A DNA stretch of 64,000 nt from Imbricaverruca yamaguchii (Eukaryota; Arthropoda; Thecostraca; Neoverrucidae), in the NCBI GenBank assembly GCA_034440575.1, contig JAOTOL010001559.1, positions 186,001 to 250,000 on the forward strand, in the 5' to 3' direction. Positions 1 to 64,000 of the stretch are shown in pieces. Position 1 is the stretch's first letter. The number at the start of each line of letters is the position of its first letter. The notes below the pieces were generated by a model. It searched no databases. It was given only the letters and a program-made list of their open reading frames with translations, and had not been told where the DNA came from. The position numbers and the translations under genes were made by a program.

Positions 1-1480
1 TTTGTCTGGAAAATCCTGTTGTCAATTACCACATTTTGAAGCGTGAATGTTTTTCTTTCAATATGGGGGTTGGGCCTCTTAGGTGCACATTGACTGCAGA
101 TATTATAGATTTGCATGCATTCGAGCATTATTTGTGCATTCATGAAATGTTCAGGGAATTGTTAGGTGCATCCTGTCCCCATTCTCCAATGAATACCATT
201 ATACTTTTAACATTTCTGGTCTCTGACTTTCTGAATGGGAAATTTTGCAGTTTAAGGTGATTTGATTTCTCGAAATTTATTTTTCGTGCAATGATTATGA
301 ATGTGTTCATAATGTAGGTACTTACATGTGACCACACATTTTGTTGGCAAGTGCAGTTGGGTAGCAAAATGACACAAAAAAGTGGCTCAGGTTTGGTTGG
401 GAAACATACCATGAAATGTAATGTTAAAAATGAGGAAAAAAGCTGCAGCCTAACTAGATGCAAGAAAGCCTTTTTTAATGGTAATTTTCCAAGCAATTTT
501 TTTCATTAAAAAATGAAAAGTAAATGGCCTATTCTAACACAACAGCCTGTGCTAGCCTTAGTGTTTTTTAACTAAAAAACTTTTATAATCCTGGATGATC
601 CCCAAAGGAATTTGATAAATGGCTAATGTACAAAAAAAAACTAATCTAGCATAACTTAGCCAAACCTAATACATTTGTATGCTTCATGGAGATAAAATGT
701 GTGTAAAACGTGTGTGGAAAAGTAATAGTGCCCATGAAACTTCCTATGCTGTGGCAAAACATGGCTCATATCCACCAGTATTTTGGGGATTTGGGGGAAG
801 TGCTACACTTTGTGGCTTACCAGTTGTGTGGATGCCACTCCAGCTCTTGGTGTTCATCCATACATTCTTCTGGGCACATCTGGACTCTGTTCTGAGGTTT
901 GTCCACAAATGGAGAACATACACATGAATGCATTGGTGGTTGTTTATTAATTCGCCTGCACTTCACCAGAAATCACAAATGTACAAATGGAATGTTATGG
1001 AATGATATGGAAGATGGAATGTTATGAAATATAGAATGTTCAGTGGCATTAAGATCATATTCGGACTGCAGTGATCCATATTTTGCCATCTGTTAACATC
1101 TGTTGTACTTGTGCATGCTAGCAAGCTGATAATCTTCCAATCTGGCTGGCATCTCCTTTTCGACTCCACTCCTGCCTCCTCTTGGAATGTTCCTACAGAT
1201 GACCTGAAATAACAAATGTGTATTATCCTCAATTATACTGGAAACTTTATGTGGTAGGGGACCCAGTATGACTGAATCTTCCTCTCCGCCAAAGTTATCA
1301 CTATTGTATAATGACATCTAGATGTCTTGCTAGTTAAACATGTCTTCGTCCAGCAATACAAGGAGTGTATTTTTTTCCGGAGTTTATAATTCATTGGATG
1401 GAAAAAGTTCTAGAAAAGGGCCACTTTTCCAACGCTGGGTGGGAGACTGAAGAGAAATTGAGAACTTCAACATTAACACA
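1..1480. other. No gene recognised (AT-rich intergenic or intronic)
   Basis: Both strands carry only short open stretches, up to about 118 codons, with no recognisable domain, coiled coil or splice-bounded coding block. The stretch is AT-rich with no obvious tandem repeat. Because CSDE1 exons follow downstream on the + strand, it may be an upstream CSDE1 intron, but nothing here proves that. Confidence 0.5.
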
Positions 1481-1499
1481 CCGAGAGCTTGTCCAGTAT

Positions 1500-1680
1500 T
1501 CACAGTCACGTTTCAATATCGGTTGTGATGATGGTGGTTATAACTTTACCGCGCACTCAGCATCTGAGGCTATGTGGCGTTGCCTGTCTCTCACCCTGGC
1601 AGGAGGGGCGGGCACCGTGGATAATCGAACCCCGTACCTCTGGCTTGTCAGACGCTCACCTTAACCGCTTAGCCGCCGAC
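1500..1680 (-). repeat. tRNA-derived SINE
   Basis: Read on the minus strand from about 1680, the sequence resembles the 5' half of a tRNA: an A-box-like GGCTAAGCGGTTAAGG, then a B-box-like GGGTTCGATTA. An unrelated body follows, running toward 1500. The B box decays after its core and the anticodon stem is imperfect, so this is not a functional tRNA gene. A tRNA head with an unrelated body is the usual SINE layout. It lies about 160 bp upstream of the first recognised CSDE1 exon. Confidence 0.5.
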
Positions 1681-1838
1681 GTCCTTCCCCGTACCGTCAA
1701 TATCCGTTATATACGCGCATGTCCGTTTATGCTACATGTCATATGCGGTCGCTGCGCCATTAATTTCAATGCAATACATGTCCGTTTATACCGGCTGAGG
1801 GCCTGTCGCCATGGCACTCACGTCCATTGTCTTCGCAG

Positions 1839-2006
1839 AGGAAGTGGGCGCTGCCTACGAGTTCGGCATCACGTCTCTCGCCAACAAGAAGGAGTTCCTG
1901 CAAGTGGGCGACTCTGTTACCTTCCAGGTGGAGGAGGGTGGCCCGCGTGCCACAAACATCAAAATACACCGCAAACGACTCAGGGCCATCGTCGATGCCT
2001 TCAAAA
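1839..2006 (+). CDS. CSDE1: CSDE1/Unr, antepenultimate exon (partial gene)
   Basis: This exon encodes the end of a cold-shock-type domain of the RNA-binding protein CSDE1 (Upstream of N-ras), a cytoplasmic regulator of mRNA translation and decay. Visible landmarks are a FGITSLANKKEFLQVGD stretch and a PRATNIKIHRKR run leading into IVDAFK, as expected between the last two cold-shock domains. The acceptor is pyrimidine-rich (GTCTTCGCAG, ending 1838). The donor GTGAGT begins at 2007. Incoming phase is 1 and outgoing phase is 1, with a single A carried over. An ATG at 1811 lies upstream of the acceptor and is not taken as the start. Earlier exons are outside the window or unrecognised. Confidence 0.82.
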
Positions 2007-2541
2007 GTGAGTCACATCCTGACACAGCAGCTGCGAACACAGAATCGGTGAAATGTTGGATGCCAGTTTATATAGTGCACGGTCATTACCTAGGAATTCA
2101 TTTATTTGTGCGAGTCCAATAAATCTTCTGAGGCGTGGTTATTTGGTGTGATACACCCACAATGCTGGCGGCAACCTTCCTCACAACGGCACAACGGTCT
2201 GTCTCCACTTCTCACACTCACCATGGCGCAAAATTATCGAAGTAGTCTGTGTGCCCAGCGGTGAAAGCACCAACTTGCCGCCGCCACACCAACCACGACC
2301 TACCACGTGCCACCACCCACCACCCTCGACCGACTACTTGCCACCAACCACCACCACCCACCCAACGTCCACCAACAACCATCTGCCACCAAACACCACC
2401 ACCCGCCACCGCCCACAACCCACCCACCAACCGTTCACATACCACCCACGTACCGATCCTCTGGACGGCACACTGACTCCCGAGGCGGTGCGTCCACTCG
2501 CCTTTAGATGGTGTGCTGATTACCCGTCTGTTGCACCGCAG
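2007..2541 (+). other. CSDE1 intron with CCACC/CAACC-rich tract
   Basis: The intron runs from GTGAGT to a CACCGCAG acceptor. Roughly 2265-2440 is strongly C/A-rich on the + strand (runs of CCACCA, CCAACC, CCCACC), so it is G/T-rich on the other strand. It opens long but meaningless proline/histidine/threonine frames. The tract ends about 100 bp before the acceptor. No gene is seen inside it. Confidence 0.6.
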
Positions 2542-2710
2542 ACCAGTACGGCTTCCTGTCGTACGAACATGAGGAAGGCAAGAAGCTGTTCTTCCACAAC
2601 AGTGAGGTGAAGGATGGTGTGACTCTGCGCGAGGGCGATGAGGTGGAGTTCGGCGTACTGACCTCCCACCGCACTGGCAAATCGTCCGCTTGCCAGGTGG
2701 TCCGCATCAG
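2542..2710 (+). CDS. CSDE1: CSDE1/Unr, penultimate exon: last cold-shock domain
   Basis: This exon encodes the last canonical cold-shock domain. Joining the A left by the previous exon to the first two bases gives Asn, then QYGFLSYE (RNP1-like), KKLFFHNSEV (RNP2-like), and a GDEVEFGVLTSHRTGKSSAC stretch. These match the vertebrate protein in order and spacing, as known from the family. Aromatic residues of the two RNP motifs contact single-stranded RNA in cold-shock domains. The acceptor is CACCGCAG. The donor ATCAG|GTGAGG ends the exon in phase 2. Reading through meets TGA at once, so the first donor must be used. The last 11 bases of the exon plus the donor form the unit of the downstream 35-bp array. 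Confidence 0.88.
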
Positions 2711-3214
2711 GTGAGGGTGTACTGTCGTATTATGGTCCGCATCAGGTGAGGGTGTACTGTCGTCCTATGGTCCGCATCAGGTGAGGGTGTACTGTCGTCC
2801 TATGGTCCGCATCAGGTGAGGGTGTACTGTCGTCCTATGGTCCGCATCAGGTGAGGGTGTACTGTCGTCCTATGGTCCGCATCAGGTGAGGGTGTACTGT
2901 CGTATTATGGTCCGCATCAGGTGAGGTGGGTGTACTTGTCCGCATCGGTGAGGGTTGTCTTTATGGTCCGCATCAGGTGGGGTGTCTTGCATCAGGTGAG
3001 GGTGTACTGTGTTTATGTCGTCATATGGTCCGCATCAGGTGAGGGTGTACTGTCGTCCTATGGTCCGCATCAGGTGAGGGTGTACTGTCGTCCTATGGTC
3101 CGTATCAGGTGATAGTGTACTGTCGTCCTATGGTCCGCATCAGGTGAGGGTGTACTGTCGTCCTATGGTCCGCATCAGGTGATAGTGTACTGTCGTCCTA
3201 TGGTCCGCATCAGG
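2701..3214 (+). repeat. 35-bp minisatellite made of the CSDE1 exon 2 donor junction
   Basis: The exon/intron junction TCCGCATCAG|GTGAGG recurs at 2701, 2736, 2771 and so on, with a spacing of 35 bp. There are about a dozen copies, including shortened or altered ones around 2935-3000. Units contain TACTGTCGTCCTATGG between junctions. Each intact copy keeps the donor hexamer, so the intron begins with many near-identical candidate 5' splice sites. Copies near 3110 and 3180 change GTGAGG to GTGATA. Confidence 0.95.
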
Positions 3215-4082
3215 TCATCACCATCATAAGCATAACGTTTATTTCAATCATATGTGCGCTATATGACCTACGCGGTCGTTGCAGCCATGAACTATAATAA
3301 CTAACGGATTCAATCATATTGCGGTTCTGTTGGACGTTTTATTTGAATGGTGCAAAAGGCGTTTAAATCATGGCGCCTATTTGAAGGTGTGGGTTGACAC
3401 GGGAATAAAAGATAAGCATAAGTGCACTCTTCTCCGTGGGATATTTTCTGTTATATCCCTAACCGCCGACGCCGCAGGTCAGCTGTGAAGCCACGGCCCT
3501 TTCCAGCGTGGGTCGCGACCCCAGTTCGGTGTAACTTTAGGCCATTTTTAACTGGTTATCAATGCTAGTTTGTGTCAAATATATGGGCTTCGAATAAAAG
3601 TTAAGAAAATGGCAGGCCACCACCCAACCGTCGTTTTCGCTCGATCCGTCCCCATGGAGCAGGATACGAAGCTTGGTTAGTGTTGGAATTCTGGAAGATT
3701 TTGTGAAATGTTGTTGAATAGTTTACTTCAGGAAAAGGTGTATATAACTAGAGCAAAAACCAGGTAATAAGAATTAATTGGGCTCCTTAAGTTTGCAAGA
3801 GTAAGTATCGCTAGTTCTCTACGAAAAAAACATCCATTCAGGAGGGATAGGGATGATTTTCTCCACGACATAATATTCCCAGTTGCAAAACCCAGGAGAC
3901 GACAGTTCTGGCATCCTTGTTCAGCGAAGTTCTGTTGTAGCCTTTATGAAATATTCTGTATTTCAGTATGAGTGTCTGTGTGTGGTGGCGATATGGGTTC
4001 GCAATGTGCACTTATGGCGAGTCCGAATATATTTTTACGTGCATCAGCATGCCCTGTGACTTTGCATTTCGTCGTATTACAG

Positions 4083-4279
4083 CAGCGCTTCGGACGAGAA
4101 GAAGAAAGAACAACACGTCGTTCACAGCTCAGACGGAGCGGCCTGACCGGGTGATCCAGCGCATCCGCACCATGGCGCTGAACGACCAGCGGCGTCCTCG
4201 TGCCGTGCAGATCGTGCGCCAGCCGCGCGGCCCCGAGGAGGGTAGCCGCGGCTTTGGCGCTCGTCGTCCGGCCGCCTGA
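4083..4279 (+). CDS. CSDE1: CSDE1/Unr, terminal exon (C-terminal tail); phase problem
   Basis: The frame ending at the TGA at 4277-4279 encodes RPDRVIQRIRTMALND and then VRQPRGPEEGSRGFGARR. This is the conserved C-terminal CSDE1 tail, in which RPDR, the LRQPRGP-like motif and GFGA are family landmarks. The best acceptors (TATTACAG, then CAG) start the exon at 4083 or 4086. Joined in phase 2 from exon 2, either gives a different frame (SASDEKKKEQHVVHSSDGAA) that stops at 4144-4146, just before RPDR. The correct frame needs a weak acceptor ending at 4098, an unseen small exon, or a one-base deletion near 4140. The last looks attractive, because the blocked frame would read straight into RPDR. 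Confidence 0.8.
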
Positions 4280-5740
4280 TGCGGCTGCAGCCAGCCGAAG
4301 CCTCTCACAGTCCCCGCCGCCAGCGTCTGACGGCCGCCGCCCGAGCCAACCACTCTCACAGCGTGCCTAGATTCTGGTCTCAAACACAAACAGTGCTTTC
4401 CTGACTGTGATGTTTGAGCGGGACATTTGTAAGCTTGAAAGGGAGAGAAAGAGCGAGAGGGCGCACGCGCTAACGAGAGAGAAAGGAGCGCAATATTGAG
4501 ACGGGAGAGCTGGAGCTGCGGAATCGTCTGACGCGGTCGACCTGTGCGGTGCCGGACGGTCCCCCGGCCCCTCCACCTGTCCTGTCCTGTCGTGCCGTGC
4601 CGTGCCGTGCCGTGCCGTGCCGTGCCATGCCATGCCATGCCATGTCATGTACCGGCCCCCATTTCAAGCCGCCGGCCGTCTTCTTAAGTCGGCGCGGCCG
4701 GTCGCTCGGCCACTCTCGGCTCGGGTAGTCGTTCCTCCGATCCAGGTTCACCGGCCTCTGGGCGGCACACACCGCCGCACACACGCATGGAACCAGTCGC
4801 GTCCAGACACCGCCGCTGTTTGCAGAGTTTACGGGGCACACCTTGCGCATTGTCTCGGTCTGCGCGTCACTGGTGACTGCCCGGACTGCGCTTGTTGAGG
4901 ACAGGCCTCGGTCAGATCAGTGTTGGTCGTCACCGTGCTGGGGCCTCGGCGTCCGGTCTGATGTGACGTCAAGGGCCGGACGTGACGTGCCGCTGACCGG
5001 CAATTGTCTTCTGCTGACGGCTCGGGCCTCACTGAGAAGGTGGCACGTGGTCGGCTTGATATGTCCACGGATCTGACCTCGTGTGGCCGGACGGGTAGTC
5101 GGCCATGTCAGTGGTGTCTGGGCGCGGCGTGTGCCAGGGTTTATTCGTTTATAGTTTGTCTTCCATGTGGGCTGTCGCGGAGAAGACAGCACCGGTCGTG
5201 ACAACGCCGCCGCTTTGATACGAAATCGTCTGGTACAAGATTCTGTGATATTTTGCCGGTATGGGCTGATATCGGCACAACTCTCGACACCCGCCATCGA
5301 GCGGCGCCGCGCCCACCGGCTACTTAATCATCCACCTCACGTAGGAATATCGCAGTTGTCTCGTTTCACGGTGAGCTTACTTTGCCAATCGGATGTATCT
5401 GGTTTTGTTGGCTTGGTAGCGGCGCCAACAATGTCGGGAGAAGTGGGGTGCATGTCGTCCGGGAGTAACCCCCGATGACGCGACAGCTGGTGTGTTTTGT
5501 TTTGTTTATCGCGCTGGTCAGCTCTGCGGTGCAGTGATTTCCTCTGGCTACAGTCCTGGCAGAGAGGTTGGCGGGTGCCGCTGCCTTGCCCTCCTCCACA
5601 TACACCGGTACCACACCTCCGTGCGAGCGGCCGGCGCGGTGGGGCCCTTCTCCAGCCCGCCACGACCCGGCGGCTGCAACCACATACGACTGTGATTACG
5701 TTGTTTCTAATGTAGTAATATAAATAAAGTAATTCCAAAG
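4280..5740 (+). other. CSDE1 3' untranslated region (inferred) with (GTGCC)n tract
   Basis: GC-rich DNA without a recognisable gene follows the CSDE1 stop. A 5-bp microsatellite, GTGCC grading into ATGCC, lies at 4590-4650. A canonical AATAAA at 5723-5728 is the first strong polyadenylation signal; a second lies at 6385-6390. The extent of the transcript is inferred. Open frames here are interrupted shadows of GC-rich sequence. Confidence 0.45.
5723..5728 (+). terminator. Candidate polyadenylation signal AATAAA
   Basis: This is the first canonical AATAAA after the CSDE1 stop codon, in an AT-rich pocket within GC-rich DNA. A second one at 6385-6390 is an alternative. Confidence 0.4.
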
Positions 5741-7021
5741 AGACAAGAGTCGGACTAACGTCCTCGCGGCTTGCGGGGCCGGTGTGTGTAGCTCCCTGGC
5801 GGACGCGCCGCCACCAGTGGCAATCCTGCGACGTGTGTCCCGCTCAGGCACGGCTTCGGGTCGGAGAGGCAGACGGACGGTGGCGACGTGTACATGAGTC
5901 CTAGCCGTGTCGTCCCGTGTTCTGTAGAGAGCCGGTTGGGCGCCCGGCCGCGCCCAATACTCGAGGGAACAAAGGACGATATGTACAGGGTCGGGCGGCG
6001 CCCCGGCCCGGCGGCCGCAGGGGCCCCGTCCCCACTATCGGTGGGGATTTCATATTTCAGCGTTGATTACGGATGTCTGGGAGAAATCTGTTCAATTTAC
6101 ACGCGCATACCAGACGTGACTCGGCGATGGCTGGCCATTTTCATGAAGTTTGCTGCCGATCCCCAAGATGTGGCCGCTTCTCCGACTGTCGCGACCGCCC
6201 TCTTATCATGGTCGTTCTCCTGACTCGCGGCCGCTCCCTGACTACAGCCATCGCCCTCCTGATTGGCCGTCGCCCTTGGACTAGGCGGCCGTTCCGGACT
6301 ATCGTGGCCGCTCCTCTCCCTGTGTCAAAGAAAGCGGGAAAATGAACTTGTTTGTTTCACGATTGTAACCTCAAGTCTGCATGAAATAAAGCTACTGAAT
6401 GACATTGGTGTTTTGAAAGGTGCGTGCAGTCATGTGATGACGAAGTCATATGATGATACGCATGCGAGGCGAAATCATATGTGGCCCGGTTGGGCCCACG
6501 ATGGGCAGCACGGTGGGGGTTCAGTTGGCGGTGAGCATATGTATATATGTTGTTATATATATATATATATATATATTCCTTCGAAAGTCGCCACTGATTG
6601 AAACACGTTTTCAACACTGGCCAGGGAAGGTAAGCTCAGGGGACGCATAGCCCCTGTGCCCCTCGCCTTTAATTCGCCCCTCGGTGGGCATGGCTTCTCG
6701 CAAAATCTGGCCGAGTTTGTGTGATGAAATAATTTAGTCGCGGTAGAGCAGGATGCTGTTAATTACTGCTAGCTATTAGATGACATTGGCGGGCGTGTGA
6801 AGGTCCACTTTTGAACGCTTCATACACGCACATACACAAACACACACACACACGCATATATATATATATATCTTGATACATCTTTTATCGGTGTATTTTT
6901 TCAACTGTTATTAACCTAGAAAATTTATGAGTGCTCGCCAAAATGACTTTCTCGTGCATGGCATGGCCAATTGGCATGATCATGATTTTTATTTGCATAT
7001 ATTTTGCGAATTCATCCCATA
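5741..7021. other. Intergenic, with short dinucleotide repeats
   Basis: No coding block is recognised. (TA)n lies at about 6556-6576 and a (CA)n-(TA)n compound tract at 6837-6872. The first 600 bp are GC-rich and could be distal 3' UTR. Confidence 0.5.
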
Positions 7022-7872
7022 TCAACCCGCGCCGTCTTTCCTGTCAAATCCTCACCCAGTCTCGGGGGGGCGGGGCGGTTGAAGATCCCCCTCTAAAATC
7101 CAAACTAAGTATCGCACGAAAACGAAAGAGGTGTCATCTCAAAGGGCTCGACGAGTAGTGTCCGGGTACAGCCCCCCAAAAAAACAATTCCCCCGAAAGT
7201 GACGTCACCAGGGGAGCTAGATTTTCACGACTTGCATTATGTTTTTTACTCTGGGGAGTTCATTTTGGGGGATATATGAAAAACAGAATTTATTTGGAAT
7301 GAGAAAAGGACAGCGAAATCGACCAGGTCTGGAATTTTTTTGGGCCCCCAAAAATTAAATAATATATTTGTCTGAAATTTTAAAATGTTGAATTTTGAAG
7401 TTTTCTTCAACTTTCCTTCTCCAATGGGTAGAGCAGACCGAGAAATGTTGTTGGAAGCCAACTTGCCCTAATACAAAATGCTTACTTTAGTCAGAATCCT
7501 GTGTTTGAACTGCAGAATGGCAAATACGCAAAATTTAAATGTAGTCAAAAACGGGAAAAAAATGAAAAATTAAACTCATACGTTTTGTTGCATCCGTAAA
7601 GATAAGCAAACGCTGAAAGATTCATTAAAATATCTGTATCCGTTAAAGCGTGATGACTAGTTGAACATTTTTCGAGGTGACCTCACTTGACCTTGACTAA
7701 CTCGTTGGCCTTAGACGACCTGACCTAAAAATGTTTAATTAGCATGCCAAATTGATGTGGGAAAAGGTGTGCCAAATTTGGGCGCGCTACCGCGCGCCGT
7801 TCGTCCGCTATCCGCGAAAAACCTGAGGGGGGGGCGGTTGAAGACCCCCTCCCCCGAGACTGGACGGGTTAA
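7022..7872. mobile_element. TTAA-flanked, piggyBac-like non-autonomous element, copy A1
   Basis: This 851-bp non-coding repeat runs from TCAACCCGCGCC (the first TTAA is mutated to TCAA) to GGACGGGTTAA at 7862-7872. Inner landmarks shared with other copies are a G-run near the GTCTCGGGGG ends, a stretch warning of 'CTCTACCCATTGG' type (here on the opposite strand), and GTGACCTCACTTGACC. TTAA target sites next to CCC...GGG termini are the hallmark of piggyBac-superfamily transposons. No transposase is present, so it would be a MITE-like derivative. Its orientation is opposite to copies A2 and A3. Confidence 0.7.
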
Positions 7873-10800
7873 AAGACGATGTTAAGTTAGATACTGCCAA
7901 ACAAGAGAAGCAGCACTTCAGCACTTAGTCCTCCCGATATGCCGAACCTCAGCACGCTTGTCGCTGGGAAGAATGTACGTTACTTGACAAGCGCGGACAT
8001 TTGATCCATAGTGCGGCGGTGCGGCCGCCGGGGATAACTGGACCATATGCCGAAAATATCTGGGAGGAGCTTAAAATCTTGCAACCTAGCGTGGAGGACA
8101 TCTGACCAGTTTACTGCCTGCACGGCTACACATTTCCCTGTTTATAAAACTCATGCTGTGGGGAGATTGTTTGGTTAGATACCTGGCAGCCTATGCCAAT
8201 TTTACCATCTCTTTTTTAGAAGAAAAAATTGGCGTTGCACTTTGGATTTCATTGGAACACTCGGTGGTATTTCACGCCCAAACTGACTAGACTTTGCCAC
8301 AATAATAATGGCAGGCAGACAGCACTAGAAATCCCTTACTACCGCCAGACAGGAGAGTTTATGTCATGTCTGCTGACATATGTACACTTCGCTACTCTTA
8401 ACAGTTTGGCTCGGTACTCTACGTTGAATTGCAATGTCCTTATTAGCATGGTGTCTCTCGCATAACCAGTGAAAACGGGGATCATTCAAGTTGTATGCAC
8501 AGGAACGTCAGAGCACATGCCCACTACGTCGTTTCAGGTACATCACTACGGAATGATTGAAGGAACGATTTGTGGCGTCAGTGACTACGTTGAGGCGTCA
8601 TCTGGGATATCTCTAAGTTATCTCGTTCTCTCGTTCTCTTCAGACCTGCATAGTTTAATGTGCAGACAGCCTTAGGATGCAGCAGACATGTCGAAGAATT
8701 ACAATACAGGAAGCATTGGAAAAATAGAGGTTAGATGAGATGAGGTACGGCCAGGTTTAATATTCACGCAACGAAGCCTGCACGATCTTCTACTCGAAAT
8801 CAAAGCACAATCGCAGGAAAAAAGACGTGCAAAAAGCACCGCATGCCCTGCTTCCGGGCCCGGCCAGATGGCAAAAAGCCGACTTGGACAGTTTTTGGTA
8901 GGAACCTCAAGTTGCTGGATGAGCATACTGAGAGGATGTCGATCATCCGAAGATGCCCGTCACACTTCCGAGCATTCCTACCGGCATGACAATCAGGGAC
9001 GTTGAGAACTGATATAAGGCGGTGGCTTGACGGTCCCATTTTCAGTGTTGGTCATCTGGGCGTTGTCCGTTGTGACGGTGAGGTAACACAATGACTCTCC
9101 AGCGGCTAACGGTAAGGATGCTCTGCTTGGCCTACTAGCCTCTTAATGGCATCTCTATACGTGCCAAGTCTGTTCGTGCACGGTGTACGAGAACTTGCAC
9201 TAAGGTACAACAAATTAAAAGTATCTCTGAAGCGGTTGTCGATGTTGTACCGTGACGTGAGCTTCGTTAGTTAGATTAGCGTACAAATGTCCCAACATTG
9301 GAATATAGATTTTCATCGCTGAATTGTCCTCATACTTTGTGACTTAACCCTGCCTAAAATATTGATCTAGTGAAAGGACGCCAAGTACAGATATGTGCGT
9401 TGCAATGATTGTTTTCAAATCTGGCGTGTGGCCAATCGCAACTGTCATTCGCAACAAGGTCTTGGGTGGGGCCAACAGAAGAGCGGAAATTAGCACGGCT
9501 AAACGAATATGTGGCTAACTACGATAGTAATGGTAATTCTGGGCAACGGCAACTGACTGGAAGACACTAATTGCAATCAATTTTATCTAAAAATTGGGAC
9601 GGACGCTACAAAATAGACATAAAATTGTCATATTATAGTCGAATGACTCCTGTAGTTAGAAATATATGTATCCGTGAAGTGATGCATACTTTAGCGCAGG
9701 AAAAGAAAGCGTTGATTATTCGAGCGATGAAGATTTGACTTCAGATTATGCAAGGTCGGATAATATACTGGAAGTCTAAAAGCTGGTTTTTGATTTATTA
9801 TCTATATAGGAATTTTATCATCATTTCCTATTCATATTTTTGGTGTGGCACTATAATGCGGGTAGATGTGCGGTGTCACTTTGTAGGAGATATATGCCGC
9901 TTGACTTGTTGAAGCTGGAGAGTATCAATTAGCACGACATGACATAGGAGTTAATGAATCGTGCAACTACCAATAAGAGTCATACCGTTTTAATTAGCTG
10001 CCGTAGACGTATAGTTCTTCGAAGTCTTCCTTGTCCGTGAAGGTAGCCATTCTAAAAAATCAGCCACTTGAGGTGGTTAGGTAGCATCGTCCAGATATTA
10101 GTGGGAAGAGTTTAGGGAAGTTGATTATTTCATTGCATCACGTCCTATCTGGTAGATGGGTTAATAATACTTGAAGTACATTCGTAGAAACGATGTGGTT
10201 TGTGACCTTCGTGAAGTTTGTCGACTTAAGAAATCGGAGCCAAATCAACTGCTTTCTGAATAAGCATGCAGCTGCATGCCTGACTGATCGACCCACGAAG
10301 CTATTTCTGAAATACAGGCCTGCTTTGCATATGCGCAAACTTCATTTCAGCTTTCTTCTTCACCATTAGCAACAAAATGCCTCCACTTTAGAAACCTCCG
10401 AGAGAACAGATGATAGTAGTGGTCCGGTCCGACCGGATCGGCACGCTTTTCTGACCGCTTCTTGTGTCCAGCGCTTCGCATTGTAAGTTCCTTACTCAGA
10501 ATCCTGCTTAGAATCTCTTTACTCAGGGTACTGTTTCCTGCTTACCCAGAGTCCTGTTTGCTTGTTTGAGTTCTTTACTGTTGTTTTGTACACATACCTT
10601 ACCCCAATATTCTTTATGCAGTGCCTTCATTGAAAGAAAGAGTCTCGCATAGGCATTTTCAGCCGGGAGCAACTTTCAACAGCGATTCCCAGTACATTGC
10701 ATGATCGTAGCTTCTATCTTTTTTTACACACAGCCAGGTCTGCTCTTTTCATGTTGAGAATTATCAACGTTCATTCCAATACTGCTTCTGAGATGCTCTC

Positions 10801-11180
10801 AATCTCTGTCCATCTAATGGTGTTCACGGCATTCGACATTCCTGCACCCCAGCAGTCCACCATGCATATTCACCGCAGCCGTCAGTTGCCAGCTGATGCG
10901 GTTCGCCGCCGTCCTGCCTGGCTAATGGCTGAAGCTTTTCATTTGGACTCCGTCGTCTCGAATTTGAAGCCGGAAAAGACGATGCTTTTTGTTTTTACTT
11001 TTAGTAATCCAAGTTGGTGAATGCATCATATTCGAAATCGCTTTAGCTTTACATGCATGCTTAAGGCCGAGCGGCTGTTAAACACCCAAGACAGTGCACT
11101 TATGCTAGGACGGTTACGCACTGAGGTTTGACACCATACGCGTTCTAGCATGTGGTCTTCTTAACTCATACAGCACCCCA
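7873..11180. other. No gene recognised
   Basis: Over 3.3 kb of mixed-composition DNA holds only short frames with no domain, no splice-bounded coding block and no clear repeat. It is probably intergenic or old decayed repeat. Confidence 0.5.
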
Positions 11181-11186
11181 TGGATG

Positions 11187-11280
11187 TCTTACAGGTGGTA
11201 CACAAATCTGAAGATGTCTTACAGGTGGTACACCAATCTGAAGATGTCTTACAGGTGGTACACAAATCTGAAGATATCTT
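11187..11280. repeat. 30-bp tandem repeat, about three copies
   Basis: ACAGGTGGTA recurs at 11191, 11221 and 11251. The unit reads ACAGGTGGTACACAAATCTG followed by AAGATGTCTT. Each unit contains TCTTACAG followed by GTGGTA, a combination resembling both an acceptor and a donor, but no exon is recognised nearby. Confidence 0.85.
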
Positions 11281-11889
11281 GTCAAGTCGCTGACCTGTGG
11301 TATCTTATGAGGGAACATATCAGGCCGTCTTTCGTCGAGACTACTCATTAGCGGCAAGCAAGTTCACTTAGTTGCTGCAAACGACCAATGCGATGTGTGG
11401 TAGGCCAGTGGACATTATAATCAGCCTGTTTCAACCACACCAATGACCTTTCCAAGGCCATTTGAGGTATTTAATCAAACTTGAGATCTGCTGACTTATA
11501 CGGCCTATGAGGGTCTGAGGTTAGTTCCTACACTGAACGTGAATCTGACGTCCAACTTATTCCTGCGATTGGGAAGGTGGAAAATGTCGTGCAAGTTAAT
11601 AGGAACAACATCGTGACTGTTCACAGCCACTCCACCCATCGGATTGGATGGCTAATAGCTAATACTTCATGGTTGAATGTTCAGAGAGTGTCCCCACCCT
11701 ATACATACATGCTCTTTCAACATCCAGTTTCTCCATATTGTCCAGGTCTATCTGCTTCTGCACACCTCTGCAAACCAAGCGCACGAGAGGATTTTTTCTT
11801 CTTCGTTTTTGATTACTTATTAATTTTCAATATTTGCCCATTAGAGCAAAAATCAAAGATTATGGCTGAAGTAAATAATTTCTATTAGT

Positions 11890-12284
11890 GCTAGTTGAGT
11901 TCAAACAACGCTTTTTGGTCAGCTCTACCAACGAAAAGATGAAAGATTAAAGAACATTGAAGAAAATAATGTTTCTAAAAAACTGGTTGGGAACAATTTT
12001 AGGGCCCTGGTCGATTTCGGCTCCCTTTTCTGGTCCCAAATATTTTTTTTTTTTCAAATCTCTAAAAATGCCTAAAATACGATGACCTAGGGAAACCCTA
12101 GCGTTCTAAGTCGTGAAAACTTCACTTTTGGGGAAAAATTGGGGTTGATGTCTGGCCCTACTTGTCGATCGTTTGCCGATGACACCTCTTACATGTTCAT
12201 ACGATGTTTAGCTTGGAGAGTAGAGGGGGCTTCCTATCACCCACACCCTGAAACAGGGTGTGAGGATCTGACAGGAAAGAGGGC
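11890..12284. mobile_element. Diverged partial copy of the TTAA element (A4)
   Basis: This stretch shares GGGCCCTGGTCGATTTCGG, TAAGTCGTGAAAAC, a 'CCCTACTTGTCGA' motif and CGATGACACCTCTT with elements A2 and A3, in the same order. It ends at AGGGTGTGAGGATCTGACAGG. Its left half is missing or too diverged to follow. The right end fuses directly to the BC repeat at 12285. A CACACCCTG-AAA-CAGGGTGTG hairpin lies at 12242-12262. Confidence 0.55.
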
Positions 12285-12646
12285 TAACACGCGCCCTGGA
12301 GGAGGGGGGACCAAATCCGCCCACCCCCCATGTTTTTCGTTAGATCACTCCAGATTTCACCGGCCGATATGCGCCATTGTTCGTGCACCTACTTCGAATT
12401 GACCGGCGCGTTGTTTAAAGTACGAAAAACGAAAATCGACCGAAAATGTTTCAAGCTGGGGTCGTTAAACTAAAACTAAAATCCGCACCACACCACAAAT
12501 ATCGGCGTTGATGCGCATCCCGTATATTGCCAAAAAGGAAATGTTCTTGTCTACACTAGCGATTTGTTTGATGCATACTGTTATGATGTATTGTTCCAAA
12601 GTCATGTTAGGTCGCCGAGGTCAAGTCAGGTCAAGTTCATGACAGG
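12285..12646. repeat. Interspersed repeat 'B', first tandem copy
   Basis: This is a unit of about 365 bp running from TAACACGCGCCCTGGAGG, through CACCGGCCGATATGCGCC and TATTGCCAAAAAGG, to the AGGTCA-rich end GGTCAAGTCAGGTCAAG. The next 365 bp repeat it. No coding content. Confidence 0.7.
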
Positions 12647-13180
12647 CTAACACACGCCCTGGAGGGGGGGGGGCGAAATCCGCACACCCCTCCGAATTTT
12701 CGTGCATGACTCCATATTGTACCGGCCGATATACGCCTTTTTGCGTACCTGCTTAAAAACGATCGGCGCATTGTTTTTAAAGCCAGAAAAATGAAAATCG
12801 GTGGAAACTTTTTCAAGTTACGGGCCTGGTAGTGTCAGACCTGTTGGTTTATAACAGCGTCAGGTCCTCTACTCTGTGGTATTATCAGGTCCACTAATCT
12901 GTGGTAGTGTCATGCCTGCTGGTCTGTGGTAGTTTCAGGTCTTCTAATCCGTGGTATTATCAGGTCTGCTAATCTGTGATAGTAAGAACTTTTTCAAGTT
13001 AGTAAAAACATTTCGCTGCGTCCGACCACAAACATCGGCGCTCATGCGCTTCCCATATATTGCCAAAAGGGAAATGTTCTTCACAACACTGGCGACTTGT
13101 TTCATGCATATTGTTATGTTATATAATTTAAAAGTCATGTTAGGTCGCCGAGGTCAAGTCAGGTCAAGTTCTTGACAGGC
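12647..13180. repeat. Interspersed repeat 'B', second tandem copy, interrupted
   Basis: The same unit as 12285-12646 repeats here, with ACCGGCCGATATACGCC and CGCTTCCCATATATTGCC, and ends with the same AGGTCA cluster. It is split by a 166-bp insert at 12821-12986 that is flanked by a 15-bp direct repeat. Confidence 0.7.
12821..12986. mobile_element. Minisatellite block inserted with 15-bp target duplication
   Basis: AACTTTTTCAAGTTA occurs at 12806-12820 and again at 12987-13001. The other B copy has the site only once. The insert is a 25-bp tandem array (GGTAGTGTCA plus a GGTCTGCTAATCTGT-like half). The same array family occurs at 16395-16615. No transposase or poly(A) is seen. Confidence 0.7.
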
Positions 13181-13805
13181 TAATGGAACCAAACTTAGTC
13201 AGCTGGAATGTTGTCATAAATGCAAATGACTGTCATGCCATTGATGTCACTTTGCATGTTACTCCCTACACATCCGGAAATCTACTGTTTGTCATTGTGT
13301 GCCTAAGCGTTTCCATACTTCATTCATGTATTTCACTCCTTTCTTTGCGAAGCCGACTGTCCCGTACCGCCCAACGGAGCAGTCGGGTGGGCAGCCCGGT
13401 TCTGGTAACTGGAGCAGGTAATGACATGATAAAGTGTCCTGATATAGGTGCCCTGAGGTCAAATTGCTGAGCTGGCACCTGTATTGCATCATTAGTAATG
13501 TCCAAAACATCATTAATGCCAATTTGGGACACTTAATCACAATTACAAATATCCATGACAATGGCAAGCCAAGACACGCAAAACCATACAATTTTGATAT
13601 TTTGACCTCATTTTACCTTGGAAGACATTGACCTAAGGTCATCCAATTTACACACAAGAGAGGTCATAAGCGTGTCCATCCACCCTGCGAATTTCGTTGC
13701 TCTAGCCCTAATGGTAGCCAAGATAGTAGGGGGGGGGGCGGAATCCGTCCCCACTCCAGTGCGCGTAATTTTCAAAGGCCCGCCAGGGCGCGTGTTAATG
13801 CCGTA
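13181..13805. repeat. Interspersed repeat 'C', copy C1
   Basis: C1 directly follows B. Shared landmarks with 21.5 kb and 47.4/48.5 kb are TTGATGTCACTT, CTTTGCGAAGCCGA, CGGAGCAGTCGG, 'TCATTAGTAATGTCCAAAA' and a terminal CCAGTGCGCGTAATTTTC. Since B and C occur in the same order at 46.8-48.9 kb, they are probably one composite BC element of about 1 kb. Confidence 0.7.
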
Positions 13806-13939
13806 ATTTTGTTCCGCCGATTTTCTCCTTTGATGTGCTTCCCGGATGCACATCAGGCTTCATTGATGTCATTTTCAGACTGAGGAATGTGTAATTCAGT
13901 GCAATTTTAAACTTTGCGTTTCTTCTGCTCTCGAATTCA

Positions 13940-15175
13940 TTTAGACATAAAGACATAAAGACATAAAAAATTAGTGCAACTATGACCCACAAGGGCCCTT
14001 CTTGGTTGCACTGTGTACACTCAACCAGTTGCCCATCAAATCCGTCGATCAGCCCTCCCTGTAATACTGAAAAGCAAGCCCTCTATTCTTATAATGATTG
14101 TCTATGATGTTTTTAAAGACGTTCAATGTGCTGCTACTTACAACGAGGTCTAGCAGTTGGTTCCATTGTTCTACTACCCTGTTGGTGAAGAAAGACTGTC
14201 TTAACCCTGCTCTGCTGTGGTTAACTTTAATTTGGAATTGATGACCTCTAATTGCATCATTTCTGTCAAATGCAAACATTTCCCCAAGATATCCCCTATC
14301 CACACCATGGACAAATTTAAAGACCTGGATGAGATCTCCTCTCAGCCTTCTCTATCTAAGTGAAAACATATTCAATTTCCTCAATCCTTCCTCATATGCC
14401 AGGCTGCTTATACCATTAACCATTTTGGCAGCCTTCTTTTGTACTCTCTCTAAAAGCCAACCATCTTTTTCATAGCTAGGAGGCCAAACTTGGATGCAGT
14501 ATTCCAAATGTGGCGTGACATATGCACAGTAAAGCTTCCTGATGACTTCCTCACATCTGTATGATACATCAATATTTATTGCCCCAAGCATTCTCAGTGC
14601 CTTCTTCCTGGCTTCCTTGGTGTGTTCTGATGCCCCCAATTTTGTGTTTAGAATATCACCTAAATCCTTCTCCTGTTGAGTCACTGATAACACTTCGCCA
14701 CCCATCAAGTATGGAGCCTTCATGTGCTGCTTACCCACATGCATGATTTTGCACTTATCGAAATTAAATTTCATTTGCCATTCTCCGGACCACTTCACAA
14801 GTTCGTCTAAGTCTTTTTGCAGCGAGATATTCTCATTCTGACCTGTTATTGCCCTAAAGACTTTCAAATCATCCGCAAATTTCAAAACCTTACTGCTTAG
14901 GCCACTTTCAATGTTATTTGCAAAAATAATGAACAGTAGTGACCCCAGTACTGACCCCTGGGGACTCCACTAAGAACATTTTGCCATGATTACTTTGTGC
15001 CATTTAGCACCACTCTTTGTTGTCTATCTGAAAGCCGTAACTCTATCCATTTTAAGATGCGACCTGTAGTACCATGGGCCTGAAGTTGCATCATTAACCG
15101 TGTGTGGGGTACTTTGTCAAAGGCCTTACTAAAGTCAAGATATGCTACATCAACCTGATTTCCCTGATCAAAACT
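13940..15175 (-). mobile_element. CR1/L2-like LINE, 3' RT fragment
   Basis: The minus strand encodes the palm, thumb and C-terminal part of a non-LTR reverse transcriptase. Landmarks are FADD at the catalytic palm (about 14880), WSGEWQMKFNFDKCKIMHVG, EKDLGDILNTKLGAS, HLEYCIQVWPPSYEKD and VQKKAAKMVNGISSLAYEEG. After a frame break the usual C-terminal FTNRVVEQWNQL follows. An upstream part with a YLDF...FDKVPH-like segment is readable near 15100-15170. The 3' tail on this strand is a short (ATGTCTTT)n run at about 13943-13970; 8-bp tail repeats are typical of CR1-type LINEs. It is truncated 5' and has stops, so it is dead. Confidence 0.85.
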
Positions 15176-15284
15176 TTATGTGGCGAAGTTAAAAAAGTCC
15201 AAGAGATTTGTGAGGCATGATCGCCCTTTCCTAAACCCGTGTCGCCATACCCAAGAATCGACACGGCTGCGACATTCGTCCAAT

Positions 15285-16120
15285 CAATCAATCAGCCACC
15301 TTGTCAGGCCGTGGGGCGATACTTCTGTCTGTACGTGGACACGTGGAACCACGTGTCCACGTAAACCGAATCCGGGGTAGAGGGGCCGCCCAGCACAGAC
15401 TTCTGGCGATTGAAGATCAAGCCATGGTCCTGTAGCCGCTTGAAGACGAGGTAGCAGGTGCTTGTGATGGTCGTTGGGTGTCTGGCTTTCATCTAGGATA
15501 GCGTGAGTATAGACGAAGCAAACCAAGAGGCCTCGCATTATTTGGTCCATAAACCTCCGAAAGATTTGTGCGGCATTATTCAGGCCGAACGGGATACGAA
15601 TGGCCTCGTATGCTCCGAACGGCGCCGTGATGTTCGACTTGTGCACATCGCTCGGCTCTACTGGGATGTGTGCGTAAGCGCGGACAAGATCCAGCTTGGA
15701 GAATACCTAGCATCCGTGTAGATTGTCCGTGAAGTTCTGCAGGTAGGGCAGTGGGTAGCGATCCGACACAGTCCCCTTGTTCAGGGTACGATAAGACTGC
15801 GCCATTCGCATGATGTATTTTTCATTACCAGGTGGAGCGGTGCAGCCCATCTGCACCGCATTGCTTGAGAGGCTTTGCTTCAGCATGTGCTCGAACTCTC
15901 GCTGGGCGACCCGCAGTCGGTAGTGGCAGAAGAAGTCTGCTCCTGAGATTCCCATATTGTCGAGGTGACTTCTGTCACGAGGAACCGCCACGGGTAGTGG
16001 CGGCCTGAAAGCACCACGGTGTAGTCGGCGTACCCCAGCGTCGTGATGCTGCTGCCGTTGGCGGCTGTCAGGCGTGAAGCAGCTGCCGTGTCCACCTTAC
16101 AGCCCACCAGCAGTTGAATT
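15285..16120 (-). mobile_element. Ty3/gypsy LTR-retrotransposon pol remnant (protease-RT)
   Basis: In minus-strand order: a protease remnant ending RLTAANGSSITTLGYADY (16107-15990); the linker with SGADFF and REFEHML; RT block 1 (YRTLNKGTVSDRYPLPYLQNF); and RT block with TAPFGAYEAIRIPFGLNNAA and FRRFMDQIMRGL. The catalytic YIDD is degraded to YTHA and the frame breaks at least three times. No LTR, integrase or RNase H is found next to it, so it is a fossil. Confidence 0.85.
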
Positions 16121-16394
16121 TGCGGGGATAGTTGGACTCCCAGTCACAGGGTGGTACATGCGTGTTTGCACTGTTACCTGGGACTGACGTGAAAAAAAAT
16201 GAAGAGCAAAGAACATAAGACCAAACCCACCACACAACGAAAGGAAAAACACTAATTTAGCACGAAGCAAAACAAAATGGCTTATGCCAGTGACGGTGTG
16301 CGTTCTTTCAAAGTTTACTGAAAAGTGCGATGCCCCGAACTCACCCCCCTCCACACTCTACACCCCTACCGCACTCCGGCACCGTCAGGACCAC

Positions 16395-16615
16395 AGTTTA
16401 CTACAGTGTCATATCTGCTGATCCATTTGTGGTGTCAATTTCGCTGGTGTCTAGTAGTGTCAGATCTATTGGTTTCCAGTAGTGTCATGTCTGCTGGTTC
16501 ATGATAGTGCCAGGTCTGCTGATCTCTGGTAGTGTCAGGTCTGCTGGTCCCTGGTAGTGTGAGGTCTGTTTATCTGTGGCAGTGTCAGGTCTGCTGGTGC
16601 AGTGTGAGGTGTGTT
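16395..16615. repeat. 25-bp minisatellite upstream of gene 2
   Basis: Diverged units of GGTAGTGTCAGGTCTGCTGG plus TCCCT recur about every 25 bp. The array ends some 70 bp before the acceptor of the exon at 16687. It is the same family as the transposed block at 12821-12986. Confidence 0.8.
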
Positions 16616-16686
16616 GGACAATGCAGTGGCGGCGGCCGGCGACGTGCCTGGCCCACAGTAACGCCTGGCGTCATGTCTCGCTGCAG

Positions 16687-17005
16687 GTGACACTGGTCGT
16701 GCTAGGTGTCACCGTGCACTACAGTGACCAGTCGGTCGAGGCCGTCCACAAGGCCGTGTCGCAGCCGGACGACACACAGTGGTCGGCTCTGGAGGCTCTG
16801 GAACGGGCTCCTCTGCAGTCGGCGGCTCAGGAGCCGGCTCAGCCGGCCGCACAGCAGCCGGCCCAGCAGAAGGCCAAGGTGCCAGGCCGCTGGGAGACGG
16901 CCGAAGACGGCGGCAGGTTCTTCATACCGTTCGTCTACTCGAGCACACTGACCGTCTTCAGCATCACCTCCATCACCAGCACCGTTCCCTTCACCTGCAT
17001 CAGCA
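16687..17005 (+). CDS. Gene 2 exon A: Ser/Thr/Val-rich protein, module 1
   Basis: The exon follows a good acceptor (CTCGCTGCAG) in phase 0 and ends in phase 1 at A|GTATGT. It opens with a hydrophobic run, VTLVVLGVTVHYS, that could complete a signal peptide begun in an unseen first exon. Next comes an Ala/Gln/Pro-rich stretch (about residues 35-65). The exon closes with RFFIPFVYSSTLTVFS and a Ser/Thr/Val-rich segment ending in TCIS. I do not recognise a named family. Proteins with short TVTST-like runs followed by Cys and basic residues are common among uncharacterised arthropod secreted proteins, but that is a general resemblance only. Confidence 0.7.
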
Positions 17006-18084
17006 GTATGTGATGATTATTTGTGTGCAGAACCTAATTATTTGTAGATCATTGAAAGCCTGAAACTACTCTGCCTATTCGAGCGGCCGTCAGCACCAGG
17101 CACTACACAGCTTACAGCAAATTGTCACGGTCGGTGCTTTCAGTCATGTCAATTCACGTAGTGGTAACCTTAGCTAGGCTCAGCCAGGTTATTTATCAGA
17201 ACACAGAATACGTTCAAATTTTGGTTGGCCCATAACCATATTAGTCAATGTTTTTGAAACACGGAGTGGTAAATCAGCAAATTATGTGCTCCAAAGGCGC
17301 ACCAGGTTTCAAGTCAATATCAGGTGAACTTACTGAGATATGAGCTGAGCATTCCTGTGGTACGTGAATGTATTCCAGGCGTACTAGAAGATGAAATACG
17401 AAAATGAAGTAAAAATGGCTAAATCGGGATCTGTTTACACGTCGATGTCACATCTGATGTGATCGGTGTACGATTTCGATTCAAAGAACAAATAAGAATA
17501 CTTTGATGAACCACGTTGGAAAACTGTCAACAAATTCAGAATATTTTAATTTTCATGCAAGTTAGTCGGAGAGGGTGGGAAGAGTTTATGTTTCGTAGCA
17601 CACAATTCTTCTCCCTGAGCGCCAGCAGTTTCGAACACTGTCACCTCCAACAGCTCATCAGCTATTTCCAGGTATTTGACAGATTGGTAACCCTGACTTT
17701 CGCACGTGTTACCTGCATCAGACCGCCCTTAGTCGGAACACCGTCAACATTTGAGCACGAAATGGCATTTGTTTTACGATCTGGGTCCGAAAATACGACG
17801 AGACTGGCGAATGACGACATTCCGACAATAACCTGCTTGACCTGACCTGGAAGGTCAACCAAATGAGATAAACATAAAATTCAATGAAGTCGAAATGTTC
17901 AAGGAATAGCTACATTATGTCGCTTACCGTATCTTTCTATCTTGCTCAGAAGAAAAGTTGGTTGGTGAGGGGGTAAGATTGATGGGGAAAGAAAATTGAA
18001 TGGGTAGGGCAAATGATAAGACAATGATACTACCCTGTGTGTGAGACTGAGCGCTGACGGGGTTACTCTGTATGTGACCATCAG

Positions 18085-18235
18085 CGCTGACGGGCCTGAC
18101 GACAGCATGCACCGGTCGTCGTCGCCGTCGTCGGCGCGTGCATACTCCTCGCGCGCTGGCGCAGCCACAGTCGGACGCTCCCCGTATCTGGTCCTCGCTC
18201 AGCGAACGCGCCGGTGGCAAACAACGGGATCTCAA
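18085..18235 (+). CDS. Gene 2 exon B: poly-arginine exon
   Basis: Incoming phase 1 and outgoing phase 2 fit both neighbours exactly. Spliced to exon A it reads TLTGLTTACTG and then seven consecutive arginines, then VHTPRALAQPQ and a polar stretch to the donor AA|GTAAGC. A C-x-G-R7 context suggests a dibasic or furin-like processing site after module 1 if the protein is secreted (inference). The acceptor (CATCAG|CGCTGACGGG) has a near copy 36 bp upstream (CTGAG|CGCTGACGGG). Confidence 0.68.
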
Positions 18236-18474
18236 GTAAGCTTCCGCCAAGAATCACTACCTTTGGCTAGTTTACCTCCGTCACCCCACCAGACCACCCA
18301 GACCGCACCATAACAAGCGGCTGGCACTGCCGGCGGAAATCACTTGAAATGAAACTACTGGACCCTGTCGTATTGATGGTTTCTTCTTCAGTCGAGTACG
18401 AAGTATTCGTAGAGAGAGGGAGACAGGGAGAGAGAGAGAAAGGGAGAACGATATATATCCATCTATATACATAT

Positions 18475-18645
<171 letters not shown>

Positions 18646-18708
18646 TATTTATTTGCTTCGGTGACGACCTGCCCACTGCGAGATTGGTCGGTATGCGGGA
18701 GTGTCCAG

Positions 18709-18928
18709 GTGTCGGTCCACCGCTGACCAACCCACCGGCCATCATCTGAGCCGGCGGTGCCCTCTATCCGACAGAGACGGCCGTTTGGTGCTGACCTCGT
18801 GGATCACAGTGGTGTCCTCCTACACCAGCGTGTCCACCGTCACCACATTCGCCACGACCGTGTCCCTGGACCTGCTCTGTTCCATCGGTGGTGTCAACTA
18901 CTTCCCCCTCTGCGGAGGAAAGAAGTGA
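18709..18928 (+). CDS. Gene 2 exon C: module 2 and C terminus
   Basis: The acceptor GTGTCCAG gives phase 2, which matches exon B. The exon encodes a polar linker ([11 protein letters not shown]..., [12 protein letters not shown]), then [20 protein letters not shown] and a Thr-rich run, then two cysteines and a GGKK C terminus before TGA. The end mirrors module 1 (Ser/Thr/Val strand, Cys, about 8-10 residues, Cys, small residue, basic residues). The full product therefore looks like two similar modules separated by the Arg run. A dibasic terminus could be trimmed by carboxypeptidase in a secretory pathway (inference). Confidence 0.7.
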
Positions 18929-20690
18929 AGCGGCTTCTGCCCGCTCGTTCAGCTCAGACGCCGATTAATGTCCAGCTTGTACAGCGTACAGGTTGCAAGG
19001 AGCAAGAGCCTCGCACCTCTGGTGGCACTCGATAGCCGCTGTGGTTCTTGTCCGGTGACTGAGACAAGTCGTTGTGGATTGGTGCGCATTTGCTGTATGG
19101 ACTGTTGCAGTCAACTGCAGTACTCGCGCTCTATTTATCCAACCGCACTTGTGACGTCATACCATGAGGTGAATTTCCTTATCTGGGTGGTCACTGGCCG
19201 AAAAATTAAGTATCTGAGATCAAACGAAAGGAGGTGTTGTGAGAGATCGCAGGCGATTGTACTCGATCCAGTGAAAATTCAGTGAAAAGACCGTAGCCAT
19301 TCGTTTTGTGCCGCTTAATGGCTGTCTGATGTGTTGTCATGATACAGTGCAGCCATGATAGTCAGATTCCTCGTAATCTCGATGAGTATGGCATTAAGTA
19401 TGCGCCTCTTCAAAGTCACACAGGCATCACATGGATTACTGATATTGTTACTGACTGTTTTGTTACTTAATTGCGTTGTTATTATTTGATTAGTTTATTG
19501 CTTGACTGTTTTACTGTTGTTCGGGGATTGTCTTAAGTTATTGACCGTGGATAAAGCTTGTTGGAATACCGTAGATAACGAATCCTTCGGTGGTGCAATG
19601 CGACATGTTGGTATTACTAACGCTTCATCATCAAGACAGTGCTAATGTATTCGGCTTATGCCATGATATGTGATGGTTATATATAAAAGTGATACTGCAT
19701 AAGGCATGCATGTTAATTTTAGTAACTAACGGTATGGAGTTGATTAACGCCCGTATAGCAATTTCGATACATGTATAACGATTAATGTTATAACTCATGG
19801 AAGCCACATCGTGCAAATCACGTCAACCCAGGCGCAAGTGCTAACCGTTACTGGATGAATCGTTTGCTTTACTCAGGATGAAGAGTGCAGTAGCCTACGG
19901 AGCGGCTGAACACATCCGCTACGTGGGTGCTTTGGCAACATCGGTCGAGACATACATTATCTATCCGATAGCATCACAGACGACTGACACCAAAGGCCTC
20001 TCATGTCGCACAGGTTACAATATTTGAGGTCGATTCTGATGGCATCGGATATCGGACGCTGACGTGTTGGTTTTTTACATCGGACGCGGATGCTCCATCC
20101 GTCGCAGTCCAATCATAGCCCGACCGGGGTGTGGGGCACACGCGTCTATGAATAGGTGCGGGCAGCTATTAGTATCTAGTGATGATGATTGATTAGCTGT
20201 TGAGCAGTTCTAATGAATACATTGGCATCCACCTTGATGCGAATGCGTACTTGATGATTACATAACTCTTACATTGTATTGCAGTACAAGATGCCATGTG
20301 GCCGTAGGAAGTGTGGAGCCGACATGTAAATACCGCACATACAGCTCTGTTGAATCGGAGCAACAATAACAACAATAAGAACATAAAGCGCCTGGCAATG
20401 TGTCGCACGCCACGAGATCGATTCAATTGTGTCCGACCTTTCTTTTCGTTAGTTAGCTCAGTTACATAGTATAGTGCGCCGGTGATGTACGTGTTTTTTT
20501 GTGGATTTTTTTTGCACATCGACCATTTTTGATCATTTAGCGCATATAACTAGTGATATGACACTTAGGCCTTCTAATGTTCTAAAATCCATAGTTACAC
20601 ACATCCAAGTCGCGCACCTAAGCATTCACGCACAATATATTATGTCACATTAGACCGGCGGACAAAGGACGGAAAATCTTATGTCAGAGA
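18929..20690. other. Probable 3' UTR of gene 2, then no gene
   Basis: No coding block is recognised after the gene 2 stop. No canonical AATAAA was found close by. The stretch is of mixed composition with no clear repeat. Confidence 0.4.
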
Positions 20691-20694
20691 CATA

Positions 20695-21483
20695 ATCAAA
20701 TAATTTACCGGTCTGGATAAAACGCGAATCATCACCTAAAATATCAGTAAGCTTAAGCGCGTTCACTTGTCGCCAAAATACCGTGTACGTAGGACTCCAA
20801 AGTGGGGGCATGCAAGCAGAATATAGCGCACTGTCAGAGGCACATCACAACAGTTACAGATCGGATTTGTTCCCTTCATCAGCAAGTAGCCATCAGTGGC
20901 GTGTGTGTGCCCAATCCTTAGCCGAACAAGTACTACTTCTTCCCATCGAGACTTTATCACTGATGACTCCCATAACGATAGGTGATCTTCAAGTTTCTTA
21001 GCTTTTCATTGTCGATGGAGTCCCAAGTTTGCTGTCATTTAAGTCCAAAGAATGTGTTGATAGATCGGTTGAAATTTGTGGCAGGGAGGGGAAGTATACG
21101 TGATGGGGGACGACCAGCTGCCCTCCTTGCCGCGGCATCAGCCATGTCATTTCCGGTAATGCCGACGTGGCTAGGAACCCAGCACAACGTGACGCTCTTC
21201 CTAGAATGGCTGAGAGCATTAAGACGTATCAATATACCCTGTGAAAGCGGGTCATGAGGGTAAAAGGCCTTCAAGGCTAGAAGACTACTTACCGAGTCAG
21301 AAACGAGGACATGAAGATTTTGGCTTTCAACTTCACTGAAACACAGCGCTTTTTAATAGCAATCAATTCCGCCGTGTAGATCGATGCATGTGTAGGCAGC
21401 GTAAACGTCCTGGTCGTGTAACCACTCACGAAGGCACATCCCACACCATCAGCAGTTTTCGAACCATCAGTATCAATCAATCT
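20695..21483 (-). mobile_element. Jockey-like LINE ORF2, RNase H and C-terminal part
   Basis: In minus-strand order: an RNase H start with the catalytic-type motif IDTDGSKTADGVGCAF and ASIYTAELIAI (21480-21300); then VTLCWVPSHVGITGNDMADAA, the RNase H C-terminal signature (about 21190-21130); then RLRIGHTHATDGYLLMKG with a C-x2-C and LACPHFG zinc-knuckle-like tail (about 20960-20770). This is the usual end of arthropod Jockey/I-type ORF2. Frames break between blocks. The RT palm that should precede RNase H is missing, replaced by repeat C2. Confidence 0.85.
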
Positions 21484-22036
21484 GTCATGTGATTGATGTC
21501 ACTTTGCTTGCTTCTCCCCACACATCCTGAAAACTAATGTTTGTCATGGTGTACCTGAGCGTTTCCATACTTTATTCATGTATTTCACTCCTTTCTTTGC
21601 GAAGCCGATTGCGCCGAGCTGCCCAACGGAGCAGTCGGTCGGGCGGCCCGGTTTTGGTAACGGGAGCAGGTAATGTGCTGCTATATAGGTGACCTGAGGT
21701 CAAATGGCGGATCTGACATCTGTATTGCATTCTTAGTAATGTCCAAAACATCATTAATGACAATTTTGGAGCATTTAAACACAATCACGGCGATCCAGAA
21801 CAATGACAAGCCAAGACACGCAAAAGTATATTTTGTTTGCTCTTTTGACCTCATTTTACCATGAAGGCATTGATCTAAGGTCATGCAATTTGTACATGAT
21901 AGAGTTTACTATCGTGCTCATCCGACCTGCGAATTTCGTTGCTCTAGCATTAATAGGAGCCGAGATCTTGGCGGGCGGAATTCGCCCCCTCCAGTGAGCA
22001 TAATTTTCAGAGGCCCTCGAGGGCCTCTGAAAATTA
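21484..22036. repeat. Interspersed repeat 'C', copy C2, inside a LINE
   Basis: C2 shares TTGATGTCACTT, TTTGCGAAGCCGA, ATATAGGTGACCTGAGGTC and CCGAGATCTTGG with C1 and C3. It lies between the RNase H part (below 21484) and the RT/endonuclease part (above 22037) of the same minus-strand LINE, so it inserted there, with loss of the RT core. Its end at 22001-22036 is a perfect 36-bp palindrome. Confidence 0.75.
22001..22036. repeat. Perfect 36-bp palindrome at the C2 end
   Basis: TAATTTTCAGAGGCCCTC is followed directly by its own reverse complement. Similarity continues imperfectly outward (CCAGTGAGCA versus CGCGCACTCC). In C1 the same end is a single, non-palindromic CCAGTGCGCGTAATTTTC, so C2 looks like an inverted duplication of the terminus. 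Confidence 0.95.
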
Positions 22037-23530
22037 CGCGCACTCCGTGTTGAAGCATGGTCAACTGCAGAGCGATGTTTTCGAAACCCACACTGAGCCG
22101 CCGTAAACAAAGTTTGGTTCCTCCAAGAACCATACCAGACGCAGGCTTACAAGCTTTTCCATTATTTTACAAAAGTGTGATGTGAGTGAAATCGGTCGAT
22201 AGGCAGGGAAGCAAGGCCATTCTTACCTGGCATTAATAAGAGGATATTGGTAGCTTCTCGCCAGGAGGGAGGGAACCAACGTCCGTTCAAGTCGGCGTTA
22301 AACGTATTGAGCAATATTGCGAACGCATTAGGAGGAGGTGACGAATCATGTCATTGTGTACGGTGTCCGGCGCCTCGCTCACACAGCGCAATGTACTAGT
22401 CGCCGACATCAACTCCGCCATGGTAATAGCCAGATTATACGAGTAGCGTTTCTCAGTTTCAGTTTCTCAGAAAATCAACGGTTGTGGCCTCGCAGTGGTC
22501 TTTATGTCGCATAAACACGGTATTACTGCTATTGTTCGCGCTACGTTCTGAAAATGCTCCAGCAATTTTATTGGCAGCATGGAGTGGTTGCACAACGGCT
22601 TCACCGTTTACGTGTAGAACGGCAGTGGGGTTTACCTAAAGAGGCCTGAAATACATTTAATTTGTGCCCACACTTGCGACCAGGGCGTCGATCGGTTCAA
22701 CTTACTAATGAAAGATCTCCAAGATTTTTTCTTAGCCTTGCAAATGGTGCGGCGTGCCGTGGCCATTGTTTTCTGAAATTCTTATAGACTTTCAGTGGTG
22801 CCGTTTCGGTTAATTTTTTTCAAAGCACGGCGCCGCTTACTGCTAGCCACTTTGCACTGATCGATCCACCCCCATAAACCCCAATTCATCATCATCCTCA
22901 GTCCACCACGGGACGGGCGTTCGTCGTGGAGCGCCGGTTGTACGAGTAGTACGAGGAATACATTCAAGAGCACACTGTACAAGTATGGAGGGGTAAAAAC
23001 CTCCAGAGAAATTACGCATGAAGTGTCGCATGCAATAAAAGCATGTCTGAAGACGATCGGTAAATATCGACCACTGAACATTTGTAAAGTTCCAACACTG
23101 GCCTGGGTCCAAGAACTGATCCTTATAAGAATTTAAGCCAAACGGGGAAGCGGTCACTGCTTCTGGGATCATCCTCGACGAACCAACGGAAACAATTTGT
23201 AATCGCCGGACTGATGACACCGAGGTCCAGCACAGAAGTATTTCCCGATGGTGTCGATAAATATGTCCGTGCGCCAGTGTTAAGTACGCATAGTGACTCG
23301 TCCAAAATTAGTGATTCCAGTGAGCGTCCACGCAGATTCGTATCAGCACATCGCCATGCAGTGTGGTGGGCGTTGATGTCACCCAACAGTAAATGGGTGG
23401 ACGGAGCAGAGGTGAAAAAGTACCAACACGGCAACGTACGACGGTGGAAATTTACCACTGCGGGCCATTCCTCCGTGGTGGAAACTCGCCCGCACAGACT
23501 AGGAACAAACAAACTGCTGGTTTGATTCGA
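22037..23530 (-). mobile_element. Jockey-like LINE ORF2, endonuclease and RT start
   Basis: Minus strand from 23.5 kb downward: the C-terminal half of an apurinic-type endonuclease with LLLGDINAHHTAWRCADTNL, RGRSLESLILDESLCVLNTG, GNTSVLDLGVISPAIT and SSDRFPVWLKF. Asp-x-Asn, Asp and Asp-His are active-site positions of the family; here the last is DR, not DH. Later the RT N-terminus appears with RWFPPSWREATNILLLMPGK and AAQCGFRKHRSAVDHAST (about 22290-22060). Many frame breaks make it inactive. Confidence 0.82.
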
Positions 23531-24485
23531 GCTTCGGAAAAACTATTATTTACGATTTCTCGAAAAAGTAAAACTCGTCGAATTCCGCGAAATAAGATGA
23601 ATCGCCCAAAAGAAATTACAATTTGCTCCCCATCAATCCCATCCCCCCCCCCCTCCAAGACGCGCATGAAGTTATTTTTGCATGTAAGGGAGTTCCTTAA
23701 CGTCGTACGCATCTTCGGCAGCGACAACTTTCCACCGGAAATAGCCCATGGTGGAAATTGGTGGGAAGGCTTTTGACCGAAACACAGACGCTAAAATGTC
23801 AAAACTGTGTGCCGACCGGATGCACATTATTTTTTGCGTTTCGGGTAAGTCGTGAAAACGACATTTCCATTCAAGTTTAATTTGTTTAAAGCCATAACTT
23901 CAAAATGTACAGACGAAACACTGCCAACGACGGTGGGCGAGAGATTATAATAAAAATAGGAAGAATATATGCAGGGTTTTATTATAAAACAAATTTATAT
24001 CAGGTACAACTTCATGTTATTTGGAAAATGCCTTTTCATAACTGTACATTTTTTCTTCAGCTTGCGCCTATTGCTTCCTTAGCTTATTATGCACCTCTTT
24101 CTCACGAGTAATTTCCGGTTAAGTGTGTTTTCACGGTTTCATATATCAACTGCATTACCTGCTGCTGTTTGCCAAAAGGTGTCACCAGTGAGCCACTCTA
24201 TTCTCACGTTATGCATCATTATGAAGAAAATGCATATTTTATTACTGTATATTTGATGCAGATAAATTAAATTACAACTGAAGATATATCACGCCGTCTA
24301 GATTAAAAAAAATATATTGAGAATTAAACCAGATGATGTAGGGAACCGGCAACAATTGGATCTGTACCCGGCTTAGGTTAAAGACCTTGAAGAGTGTGTT
24401 GACCGCCGTTCTTCTGAGTTGACCGTTTTGGGAATTGCAAGGTTTTTGTGAAGGTGCCGCGAGAACAGGGTAGGATAATCATATT
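23531..24485. other. No gene recognised
   Basis: This is AT-rich DNA with only short frames. A C-run (CCCATCCCCCCCCCCTCC) lies at 23638-23656. It may contain the decayed upstream part of the neighbouring LINE. Confidence 0.4.
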
Positions 24486-24692
24486 ATGCCGAAGCGGAAG
24501 AGAGTTGGGGAAAAGCTTTCCCCTTCTGAACAGAAAGTGCGTTGTGGATATCCGGGATGTACCTTTAATGGCAGGCCCGACAGCTTTAGGATACACAACA
24601 AGAGGAGGCATGGAGGTATTCAAAACGCCAGAGTAAAAAATTCTGGCTTTGAACCGGGAGCGAGGTTTGCAAGCTATGCTCCTGTGGAACGG
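24486..24692 (+). CDS. Candidate first exon with a C2H2-like zinc finger
   Basis: An ATG opens 69 codons ending exactly at a consensus donor, CGG|GTAAGT, in phase 0. The peptide starts basic (MPKRKRVGEKLSPSEQK) and then has a single finger-like CGYPGCTFNG...HNKRRH, with two Cys four residues apart and two His four apart. hAT-type transposases and their relatives usually begin with one DNA-binding finger, so this may be the 5' exon of the hAT-like locus at 30.3 kb, now separated by the 14-bp satellite and two LINE fragments. The phases do not match directly (0 out, 1 in), so another exon would be required. Confidence 0.4.
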
Positions 24693-25776
24693 GTAAGTCA
24701 AATGACAGCATGCCAGTGCAGCTGAATGGAATATGATAAATGTTTTACAGGAAGCAAATGACAGTAATTGTTGAGTTTTCCCCTCAGGCTTTTCTGATGC
24801 CAACTACTTTGCCAGCTGACTGCTAGCTAGCCAACCAATGTGAGAAAAGTGGTTCACTAACCAGGAGTCAGTGAATAAAAAAGGTATTCCTGACCATATA
24901 GCCGGAGAATAAGAAATGGCCTTGGATCCCCCCACCAAAAAAAAATGGCCCCTTCAAAAATGCTGGGGAACAGAATGCTACTGGTGTTGCAGCCCAAAAA
25001 GTTCATGGATAAAAAAACAAGCTGGAGAATACAAATCGGAGTTGTGGAACAACCAGTATGGTACCTATTAAGGCTTCATCACTTTTTAAAAAGTATGCTA
25101 ATTTCTGCAAAAAAGGGACAAAATGACTCAAATATCAGCATGGATTTTTTTAATAGCTATTAAATTCAGTGAATTATGGGCAAATGATGATATTCACAGA
25201 TGAACAGCAAACACATCCTGCTGGCACAAAACTAACTCTGGGTATCATAGTATCAACATTCAGCTTGCTTATGGATGTAAAGTAAATCATTTGTTTCAAA
25301 GTGTGTGATCAGTCTGCATAGTGCACACTGCACCATGCAAATGTCAGTGTAAATACATCCATAATACATCAAATAATAATTGAATAATAAAAGCTATAAG
25401 TAAGAATCAGATTACATTCAGCATTTCTCAGCTGTGTGGCACAATGCACACAAGATGTTTCAGCTAAAATAGGTACCTCTTTTCCAGGTTATTCACATGA
25501 CAGAGGCAGTATTTACTCTTGTCATCTCCTCTAAAAAAGCATTGCTTCAGCCAGAGTATGATCTATCATCTATGCCTGGAGGCAAAATGTCAGTGCTTTT
25601 AATGGGGTGAAATCTTCAACATTTCAGCAGCAGCATTCAGCATTTGTTCAGCAAGCATTTATAATTGAGCCAGCTGAAATATTTTGAACACTGCTCCACA
25701 ATGGTACGGTGGTGCATGCTTCTTTCTCAAAATATCTTATCTTAATCTTATCTTAAAATCATTAGTATTTTTGTCT

Positions 25777-28176
25777 ATGTATTTATGTGTATGTCTTTAT
25801 GTCTATGTCTTTATGTCTATGTCTTTATGTCTATGTCTTTATGTCTATGTCTTTATGTCTATGTCTTTATGTCTATGTCTTTATGTCTATGTCTTTATGT
25901 CTATGTCTTTATGTCTATGTCTTTATGTCTATGTCTTTATGTCTATGTCTTTATGTCTATGTCTTTATGTCTATGTCTTTATGTCTATGTCTTTATGTCT
26001 ATGTCTTTATGTCTATGTCTTTATGTCTATGTCTTTATGTCTATGTCTTTATGTCTATGTCTTTATGTCTATGTCTTTATGTCTATGTCTTTATGTCTAT
26101 GTCTTTATGTCTATGTCTTTATGTCTATGTCTTTATGTCTATGTCTTTATGTCTATGTCTTTATGTCTATGTCTTTATGTCTATGTCTTTATGTCTATGT
26201 CTTTATGTCTATGTCTTTATGTCTATGTCTTTATGTCTATGTCTTTATGTCTATGTCTTTATGTCTATGTCTTTATGTCTATGTCTTTATGTCTATGTCT
26301 TTATGTCTATGTCTTTATGTCTATGTCTTTATGTCTATGTCTTTATGTCTATGTCTTTATGTCTATGTCTTTATGTCTATGTCTTTATGTCTATGTCTTT
26401 ATGTCTATGTCTTTATGTCTATGTCTTTATGTCTATGTCTTTATGTCTATGTCTTTATGTCTATGTCTTTATGTCTATGTCTTTATGTCTATGTCTTTAT
26501 GTCTATGTCTTTATGTCTATGTCTTTATGTCTATGTCTTTATGTCTATGTCTTTATGTCTATGTCTTTATGTCTATGTCTTTATGTCTATGTCTTTATGT
26601 CTATGTCTTTATGTCTATGTCTTTATGTCTATGTTTTATGTCTATGTTTTATGTCTATGTCTTTATGTCTATGTTTTTGTTATGTTTATGTCTATGTTTT
26701 TGTTATGTCTTTTGTTATGTTTTATGTTTGTTTTTGTTTGTCTTTTGTTATGTTTTTGTTTGTTTTTGTTTGTTTTTGTTTTTTTTGTTTGTTTTTGTTT
26801 GTTTTTGTTGTTTTGTTGTTTTTGTTGTTTTTGTTTTTTTTGTTTGTTTTTGTTGTTTTGTTATGTTTTTGTTTGTTTTTGTTGTTTGTTTGTTTTTGTT
26901 TGTTTTTGTTTGTTTTTGTTTGTTTTGTTTGTTTTTGTTTGTTTTTGTTTGTTTTTGTTTGTTTTTGTTTGTTTTTGTTTTTTTTGTTTGTTTTTGTTTG
27001 TTTTATGTTTGTTTTTGTTTGTTTTGTTTGTTGTTTGTTTTTGTTTGTTTTTGTTTGTTTTTGTTTGTTGTTTGTTTTTGTGTTTTGTTTGTTTTTGTTT
27101 GTTTTTGTTTGTTTTTGTTTGTTTTATGTTTGTTTTTGTTTGTTTTTGTTTGTTTTTGTTTGTTTTTGTTATGTTTTATGTTTGTTTTTGTTGTTTTTGT
27201 TATGTTTTTGTTTGTTTATGTTATGTCTTTATGTTATGTTTTATGTTATGTCTTTATGTTATGTCTTTTGTTATGTTTTTGTTATGTCTTTATGTTATGT
27301 CTTTATGTCTATGTTTTTGTTATGTTTTATGTCTATGTCTTTATGTCTATGTCTTTATGTTATGTCTTTATGTTATGTCTTTATGTTATGTCTTTATGTT
27401 ATGTCTTTATGTCTATGTCTTTATGTCTATGTCTTTATGTCTATGTCTTTATGTCTATGTCTTTTGTCTATGTCTTTATGTCTATGTCTTTATGTCTATG
27501 TCTTTATGTCTATGTCTTTATGTCTATGTCTTTATGTCTATGTCTTTATGTCTATGTCTTTATGTCTATGTCTTTATGTCTATGTCTTTATGTCTATGTC
27601 TTTATGTCTATGTCTTTATGTCTATGTCTTTATGTCTATGTCTTTATGTCTATGTCTTTATGTCTATGTCTTTATGTCTATGTCTTTATGTCTATGTCTT
27701 TATGTCTATGTCTTTATGTCTATGTCTTTATGTCTATGTCTTTATGTCTATGTCTTTATGTCTATGTCTTTATGTCTATGTCTTTATGTCTATGTCTTTA
27801 TGTCTATGTCTTTATGTCTATGTCTTTATGTCTATGTCTTTATGTCTATGTCTTTATGTCTATGTCTTTATGTCTATGTCTTTATGTCTATGTCTTTATG
27901 TCTATGTCTTTATGTCTATGTCTTTATGTCTATGTCTTTATGTCTATGTCTTTATGTCTATGTCTTTATGTCTATGTCTTTATGTCTATGTCTTTATGTC
28001 TATGTCTTTATGTCTATGTCTTTATGTCTATGTCTTTATGTCTATGTCTTTATGTCTATGTCTTTATGTCTATGTCTTTATGTCTATGTCTTTATGTCTA
28101 TGTCTTTATGTCTATGTCTTTATGTCTATGTCTTTATGTCTATGTCTTTATGTCTATGTCTTTATGTCTATGTCTT
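25777..28176. repeat. 2.4-kb minisatellite, 14-bp unit with T/G-rich core
   Basis: CTATGTCTTTATGT repeats almost perfectly from 25777 to about 26630 and from about 27410 to 28176. Between them lies a decayed core of TTTTTGTTTG and TTATGT-type units. The unit has no stop codon on the + strand and 14 is not a multiple of 3, so all three + frames stay open for over 800 codons and read the same 14-residue pattern. These frames are not genes. The array ends exactly where a 5'-truncated LINE begins. Confidence 0.97.
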
Positions 28177-28880
28177 TTGGGAGCATCAGAACAGACCAAG
28201 GAAGCCAAGAAGAAGGAACTGAGAATGCTTGGGGAAATAAATAGGAATGTATCATACAGAAATGAGGAAGTCATCAGGAAGCTTTACTGTGCAAATGTCA
28301 GGCTACATTTGAAATACTGAACCCAAGCGTGGTCTCCTAGCTATGAAAAGGATTGTTGGCTTTTAGAGAGAGTACAAAAGAGGGCTACAAAAATGGTTAA
28401 TGACATAAGCAACCTGGTATATGAGGAAAGATTGAAGAAATTGAATATGTTTTCATTTAGATATAGAAGGCCAAGAGGAGGTCTCATAGAGGTCTTTAAA
28501 TTTGTCCGTGATCTGGAGAAGGCATATCTTGCGGAAATGTTTTAATTGAGCAGAAATGATGCAATTAGAAGTCATCAATTCAAAATAAAAATTAATCCCA
28601 GCAGCACGAGGTTAAGACAGTCCTTCTGCACCAACAGGGTGGTAGAACACTGGAACCAGCTGCCAGAAACCATTGATAGCATGCAGCACATTGAACATCT
28701 GTAAAAACAGCATAGACAATCATTATAAGAAGAGAAGGCTTGCTTTTCAGTAGTCCAGGGAGGGCTCATCAACTGATTTGGTGGCAAACTGGTTGAGTGC
28801 ACAGAGTGCAACCAAGAAGAGCCCCTGTGGCTCATATTTGCAGGAATCTTTTATGTCTTTATGTCTTTGTAACCAATAGC
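28177..28880 (+). mobile_element. CR1/L2-like LINE, 5'-truncated 3' end
   Basis: The + strand encodes GASEQTKEAKKKELRMLGEI, SYRNEEVIRKLYCANVRLHL, a stop, then WSPSYEKDCWLLERVQKRAT, VYEERLKKLNMFSFRYRRPR and FCTNRVVEHWNQLPETID. This is the same family as 14.0-15.2 kb and 63.2-64 kb. It ends in TTTATGTCTTTATGTCTTTG at about 28850-28870. Several in-frame stops are present. The 3' tail motif is nearly the same as the unit of the adjacent satellite. Confidence 0.85.
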
Positions 28881-29585
28881 AGTTGATGCACACCTAAGCC
28901 CAAATAATCAATCAATCAATGTCCTTATGTCATCTGTAGTCCATTACATATCTACTGACTGATGGCAAATCCAGAAAAAATAGACTGAATCCACCTCTTT
29001 AGCCATGCAAAACACTACAAAACTTGGTAGCTCAGTACAAATATATGGACAGTACAGTCAACAGGAAGTCTGCTTTCCACATTTATGTAGGTCACATCCA
29101 TAAACATGATTCATTGTCTGGACTCAATAAAGCAATGTCCCTAGTTGGGCTTAGTGCCAGAGGCCATCGCCATAGAAACCTCATCATGTCATGGACACTA
29201 CCTCTCCAGGGGTTCATATATTTCTTTTTTTAATGATCAGGGAGGGGGCCTCTTCCAAGTCCCAACCGTAGCAATAGCCGTGTAACTTTTATGCTCCAGT
29301 TTAGGTTTCTTGGACTTACAGACTGTGCCTACTTGGTGCGCATATTTGGTCAGTATCTATTTTGAGGCCATTCATATAACACACCCGCTTAGACCTCATG
29401 CTAAAATATGCAGCTATGGATGCCTCGCCCTCCAAAAAGTATATAAACTTCCTGGACCCTAAGTCACTTCAATCACGCCCACTTGCTAGGTTTATCTCCG
29501 GAAAGCGCTAAAAAAAAGTACTCAGCTCGTTCAGATCTAGGTAGATCTCCAAAACCAATCACAGCAAAGATCTCTGACCAAGGAC
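28881..29585. other. No gene recognised
   Basis: This is unique-looking DNA between two LINE fragments, with only short frames and a small (AATC)n run at about 28901-28920. Confidence 0.4.
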
Positions 29586-29589
29586 ATGC

Positions 29590-30165
29590 TCTATTCATTA
29601 TGCCACTCCAGAAAACTAACTATTCTATCCTTGATAATTGATTCAATCACCTTGCAGATTAGGGATGTAAAGCTTATAGGTCTGTAGTTTTCAACCCTCC
29701 CTCTTTTGTCTTTCTTGAAAATGTGAACTACATTCGCCCTCTTCCAGTCTTGTAGAATTTCACTTTGTGAAACTGATCTATAAAACATTATACTAAGTGA
29801 AATTGTCAGTTCATTCTTAGCTTCACGCAGTAGCCTAGCATACTTCTCATCAGGTCCTACTGCCCTCTTTGGTTTTATTTTCCTAATATGATTAAGAACA
29901 TCACTATCAATCAAGTCAACATCATTTATCCTATCCCCTGTCATTCACCAATAATCTACGGTTGGCAGATTAGTTATATCTTGCACTGTAAACGATGATT
30001 TAAATTGCTTCCTCAGCTCCTCAATCATCTCAACATCCTCACTTAATACAGTCTCATTCACCTCCAGTGGACCCACTGTGCTAGAAACTTTACTCAGCTT
30101 GTAAAAACAAAAGAACTTTTTGCCATCTCCATTATAGGTTCTAGCCAAGTCCAATTCTTTTGCTC
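29590..30165 (-). mobile_element. CR1/L2-like LINE, RT N-terminal fragment
   Basis: The minus strand encodes the region before the RT palm: ARTYNGDGKKFFCFYKLSKV, VGPLEVNE, then LNHIRKIKPKRAVGPDE, the RT finger block ILQDWKRANVVHIFKKDKRG, NYRPISFTSLICKVIESIIK and FLEWHNE. This is the part missing from the other LINE fragments here. A stop at about 29945 splits it. It ends at a near-palindromic CCGCTCTG...CAGAGCGG at 30171-30207. Confidence 0.85.
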
Positions 30166-30274
30166 GCTTTCCCGCTCTGTTTTTTTAAAAGAAAAACCAG
30201 AGCGGAAGCCGTTCTGGTTCTGGTTAAAAATACGTATTTGCATTCATACGCTTTACCGTTGTCATCTCTTTCAG

Positions 30275-31801
30275 ACCGATGCGGAGCCCCTCCAGGCTGG
30301 GGAGAACCGGACCCTGTAGGGAGCGAAAATGTGGATCGCGCCCCGTCCTCGTCTACCTCTGGCGGTGCTGGTCGTTCGGAAGCTGATGTAGCTGTCGACT
30401 CCATCGCGGGCGACTCAGCACAAGATTTCCGTCCTGAATCTGGTGCCACAAGTGATACCAACGCACTGTTATCAAAGGTGAAGGATATCGACTCGAAACG
30501 GAACGGGTCGAACCTCGACCAGGTCATTAAGATTATTCTAAGCATAAGTATGAATGGCAGCAAGAAGGGACAAAATGAAGAGAACAGAGGTTCTGAAACC
30601 GCGAGAACGCTGCTGCGATCTGGGAGAAGCGTCGCCACTCTGGAAGTGGCAACCGGCAACCATCTTACCGCTTCTCCAGAAGTTGGCCTGCTATACTGCT
30701 CTATCTGCGAACCTGTGTCCTGTTCTGCGGCCGATACAAGCACGGGAAGGGTCTTCAAATATGACTTCGGTTTGGGGGACACCTTCAAGGAGGCGCAAGT
30801 GCTGCCAAAGCAGTTCCGGCTACTGAGAATCTCGGTGAAGAACCACTTATGTGGCCTGCATCACCAGAAGGCTGTGACTTCCAAGCAAACAGCAGAACAA
30901 CTGGGGAAGGGCCGGTTTGCGACAAACAAGGATGCTGCGCGCCACGTTCTTCGGACAGGGTATTACGTGCTGAAGCGCTCTCTGTCGCGGGCATCGTTTG
31001 AGGACTTGGTCGTTCTGCAACACCAAAACGGCACGCAAGTGGGCAGCCTCAACCACTCCAGCATGTTCGTACCGACCATGCGCTTGCAGTTCTCCTCTAC
31101 AATGAGCAGCATGCTGCAGAAGTTTATCGCACGCCGGCCCTGCATCCCGATGTGCGCAGACAAGGTTACTGTGGCGAAGCGGACTAACGACATCACTGCC
31201 ATGGTGGCTGTGGTCACCGAAGCACCGGCGGGCAGCATGATATAGTCGTTTGTTATCGCTGCACCAGTGGTTCAAGATCACAGTGGCAATGGACTAGCAG
31301 AAGAGCTGTGTCGGTCCCTGGCGAACGTGGGTGTAACCCACCCTGACAAGCTGGCAGCAGTGTGCATGGATGGCCAATACCATCACAACAAAATGCCAGA
31401 AAAGTTACTCCATAAAATGAGTGCCAGCGATCCTCGCTTCCAGACAACTCCATCTGTGGTAGTGCTCTGGGACGGCGCTCATTTGCTAAACTTGGCGGAC
31501 GAAGACTCGCGGCGTTCCGACAGGTGCGAATGGGTGGGCCAGGCCATCTCGTCCATGACCAGAATCACCAAGCGCTACACCATCGGTAAGGGCTTGGAAA
31601 CCCTGCTGAGAGCCGGAGAAGAGCGTGGCAAGACGGTACTGCGACCCAAGCTCTGGTCTGGCACGCGGTTTGCGCCATATGCCTCAACAACTTTGCAAGT
31701 GTTCCTCCGCAATGCGGATACGATGGTGGATGTCCTGCAGCAGCGGATCAGAACAGGAGAGGCGGATGACAGTGAACAGCGAGATCTCCGACTGCTACGA
31801 G
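30275..31801 (+). CDS. hAT-superfamily (DUF4371-type) transposase-like, exon 1, one in-frame TAG
   Basis: The acceptor ATCTCTTTCAG is strong. About 509 codons follow in one frame, interrupted only by TAG at 31243-31245. Order of parts: a low-complexity acidic N-terminus; a C-x2-C...H-x3-H-type finger (LLYCSICEPVSC...HLCGLHH); the DUF4371-like NGTQVGSLNHSSMF; CADKVTVAKRTNDI; after the stop APVVQDHSGNGLAEEL, MDGQYHHNKMPEKLL, VLWDGAHLLNLADEDSR and the TRFAPYASTTLQVFLRN block. hAT transposases use a D-D-E/RNase H fold; the D of MDGQY and DGAH are candidate core positions (inference). Outgoing phase is 1 at G|GTTAGT. The locus is GC-rich compared with its surroundings. Confidence 0.68.
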
Positions 31802-32659
31802 GTTAGTTCAGAATATGAGTATTCCTGGGAGGTGTTGCATGAGTCTAAACACATGGACATTCGCAATATCCAGACACTATTATTTGCTAAATTATCATGT
31901 GGCAAATGACTGGTGATTAACATATTGTTATTCTGCAGTTTCTGTTTGTCCTTTAAACGCGCGCCCGGTTAAATACGGCAAATCGCAGCATGCATGGGTG
32001 AATGGGGAAAGTTATTGCGGAAAAACTGCGTTTGGGAAAAGTAACCTAAGATTGTCTTGAGGAAAGCAAAACCATAATATCAACGTAGTTTTCAGCGAAG
32101 TTGAGTATCCTCTTCAACAATGCTTCCACTTCCACAAATGAAGGGCTGGTTTGAATACATTCCTAGTACGTGACTGAAATCTTCACTAAAATTATTTCTT
32201 TTTGGAAATCACGGCCTGACTGATCCAATCTGGCTCAATGACCTTGAATGTCATTTCTATAAAGTGTATGCCAAAAGATCCGCCGTCCAATTGCGAGGAG
32301 TACAGCCCAACGTGGTGAGTCTGCGCCATGGTGTTCCGGAGTTATTCCCGAAAAAGCTTTGTTCGGTTGTGGTGTCGCATTGACCACCACCAGAACACGT
32401 GCTAATGGATATATTGCGCAGGTATAAGGGCTCTGGTTTAGCTTAGCATTACTTTTTAAAAGTTATAGTAGCACAGGAGTATAACTAAAGTTAAATACAG
32501 CAATGCATATCATTTTCCCTTTTATTGCGAGGTACAGCTTTGCTATGGAAGGATGTAATACTCCAAATTGCACCCTGGCCATGCGATGTTAGCGACGCTT
32601 AAGACTATAACTGTCCCCCACTACTCATCCCCTACCGACATTCCTCACTGATTTTTCAG

Positions 32660-32892
32660 ATCCGAAGTTCACCACTCAGCTGGAAGCCCTCTGTGACATG
32701 TATGACGTGCTGGCCGAGGGTAGCAAGTCGCTCCAAAATATTCAGCTCCTGCCTTGGGAACGACAGCGCATGTTTGACAACATGGTGTGCAAGCTCGCTG
32801 AGATGTAGGAAGTTTTGGAGAACGAGGACACAGAGCTAATGGCGGAGCGCTGGCCCATGCTGTCATCACGTCCTGCCACCGCTTACGACCAG
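32660..32892 (+). CDS. hAT-like transposase, exon 2, one in-frame TAG
   Basis: Spliced from exon 1 (G + AT = Asp) it reads DPKFTTQLEALCDMYDVLAE, then QNIQLLPWERQRMFDNMV. This LPWER region follows the insertion domain in the same transposase family. TAG at 32806-32808 interrupts KLAEM-EVLENED, and the frame is then open to the donor CAG|GTCAGT in phase 0. Acceptor TGATTTTTCAG and donor are good. Precise introns show the locus was transcribed and spliced as a gene rather than being a processed copy. Confidence 0.65.
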
Positions 32893-32984
32893 GTCAGTTT
32901 ATTATTATATTTTGTTCTTGTTTCGCTTCCCCATATAAAGTCTGTGTACATACACATGCATATCATATGCATATCTATGCACAA

Positions 32985-33090
<106 letters not shown>

Positions 33091-33465
33091 GTTTGCGAAT
33101 TCAAGTGATGGAAAAAGGAAGCAGCATATATTTTAGTAACAGTACAATTCCGCATCCCTTCCATTGCATCATCCCCAGTCGGTCCTTTTTTTTATTCTGC
33201 TGCAGCTGTTACGTGTGTTGCACGTTGCACGTTGGAATGGCTATTGTGCTTCGTTTATTCGGCATCTCTCTTTGGGTCGCATTTCTTTTACTTTGCTTCA
33301 AGGCTTTGTTTACTAAATAATATGTACCTATCAATTGATGCTGCTCCTTGTGGATATTCTATCTTTTCATCTTTGTATATTATCATCTTACATATTGTTG
33401 CTGTATTGTTTTGCCCCATTTTTAATGGCAAGTCTCCGTGTGAGATTGTCTTAATTTGTGTTTAG

Positions 33466-34327
33466 GTCGGAATGTCGGGAACAGGCGAAACAGGATCCGA
33501 TGTGTTCGTGATCAGCACGGGATCATCTATGGGTTGCGCAGTAACTCCTCTATCTGCTCTGACCTGGATGACTTCGCTTTCCAGCTTCCAGCGGTGCTCC
33601 GATTCACCACCACTCTTCATGACAAGGCGACAGAGCGCGGCCGCGGACTGGACGTCAGGGGAACAGTGTCATGAACGGCAAGCTGCAGTATTCTGTGACT
33701 GACATAAAGGTCGTCAGTGATTTGAAGGCTCTTCAGCAGGCGAGGCATGTCGAATGCCTTGAAATCGTCCACGACAGAATCGCAAAGCTGGTCAGTCAGC
33801 GTTTGATACCGCCGGCTGCAGCCGTGGAAAGGGAGGTTATCAAGGCAGCCTACATGTGTCTGTTCAGCCAGCCATCCGGCATGAGCAACCAGCAGCTTCT
33901 GCGAGCCCTGCAAATGGAGTCGGCCCAGAGCCACGTGCTGAAGCAGTACGCTCACCTGGTCATATGGCTATGGCTGTTAAGCCCGCCCGAATCTGTCGTT
34001 GAGAGCATGGAGAGTGTGGTGGGGAACATATTTGGCGCTCATCGGCAGCTGGACCACCGAAACGCTGAGTACGAGCTTATGATACGCTGGAACGGGCCTG
34101 ATGTTCATCATGCTGAGGCCTTAATTCAGGCAGTACAACGCAAATTTAATAACAACTTCATCAGGCAGTCAGTTGACATCAGGACAGAGCTACAGGGCAC
34201 TGATCAGACGCCACAATTCCGAAGTGTGTCGCAGATCAGCTGTCTTCCAATAAGTGTTCGAGACGTGTGCGTGCGTGCGTACAAGGAAGTGACCAAGCTT
34301 GCATCGGGGTTTGGAAGTTTGTGCTAG
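33466..34327 (+). pseudogene. hAT-like transposase, C-terminal exon with frame break
   Basis: The acceptor TTGTGTTTAG at 33465 is good. Directly after it the phase-0 frame is not convincing. A second frame reads SDLDDFAFQLPAVLRFTTTL up to a stop at 33671-33673. A third frame from about 33662 is open for 220 codons: SVTDIKVVSDLKALQQ, LSPPESVVESMESVVGNIFG, HRQLDHRNAEYELMIRWNGP, ending at TAG 34325-34327. The latter resembles the C-terminal dimerisation region of hAT transposases. At least one indel is therefore needed, which with the two TAG codons points to a decaying copy. Confidence 0.6.
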
Positions 34328-34499
34328 TTAGTTCTTGCGAATAACAGTAAAAAATGTTATCCATGTTATTTTGGTCTAGTTTAAGCAGCGCATCTGTGAA
34401 TATTTGAAGAAGCTAACGTTCCAGTTAAATGTACGCGAGCAGTTATCCTCTGTGCCCAGTTGCCTATCTAGCCGTGTGTCGATCTGATCAGAGCCAAGC

Positions 34500-34690
34500 C
34501 GAATGATAATTATTAACAGTTACTTGTTATTTGACGACGCTTTCAGCTCCTACAGTTATTTCGCGTCGGGACTCGTAATGCCGTGTCCGCGCTGCGAGGG
34601 GAGAAGCTCATTGGTTGGCGGAGCGGCTCGAACCCACGACCTTTGCCGTGCGAGACGGACGCGTTTACCAACTGAGCTATCCTTCCCAAC
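34500..34690 (-). repeat. tRNA-derived SINE, minus copy of a head-to-head pair
   Basis: Read on the minus strand: AGCTCAGTTGGTAAACG (A box), CGTGGGTTCGAGCC (B box), then GACGCGAAATAACTGTAGG, a GAAAGCGTCGTCAAA motif and an AT-rich tail near 34500. The same body occurs on the other strand at 34722-34912. Confidence 0.75.
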
Positions 34691-34721
34691 GATGCGAGCC
34701 GATGAAGCCAATCAGTTACGA

Positions 34722-34912
34722 TCGCCCGCTTGCGGGGGAGGGAAAGCTCAGTTGGTTAGGGCGTCTGTCTCACATAACAAGGGTCCTAGCCACTCTGTCG
34801 ACCAATATGCTTCTCCACTCGCGGGCACGGCGTTATAGGTGCCGACGCGAAATAACCATAGCAGTTGAAAGCGTCGCTAAATGACACGATAATAATAATT
34901 ATTATTATTACC
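34722..34912 (+). repeat. tRNA-derived SINE, plus copy of a head-to-head pair
   Basis: AGCTCAGTTGGTTAGGGCG (A box) is followed by a decayed B box (GGGTCCTAGCC), GACGCGAAATAACCATAGC, GAAAGCGTCGCTAAA and an (AAT/ATT)n tail at about 34890-34912. The heads of the two copies face each other across about 30 bp. Confidence 0.75.
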
Positions 34913-35299
34913 GCCTGTTTGCTCCGCAGCCGACTGGTTAGCCTATTAGTGCACTTAGTTTTAACTCGTTGGTTGTTGAGACCAACAACGAAGTTGGTGC
35001 TGAGTTTATGGCACCATGTAGCGGCTCATGTTTCATGAATTCGCAAATATGAAGAGACGGTTTGCAGCATGTTTTGTCTTTATCTCCCGAAATGCGAGCG
35101 GAAGAGATCAGTTCTCCACGGTGGTAAAAACGTTTTTCGCCTAAAATTAAAACCCTGCAAGAATACTGCATGGAACTAAAGTGGGCTAAAACAAAGGACT
35201 TCACGAGACACTATCTTTGGAGTGGTGGAAAAGCTATGGCGGAAAATTTAGTTGATGGAATTTGCGACCATTTTTTTAATCTCTGGGGCGGAGATCGGC

Positions 35300-35765
35300 T
35301 ACAAGTCATCGGATTGCTACAGAAGGCAAAGGAAGGTACACTGAGTATACGGTGATTGGGCGGTGACCGAAGAAGACTTTTGATGCCACCGCCTGAAGAG
35401 ACGTACTAACAGCACGGCTTTTAGCGGGAGCACTGTTGTGTACAGCCAACATGACGCGCTCATGCGCAACAGTATCGGTGTTGTTGTCTTCACGAAAAAC
35501 CCGGTAATTGTTCAGATAAAACGGTGTGTATGACGTGTGCTTCGTCTCCTGTATGCAAACAACAACCGGGTTTCGGTCATGTAGTAACATCTGTAGCTCC
35601 TGGAGACTGGTCCTAATACCTCTACAGTTCCATTGTAAAACAAACGTTATGTTGACTATAAGTAACTCAAGTGGTGGGAGAGAGCACGCACTAAGGTCGA
35701 TACGATCGGGTGTAGAATCGAGTCGACCAGTCGGCCTTGTCCCAAGCAAGTGGATTATCGGGCGA
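35300..35765 (-). mobile_element. Jockey-like LINE endonuclease N-terminus
   Basis: The minus strand encodes FVLQWNCRGIRTSLQELQ, VVCIQETKHTSY, FYLNNYRVFREDNN and FFGHRPITVYSVYLP. These are the first blocks of an apurinic-type endonuclease: the N-C-R-G-I-R start and the catalytic Q-E-T are visible. It complements the endonuclease half at 22.8-23.5 kb and probably belongs to the same family. Gag-like ORF1 sequence lies upstream on the same strand at 38.0-39.5 kb, and the interval holds later insertions, so both may be one original element. Confidence 0.82.
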
Positions 35766-35768
35766 GAG

Positions 35769-35828
35769 CATGGTGACGGCGCGCCGTCACCATGCCGTCA
35801 CATTCCACACCGCCGCGGCGGTGTGGAA
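35769..35828. repeat. Two adjacent perfect 26-bp palindromes
   Basis: CATGGTGACGGCG plus its reverse complement occupies 35769-35794. TTCCACACCGCCG plus its reverse complement occupies 35803-35828. Both are GC-rich, perfect and spacerless, and lie between the LINE endonuclease start and the left end of TTAA element A2. Confidence 0.95.
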
Positions 35829-35880
35829 AATGTATACGATAGTGCTGTGACCAGGAGTTACCAGCGTGGAAAACGTGCGT

Positions 35881-36714
35881 ATTATTCCGTCCCGTCTCGG
35901 GGTCTTCAACCGCCCCCTCAGGTTTTTCGCCGATAGTGGACAAACGGCGCACGGCAACGCGCCCAAATTTGGCATAACTCTTCCCACATTAATTTTGCAC
36001 GCTGATTACAAATTTTGAAGTCAGGTCATCTAGGGTCAACGAGTTAGTCAAGGTCAAGTGAGGTCACCTCCAAAAAAATCAACCAGTCATCACGCTTTAA
36101 CGGATGCAGATATTTTTATGAAACTTTCAGCGTTTGCATATCCATAGGGATGCAATAAAACGTATGAGTGGAATTTTTTAAAATAGTTTTTGACTAATAT
36201 AGCTTTTGCGTGTTTGCCAAATTGAAGATCAAATATAGGATTCTGGCTAAAGTAAATATTTTTATCATGGAAAGCCGACTTCAAATAACGTTTCTGGGTC
36301 TGCTCTACCCATTGAGAAAAGAAAATTAGATAAAACTTGAAAAGTAAAAATTTTGAAATTTTGAAGGCATTTTATTTCGGGGGGGGGGGGTCGAAAAATT
36401 AAAGCCCTGGTCGATTTCGATGTCATTTTCTCATTTTAAATAAATTTGTTTTTTCATGTATCCTCCAAAATGAACTCCCCAGAGCCAAAAACATAATGTA
36501 AGTCGTGAAAAGTCGTGAAAACCTAGCCCCCTTGGTGACGTCAATTTCTGGGCGAAGTTGTTTTTGGGATGGACCCGTGCCCTACTTGTCGAGCGCTTTC
36601 CGATGACACCTTTTTCGTCTTCGTGCGATGCTTAGTTTGGATTTTAGAGGGGGTTACTAACCGCCCCACCCCCCGAGACGGGGTGTGAAGATCTGACCGG
36701 AAATACCGGGTTAA
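35881..36714. mobile_element. TTAA-flanked piggyBac-like element, copy A2
   Basis: The left end is ATTATTCCGTCCCGTCTCGG (a degraded TTAACCCG) and the right end is ACCGGGTTAA at 36705-36714. Shared inner order: GTTTTTCGC, GCGCCCAAATTTGGCA, GTCATCTAGGGTCAAC, GAGGTCACCTCC, CACGCTTTAACGG, GGTCTGCTCTACCCATTG, CCCTGGTCGATTTCG, CGATGACACC. It is inverted relative to A1. No coding content. Confidence 0.75.
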
Positions 36715-36769
36715 AGATTGGTGCTTGTCGTCCACTCCAGGGAGGAGGTCGCCGTTGGTTCGCACGATG

Positions 36770-37890
36770 CAGTTCTAAGTCCAAGGGAATGATTTATGGG
36801 GCGGGAGCTCTGCGTTTGTTAGCCAGGTGGGGAGCCAGTAGACGGTAGGCCTCTCTTCTGAGGCCCCAACCGAGATGGGGGCGAGGGAGGGCCCATCTCA
36901 TGTGCAGCGCGAGTTACTGAGTTGGTCTGAGCGCGGCGCCGCGAGCAGACGCGTCTCGGCCGCTCGCCCAACCTTTTTCCTCTCCCTCTTTGTTGCCTCT
37001 GTATGCAAGGTGTGTGAAACTGCAAGGTGTGAGTGAGAGGTGAACAGAAAGAGTGAAAAGTGTACGAGCAAAAAAAAGAAGAAAAAGTGAACTATTGAAC
37101 AAAACCGGTGTACCTATACGCTACACGTGTGCGAAGTGACTGGACTCAGTGGACTTTTCTGCTGGTTATTCCTTTACGATTTTACACAGCAGTGACTGGA
37201 CGCCGGAAAAACTGAGTGAGTGCAGAAGCGACAGCGCCTTTCTCCATAGTGACTTCCCTTCCATGAAGCATCAGCTACTGCCCGTCTTCTTTCCTACACT
37301 GCGGCTGGGAAGGAAGTTATCTCACTGACTGACGACTTGGTGCCGCTCGGAATTCCTGTATCTTCAACAACAGTGACCGTCTACCCTTATCGTCTAGCTT
37401 CAGCTCTACCAGGTTTCCATCTTCAGCCAAATACCATCACGTCCCCCCATCAGCAGCGCCGCAGCCGAACATGGCTGCGACGTCGAGCGCCCGCATCACT
37501 GTGACGTCATCAAAACCTCGACCTTGGACGCCCCCGCCAGTCGCCACCCCTCCCAAGCGAGAAACCAGACGAGGGGAGCGTCGCCGTCGCCGTGACAACG
37601 CCCACCAAGAACACACGCCGGGGCAGGCGCGGCGTCAAGGGTGGCAGATCGCTTTCCTATCACTTCTACAAACCACTCGTTTATAGCTAGTGTTGCAAGC
37701 ACGGTGTGTGTTGTGCAGAGAGTGATATGGGTATTGTATTATGTTGGTGTACGAATGTTTGTTGCGCATCTGCTCCCACTACTGACCACAAATCTATCCT
37801 TTCTTTGTAAATATCTGTGACCCAGACTGTCCGTAATAGCCACTGCACGTGGAGGGCATGTATTGTTAAATAAATAAATAAATACTGCTG
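36770..37890 (+). mobile_element. Unassigned + strand insert ending in (TAAA)n
   Basis: This block interrupts the minus-strand LINE remnants. It has a long leader rich in GTGAGTGAGAGG- and GACTGGAC-like motifs, then an ATG at 37471 opening 71 codons rich in Arg, Pro and Thr (RRGERRRRRDNAHQEH), and it ends near TTAAATAAATAAATAAATA at 37866-37884. A TAAA-type tail suggests a retroposed RNA. The small frame has no recognised domain and may be chance or a gag-like start. Confidence 0.35.
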
Positions 37891-38039
37891 GTCCTTCAAC
37901 TCGCCGTCGTGGCGGTGGGAAAGCCGGCCTTGTGGATAGCCGGCCTTGTGGCTTTATCATGCCCTTTGCGGCTCGTCTCCCGAGTTCTCTCTTCATCTCA
38001 GCTAGTTGCGCCCACTTTGCATCGCAGGCCCGTCTCTCG

Positions 38040-39453
38040 ACCTACCGATAGTGGAGGTTGACATCTGGGATTTTGATTATTCGGTTGTTTCTGGATGGCG
38101 ACGAAGGTGCGGAAGTGGATGTTGAAGGTGGGGGCGGGGACTGGCTCACCGGAAGGGGAGAAGGGTCATGCAGGGAGGAGGTGGAGAGGAGAGAGTGTGA
38201 GGCGGTTTTGGGGCGTGTGGGAGAGGAGATTTGTTTGAGAGGCCGACGAGAAGTGAGAGGTAGGGACTACGATGTAGGTGGAGAGGTATATGGGGAAGGG
38301 CTGGAATTTGGTGGAAAGGACTGGAGAGGCCTCTTAGACCGCTGGACCAGAGTCCACTTCCTACCATCGGACGTTAATATGGAGGTATCCTGATGAACAA
38401 CACGTACACTCGAAGGTGGTACCTCGGTCGGGTCGTCGTACCTTTGGGTTGGCCATTCTCGTGCTGCTAGCGACTCGAGAGGCGCTTCAAAGGCTCGGAC
38501 AAGGGCCGACAGCTTCTCAATCATCTCAGACGATCTATCAGGCTGAATGTTATGTGGAATCTACGTGGTATTTCTAACTTTGGACGCGTACGATACTTTA
38601 GGTGAGTTTGTTCGTAGATGTCTCTCGCCTCCCGAAATGTTACTCTTTGTGTATGCTTAATTGACATGATTTCCTAATCTTTTGTGTAAATTGGGCAAGT
38701 CCTATCATACGAAGTGTGGGGGTTCTGTACCCAGCCACAGTTCGCACAATGATTTGTCTCTGAAGTACAGGTCTCACTTGCGGGTTCAACTGACGCGCAT
38801 TTGCCACATACAGGGCGATTTCGGCAGTACTGGTTGGCGTGTCCACATCGTTGACGCTTAAAACATCTCATGAGGTTGGGAATACAAATTTGAGCCTTAC
38901 ACGGACGTAGCCTACACGGATTTTATTGGAAAGATCGGTGGTGTTAAAGGTTACACTTACATTGTTTGTTAATATCAGTTCGGAGCCCTTCCTAATCTTC
39001 ATTTTCCTTGCTTCCGTTACCCCAAACTCCGATAGGCCATCCACAATTTCCTCCTCTGACACAGCTCTCAGATCAAAACAGTTGATGAGTCCTCGCGATG
39101 AGTTCTTTGTTTTGTGTTTCTACATTAATTGGAATAGTTCCATCTACATGTTTGCTTCCCTTCCGTATACCGTAAATGAACTCAGTCGGCAACAACCCTC
39201 TTTCCGCGTCCTCCGCGTCCGCAAACTTGACCTCTAACCCTCCATTCTTCAACATTTTTCATCGAATAATTTTTCCGAACCGGTCGCATTCACTTCGTCT
39301 CTGAAAGGGCGACAAGCCAGGGATATTTTGTGTTTGACCGCGAAAAATGAGGATCCGAGGAATAGCGGGATACATCTTTGCCCTGCTTGGATAGGTGGTC
39401 TGGCCCTCACGGGAGGGACAATAAGTTTTTTTTTGTGCTGTTGTTGGTACCAT
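38040..39453 (-). mobile_element. Jockey-like LINE ORF1 (gag-like) remnant
   Basis: In minus-strand order: a decayed N-terminus (39453-39260); GGLEVKFADAEDAERGL; a PRE_C2HC-like domain (EEEIVDGLSEFGVTEARKMK, VTFNTTDLSNKIRVGYVRVR); then three CCHC-type knuckles (CFKRQRCGHANQYC, CGKCASVEPASETC, CANCGWVQNPHTSYDRTC); then a Ser/Pro-rich C-terminus. Such proteins bind the LINE RNA. Each block is in a different frame, so it is not functional. The GC-rich DNA at 39.45-40.04 kb is probably its 5' leader. Confidence 0.8.
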
Positions 39454-40439
39454 GTGCTGCTTCTTGGCTTCGGCTCCTCGGGCGCCCCACTATGTTGGGG
39501 CCCAACTGGGGGGACGCCTGGGTCCCGTGCACGGGAGGACGCCAGGCGCCCGCGGAGCGATACGGGGCAGACGGCGCATTGGCCCGGCCGGGAGAGAGAG
39601 ACTCACCACCCCGACCGGGATCCAGCACCGCCCATCCCTTGATCCCAGCTGGCCGGGCCTGCAATCGCTGGGAGGAACCACAGATCCCCAGCCCGAGGCG
39701 ACCAGCCATTTGACCCGTATGAGGCTCTACGTGCCTGCGCGCCCCTCCGGAATATTAGGACCAAAGGGGTGTGTTGGTCCCTCATCACAGCTAGCACCGC
39801 GCGACGGGAGACCTCAGCCTCCAGGACTCCGTCAACCCCGGGAGCGGGCCGAGTGGGCGCAACTACCCCGATAAAACTGAGTTGGAGAGCAGGAGCGGGG
39901 AAGTTGTCCTGCCTGTTTGTAGGGCAGGTTGGTTGTGCAGGGCCTGGTACAGGACATGGTTGCTGGAATGAGATGGGCATTGGAATGGGAACGTATGGAA
40001 AGAAGGACGAGTGAGGCACTCTTAGTCCCACCCTTCACCGTTAAGATGGTTGTAGGATCATTGGGTCACTCAATCCCCTCGTTGAGTGGGGGGGGGGTAG
40101 TGTAAGTAGTGTTACACAAAGCATACATGTTAATTCTAACCAGAGCCTCCTTTGGTAAGCTTAGAAGCGCTAGCATATTTGGTTTGACCTTGGAGGTGAG
40201 CTTGGAAGTGATAATGTACTTTAGCATTGATGATGTTTACCATCGCAGCTTTTCTTACGCAATACTTCCAATAATGTCGGAGCGGGTTCATTTATCGTCC
40301 TCTACAAAATTACACCTTTAGAAAGAAAACTACTATCGAAAAAGGTGTTGACTAGTCCCACAAGACGCACCTATAGCTTTGTCAGCTATGAATAATTCGT
40401 CATTTGATTAGTCTGATTGAAAGTGATCATATACAGTGG

Positions 40440-42720
40440 CGAAACGAGGGGGTATTGGGGGCGTCCCCCACTTCTACCCAGACCCCAAGTGGCGGTGAGC
40501 CCAAAGAATAGCGCTGGGGCCCAACAAAATTGCATTGGGATCCCTGGAAATCACATTGATGGCCCCCCAAAAAGTCACAAACACCCATAAAAATGTTGCC
40601 GCAACACCAAAATCGCGCCGAGGACCCTCAACATCGCATAGGCCCGTGGAATTCCCATTGGATCACTACAAATCGCTCCGGAACATCTAAAGTTGACACC
40701 GGGGGCTCAAAAGGGTAGAACCGTGCCACTGAAAATAACCATGGGCCCCAAAAAGATCACAAAGAGCCTCAAAAGGTCGGGCCGGCGTCCACGAAAATCG
40801 CGCTGTGGGCTCCGAAAGATTGGGCCAGGGATCCTGTAAATAACGCTGTGGGACCCAATAGGTCGAATCGGGGCCAGAAGATCACGCAGATGGCCACAAA
40901 ATGGTTCTGGTCACCTAAAGCCACACTTGGTCCTCAAAAGGTGCGGCTGGAGCCCACGAAAATGACACTGAGGACCAACAAAGTCAGTACGGAGCCCCTG
41001 AAAATCACGCTGAGCCTGGGGGTTCGAAAAGTCGTGTCGGGACCCTGAAAAACACGCCAGGTACTGCACAGGTCGCAAGGGCTTCAAAGAGTCTCATCGG
41101 GTCCCAAAACAAATGAACCAGAGACAACTGAAAAAAAAACTATCCTGACACGGAAAATCACTCTGGACCCTCAACAATAAATAAAAAAGCTCCCAAACCG
41201 TATTTGACGCCCAAAGGATGTCGAGGCCACTAATACTCACGCCTGGCCCAACAAATCGCACCCGGATCCAAAAACGTCGCATCACAGCTCATGAACATTA
41301 CGCTGGGACTCCAAAAGTTCGCACCGAGGCCCCAAACGTTGCAGCTGGCCATCCAAAAATCAACTCTTGCCCGTAATGTAACAAATAGCGGCCTAAAAAT
41401 AGCGTCAAATACCCCCAAAAACTAGTTGGGCCTGGAAGAGAAGCGTGTCAGGACACCGAAAAAATCGCACCGTAAGCCAGAAGAATCGTACCGGGGCCGA
41501 AAAATATCGTACGAGGGACTTTGTCAGAATTGAAAAGATTATACAGAGAGATAACCTAATCGACTCCAGGAACTGAAAGTTCAGAACAAGTCCGGAAGGG
41601 AAATTCTCCGAAGGGCTTTTCTACGCCGATGGGTGTCATCGACTTGGAAAGAAAAAAGCTCCTTGGGCAGCCGCAGTGGCATACCAAATTGGGAAATGCC
41701 TCCCATCTCCTGAGAGAGATAGACTTCCAGGAATCGCACCGGAGTCATAAAAATCATGCTGGGGTCCGTATATATGTGTCGGACCGTGAAAATTTTAGTA
41801 GAAGGCTTGAAATAAATACAGCGAGCCCCAGCAAACACGCACCGGGTCACGACAATTTGCACCAGGACTCGAAAAAATCGTGTTGGGGCCCCAGCTAAGT
41901 ACAACGAGCCCGGCAAACTCGAGCCGGCCCCATAAATATCGTTTTCGAGATCCACGACTCTCGTCAGTATTCCCAAAAATTTGGGTCGTGGCATCAAAAA
42001 CGTCCTTCGGTGCTCCAACAAATTAGCGACGATGGCTCCACATAAGCACACTGAACGCAGGAATCAATTTGGGACACAACAAAAATTAAGCTAAAGCCCT
42101 CCAAAATAACACGGGATTCCCAAAAATAAATGTCCGAGCCAGACAAATCCATCTGGGCCTGTTTTGGCGTTGGCGTTAGGCCTTCGGAACCACTCGACTG
42201 GACGCGAAAAGTCGCGACGGGACCCTGATTAATCGCAAATATGACCCCACAAATGCATATCCGAAGAACCAAATATTCGCAGCAAGACCCTGAGAGCACA
42301 ACGGGAGACCGAAAACGCATGGGCCTTCCAAAGCGCGCTGAGTCTCACAAAAAAACCCAGCAAGTCTAAGAGCCTGCATTTCAGTCCTAAATAAACACAC
42401 CGGGAGTTATAAAAAATATCCGGAGACCCAAAAAGCACACAAGGGCCGTGAAACCGCGTTAGAGTCTCAACAACAGGTTGAGCCTGCAAAAAGCAACATG
42501 GTCCCAAAAAGAAAAAAATTATTAGACACGAAATAAAAATGTCGAGATCTTCATTCGCCCCAGTATCTAAAAATATCGTCAGCCCACGAAAAATATCTGA
42601 CAAAAGCCGGGGCAACGGGCTAATCAAAATGGGCTTCAAAAACATCGGTAGATGAAGAAAAACGCGAACGGGTCCAAAACAAAGAACACCGAGCCCGGAC
42701 CTCGGTTCGATAGCCAATCT
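40440..42720. repeat. 2.3-kb highly degenerate short tandem array (about 20-22 bp)
   Basis: Throughout, a pattern like GGGCCCCAAAAATCGCGCCG recurs about every 20-22 bases with heavy mutation: GGGCCCCAAAAAGATCAC, CCGGCGTCCACGAAAATCGCG, TGTGGGCTCCGAAAGATTGG, GGGACCCAATAGGTCGAATC. The A-run after a C-run and a following TCGC/TCAC are the most constant parts. No two neighbours are identical. Open frames on both strands are by-products. The edges are gradual. Confidence 0.8.
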
Positions 42721-43541
42721 GAGAACATTTTTAAGCAAAGAGGTGTGGTACATCAAAGCTTAGCATGTACCCGGATTTCTTAGAACCAGAAAATGTGAAA
42801 AGTAGAAAACTAATCGTCGAATTTAATCCATCGAAGTTTACCAATGAGACCCATACAAAGCATTCAATCACGTCAAATATGACGCAAGCCTATTATGTGC
42901 AGCAATTAACAAAACGTAGGAGACATAGCAGAAAATTCAACATCGCACGGAGTGCAGCGAATGAGCCGAATGCGCAAGGCGGGTGTACACGAGCCCGAAC
43001 GCTGGTGTGGTGGCGAACGGGAGCTATGAAGTGGAATGTTTGAAATCGGAAAATGCGAAATTTTTAAGTTATTTGTACAGGTGCAATTTCAGTAGTGTGA
43101 GGTTACTTAAGGAGGTGTACCAAGAGGAAACATTCAAACAAGGTGGAGGAAGTTGGGGTTGAAATCCAGTGACTGAAAAACGATGGTGGTAGAGTGCGAC
43201 CCCTTCACAGAACAACTAAGTTGGTCACTCATTATATTATTCAATCAAATAATAAAACAAGCTTCTGCCAAAATAGTGGTCGAAATCCAGGGACTTTTTA
43301 ATGGGTGAAGGTGGGCCCCATTGAAATCAGTGACGTGGTCAGACGAAGGTTGCATATGTCGCACAATGGGTGATTGCGTTGCTTCAGAGGTCAGAGGTCA
43401 GCTTCCAGAGGGCGCTGCGGGCTCAACGATCGTCAGCTGTTGACAAATGGAGATCATACACGTTTTTGCTTTGCCAAGTCAAGGCTCAAGAAGTCATTGT
43501 CAACACTGTAATGTGATGCAAGGAAGCGTTATCCGCTGCAG
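42721..43541. other. No gene recognised
   Basis: Only short frames are seen. A 92-codon + frame from 42765 to 43043 shows no domain or splice context. Confidence 0.45.
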
Positions 43542-43630
43542 CCGAGAAGTCGCTGAGGTGCGGTGTATACACGGCCGCAGACAAGGCCATAGCCAGACTG
43601 CAGGTGCAGGAAGGCCTGAGTCGAGTTCAG
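43542..43630 (+). CDS. Candidate short exon, helical, uncertain
   Basis: Between a good acceptor (ATCCGCTGCAG) and donor (CAG|GTGTGT), 89 bp read EKSLRCGVYTAADKAIARLQ, then VQEGLSRVQ, in incoming phase 1 and outgoing phase 0. The helical, heptad-like end resembles exons of the coiled-coil gene downstream on the same strand. The phase does not join directly to the exon at 50148, so an intermediate exon is needed if they are linked. The evidence is only splice sites plus composition. Confidence 0.3.
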
Positions 43631-44640
43631 GTGTGTGCAGAGCTGTGTGTGCAAATCAGCCGCAAACAAAGGTGGTTACTTACTGTCCGAGTTCCAACAA
43701 CGCCATCTCGACCACCCACCTCAGCTCGTTTACCCTGTGGTGGCAAGGAGCATGACCCTGCGGTCCCTGGAGAGCAGTCACGCCACCGGAAGGTGCCCCG
43801 CCCCTGCACGCACTCTACTCAGTGTGGGGATGCTCTCACCACTGACGATGCTTCACACCACTGCGCTAAAGACGGAAGGGTCGGTGCAGCTGTAATAACA
43901 AGCTTCCGCACCACGCGCCATGCCTGTGGGCCATGACCTTGCCTCACTAGTGGTTGAGGTCCTCTGAACTAAGAGTACTCTGTCCTCGTTTTGCTATTGC
44001 CCATCTTCCTCCTGCGAATATTACTCGGTGAGGGTTTGGCTAAGTCTGTCCACCCCACTTCCCGTAAGGTTCCGAGTCCTTTCACTGAGCGAGTTAGACC
44101 TTGGTAATACGTTCCGTGGCGAACATAGCCACGGAACAGCTTCAGCTCGGTGAGCAGTGGCGCCTGTGTTGACAGTCCGCTGTTGTATAAGCCTGCTGGA
44201 GCGTGCACCAAGCACTTCGTTTGGCCGGATGCGAGCTGGGGTCGACGAGGGCACACGCTGCAAGCCATTCATCACACCGCTTTACTGCAATACAGCACCA
44301 CAAATTGAGCTCGGTCGACCCGGAGCCGCCTGGCCGGCGCTCCGACCTGGAGACGACGTAACCTCGATAGTGACCTCGAGCGAGAGTCAGGGGCATGCGG
44401 CCGGCGCAGCTGACGCGTACTCGACGCGCATCATCAGTTGTGAAGTGTTCGTGCGATGGAGGTGTGGACGTCGTCAGGTGCGGCGGCTGACGTCTATCGA
44501 CCTGACCTAATGTCAGTCCCACGTTTGTATTTCAACATCGACAATAAAGGTAACGAAAATCAGCAGCCTTGGCGAAATAATTGGCGTGTGCTGTATTTAC
44601 TGCGAACTTTAACGCATGCGAAAAGTTAGATACAAAATGT
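43631..44640. other. GC-rich non-coding, with a 10-bp stem hairpin
   Basis: Several overlapping frames occur but none has a recognisable domain. GTTCCGTGGC and its complement GCCACGGAAC form a perfect hairpin at about 44110-44136. AATAAA occurs at 44542-44547. Confidence 0.35.
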
Positions 44641-44660
44641 CTATCCCTATATTTATATAT

Positions 44661-44840
<180 letters not shown>

Positions 44841-45659
44841 TTTTTGTGAGTGTGCATACATGGGCATACAAAATTGCAGCATTGACGGCCTTACCTTACA
44901 TGACCCGTCGTGACCTCCAGATATATTTGACTTTCTCAAGAAATCTAAACATTTGATTTTGATATCAGAATCTTAAGTGTATGAAACTTTACAATATCAA
45001 ACTTTAGAATGGAAAACTCGCAGTCCCGCAGAACTGAAATTGGTCTTTGATCTTGCCTATCAGCAAGGTTAAAGGTCAATGGACTATCGAATGGTGTTAA
45101 ATTCACTGCATTCGAATAATTAATTCCAGAGGCACGGATGGGGGCAAAACAGCGCCCTCTAGGCGATGTTGTGACCGATACGTCGGGGTCGGAATGGTGA
45201 CTGATAACATCATATTTTGAACTTAGCAAAACGAAAGTTACGTGTGTTATTTTGCAGTTTTTCATTCGAAAAATATTTACGATCGTCCGAGGATCGCAGA
45301 AATGTGAAAAGTTTTGGCAGCAGATTCGATTGCTTCACCAAAACCTTGCTTTTCCGAAATAGTGGGCTTTAGTGTGCTCATCTCCTCTGGACCAGCTTGG
45401 CATAAGCCGTGACTAGCAATGCTTCCCCGTTCTCATGTTTCAAAGGATTTCTCATGTTATTCCTTATGAACAGCGCAAGCATAATCATTTGAAATGTAGT
45501 CTCCTAAGATGTTCTGTGGGCGATTGACAGGCGAGATACTTATCATTTCAGGGTGTAGATTGTGCAGTCGTGATCTCCGTCATACAGACCTTAGCACAAA
45601 GCTGGATTCTAAAAAGGAAATTTACACTGCATGAACTGGAACACTTTAATACTGAAATG

Positions 45660-45830
45660 CTATCACTTTGCGCCTTAACAAGCGCCATGGAGGGGGAATC
45701 CGCCCACCCCTCTGGTTTTTTCGTACATAACTCAAGATTGCACCGGTCGATATACGGAATGTTTTTGCATACCTACTTAGAACTGACCGGCTCGTCGTTT
45801 AATACTCGCACGCCCGGAGGTCCGTGCCAA
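45660..45830. repeat. Partial copy of interspersed repeat B
   Basis: This shares AGCGCCATGGAGGGGGAATCC, CACCCCTCTGG, TGCACCGGTCGATATACGG and CTTAGAACTGACCGGC with the repeat at 12.3 kb, in the same order. It is truncated after that. Confidence 0.6.
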
Positions 45831-46759
45831 CTTCGCAGGTCCGGGGGGACAGACGTCTGCCACCACCAAGATCTCCAGAACTATGCTAGCTATCGACAAA
45901 CGGAAAACGGCATTGGATAGCTGGTGACCAGCTCTATCGAAAGTGAACCAGTCATTTTTCGCCCAGGTCAATATTCAGGTTACTGGGTCATCATAGGTCA
46001 AATTCGACCAGATCAGGTGTGACTCTCAGATATTGACACATATCTCAGGACCTCTAACAGATAGAAACAAGCGGCGAACGCTATTCCATTTACAGAGGGC
46101 AATCGAGGCGCCAATTACGTGCCCGAGCAGGAATACTTCTTACTCCGAAACTATGACCTCAGGTCAAGGTCATGAAGTAGCCTAGGGAGGGTATGCAATA
46201 TATCAATCGACTCGTCTTGGCGATACAAGCACAATGACGATAATTTGAGTATTCTATCTCAATGCAGTATGATATAGTGCGTACAAATGTGCTAGAAATC
46301 TCAGGTGTCCTCAGATGACCTTTGTGAGGTCACTGAGCAAAAATGTCAGCGGAAACATTGAGCATTGCTTCCAACTGCACGTCACAACAGTTGTGAGGTC
46401 ATTCCGAGAGCAAATACGTAACCAGGAAACATTTGTATATTTTGCCATAGCCCTATAATGGTGGAAGCCATGGCCGTGACCTGACCTCAAGTCAATGCTA
46501 CGAAAAAAAGGGAGATATATTATGGTCCCGGATGAGTTTGATGACATGCTATACATGCAACATGACGTGCTATAAGTTTGAAATCAATCGCCCAAATATT
46601 GTGGAAGTTATGCCACCTAGAACTCCGAGTGATGTTGGATCACTTCGCCTGACCTAGTGACCTGACCTGAGATGACCCAGGATTAAAAATATATGAGGAT
46701 ATGCGAAAATGACGAATGAGCAGCCATGCGAGGTTTGGCCTTGCTAACCCGATTAGTAT

Positions 46760-47065
46760 GGCGGCAAATTAGGAAAATTCGCAGGGGGCAGATATCTGCC
46801 CCCGGACTTGCGCGTGATAGAGCAAGACAAATGGAAATCAGCCGAAAATTTGTCCAGTTAGAGTCCGTTAAAGTCAAAACATTTCGTAGCGTCAAACTAC
46901 AAAATCGGCGCTGATGCGCTTCCCATATATTGCCAAGGAGGAGGTGTTCTTGGCAACTAGCGACTTGTTTGATGTATATTGTTATGCGATATAGTTTCAA
47001 GGTCATGTTAGGTCACCGTGGTCAAACCAGGTCAAGTTCAGGACAGGCTGATGGAATCAAAATTT
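46760..47065. repeat. Repeat B, copy B2
   Basis: Shared landmarks are AAAACATTTCGTAGCG, TGATGCGCTTCCCATATATT, GGTCATGTTAGGTCACCG and GACAGGCTGATGGAATC. It is followed by the foldback insert and then by repeat C3, preserving the B-then-C order of 12.3-13.8 kb. Confidence 0.6.
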
Positions 47066-47302
47066 GCGTGAGACGAAATATACGACCCTCAATATACCAG
47101 GAGGTGCTGAGTTTGCATCAAAAGTAGCGTTAGGGATTATGCTATATTACTCAACGTTTCGGCCAGGGGCCATCGTCAAGATATGGCCCTGACCATGGCC
47201 CCTGGCCGAAACGTTGAGTAATATAGCATAATCTCTAACGCTACTTTTGATGTTAACCCAGCGCCTCCTGGTATATTGAGGGTCGTACATATCGTCTCAC
47301 GC
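47066..47302. mobile_element. 237-bp foldback (hairpin) element with hammerhead-like cores
   Basis: The left arm starts GCGTGAGACGAAATATACGA at 47066 and the right arm ends with its complement at 47302. About 107 bp per arm match with few differences, around a short asymmetric centre. Both arms carry GGCC-CCT-GGCC next to GAAAC, preceded by TTGACGA on the minus strand (left arm) and CTGACCA on the + strand (right arm). These are the parts of a hammerhead ribozyme core, each one base off. The element separates B2 from C3. Confidence 0.85.
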
Positions 47303-47329
47303 AATGTCTAAAACTCAGGAGCACTTAAG

Positions 47330-47597
47330 ATCCATTCTTCGTTGTATTAAACAAAGGAATGAAACTTGGTCAACTAGAATGTTGTCATAAATGTAAGTGA
47401 CTGTAATGCGATTGATGTCACTGCATGTTACTTCCTACACATCCTGAAAAATACTGCTTATCATTGTGTACCTAAGCGTTTTCATGCTTAATTTATGTGC
47501 TTCGCTCCTTCCTTCGCGAAGCCGATTGCGCCGAACCGCCCAATGAAGCAGTCGGGCGGTGGCCCGATTCTTCCGGTAACTGGAATCGGCAACTGGC
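47330..47597. repeat. Repeat C, copy C3, left part
   Basis: The block from GAATGTTGTCATAAATG through CTTCGCGAAGCCGATTGCG to CCGGTAACTGGAATCGG matches C1 and C2. It is interrupted at 47598 by TTAA element A3 and resumes at 48475. Confidence 0.75.
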
Positions 47598-48474
47598 TTA
47601 ACCCGTCCCGTCTCGGTGGAGGTCTTCAACCGCCCTCCCGCCAGGTTTTTCGCAGATAGCGGACGAACGGCGCGGGTAGAGCGCCCAAATCTGGCATACC
47701 TTTTCCCACATGAATTTTACATGCTGATTCAAAATTTACAGGTCAGGTCATCTAGGGTCAACTAGTTAGTCAAGGTCATGTGAGGTCACCTCCAAAGAAG
47801 TTCAACCAGTCGTCACGCTTTAACGGATACAGATATTTTAATGAAACTTTCAGCGTTTGCTTATCTTTACGGATTCAATAAAACATACCAGTTGAATTTT
47901 TCCGTCGTTTTTGATTACGTATAAATTTTGCGTATTTGTCATATTGCAGTTGAAATGCAGGATTCTGGCTAAAGTAAGTATTTTTTATTTTTTATTATTT
48001 ATTTGCAAGTTGACTTCCAACAACGTTACTCAGTCTGCTCTACCCATTGGAAAAGGAAATTTAAAGAAAATTTTAAAACTCAAAATTTTGAAATTTCAAA
48101 ATAAATACAATTCTTATTTTTGGGGGGTCAAACAAAGTTATAGCCCTGGTCGATTTCGCTGTCCTTTTCTCATTCCAAATAAAAAAATTTCTTCATATAT
48201 CCCAAAAATGATCTGCACAGAGTAAAAGACAGAAATAAAAGATATAAAAGAATGTAAGTCGTGAAAATCTAGCCGCCCTGGTGACGTCACTTTTGGGGAA
48301 ATTGTTTTTGTTGAGGGGTGGACCTGAACCCTACTCGTCGAGCGCTTTCCGATGACACCTCTTTCGTTTTCGTACCATGCTTAGTTTGGATTTTAGAAGG
48401 GGGTCTTCAACCTCCCCCCCCCCCCCCCACGGGACGGGGTGTGAGGATTTGACCGGATAGACGGCCTGGGTTAA
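47598..48474. mobile_element. TTAA-flanked piggyBac-like element, copy A3 (complete termini)
   Basis: This is the best preserved copy. TTAACCCGTCCCGTCTCGG begins at 47598, and CTGGGTTAA ends at 48474, with TTAA on both sides. It is 877 bp long with the same interior as A2. Homologous C sequence ends just before the left TTAA and resumes just after the right one, which defines the element's ends independently. No transposase frame. Confidence 0.82.
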
Positions 48475-48850
48475 TAAAATGCAGCCATATAGGTGACCTG
48501 AATCAAATGTCGGGTCTAGCATCTGTAATGTATCATTAGTGATGTCCAAAATATTATTGATGCCAATTTTGGGACATTTATACACAATCACAGCGATGCA
48601 TAACAAGGACAAGCCATGCCACGCAAAACAATAAAATTTTGATATATGTGACCCTATTTGACGTTGGAGATATTGACCTAAGCTCATGAAATTCACACAT
48701 GTTGGAGCTCACTGCCATACCCATTCACCTTGTAAATTTTGGTACTCCAGCTTTAATAGGAGCCGAGATCTTAGGGGAGGGCAGAATCCATCCCCTCCAG
48801 TGCGTATAATTTTGGAGGCCCTTAGGGGAGGGCGCTTGTTAAGCCGCACC
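48475..48850. repeat. Repeat C, copy C3, right part
   Basis: CCATATAGGTGACCTGAATC, ATTAGTGATGTCCAAAAT, 'AGCCGAGATCTTAGGGG' and CCAGTGCGTATAATTTTGG continue the C element after A3, in the same order as C1 and C2. Confidence 0.75.
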
Positions 48851-50147
48851 AATCCTCGTGAGTTTGCATCATTTTCAGTGCCATGTGGTACCACCAGGTA
48901 ACTCAGGTTGAAGATTTCAACTCCCCAAAATAGGGTAGCAACATTCAGTTCAGTTAACTAACATTCACGACAATCTAGAATACTTTTCGTTCGCTCTTTC
49001 CCATAGCTCAATAAGCCTGCAGGTCTTGTGGCGACCGCTACAGCGGAGTTGCCAATGACAAATGCTATGATTTACGATTGAGATGGAGGAAAGAAACAAG
49101 TCGTTGAATTATTTTCGTATGGGTGTTGTATCGTCAAATGATTACAAAAACTATATCAAATTTTTGGTCAGTATTTCATTACTAATATACAATATTAGTT
49201 AGGGTAGTTTCGTTCCAACTTGGACCAAGCTTGGTCCTTACCGGCGAATGAGGAGTAGCATCTTCACAGCAATCAGGACTGTAGCACAACAATGGCTCTG
49301 GGCTTCACATGTGGCCCAATGGTCGATTGCATGATCATAATTGTGTTTTATGGACCGCTATATCAAAGGTCACCCGGTGCGCAAACAAACCCGAATATTC
49401 TATTGTTCATCTTGCTTGGATCGTCAAAGAATTCCTGTATCGTTGTTCTTCGGTTGCCGCTGTTCTACGCAGCTTGTTACACTTGTACTTAAATTATACG
49501 ATACTGTGATTATTGAGCCCAGGTTTTATACGAGCATAATATTAGCACACAAAAATATACTGATTCGCATTATTTTATTTTTCCAGTCAGAACGTTGCAT
49601 GCTACTCGGGCCAAATCTGTGTTTTCTTTCTTTTTTATGCGTATTGAAAAGCTTTTATTCGGTTTATATTAACTTTTGCGACATGTACAGATGTTCCCAT
49701 CAGATGAGTGGGTTCACTGGTTGCAGTCGCCAGCTTCCTATTCCCATACACCGGCGATGTCATTCCCCATGTCTCATTTGTCACCAATATTCTTGGAAGC
49801 ACTGAAACCTTTTACCCAAGCACAAAACAGTGTGTACTTTTTCCCCTCCGCCTTGCGTTTAATATGATTGAATCTTGTCATGCTTTCGTCTCCCTAGATG
49901 CCCTGAATCACTCCAGGACTTGTTTCACGTTTAGGAAGTTCTACTATAAACGAAGTTACATTGTGCACTAGGACACTTTCCTCGACCTGTTTACATGTCG
50001 ACATTGTGTGCTTCCAGTCTCCGGGTAACGTAGCAATATGGTGATCTCCAGTTTCTGGGGTAAGTAATACGGCACAAGTTCTTCTTCACGCGGAAGGTTG
50101 CGTCATTCACGATTTGTACACATTAACTATGCAACTTCTCACGTCAG
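48851..50147. other. No gene recognised
   Basis: This is AT-rich DNA with short frames only, lying upstream of the first confident coiled-coil exon. It may be an intron of that gene. Confidence 0.4.
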
Positions 50148-50323
50148 GCCCATCCGCCGCCACATCCGGCCCTGGAGGCACGGAAGAGCCTCAGCACGAG
50201 GTCAAGGTCACGAAACTGGAGGTAGAGCTGTCGCGGCCGCAGAGCGTGGTCGGGAGGGCGCAGCAGAATCTGCATGGAGCTGAGTGGGACTCCGAAAGAT
50301 CAGTGACCAACCGGCACAATGAG
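50148..50323 (+). CDS. Coiled-coil gene, exon (partial gene)
   Basis: The acceptor is CTTCTCACGTCAG (ending 50147) and the donor is GAG|GTATTC. Incoming phase is 1, outgoing phase 0. The exon encodes a Ser/Pro/Gly-rich start (SAATSGPGGTEEPQ), then EVKVTKLEVELSRPQSVVGR and AQQNLHGAEWDSERS, an amphipathic helical stretch. The unusual GC content against AT-rich flanks and the helical composition support it. Its phase-0 end is compatible with a phase-0 start of the long exon near 53.6 kb. Confidence 0.5.
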
Positions 50324-52950
50324 GTATTCACGTAACTCACCTAATTCCTCAGACACCACCTCGTTACCTAAAAATGCCATATATATTTGGTGACTATGTA
50401 AGCATTGATCTCTGCGCACCTTGAAACCTGACTTGAGTTTTCGTTGCCTTCCAGTATACACAACTTCCCGAACAAATGATGCAGTTTGGACCTCCCTATG
50501 CTCATGGCTTAGAATGCTAGTTTATCTTCATTTTGCTCGAAATATATGGGACTATTGGGAGCCACGGAAATTGTCTGACGAGGTTCATGGACTATAATAT
50601 AAGTATGGAATGTGTAAGTAAAGAGTAATCATTTCACAATTGACTAAGCCTTCTAACATCAAAATGAGAGCAAAACAGACAGGCTGTGTAAGCAAAAACA
50701 AGGATCTGATTCAAATTCCGGCTCTGTCATTTCTTTCTTTTAGAGGTGAAAATGAATGGCTTTTGTAATGATAGTTCCCTTATGTCATGTTGGGAGATAT
50801 GAGGACAATAAGTTTTCGGGATTTCAAGAAGAGGCGGATCAATTATTGCCTCCTTCCTACAGTAATCTGACTAACATATACGCACGAGAATGGGAATATC
50901 ACAAGTTTTGAGATGAGGTAATTGTAGTTGCTAGGAACCGCTGCACAATAATACGCAATTACGCTGACAATATGATTGCATATTGTCGCCAGTATCAACA
51001 CTGTCACGACGGGAGCTGTAAGTAGATGCCATCTAAAAGCAGTTGACATGGGCTGTCCTCAAGTGAGACGCGTCGCTGCCTGTTAGCCTGCCGGACCTGG
51101 GAGAGGAAAGTGAAAAGCATACCGATCTAGGCAACACTGGAATTATATTTTTGTCATGCAGCTACCGAGGTTGAAGACACCGGCCCTTTGAGTTCGCACT
51201 CCTCTCCATCCACCTTAGGATTTCTTTCCGAACAGTTTCAGAGGTAGTGCCGTAAGACGCAATATTAATGTGGACATCAGGAGATCTCTGATAAAGAAAG
51301 AAAACAGGTAGTTTCCTGATGTTATTCAAGAACTATTAAATATGCGCTCGCGACAAGGGCACCCTCACTAGTATGTGCGCGAAGAATATGACTACAATTG
51401 ATGATACTCAATGAAATATGATGCAAAGTGGATTTATGAAAGGTAGCTTGCCTTCAGACGTCAATTTAATTTCCAATTACAGTGACATATTGGGCATATT
51501 GTTATTTTGTGTATTGTCTTCCGGAAACATTTTCCACCATAGACCGTGGATCGATGTCGACAGTCCGTCATTCACGGATATGGTGGAGCGTGGGACCAAG
51601 CCATTAACGTTAATCGGTCCCAATGCCAAAGTTGCAGGCAGATTTTCATATTTGAAACGACAGGTGATGTGTCTGGCATGATTTCCACCACCTTGGGGCC
51701 GACAGGTTTTCTCGGTATTGTTTAAGAATATTACGCTTATGGGCGTTGAACGGAAATATTCATGCATTTCTCCTACACCATTTTGGCGAGGCAAAGCCGA
51801 TATTGATTTATTGCGGTATTGATCTATGATATAACCTTTTTTGTTGTGCCACCGCTTGGCGGCCCTACTGATACTATAGGGAGCTACTGCCAGCGCTTAG
51901 CTTGCATCGAACCATGCCAGAACCTCAATAGTACCGGAAAACTTCATATCAAAAGGTGAAAATGATAAGGTTAGATCTCTATGAAAGTAGTGGAGTATGG
52001 CATTGAAAGGCACTGCCTTCATGCCGGTATATTTGAAATCACTGAAAATTAATTCGCTAATTTGGAACGTCTGATATACAATTTAAAGGTATACAATGTG
52101 ATAATTTTGGACACAAATTCTGCAATTTAGTGCAAAAATGTGAGGATTAAACCTTCGTGGAAGTTATTCAAGATGATATCAAAATGTAGCATGTTCTATT
52201 TTCGTCTAGTTAAGAAAATCGAAAATTGTAAACACATCGTACATATGATGTATGACGCGTTTTTATAACAAGATGTTGAGTCGCCAGTTGCTCCCATTAG
52301 CTTTTAAGGCCAACTGACAGAATGACATTTGATAATATAACGAACTACAGATCATAGCAACTTGTTAAAATTTGACCACTGAACATTACATGCACCTTTC
52401 TTGGAATATCATAATTATATATATATGTATGTATGTATTCCTAATTTCTGATAATTTGTGTTTTTCAGTGTACTTCAGCCCACCTGAACGAGTTAAGAAC
52501 CCAATGCGGTGAGCTTCATCTGACTCTTGGTGAGGAAATGCAAATAATATAGATTGTGCTGTAAGAGTTGTCAGAATCAAATTCACATGTCAATAATCAT
52601 GATTAAAATAGAAACTAAAAGTAATGATAATTTAACAACAAAGTTGCTACGTAATGATGACCACTGATCAACCAATCGCTAATTCATGCATGCATGCATT
52701 AGCTAAAATTTGTATCAGGTAAGAAAGTAATTTTCACTGAAACACCGAGCTCAGATTGAGCATTGCCTGTGCATGGTGCATTGAGCATTGAGCAGTGCAT
52801 GGTGATATGCGGTCTCAGTCTACGCCATGCAGATGGTGCTATGATGGTTTGGCAGCACACCAGCTGGACGGTGTGCCAGTCAGTTTTTATTGTGACGCAC
52901 AGCTTGCAATCTTGACACACGTTAGGATAGTCGTCGGTTAGGAATACTGT
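50324..52950. other. Probable intron; no gene recognised
   Basis: This is AT-rich DNA between two likely exons of the same strand, with short frames only. Small repeats: (TATG)n at about 52417-52437 and a short CATGCATGCATGCATTAGC palindromic run near 52686. Confidence 0.45.
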
Positions 52951-52954
52951 TGTA

Positions 52955-53205
52955 CATGCTGCATGTTGTAGTGTGATGCATGCTGCTTGCTGTAGTGTCA
53001 TGCATGCTGCATATTGTAGTGTCATGCATGCTGCATATTGTAGTATGGCGCATGCTGCGTACTGTAGTGTGGTGCATACTGTAGTGTGGTGTATACTGTA
53101 GTGTCGTGCGTACTGTAGTGTGGTACATACTGTAGTATCGTGAATACTGCAGTGTGGCGTGTCCTGTAGTGTGGTACATACTATAGTGTGGTGCATACTG
53201 TAACA
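52955..53205. repeat. 24-bp then 17-bp minisatellite
   Basis: From 52955 to about 53065 a 24-bp unit (TGCATATTGTAGTGTCATGCATGC) repeats. From about 53065 to 53205 a 17-bp unit (ACTGTAGTGTGGTGCAT) repeats about eight times. The shorter unit looks like the longer one with seven bases removed. Confidence 0.88.
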
Positions 53206-53590
53206 AAGGTGCTAACAAAGTTAACAATTGGGTAGTAGGGTTAAACTGTAGGTTATTGTTTCCAAAATGTTTCGTAAAATCGGTTACTTTCGTCGGTTAT
53301 GAGAATGCTTCATTGTACGGAACATTTGTTCCAACACCTACAGTCATTTCTGTCCTTAAACCTATGGAAAGGATAGACATAAAAACGCCGCACTTTATAA
53401 CAACACTCAGCCCACAGAAACGCTTTCCTTTGTCATACGCACTATAAGGCGTAAAAATGCTGGGTGCATATGGAGTTGCCACGCCATCAAACATTTGCAA
53501 CTGCATTCTACTTGTATGGAGCTCATGGTTCAGATGTTCCTTTTCCACTTCGTTACAGTACATTCATCCAACACATTGCTTCTTCCTGAG

Positions 53591-54805
53591 ATCAATGAAC
53601 ACGTCAAAGAGACCACCGTGGTGACGTGGTGGTGCTTAGTGGCGAATGGATCGATCGTTTCAGATACTGCCGCGACCAACCAGCCACAGTGTGAGGCACG
53701 CCATGCACATACACAACATCCAAACGAGCAGATACTGGACAAAGGGATCCAGCCAGATGAGCAGATCCAGGACAAAGGGATCCAGCCAGACGAGCAGATC
53801 CAGGACAAAGGAATCCAGCCAGACAAGGAGATACTGGACAAAGGGATCCAGCCAGACGAGCAGATCCAGGACAAAGGGATCCAGCCAGAAGAGCAGGCAC
53901 GAGGTAATCGGCGCCAGCTTCAGCTCAAACAGGATCAGTCCGATGGGAGACTGGAGAAGTACAAACGCTGCTGGGAGTTGCAAGTTCGCAACATCGCCGA
54001 GTACACCGAGGGCAACTGTCGCAATCTGGAACTTGCTAGCGCTGCTGGTGTTGCTGGTGCTGATGCTGGCCAGAGGTCGCAGGATCGTAGATCCAACAGC
54101 GTGCTACAGGAAGGTAACTTTCGTCAGGTGACGAGAGGCATCGACCTTGCTCAGGAGCATAAGTGTAGCCTGACGTCCAGTTCGGATGATTATGAGCGCT
54201 CCCATGACTCTCAGGAACTGAATGAGCAGGACCCCTGTCGGGATCTGGAAGGGCGCTGCATCCACAAGGTGCCAAAAGAGCATGATCAGTGTGAGGAGCT
54301 ACATGGATCCGACATCCATAAGGAACACGATGAATGCAACTCCGATGAGAAATTTGAGTTATCTTCCATACACGATGGGTCAAAGGAATCTAACCTAAAT
54401 GAAAGATCAGAGAGATGTGACCTTAATGAGGAGTCGGATGAGACTGAGCTCGATGAGGAGTCCGGAGAGTCCGAACTTCGCCAGGAGTTGAGCTCATGCC
54501 GCCATGAGTTGGTTCAGGTCTACGGTGCCTGGCACCAGGAGCAGCAGCTGCTGGAGCAGGAGCTCAACAGCCAGCAGCAGCTACACTGTCGTCGCCTGGA
54601 TGACGTCACACGACGTCATCAGGACACGTTGGCGGCGGTGACAGCCCAGTGGCAGGGTCGGCTAGCCGAGATAAGGACACGAGCTAAACACAGCGAGGAT
54701 GCGCTGGAGCGACAGGTGATGGATCTGGACTCCATCCTACAAGAACTGCGGCGACGCTGTCGGCTATACGAGGCCGCCGCTACATCTGACCGAGCTCATA
54801 TCAAG
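53591..54805 (+). CDS. Coiled-coil gene, long exon with 11-residue repeats
   Basis: The frame is open for about 400 codons and ends in phase 0 at AAG|GTCAGC. The start is uncertain: an acceptor ending 53590 gives phase 0, matching the exon at 50323, while TCGTTTCAG at 53663 gives phase 1 and removes an odd hydrophobic stretch. From about 53725 an 11-residue unit (DEQIQDKGIQP) repeats five to six times. A charged Glu/Asp/Ser-rich region with ESNLNERSERCDLNEESDE follows. The end is a long coiled coil: RHELVQVYGAWHQEQQLLEQ, VTRRHQDTLAAVTAQWQGRL, LDSILQELRRRCRLYEAAA. No catalytic domain is visible. Confidence 0.72.
53725..53897 (+). repeat. 33-bp exonic minisatellite
   Basis: GACAAAGGGATCCAGCCAGA plus GAGCAGATCCAG repeats in register with codons, keeping the coiled-coil gene open. 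There are five to six copies with few, partly synonymous differences (CAGATCCAG versus GAGATACTG). Confidence 0.9.
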
Positions 54806-55074
54806 GTCAGCACCGGACATGTGACTGCTCCTCTGCGGTTTTTGCACCAAACGAGCTCGTATCTAGATTGGCACTGAAATTATGGCTGTTGCTCACAGGC
54901 AGGTGTTGTGGTCATCAACAAAGAGTATAAGAAGCAACCTGGGGTGCACTCAGACACGCAGTAATTTTCGCCTGGGAGGATCGTCATTTTATCCTTGTCG
55001 GTCGCTCGTCATTACCGGGATCTTCCCAGACTAAGTGTGACGGTCGTCGGTAGCGTGATTTGCTGATCTGCCGT

Positions 55075-56170
55075 CCATCACTCGTGCAACTCCCGCCTGT
55101 CACCCGTGCAACCCCCGCCTGCCACTCGTGCAACTCCCGCCTGTCACCCGTGCAACTCCCGCCTGTCACCCGTGCTGATCCCGTCTGTCACTCGTGCAAC
55201 TCCCGCCTGCCACCCGTGCAACTCCCGCCTGTCACCCGTGCAACTCCCGCCTGTCACTCGTGCAACTCCCGCCTGTCACCCGTGCAACTCCCGCCTGTCA
55301 CCCGTGCTGATCCCGTCTGTCACTCCCGCCTGTCACCTGCAACTCCCGCCTTCCGTGCAACTCCCGCCTGTCACCCGTGCAACTCCCGCCTGTCACCCGT
55401 GCAACTCCCGCCTGTCACCCGTGCAACTCCCGCCTGTCACCCGTGCAACTCCCGCCTGTCACCCGTGCAACTCCCGCCTGTCACCCGTGCAACTCCCGCC
55501 TGTCACCCTGCAACCCCGTCAACTCCCGCCTGCCACCCGTGCAACTCCCGCCTGTCACCCGTGCAACTCCGCCTGTCACCCGTGCAAATCCCCCCTCCCC
55601 AACTCCCGCCTGCCACTCGTGCAACTCCCGCCTGCCACCCGTGCAACTCCCGCCTGTCACCCGTGCAACTCCCGCCTGCCACCCGTGCAACTCCCGCCTG
55701 CCACTCGTGCAACTCCCGCCTGTCACCCGTGCAACTCCCGCCTGTCACCCGTGCAACTCCCGCCTGTCACCCGTGCAACTCCCGCCTGTCACCTGTCATC
55801 CCGTGCATTGCAACTCCCGCCTGTCACCCGTCCAACTCCCGCCTGTCACCCGTGCAACTCCCGCCTGTCACCCGTGCAACTCCCGCCTGTCACCCGTGCA
55901 ACTCCGCCTGCCACTCGTGCAACTCCCGCCTCCTCCGTCAACTCCCGCCTGTCACCCGTGCAACTCCCGCCTGCCACTCGTGCAACTCCCGCCTGTCACC
56001 CGTGCTGATCCCGTCTGTCACTCGTGCGGTTCCCGTATGTCACTCGTGTGACTCCCGTCCGTCACTCGTGCAGTTCTCGTCTGTCACTCGTGCAACTCCC
56101 GTCTGTCACTCGTGCAACTCCCGTCTGTCACTCGTGCGGTTCCCGTCTGTCACTCGTGCGGCTCAAGTCT
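55075..56170. repeat. 22-bp minisatellite in coiled-coil gene intron
   Basis: GCAACTCCCGCCTGTCACCCGT repeats about fifty times, with T/C exchanges (CACTCG, CACCCG; TGTCAC, TGCCAC) and occasional one-base slips. It decays over 56170-56500 into TTTGTCATTCGTGTAT-like units. The long frames on both strands that it opens are artefacts. Confidence 0.96.
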
Positions 56171-56762
56171 GCCACTCGTGTATGACTACCAATGCATGTT
56201 TGTCACTCATGTGTAATTACCGGCTCTCGTTTGTTACTCGTGTATATCTAATGGTCCCCGTTTTTCACTCATGCATATCTACTGGTGCCTGTTTGCTTTT
56301 CGTCTATAGCTACTTGTATCCGTGTGTCACTTGTGTGTTCCAATGATCCCCTTTTCTTACTCGTTTGTAGGTACTGGTACCCGTTTGTTTTTCGTGTATA
56401 GCTAGTGACCACCGTTTGTCTTTAGTACCCCATTTGTCATTCGTGTATAATTCGTGGTCTCCGCTTGTCTTTAGTGCGCATAGCTAATGGTCTCCGTTTG
56501 CCATTCGTGTATTACTGTATGTTATGTATACATTATATCATAACATATATACATTATAGGTTATGTATATACATTGTATATTATGTGCATACAATGCATA
56601 TACACGAATGCACGTGCATTATATGTATGTACCTTAAAATATACCTAACAGTTTAGCGGTCTAGCACTCGTGAGCAACCGGTAGTTCCGGCTGGTTCACC
56701 GTGACTGTCGCGTTTTGAATGATTGCGACAGCGACTACACAATGTAGGCAACAGCGGCTACA

Positions 56763-57868
56763 CAAGCCCTGATGTGTGGCTGCAGTCTCTGCTGTAGGAG
56801 CTGACCGGCACAGTTGCCAAGCTGGGGCGGGGGCCAGCTCCATTAGTTGCTTTTCCTTGTGGTGTTCTCTTCTTTAGGGGTGACCCGCCCAGTTCCTCTT
56901 GGGGGGGGCCAGCTCCATTCAGGCTGTGCTTGTTCCTGATGTGTGGCTGCTGTCTCTGCTGTAGGAGCTGACCGGCACAGTTGCCAAGCTGGGGCGGGAG
57001 GCCAGCTCCATTCAGGCTGTGCTTGTTCCTGATGTGTGGCTGCTGTCTCTGCTGTAGGAGCTGACCGGCACAGTTGCCAAGCTGGGGCGGGGGCCAGGTC
57101 CATTCAGGCTGTGCTCGTTCCTGATGTGTGGCTGCTGTCTCTGCTGTAGGAGCTGACCGGCACAGTTGCAGCTGGGGCGGGGCCAGCTCCATTCAGGCTG
57201 TGCTTGTTCCTGATGTGTGGCTGCTGTTCTGCTGTAGGAGCTGACCGGCACAGTTGGCTGGGGCGGGGGCCAGCTCCATTCAGGTGTGCTTGTTCTGATG
57301 TGTGGCTGCTGTCTCTGCTGTAGGAGCTGACCGGCACAGTTGCCAAGCTGGGGCGGGGGCCAGCTCCATTCAGGCTGTGCTTGTTCCTGATGTGTGGCTG
57401 CTGTCTCTGCTGTAGGAGCTGACCGGCCAGTTGCCAAGTGGGGGGGGCTCATTCAGGCTGTGCTTGTTCCTGATGTGTGGCTGCTGTCTCTGCTGTAGGA
57501 GCTGACCGGCACAGTTGCCAAGCTGGGGCGGGGGCCAGCTCCATTCAGGCTGTGCTTGTTCCTGATGTGTGGCTGCTGTCTCTGCTGTAGGAGCTGACCG
57601 GCACAGTTGCCAAGCTGGGGCGGGGGCCAGGTCCATTCAGGCTGTGCTTGTTCCTGATGTGTGGCTGCTGTCTCTGCTGTAGGAGCTGACCGGCACAGTT
57701 GCCAAGCTGGGGCGGGAGGCCAGCTCCATTCAGGGTGTGCTTGTTCCTGATGTGTGGCTGCCGTCTCTGCTGTAGGAGCTGACCGGCACAGTTGCCAAGC
57801 TGGGGCGGGAGGCCAGCTCCATTCCGGCGGTGCTTGTTCCTGATGTGTGGCTGCTGCCTCTGCTGTAG
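56763..57868 (+). repeat. 92-93-bp array of the next exon's 3' splice site and first codons
   Basis: About a dozen units begin at CTGATGTGTGGCTGCTGTCT and contain CTCTGCTGTAG followed by GAGCTGACCGGCACAGTTGC. That is the acceptor and first codons of the exon at 57869. In most copies the codons after TAG stay readable as ELTGTVAKLGREASSIQAVL, against ELTGTVAEMGREVSSLQAVL in the exon itself. Near 56880 a foreign-looking stretch interrupts, and some units have small deletions (57230-57440). Confidence 0.95.
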
Positions 57869-58086
57869 GAGCTGACCGGCACAGTTGCCGAGATGGGGCG
57901 GGAAGTCAGCTCCCTCCAGGCGGTGCTTGAACTACGGCAACAGCAAGCAGAGCAGGTGCGCAGCTTTCAGCATCAGCTACAGTTGGAGAGGACTGAGACC
58001 GGTCGGCTACAGCAGCTGGTCTCCAGACTGGAGTCCAAGGCAGCTGAGCTGACCGACACTCTCCAGCACCGTGTCGAGGCAACAGG
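57869..58086 (+). CDS. Coiled-coil gene, exon between two splice-site arrays
   Basis: The exon starts in phase 0 after CTGCTGTAG, joining directly to the previous exon's phase-0 end (...RAHIK to ELTGT...). It encodes an uninterrupted coiled coil: GREVSSLQAVLELRQQQAEQ, FQHQLQLERTETGRLQQLVS, RLESKAAELTDTLQHRVEAT, with leucines in heptad register. It ends in phase 2 at ACAGG|GTAAGT. Reading on gives TAA at once. Upstream sits an array of its 3' splice site and downstream an array of its 5' splice site. Confidence 0.82.
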
Positions 58087-58625
58087 GTAAGTGTCCTACT
58101 GACCCACTTTCTCTAGCACCATGTCGAGGCAGCAGGGTGAGTGCTAGACTCACCGACACTCTCCAGTATTGTATCGAGGCCACAGAGTGAGTGCTAGACT
58201 GACCGACACTTTCCAGTACTGTATCGAGGCCACAGAGTGAGTGCTAGACTGACCGACACTCTCCAGCACCGTGTCGAGGCAACAGGGTGAGTGTCCGTCT
58301 GACCGACACTCTCCAGCACCGTGTCGAGGCAACAGGGTAAGTGTCCTACTGACCCACATTCTCTAGCACCATGTCGAGGCAGCAGGGTGAGTGCTAGACT
58401 GACCGACACTCCCCAGCACCGTGTCGAGGCCACAGAGTGAGTGTCCGACTGACCGACACTCCCCAGCACCATGTCGAGGCAGCAGGGTAAGTGTCCGACT
58501 GACCGACACTCCCCAGCACCATGTCGAGGCAGCAGGGTGAGTGTCCGGCTGACCGACACTCCCCAGCACCATGTCGAGGCAGCAGGGTGAGTGTCCGGCT
58601 GACCGACACTCCACAGCACCGTGTG
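58046..58625 (+). repeat. 50-bp array of the exon's 5' splice site
   Basis: GACCGACACTCTCCAGCACC, then GTGTCGAGGCAACAGG|GTAAGTG, repeats about eleven times. The spacing is 50 bp in the cleanest part (58501, 58551, 58601). The first copy is the true exon end; the others lie in the intron and nearly all keep a GTGAGTG or GTAAGTG donor. Confidence 0.95.
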
Positions 58626-59690
58626 GAGGCCGTGGTGGGCTAGAATTATGTGTGTCTGACCAGCCGATACTCCATATGAAGTTCCATTATAGATGTGTTA
58701 TAATTCTTATCTACTTACCTAGCAGCTGCTTAGTGTTTGGCTAATTTGGGAGACCCGTGATGAACTACTATGGTGAACGTGATAAACTATGTGGTATGGT
58801 GCCCAAGGCTAGTAATTTCAGCTGTGTTTTCTTTACGTGCGATTTAATCCTTTTTCGCAGCCAAATAAATCAGAAAATCATTACCCACGTAAGCGGTATG
58901 TACATTACTTCGGTGACGGGACGGATACAAGGGAGAGGGAGCATTGGGGGCATGTCTCCCGTGGGATGCTGCTTTCCCTCAGGCCGAAATAAGGCACCCC
59001 TCTCGGAAAGCTTGGGGACACTCTCATCCACTCGAATTTTCCACCCAAGGGCGCCCCTCTGAGAGGAAAAGGTACCCCTTGATGGGAAAGGTACCTCTCC
59101 GGGAAGGCTCCAGTTCTCCCCCTTGAATTGTTCATCCGGAGGCGCCCCTTCGAGAGGAAAAGGTGACCTTCGTGAAGGCTCAGGTGCACTCACGTACACG
59201 TAGTATGCCTTTGGTGTCATCTATACGGCAACCATGAAGGCCGGTAGGACAGCTGCCTTATCAGCGGTGTGGCTACCCTACTAAATTTAGTTCGGTAGCT
59301 CTCAGAAAATCTCATCAGCAGAACTACAACGACCATGAATTTAGGAATGCATTGCAACGCAATCAGTACTGCAATGTTCAGTATGCAAGTTTCATTGAAA
59401 TAGGAAGCGGTGTCGCATTTCTCTACCATATACTAATTCATGTAGACACTCATAAGCTCATTTGCTCATCGTTTCCTTCCGATCAACTAGACAAAGGGGA
59501 AACCAACCATCTTCCATCATCCAAAGTGGTAGGACAGGTCCATTGGCCTCTCACTTACGCCTATGCGCATTAGCCTTAACTCCACGGAGTTACGTTGGAT
59601 ACAATAGGACCGGGAGTGTCTGGGTTGAAATCACTTGCGACCGTGGCAAGTTCGGATCGTTGCTACACGCATGAGAATGCGTCTTCTCAG
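58626..59690. other. Intron; contains a roughly 90-bp duplication
   Basis: At about 58998-59075 and 59090-59170 two related segments share CTCTCGGAAAGCTTGGG/CTCTCCGGGAAGGCTCC and GGCGCCCCTCTGAGAGGAAA/GGCGCCCCTTCGAGAGGAAA. No exon was recognised here, although a small one is needed to reconcile the phases of the flanking exons. Confidence 0.5.
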
Positions 59691-59843
59691 ACCACCGACG
59701 AATCGACAGGGCACTGTCAGAGGAAAACAGGAGACTGAAGGAAAGCCAGGAGCGTCAAAAGCAGACTCTGATGAGGCTCACCTCGGAGAAGGAGCAGCTG
59801 CAGTATAAACTGCGCTACATCTCCGACATGTGGGCCGCCGCAG
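59691..59843 (+). CDS. Coiled-coil gene, C-terminal-type exon
   Basis: The acceptor GCGTCTTCTCAG is strong and the donor is GCAG|GTACGG. The coiled-coil frame reads RRIDRALSEENRRLKESQER, then LMRLTSEKEQLQYKLRYISD and MWAAAG. It needs incoming phase 1, whereas the previous exon leaves phase 2; a later AG (59709) would restore phase but is a weak site. The ENRRL...SEKEQLQYKL pattern recalls the C-terminal coiled coils of MTUS-type microtubule-associated proteins, but this is a faint resemblance from memory. The donor junction is duplicated 59 bp downstream. Confidence 0.65.
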
Positions 59844-59908
59844 GTACGGTATGGAGCGAAATTCTGCTCCGTCGACGCAACCCGACATGTGGGCCGCCGC
59901 AGGTACGG
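59823..59908 (+). repeat. Duplicated 5' splice junction (59-bp spacing)
   Basis: CCGACATGTGGGCCGCCGCA followed by G|GTACGG occurs at 59823 and 59882. The intervening sequence is open in the exon frame, so use of the second donor would add 59 nt and change the downstream phase. Confidence 0.93.
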
Positions 59909-59989
59909 ATTCACATTCACTGTACCAGGGCTGAAGATCTTTCACGAAACCAATGTGGGGATCTAAGTATTTATTTTCGAAATATATTT

Positions 59990-61640
59990 TGAGATTTAAT
60001 ATGAAAAATTACAATTTAACTTTGGCAGGGTACCAAACTAGGGGATCCAGGGCCCTCCGACTATCCCGGGATATTCAGCCGTGCACTGTACCAAGTCAAA
60101 ACTTTATTAGTGGTTGTATCAGCGTGATGGTGCCTATAATGCCATTTAACGTCACAACATATTGACAAACGCCATTCATCTATGTTAGGTTTGATTATAG
60201 TTTATATCACGATATTACTTATGAACCAACTATATTAAGAACACTAGGATGGTGGCTCATGACTACTCGTACGTTACTTTTGCACACATGTTTGTCGTAA
60301 ATGTGTATCTTCTGCTGGATGTTATCTTTATCCATTAATATATATGTTAACATAGTCAGCTTCATGCTAGGCACACTAGTGGAGAATTTCTAGACTTTCC
60401 GATAATTCAAATTCGTAGATAGAACTTAGAGTGACTATGTCACGCGAAATCTCCACCCGCGATTTAATACATGGCTGTCAGTTTTATAAAGTTGTTGATA
60501 AATGCTTGTCTGAATGTCTGTGCACCAGTCTGTCTGTCTGTCTGTCTGCCTGTCCGTCTGCCTGCCTGCCTGTTGTGTGTGTGTACCGTTTCAACGCATG
60601 TTGTGCCAAAGCGGGTTGGCGGATATCGCTCAAACCTTCACAAGTGATTTGCCGGTTCGGCGGAGAGATTATGGCGATGGTTTCGAGTGGCGCGAGTCAC
60701 GTGGCCACGTGCTACGTGCCGTCAGCTGGGGTCGTGTCGACATCAGCTAGCCAGGGCCGCATCATATACCACAGGTCGCACAAATGTGAAACTCTGTGCA
60801 AACACGCGCGCCCTGTGGTCGGCGGCTGGGTGCACCGTCCTGCGCGACTGTCAGGAGGCGAGTGCACCTGTTTTGAGTTGGGCACCTCCGAACTGAGTTG
60901 ACGCGTACTCGACGCGTACTAGAACTATTCCATTTGGTGGCCGGATAGCCAGTCACGTGGGCTATCCGGCAATGTAGAATATGTATTGGTGGGTGAAGCG
61001 TAGCGCGAGCCATGCTTTCATATTCGATCGACGCCTCCACTCCTGTTTAACATGAGGCTGGGAAATATCGACCGCCACATATTGGAGGCCGGCTCGGCTT
61101 ACACCGCAGCAAAAGATGGATGTGTCGCACCAGGTGAAAGCCCACAGTATTGCCCACCTTTTGGGCATCAGTTCGGTGCGATCGAGTCAATGTGCTATAA
61201 GTTAGCGACACCGATGTGACGGAGGAACGGGTTGGACCGAAATCCTCTGTTGTCAATTGGTTTAACGTGTACAAGGTGGATTTTTACCTCGGAATATAAC
61301 CAATTTTAGTGCGCCGAATCGGCTCGGTTTCAACTGACACGGCTCGCAAACCAATGGACCGATCGACACGAAACCGATACAACGGTGAAGCCAAGACAAT
61401 CTTCAAGCTCGGCAGTGTAAACATTTTTTGCCGCACGTGTCACGTGCATCCGGAGGATGGGTGTAAAAACAGACTGCAATTTTCATCGTTTTTCACGATT
61501 GGATGTGGTGCTTCAAAACGAATAAATGTGACGGTACGCCATTGCTTGCACTGCTCAGGTCGATGTGCCGATTATGCTTTTCCCATTGACTGTCGGCACC
61601 TGCTGTGTGCCAGGGGTCAGCCATCGGGCGAGAGTAACAA
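59990..61640. other. No confident gene; GC-rich patch and TGTC/TGCC repeat
   Basis: A (CTGT)n-(CTGC)n microsatellite lies at 60526-60575. GC-rich frames at 60.43-60.90 kb could be a terminal exon or UTR of the coiled-coil gene but show no domain. A motif, GACGCGTACTCGACGCG, at 60900 also occurs at 44412. Confidence 0.35.
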
Positions 61641-62860
61641 ATGTTGTGACCGTAAAACAGGCTCTGCTTCCCACCCCATCAGAATCTCAGTCAGACCGCA
61701 TTTTGGATGAAAAGTGTTATGCAAACATTGCCCAAGCGGGTGTGATTCCCAGGATATCTTTAGGTTCCCCCATGGAAACCACTTTTGCTACAATCAAGAA
61801 TGCCCATGAACTAACCAAACTCCTGACTCCATGTCTGTACCTAACACGGCCACCTATTACTAAACGTCATTTTGGGCGTTCTCAACCGGCTCATTGTATC
61901 GATGGATCGGTTGGTTTCCATCATCGGTCGAAAATTATGCAGATCGCACGTGCTTCCACACCAGCCAGGCTAGCATAGCAAGGTTTCTATGTATATAGAT
62001 GAATATATCTTATGTGGTATGGTATACCTGATATTCAGCTGTGCTATAAGGAATATGTCAGTTAAATTGGAAACGGGAAGGGCAAATCAGATCAAATGCA
62101 TATGAGGTCTGTTTGGGTCCGGTCATGTCAGGTCAGGCCCTGATAGGCTAGGTTAGGTTATGCATTGGGTTAGGTTTGGTTGTGTTTGGTTGGGTTAGGC
62201 TAGGTTAATGCCAATTAGTTGATTTCGTGTTATCTCGGTTAAGATCAGCTTTAGGTGAGGATGTATCCTACGCGGCATATGCGTAATATATGCATACTTT
62301 AACGAGAAGTCGCTCGTGCTGCCACGCCAGCCAAGCTACTGTGAGAAGGATTTTCTAGGGGAATGTAACTTACGCTGCAGACTGGTAACTGCAGCTGTGC
62401 TATTGGGAGTATGGACATGAAGGTAGGAAGGAGCAGATATAACACCAAATGAGGTTTGCTAAGGGTTAGGTCATGTCATGTTGGGTTAAGTTAGGCGTTT
62501 AGGTTAGGTTAGGTTACGCTACGCTGGATTATGTTAAGTTAGGTGAGTTTAGCTAATAAGTACAGGCCCTGCTTTGCACCCCATCAGAGTTTCTGTCATG
62601 TACTATTTTGGATAAAAAGTGGTATGTCGCTTTGTTCTGTTGTGATTCCCACGATATCTTTATATTTTCTCTATCGAAACTATTTTCCCTATAATCAAGA
62701 CTGCCCTGAAGCACCACCAATCGTCATTTTCGATATTCTCAGCCGGCTATTGCATCGATGGATCGATGTGTTTGTTGGAACTAACTACATCTGGTGCAAA
62801 TTTGACGGTCGCACATGCATGCACTAGCCAAGCTATCGTGGGAAAGACTATATATATCCC
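61640..62860. repeat. Degenerate large tandem duplication, two to three units
   Basis: CAGGCTCTGCTTCCCACCCCATCAGA at 61658 and CAGGCCCTGCTTTGCACCCCATCAGA at 62564 begin related stretches. They continue with TTGTGATTCCCAGGATATCTTT versus its near copy, and CGATGGATCGGT versus CGATGGATCGAT. A related end (CCAGCCAGGCTAGC, CCAGCCAAGCTACT, TAGCCAAGCTATCG) occurs at 61965, 62330 and 62825. GGTTAGGTTAGGTTA-like runs lie at 62140-62210 and 62500-62550. Confidence 0.65.
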
Positions 62861-62984
62861 TGGGCGAATAGACCTTCCCAGCAGACCCTGTCCGTGCTTG
62901 CCGACCATGAACCTGTCCACACCAGACATTGCCACCTTCTGGGCAGCTGTGCATGTGTCTGCATACTTCATACTGCCATTTAGT

Positions 62985-63190
62985 AGGCCACTCTATCCAT
63001 GCCTGTACCTAGCACTGCCACCTAGCGGACAACTATATCCATGCCTGCACTTAACACTGCCACCTAGCGTACAACTGTAACTGTACTTAGTAACTGTAGT
63101 GACTGCGTAACTGCATAACTGTAGTAACTGTAGTACTTAGTAACTGTAACTATGCTTAGCTCACACCTAGCGGACAACTCTATCCATATC
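62985..63190. repeat. Minisatellite with CCACCTAGCGGACAACT units
   Basis: CACTGCCACCTAGCGGACAACT and TATCCATGCCTG alternate about every 47-50 bp for three to four copies, with a (GTAACTGTA)-type slip at 63075-63150. Confidence 0.7.
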
Positions 63191-63248
63191 CATATCCAAC
63201 TCTAATTAACGCTGCTACCTAAAGGAGAAGTCTATTCATGTATCTACC

Positions 63249-64000
63249 TAATTGGACTTCGCCACAGAACAATTTGATCAGGGAAATCAGGTTGATGTAG
63301 CATATCTTGACTTTAGTACGGCCTTTGACAAGGTACCCCATAAACGGTTAATGATACAGCTTCAGTCCCATGGTATTGCAGGTAGAATCTTAAAATGGAT
63401 AGAGTTGTGGCTTTCAGATAGACAGCAAAGAGTGATGCTAAATGGTACAAAGTCATCATGACAAAATGTTCTTAGTGGAGTTTCCCAGGGGTCAGTACTG
63501 GGGCCACTACTGTTCATTATATTTGTAAATAACATTGAAAGTGGCCTAAGCAGTAAAGTTTTGAAATTTGCGGATGATTTCAAGGTCTTTAGGGCAATAA
63601 CAGGTCAAGATGAGCATATCTCGCTGCAGAAAGACTTAGACGACCTTGTGAAGTGGTCTGGAGAATGGCAAATTTAATTTAATTTTCATAAGTGCAAAAT
63701 CATGCATGTAGGTAAGCAGCATATGAAGGCTCCATACATGATGGGTGGCCAAGTGCTATCAGTGACTCAACAGGAGAAGGATTTAGGTGTTATTCTAAAC
63801 ACAAAACTGGGGGCATCAGAACAGACCAAGGAAGCCAGGAAGACCAAGGAAGGCATCACTGAGAATGTTCGGGGTAATAAATAGGAATGTATCATACAGA
63901 AGTGAGGAAGTGACCAGGAAGCTTTACTGTGCATACGTCAGGCAACATTTGGAATACTGCATCCAAGCTTGGTCTCCTAGCTATGAAAAAGATTGTTGGC
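63249..64000 (+). mobile_element. CR1/L2-like LINE RT fragment, continues past the window
   Basis: The + strand encodes FATEQFDQGNQVDVAYLDF, STAFDKVPHKRLMIQLQSHG and ILKWIELWLSDRQQRVMLNG. A stop follows, then GVSQGSVLGPLLFIIFVNNI, LKFADDFKVFRAITGQ, the MHVGKQHMKAPYMMGG stretch and EKDLGVILNTKLGASEQTKE. FADD is the catalytic palm motif. It is closely related to the 14-15 kb copy on the other strand. Two or more stops and a frameshift near 63840 show it is dead. It is cut by the window end. Confidence 0.88.

Follow-up and report, generated by a model that had tools for sequence, protein, structure and literature searches.

A predicted coding exon flanked by tandem arrays of its own acceptor and donor junctions: a two-sided 'mirage' in an animal-like genomic window

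Background

Tandem duplications that lie over exon-intron borders, at acceptors as well as donors, are described from amphioxus under the name of 'mirages', with units of 10-160 bp and unstable length (PMC3087553, PMC3902484; the name was coined by Canestro 2002, cited here via these two papers). Amphioxus BflGb6 carries an acceptor array of 150-160-bp units, 6 and 3 of them in two haplotypes, for which concerted evolution inside the array and diverged edge units are reported, and BflGb9 carries a 157-bp duplicate of a donor border (PMC3087553). The units in Adh3 measure 10-72 bp and show somatic instability (cited in PMC3087553), and PGBD5 contains two 60-bp and three 108-bp repeats over splice sites, with 7 and 6 in another assembly (PMC3902484). 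Splicing seems to proceed regardless: according to PMC3087553, the Adh3 data and globin RT-PCR suggest that it is undisturbed, and PMC3902484 states that no aberrant mRNAs accompany the Adh and TnC mirages.

Several other systems come close in one respect or another. The account of human segmental duplications in PMC2812944 places minisatellites at exon-intron boundaries; in potato RdRp, an intron is reported to have been gained by duplication across an intron-exon boundary, with the duplicate carrying the splice signals (PMC4974935); and the near intron pairs of Drosophila are presented as intron gain by tandem duplication (PMC2891723). The minisatellites of earthworm metallothionein lie in an intron, and the portion of that report at hand describes no border copies (PMC12783039). 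Among the titles and abstract openings covered, which sample the literature in part and include those on the Parhyale genome (PMC5111886) and on a prawn lectin family whose repeats measure 30 and 33 bp (PMC7536079), there were no border arrays in arthropods and no single exon with arrays on both sides.

Results and discussion

The window and its genes

The window, that is, the whole 64-kb stretch of DNA analysed here, is animal-like, with a GC content of 0.465, and includes retrotransposon fragments (a reverse-transcriptase fragment matched 32 relatives) and parts of at least two intron-containing genes; no tRNAs and no Rfam families at gathering score were found in it. Two hints point to an arthropod affinity, namely, that the best Unr match is to Drosophila and that there is a TTAGG-rich stretch at 62499-62513, TTAGG being a motif associated with arthropods; both would also be compatible with a cephalochordate. 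A motif scan of the window with at most one mismatch gave two overlapping matches to TTAGGTTAGG and 0 to TTAGGGTTAGGG, motifs that bear on the lineage of the host.

Tandem repeats of other kinds are present as well. A 25-bp unit recurs in similar form in two separate arrays, ~3.5 kb apart, at 12860-12984 and 16443-16599, the latter directly upstream of a possible exon at 16687. A 2.4-kb array of TTTATGTCTATGTC, broken up by TTTGT-rich repeats, extends over 25768-28177, and the open frame leaving it resembles, by eye, the LINE fragment at 14352-14969. A 30-bp unit that contains TTACAGGTGG is repeated about 3 times at 11183-11280, where no exon was recognised.

The gene of main interest appears to encode a coiled-coil protein (Table 1). 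Its exon 2 is predicted to be a coding exon on the strength of an open frame that continues the upstream exon (last base 54805) in phase 0 and leads into exon 3 in phase 2, and the peptide from the joined exons 1-3 is coiled-coil-like. Against Pfam, the protein gave matches only below the curated cut-offs, and among the 2951 candidates from a protein-collection search (residues 170-400 of a 400-residue query) none reached E <= 0.001; with no family above cut-off and no relative, the assignment of a gene identity by this route was dropped. Exon 1 contains a repeat of its own, the period of which, 33, is a multiple of 3 and is in frame; by contrast, the units of the border repeats described below measure 92/93, 50, ~35 and 59 bp.

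Table 1. Border repeats, associated exons and neighbouring arrays in the window
Feature	Coordinates	Strand	Description
CSDE1/Unr cold-shock-domain exon	2542..2710	+	homology to Unr/CSDE1 up to the last full codon
~35-bp donor array	2698..3215	+	16 units counted, spacing 21-41, last partial; the first holds the CSDE1 exon donor
33-bp coding tandem repeat	53720..53896	+	5.4 copies, 11 residues each; open frame of exon 1 (upstream exon)
Exon 1 donor and possible decayed copy	54784..54888	+	last exonic base 54805; copy 61 bp downstream
22-bp GC-rich minisatellite	55078..56180	+	inside intron 1; touches no exon border
Acceptor array	56768..57929	+	13 copies of ~92 bp, 12 of them extra; last copy is the real exon start
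Exon 2	57869..58086	+	218 nt, 72 codons, coiled-coil-like; predicted from frame and phase
Donor array	58049..58631	+	12 units of 50 bp; first is the real exon end
Exon 3	59710..59843	+	predicted from agreement in phase with exon 2
Exact 27-bp duplication across the exon 3 donor (CAG/GTACGG)	59823..59908	+	copies at 59823 and 59882; 32-bp filler between

Two arrays of the splice junctions of exon 2

A sequence-only reading of this DNA had claimed that exon 2 is flanked by two arrays of its own splice junctions, one on each side. Tandem Repeats Finder and a direct split of the sequence bear this out, with the combined span corrected from 56763..58625 to 56768-58631. On the acceptor side, Tandem Repeats Finder gives a 92-bp array at 56904-57929 and a row of period 441 that begins at 56768, and the direct split recovers 13 exon starts, from 56798 to 57869, at a spacing of 80-93. 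The acceptor unit is made up of a branch-point-like YTRAY motif, a tract in which 10-13 of 17 bases are pyrimidines, TAG and the ~20 codons with which the exon begins; AG is present in all 13 copies, and YTRAY, at -25 or -26, in every copy except that at 56878. On the donor side, where Tandem Repeats Finder places the 50-bp array at 58049-58630, the unit consists of the last 38 exonic bases and GTRAGT, and both this hexamer and GT itself occur in 11 of the 12 units. The claim that AG and GT are kept in almost every copy is thus accurate as a count. That most upstream copies also keep the coding frame is correct up to codon 11, with ELTGTVAKLGR kept in 8 of the 12 extra copies, but not for the repeated segment as a whole, over which just three extra copies, those starting at 56965, 57683 and 57776, are in frame. 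The 92-bp copies are one base short within GGGCGGGAGGCC, and in the copy at 56878 the second codon is a stop.

Copies within the arrays are homogenised. The pattern reported for BflGb6, with diverged edge units, is matched by the acceptor array and in part by the donor array. Acceptor copies 3, 9 and 11 show zero substitutions between them, and copies 3-6 and 9-11 differ mutually by 0-2 substitutions, as against 7-17 from the real-exon copy and 38 for the edge copy u2; the counts for u7 and u8 are inflated because these copies are shifted in the alignment. The real exon start departs from the acceptor-array consensus at 7 of 61 exonic positions and at 2 of 41 intronic positions. In the donor array, units 1-2 recur as units 6-7, the real-edge unit 1 being identical to unit 6 and unit 2 differing from unit 7 by 1 base; units 10 and 11 are identical, and the far-edge unit is diverged (14-20 substitutions). 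The recurrence of units in both arrays fits block growth combined with homogenisation.

Several acceptor copies contain indels at or close to runs of G, possibly errors of assembly, and the exon is itself a prediction, so that the arrays might be assembly artefacts or the exon might not be real. We consider this very unlikely: substitutions are scattered over the donor units, up to 14 of them among the first 11; the phases of exon 2 fit both neighbours; and a separate array sits on a donor in another gene, that of CSDE1, where the exon is fixed by homology.

The exon 2 feature is of a known kind, a two-sided 'mirage'. As in the amphioxus cases, the unit spans the exon-intron boundary (at both borders of exon 2 and at the CSDE1 and exon 3 donors, these borders being predicted from phase and, for CSDE1, from homology), the splice signals are kept in many copies that are homogenised within the array, and the units range from tens of bp to ~160 bp. 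What differs from amphioxus is that arrays of 12-13 copies here occupy each border of a single exon, that two genes within 64 kb carry four border repeats, and that the host may not be a cephalochordate, as all those in the two papers are. In the human segmental duplications, the repeats are, by the cited account, exonic or yield novel introns in recent paralogs, whereas those described here are on the intron side and leave no open alternative. Likewise, the potato and Drosophila duplications, as reported, made a new intron, whereas the copies in this window are numerous and show no sign of a new intron.

Only the innermost pair of splice sites stays open

The coding consequences of the extra sites were assessed by combining the 13 acceptors with the 12 donor-unit positions, which makes 156 pairs (143 with a GT donor), and reading each into exon 3. 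A single pair, the innermost, is stop-free; the other 155 hit a stop, which, for any upstream acceptor, lies inside the array and, for any downstream donor, coincides with the true donor, read in frame as TAA, in all cases. The innermost pair also delimits the shortest exon, 218 nt, compared to 268-718 nt when any of the other 10 GT donors is used and 311-1289 nt when any of the other 12 acceptors is. Because only this pair stays open, the extra splice sites are not usable spares; splicing would tolerate them or, at most, they would give rise to aborted transcripts, and a role as redundant or protein-diversifying splice sites is rejected. Frame reading of the 156 pairs also revealed no new usable intron derived from a duplicated border, as no alternative pair keeps the frame.

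The splice cores were further tested for conservation by comparing the variability of their columns with that of the same columns slid round the unit. For the donor core (-3 to +6), sliding gave a variability as low or lower at 11 of 50 positions without the last unit and at 31 of 50 with it; for the acceptor core, the corresponding numbers were 29 of 95 without the two edge copies and 22 of 95 with them, and for the CSDE1 donor core, 15 of 43. The dinucleotides alone gave 17 of 95 for AG and 17 of 50 for GT (last unit left out). By this slid-column test, no special conservation of the splice cores was found in the donor, acceptor or CSDE1 arrays. The persistence of AG and GT in nearly all copies is explained by the overall likeness of the copies and so provides no evidence of selection; together with the premature stops that follow from all but one of the pairs, this leaves the proposal that the arrays reflect selection for redundant splice sites unsupported.

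Selection could conceivably act in a different way, by keeping the arrays as regulators of splicing: extra U1 sites and extra U2AF or branch-point sites would recruit the spliceosome, or leaky use of the copies would produce transcripts with premature stops and so tune gene output by nonsense-mediated decay. The retention of AG, the YTRAY-like motif and GT is what such a function would predict, and the fact that every misuse leads to a stop recalls the design of poison exons; furthermore, an intronic minisatellite of C. elegans is described as over-represented near exons with multiple splicing decisions (PMC4039745). Nevertheless, the splice cores are no more conserved than the rest of the unit and the amphioxus cases are said, in the accounts cited above, to splice normally, which makes a regulatory role improbable.

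How the arrays could have arisen and why splicing would tolerate them

We favour, as the probable explanation, two 'mirage'-type minisatellites that are tolerated by splicing. In its favour are the edge geometry of the arrays, their turnover in blocks, the single open pair, the ordinary variability of the splice cores, the in-frame period of the exon 1 repeat as opposed to the border units, and the amphioxus counterparts. A short segment across each exon border would have been duplicated in tandem and the duplicate then multiplied by unequal exchange or slippage, with the real border persisting as an edge copy; all the extra copies lie on the intron side, presumably because copies within the exon would alter the protein. 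Splicing, in turn, could tolerate the arrays because exon definition would favour the innermost acceptor-donor pair, the one that yields the shortest exon, with misuse of any other copy expected to lead to a premature stop, and the arrays would presumably have no function.

With regard to the trigger of duplication, seven stretches were folded and none proved unusually stable (z from -0.69 to 2.41), on which ground hairpin-driven slippage was set aside. A further candidate, GAGCTGACCGRCAC, occurs at both ends of exon 2 but is weak as a common seed motif, given that 32 of 1000 codon shuffles give an equal self-match. Two observations do not sit easily with the tolerated-minisatellite reading: the YTRAY motif in 12 of the 13 acceptor copies is also predicted by the regulatory reading, and the location of four of the 12 non-simple local repeats of the window on exon borders is hard to obtain by chance placement.

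Other border repeats in the same window

The pattern recurs in the window beyond exon 2: at the donor of the CSDE1 exon, at that of exon 3 and possibly at that of exon 1. The first of these is anchored by homology: joined to the preceding exon, the CSDE1 exon aligns with Drosophila Unr at residues 5-112 of 113 (E 8.7e-35) and with human CSDE1 at 49-112 (E 3.3e-19), with the human structure covering less of the query, and the last exon alone scores 66.6 bits with Drosophila Unr vs 62.1 bits with the human protein. Read-through past the CSDE1 donor encounters TGA at once. By eye, the phase of the CSDE1 last-exon acceptor does not match that of the preceding donor, and therefore, a further small exon may be missing from the model of this gene. 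Within 4076-4281, there is a CSDE1-like C-terminal frame (ERPDRVIQRIR...GFGARRPAA, then a stop), which we take to resemble human CSDE1.

At the exon 3 donor, the two exact copies are 59 bp apart, and the filler between them has no other full copies in the window; this arrangement would fit repair with templated insertion. Of the border duplications, this pair looks the youngest. The candidate at the exon 1 donor matches in 27 of 40 bases, with AG/GT changed to AG/AT. A score as high is reached by 0.36% of 53972 windows outside repeat clusters; at a threshold of >=25 of 40, there are 54 groups, two of which are the exon 1 donor pair and nearly all of which lie away from known borders. Because most such groups lie off known borders, the copy is only suggestive, a possible decayed border duplication. 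Six other borders, when centred, give 18-21 of 40, which is the background level.

Border placement compared with chance

How surprising this concentration of repeats on borders is can be gauged from a self-comparison of the window (ungapped, offsets 15-300, low-complexity hits dropped first, score >=20), which yielded 18 local repeat clusters, 6 of them simple or low-complexity; of the remaining 12, four cross an exon border. Tandem Repeats Finder also lists short two-copy rows, some of which (52755-52804 is one) fall below a score of 20 and were left out of the count. In a birth null, the founding units (13, including a 14-bp array at 25768) were placed randomly relative to 10, 14 or 40 borders, numbers of our own choosing. 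Under this null, 0.07-0.29 border hits are expected vs 4 observed (P 1.1e-6 to 2.4e-4); when the two index arrays are set aside, the 2 remaining hits compare with 0.05-0.20 expected (P 0.0013 to 0.018), and once the two-copy case is removed too, a single hit remains (P 0.041 to 0.15). In a coverage null, which accepts the full extent of the arrays as it stands, the excess is much weaker: 4 of 11 borders are covered, and a value as high is reached in 426 of 20000 placements made independently and in 800 of 9143 circular shifts; without the index arrays, the figures are 2 of 9 borders, 3175 of 20000 placements and 1816 of 9143 shifts. The 11 borders come from a predicted list centred on the array-bearing genes, and the count therefore leans towards excess. 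Border enrichment over chance thus depends on the null, with P from ~1e-6 to 0.09. In our view, the birth null is the fairer one for origin because arrays grow after birth. The original contention that this is not a chance minisatellite holds to the extent that the placement is unexpected under random birth, and is tempered by the weak excess under the coverage null.

These numbers bear on the idea that splice junctions are hotspots of duplication, through transcription-linked R-loops, the GC step at the border or end joining with templated filler, so that border arrays would arise far more often than intronic ones, an idea compatible with the tolerated-minisatellite explanation that we prefer. 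The excess under the birth null, which persists without the index arrays, the filler at the exon 3 donor, of the sort left by end-joining repair, and the possible decayed partner at the exon 1 donor are all in its favour. Conversely, the excess is weak under the coverage null and shrinks to a single hit once the index arrays and the two-copy case are removed, the units show no unusual folding, and many weak local repeats lie off known borders. Composition might also mimic the pattern: the GC content of the border segments is 51-74% vs 46.5% for the window, and GC-rich exon seeds that survive, being tolerated, only astride a border would provide a simple explanation in place of a dedicated hotspot, although the 22-bp array inside intron 1, with a GC content of 0.64, is GC-rich too. 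On balance, we view the hotspot mechanism as possible but somewhat doubtful.

Conclusions

With arrays on each border of a single exon, and with two genes sharing four border repeats within 64 kb, the window extends the mirage pattern known from amphioxus. A broader proposition, that outside cephalochordates, too, splice junctions are recurrent birthplaces of tandem arrays, at both exon ends and in unrelated genes, is put forward tentatively and seems to us rather less likely than its negation. If true, it would imply a general mutational coupling of exon borders to duplication, a source of decoy splice sites as well as of raw material for new introns. Two wider questions are how splicing singles out the right site when a dozen nearly identical ones are present and how introns originate. 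Border repeats of several apparent ages, from the exact 27-bp pair through the ~35-, 50- and 92-bp arrays to the possible decayed pair, make up a natural test series for these questions. Should the excess hold genome-wide, in a host that is not a cephalochordate, the 'mirage' phenomenon would be broader than it appears in the cited papers.
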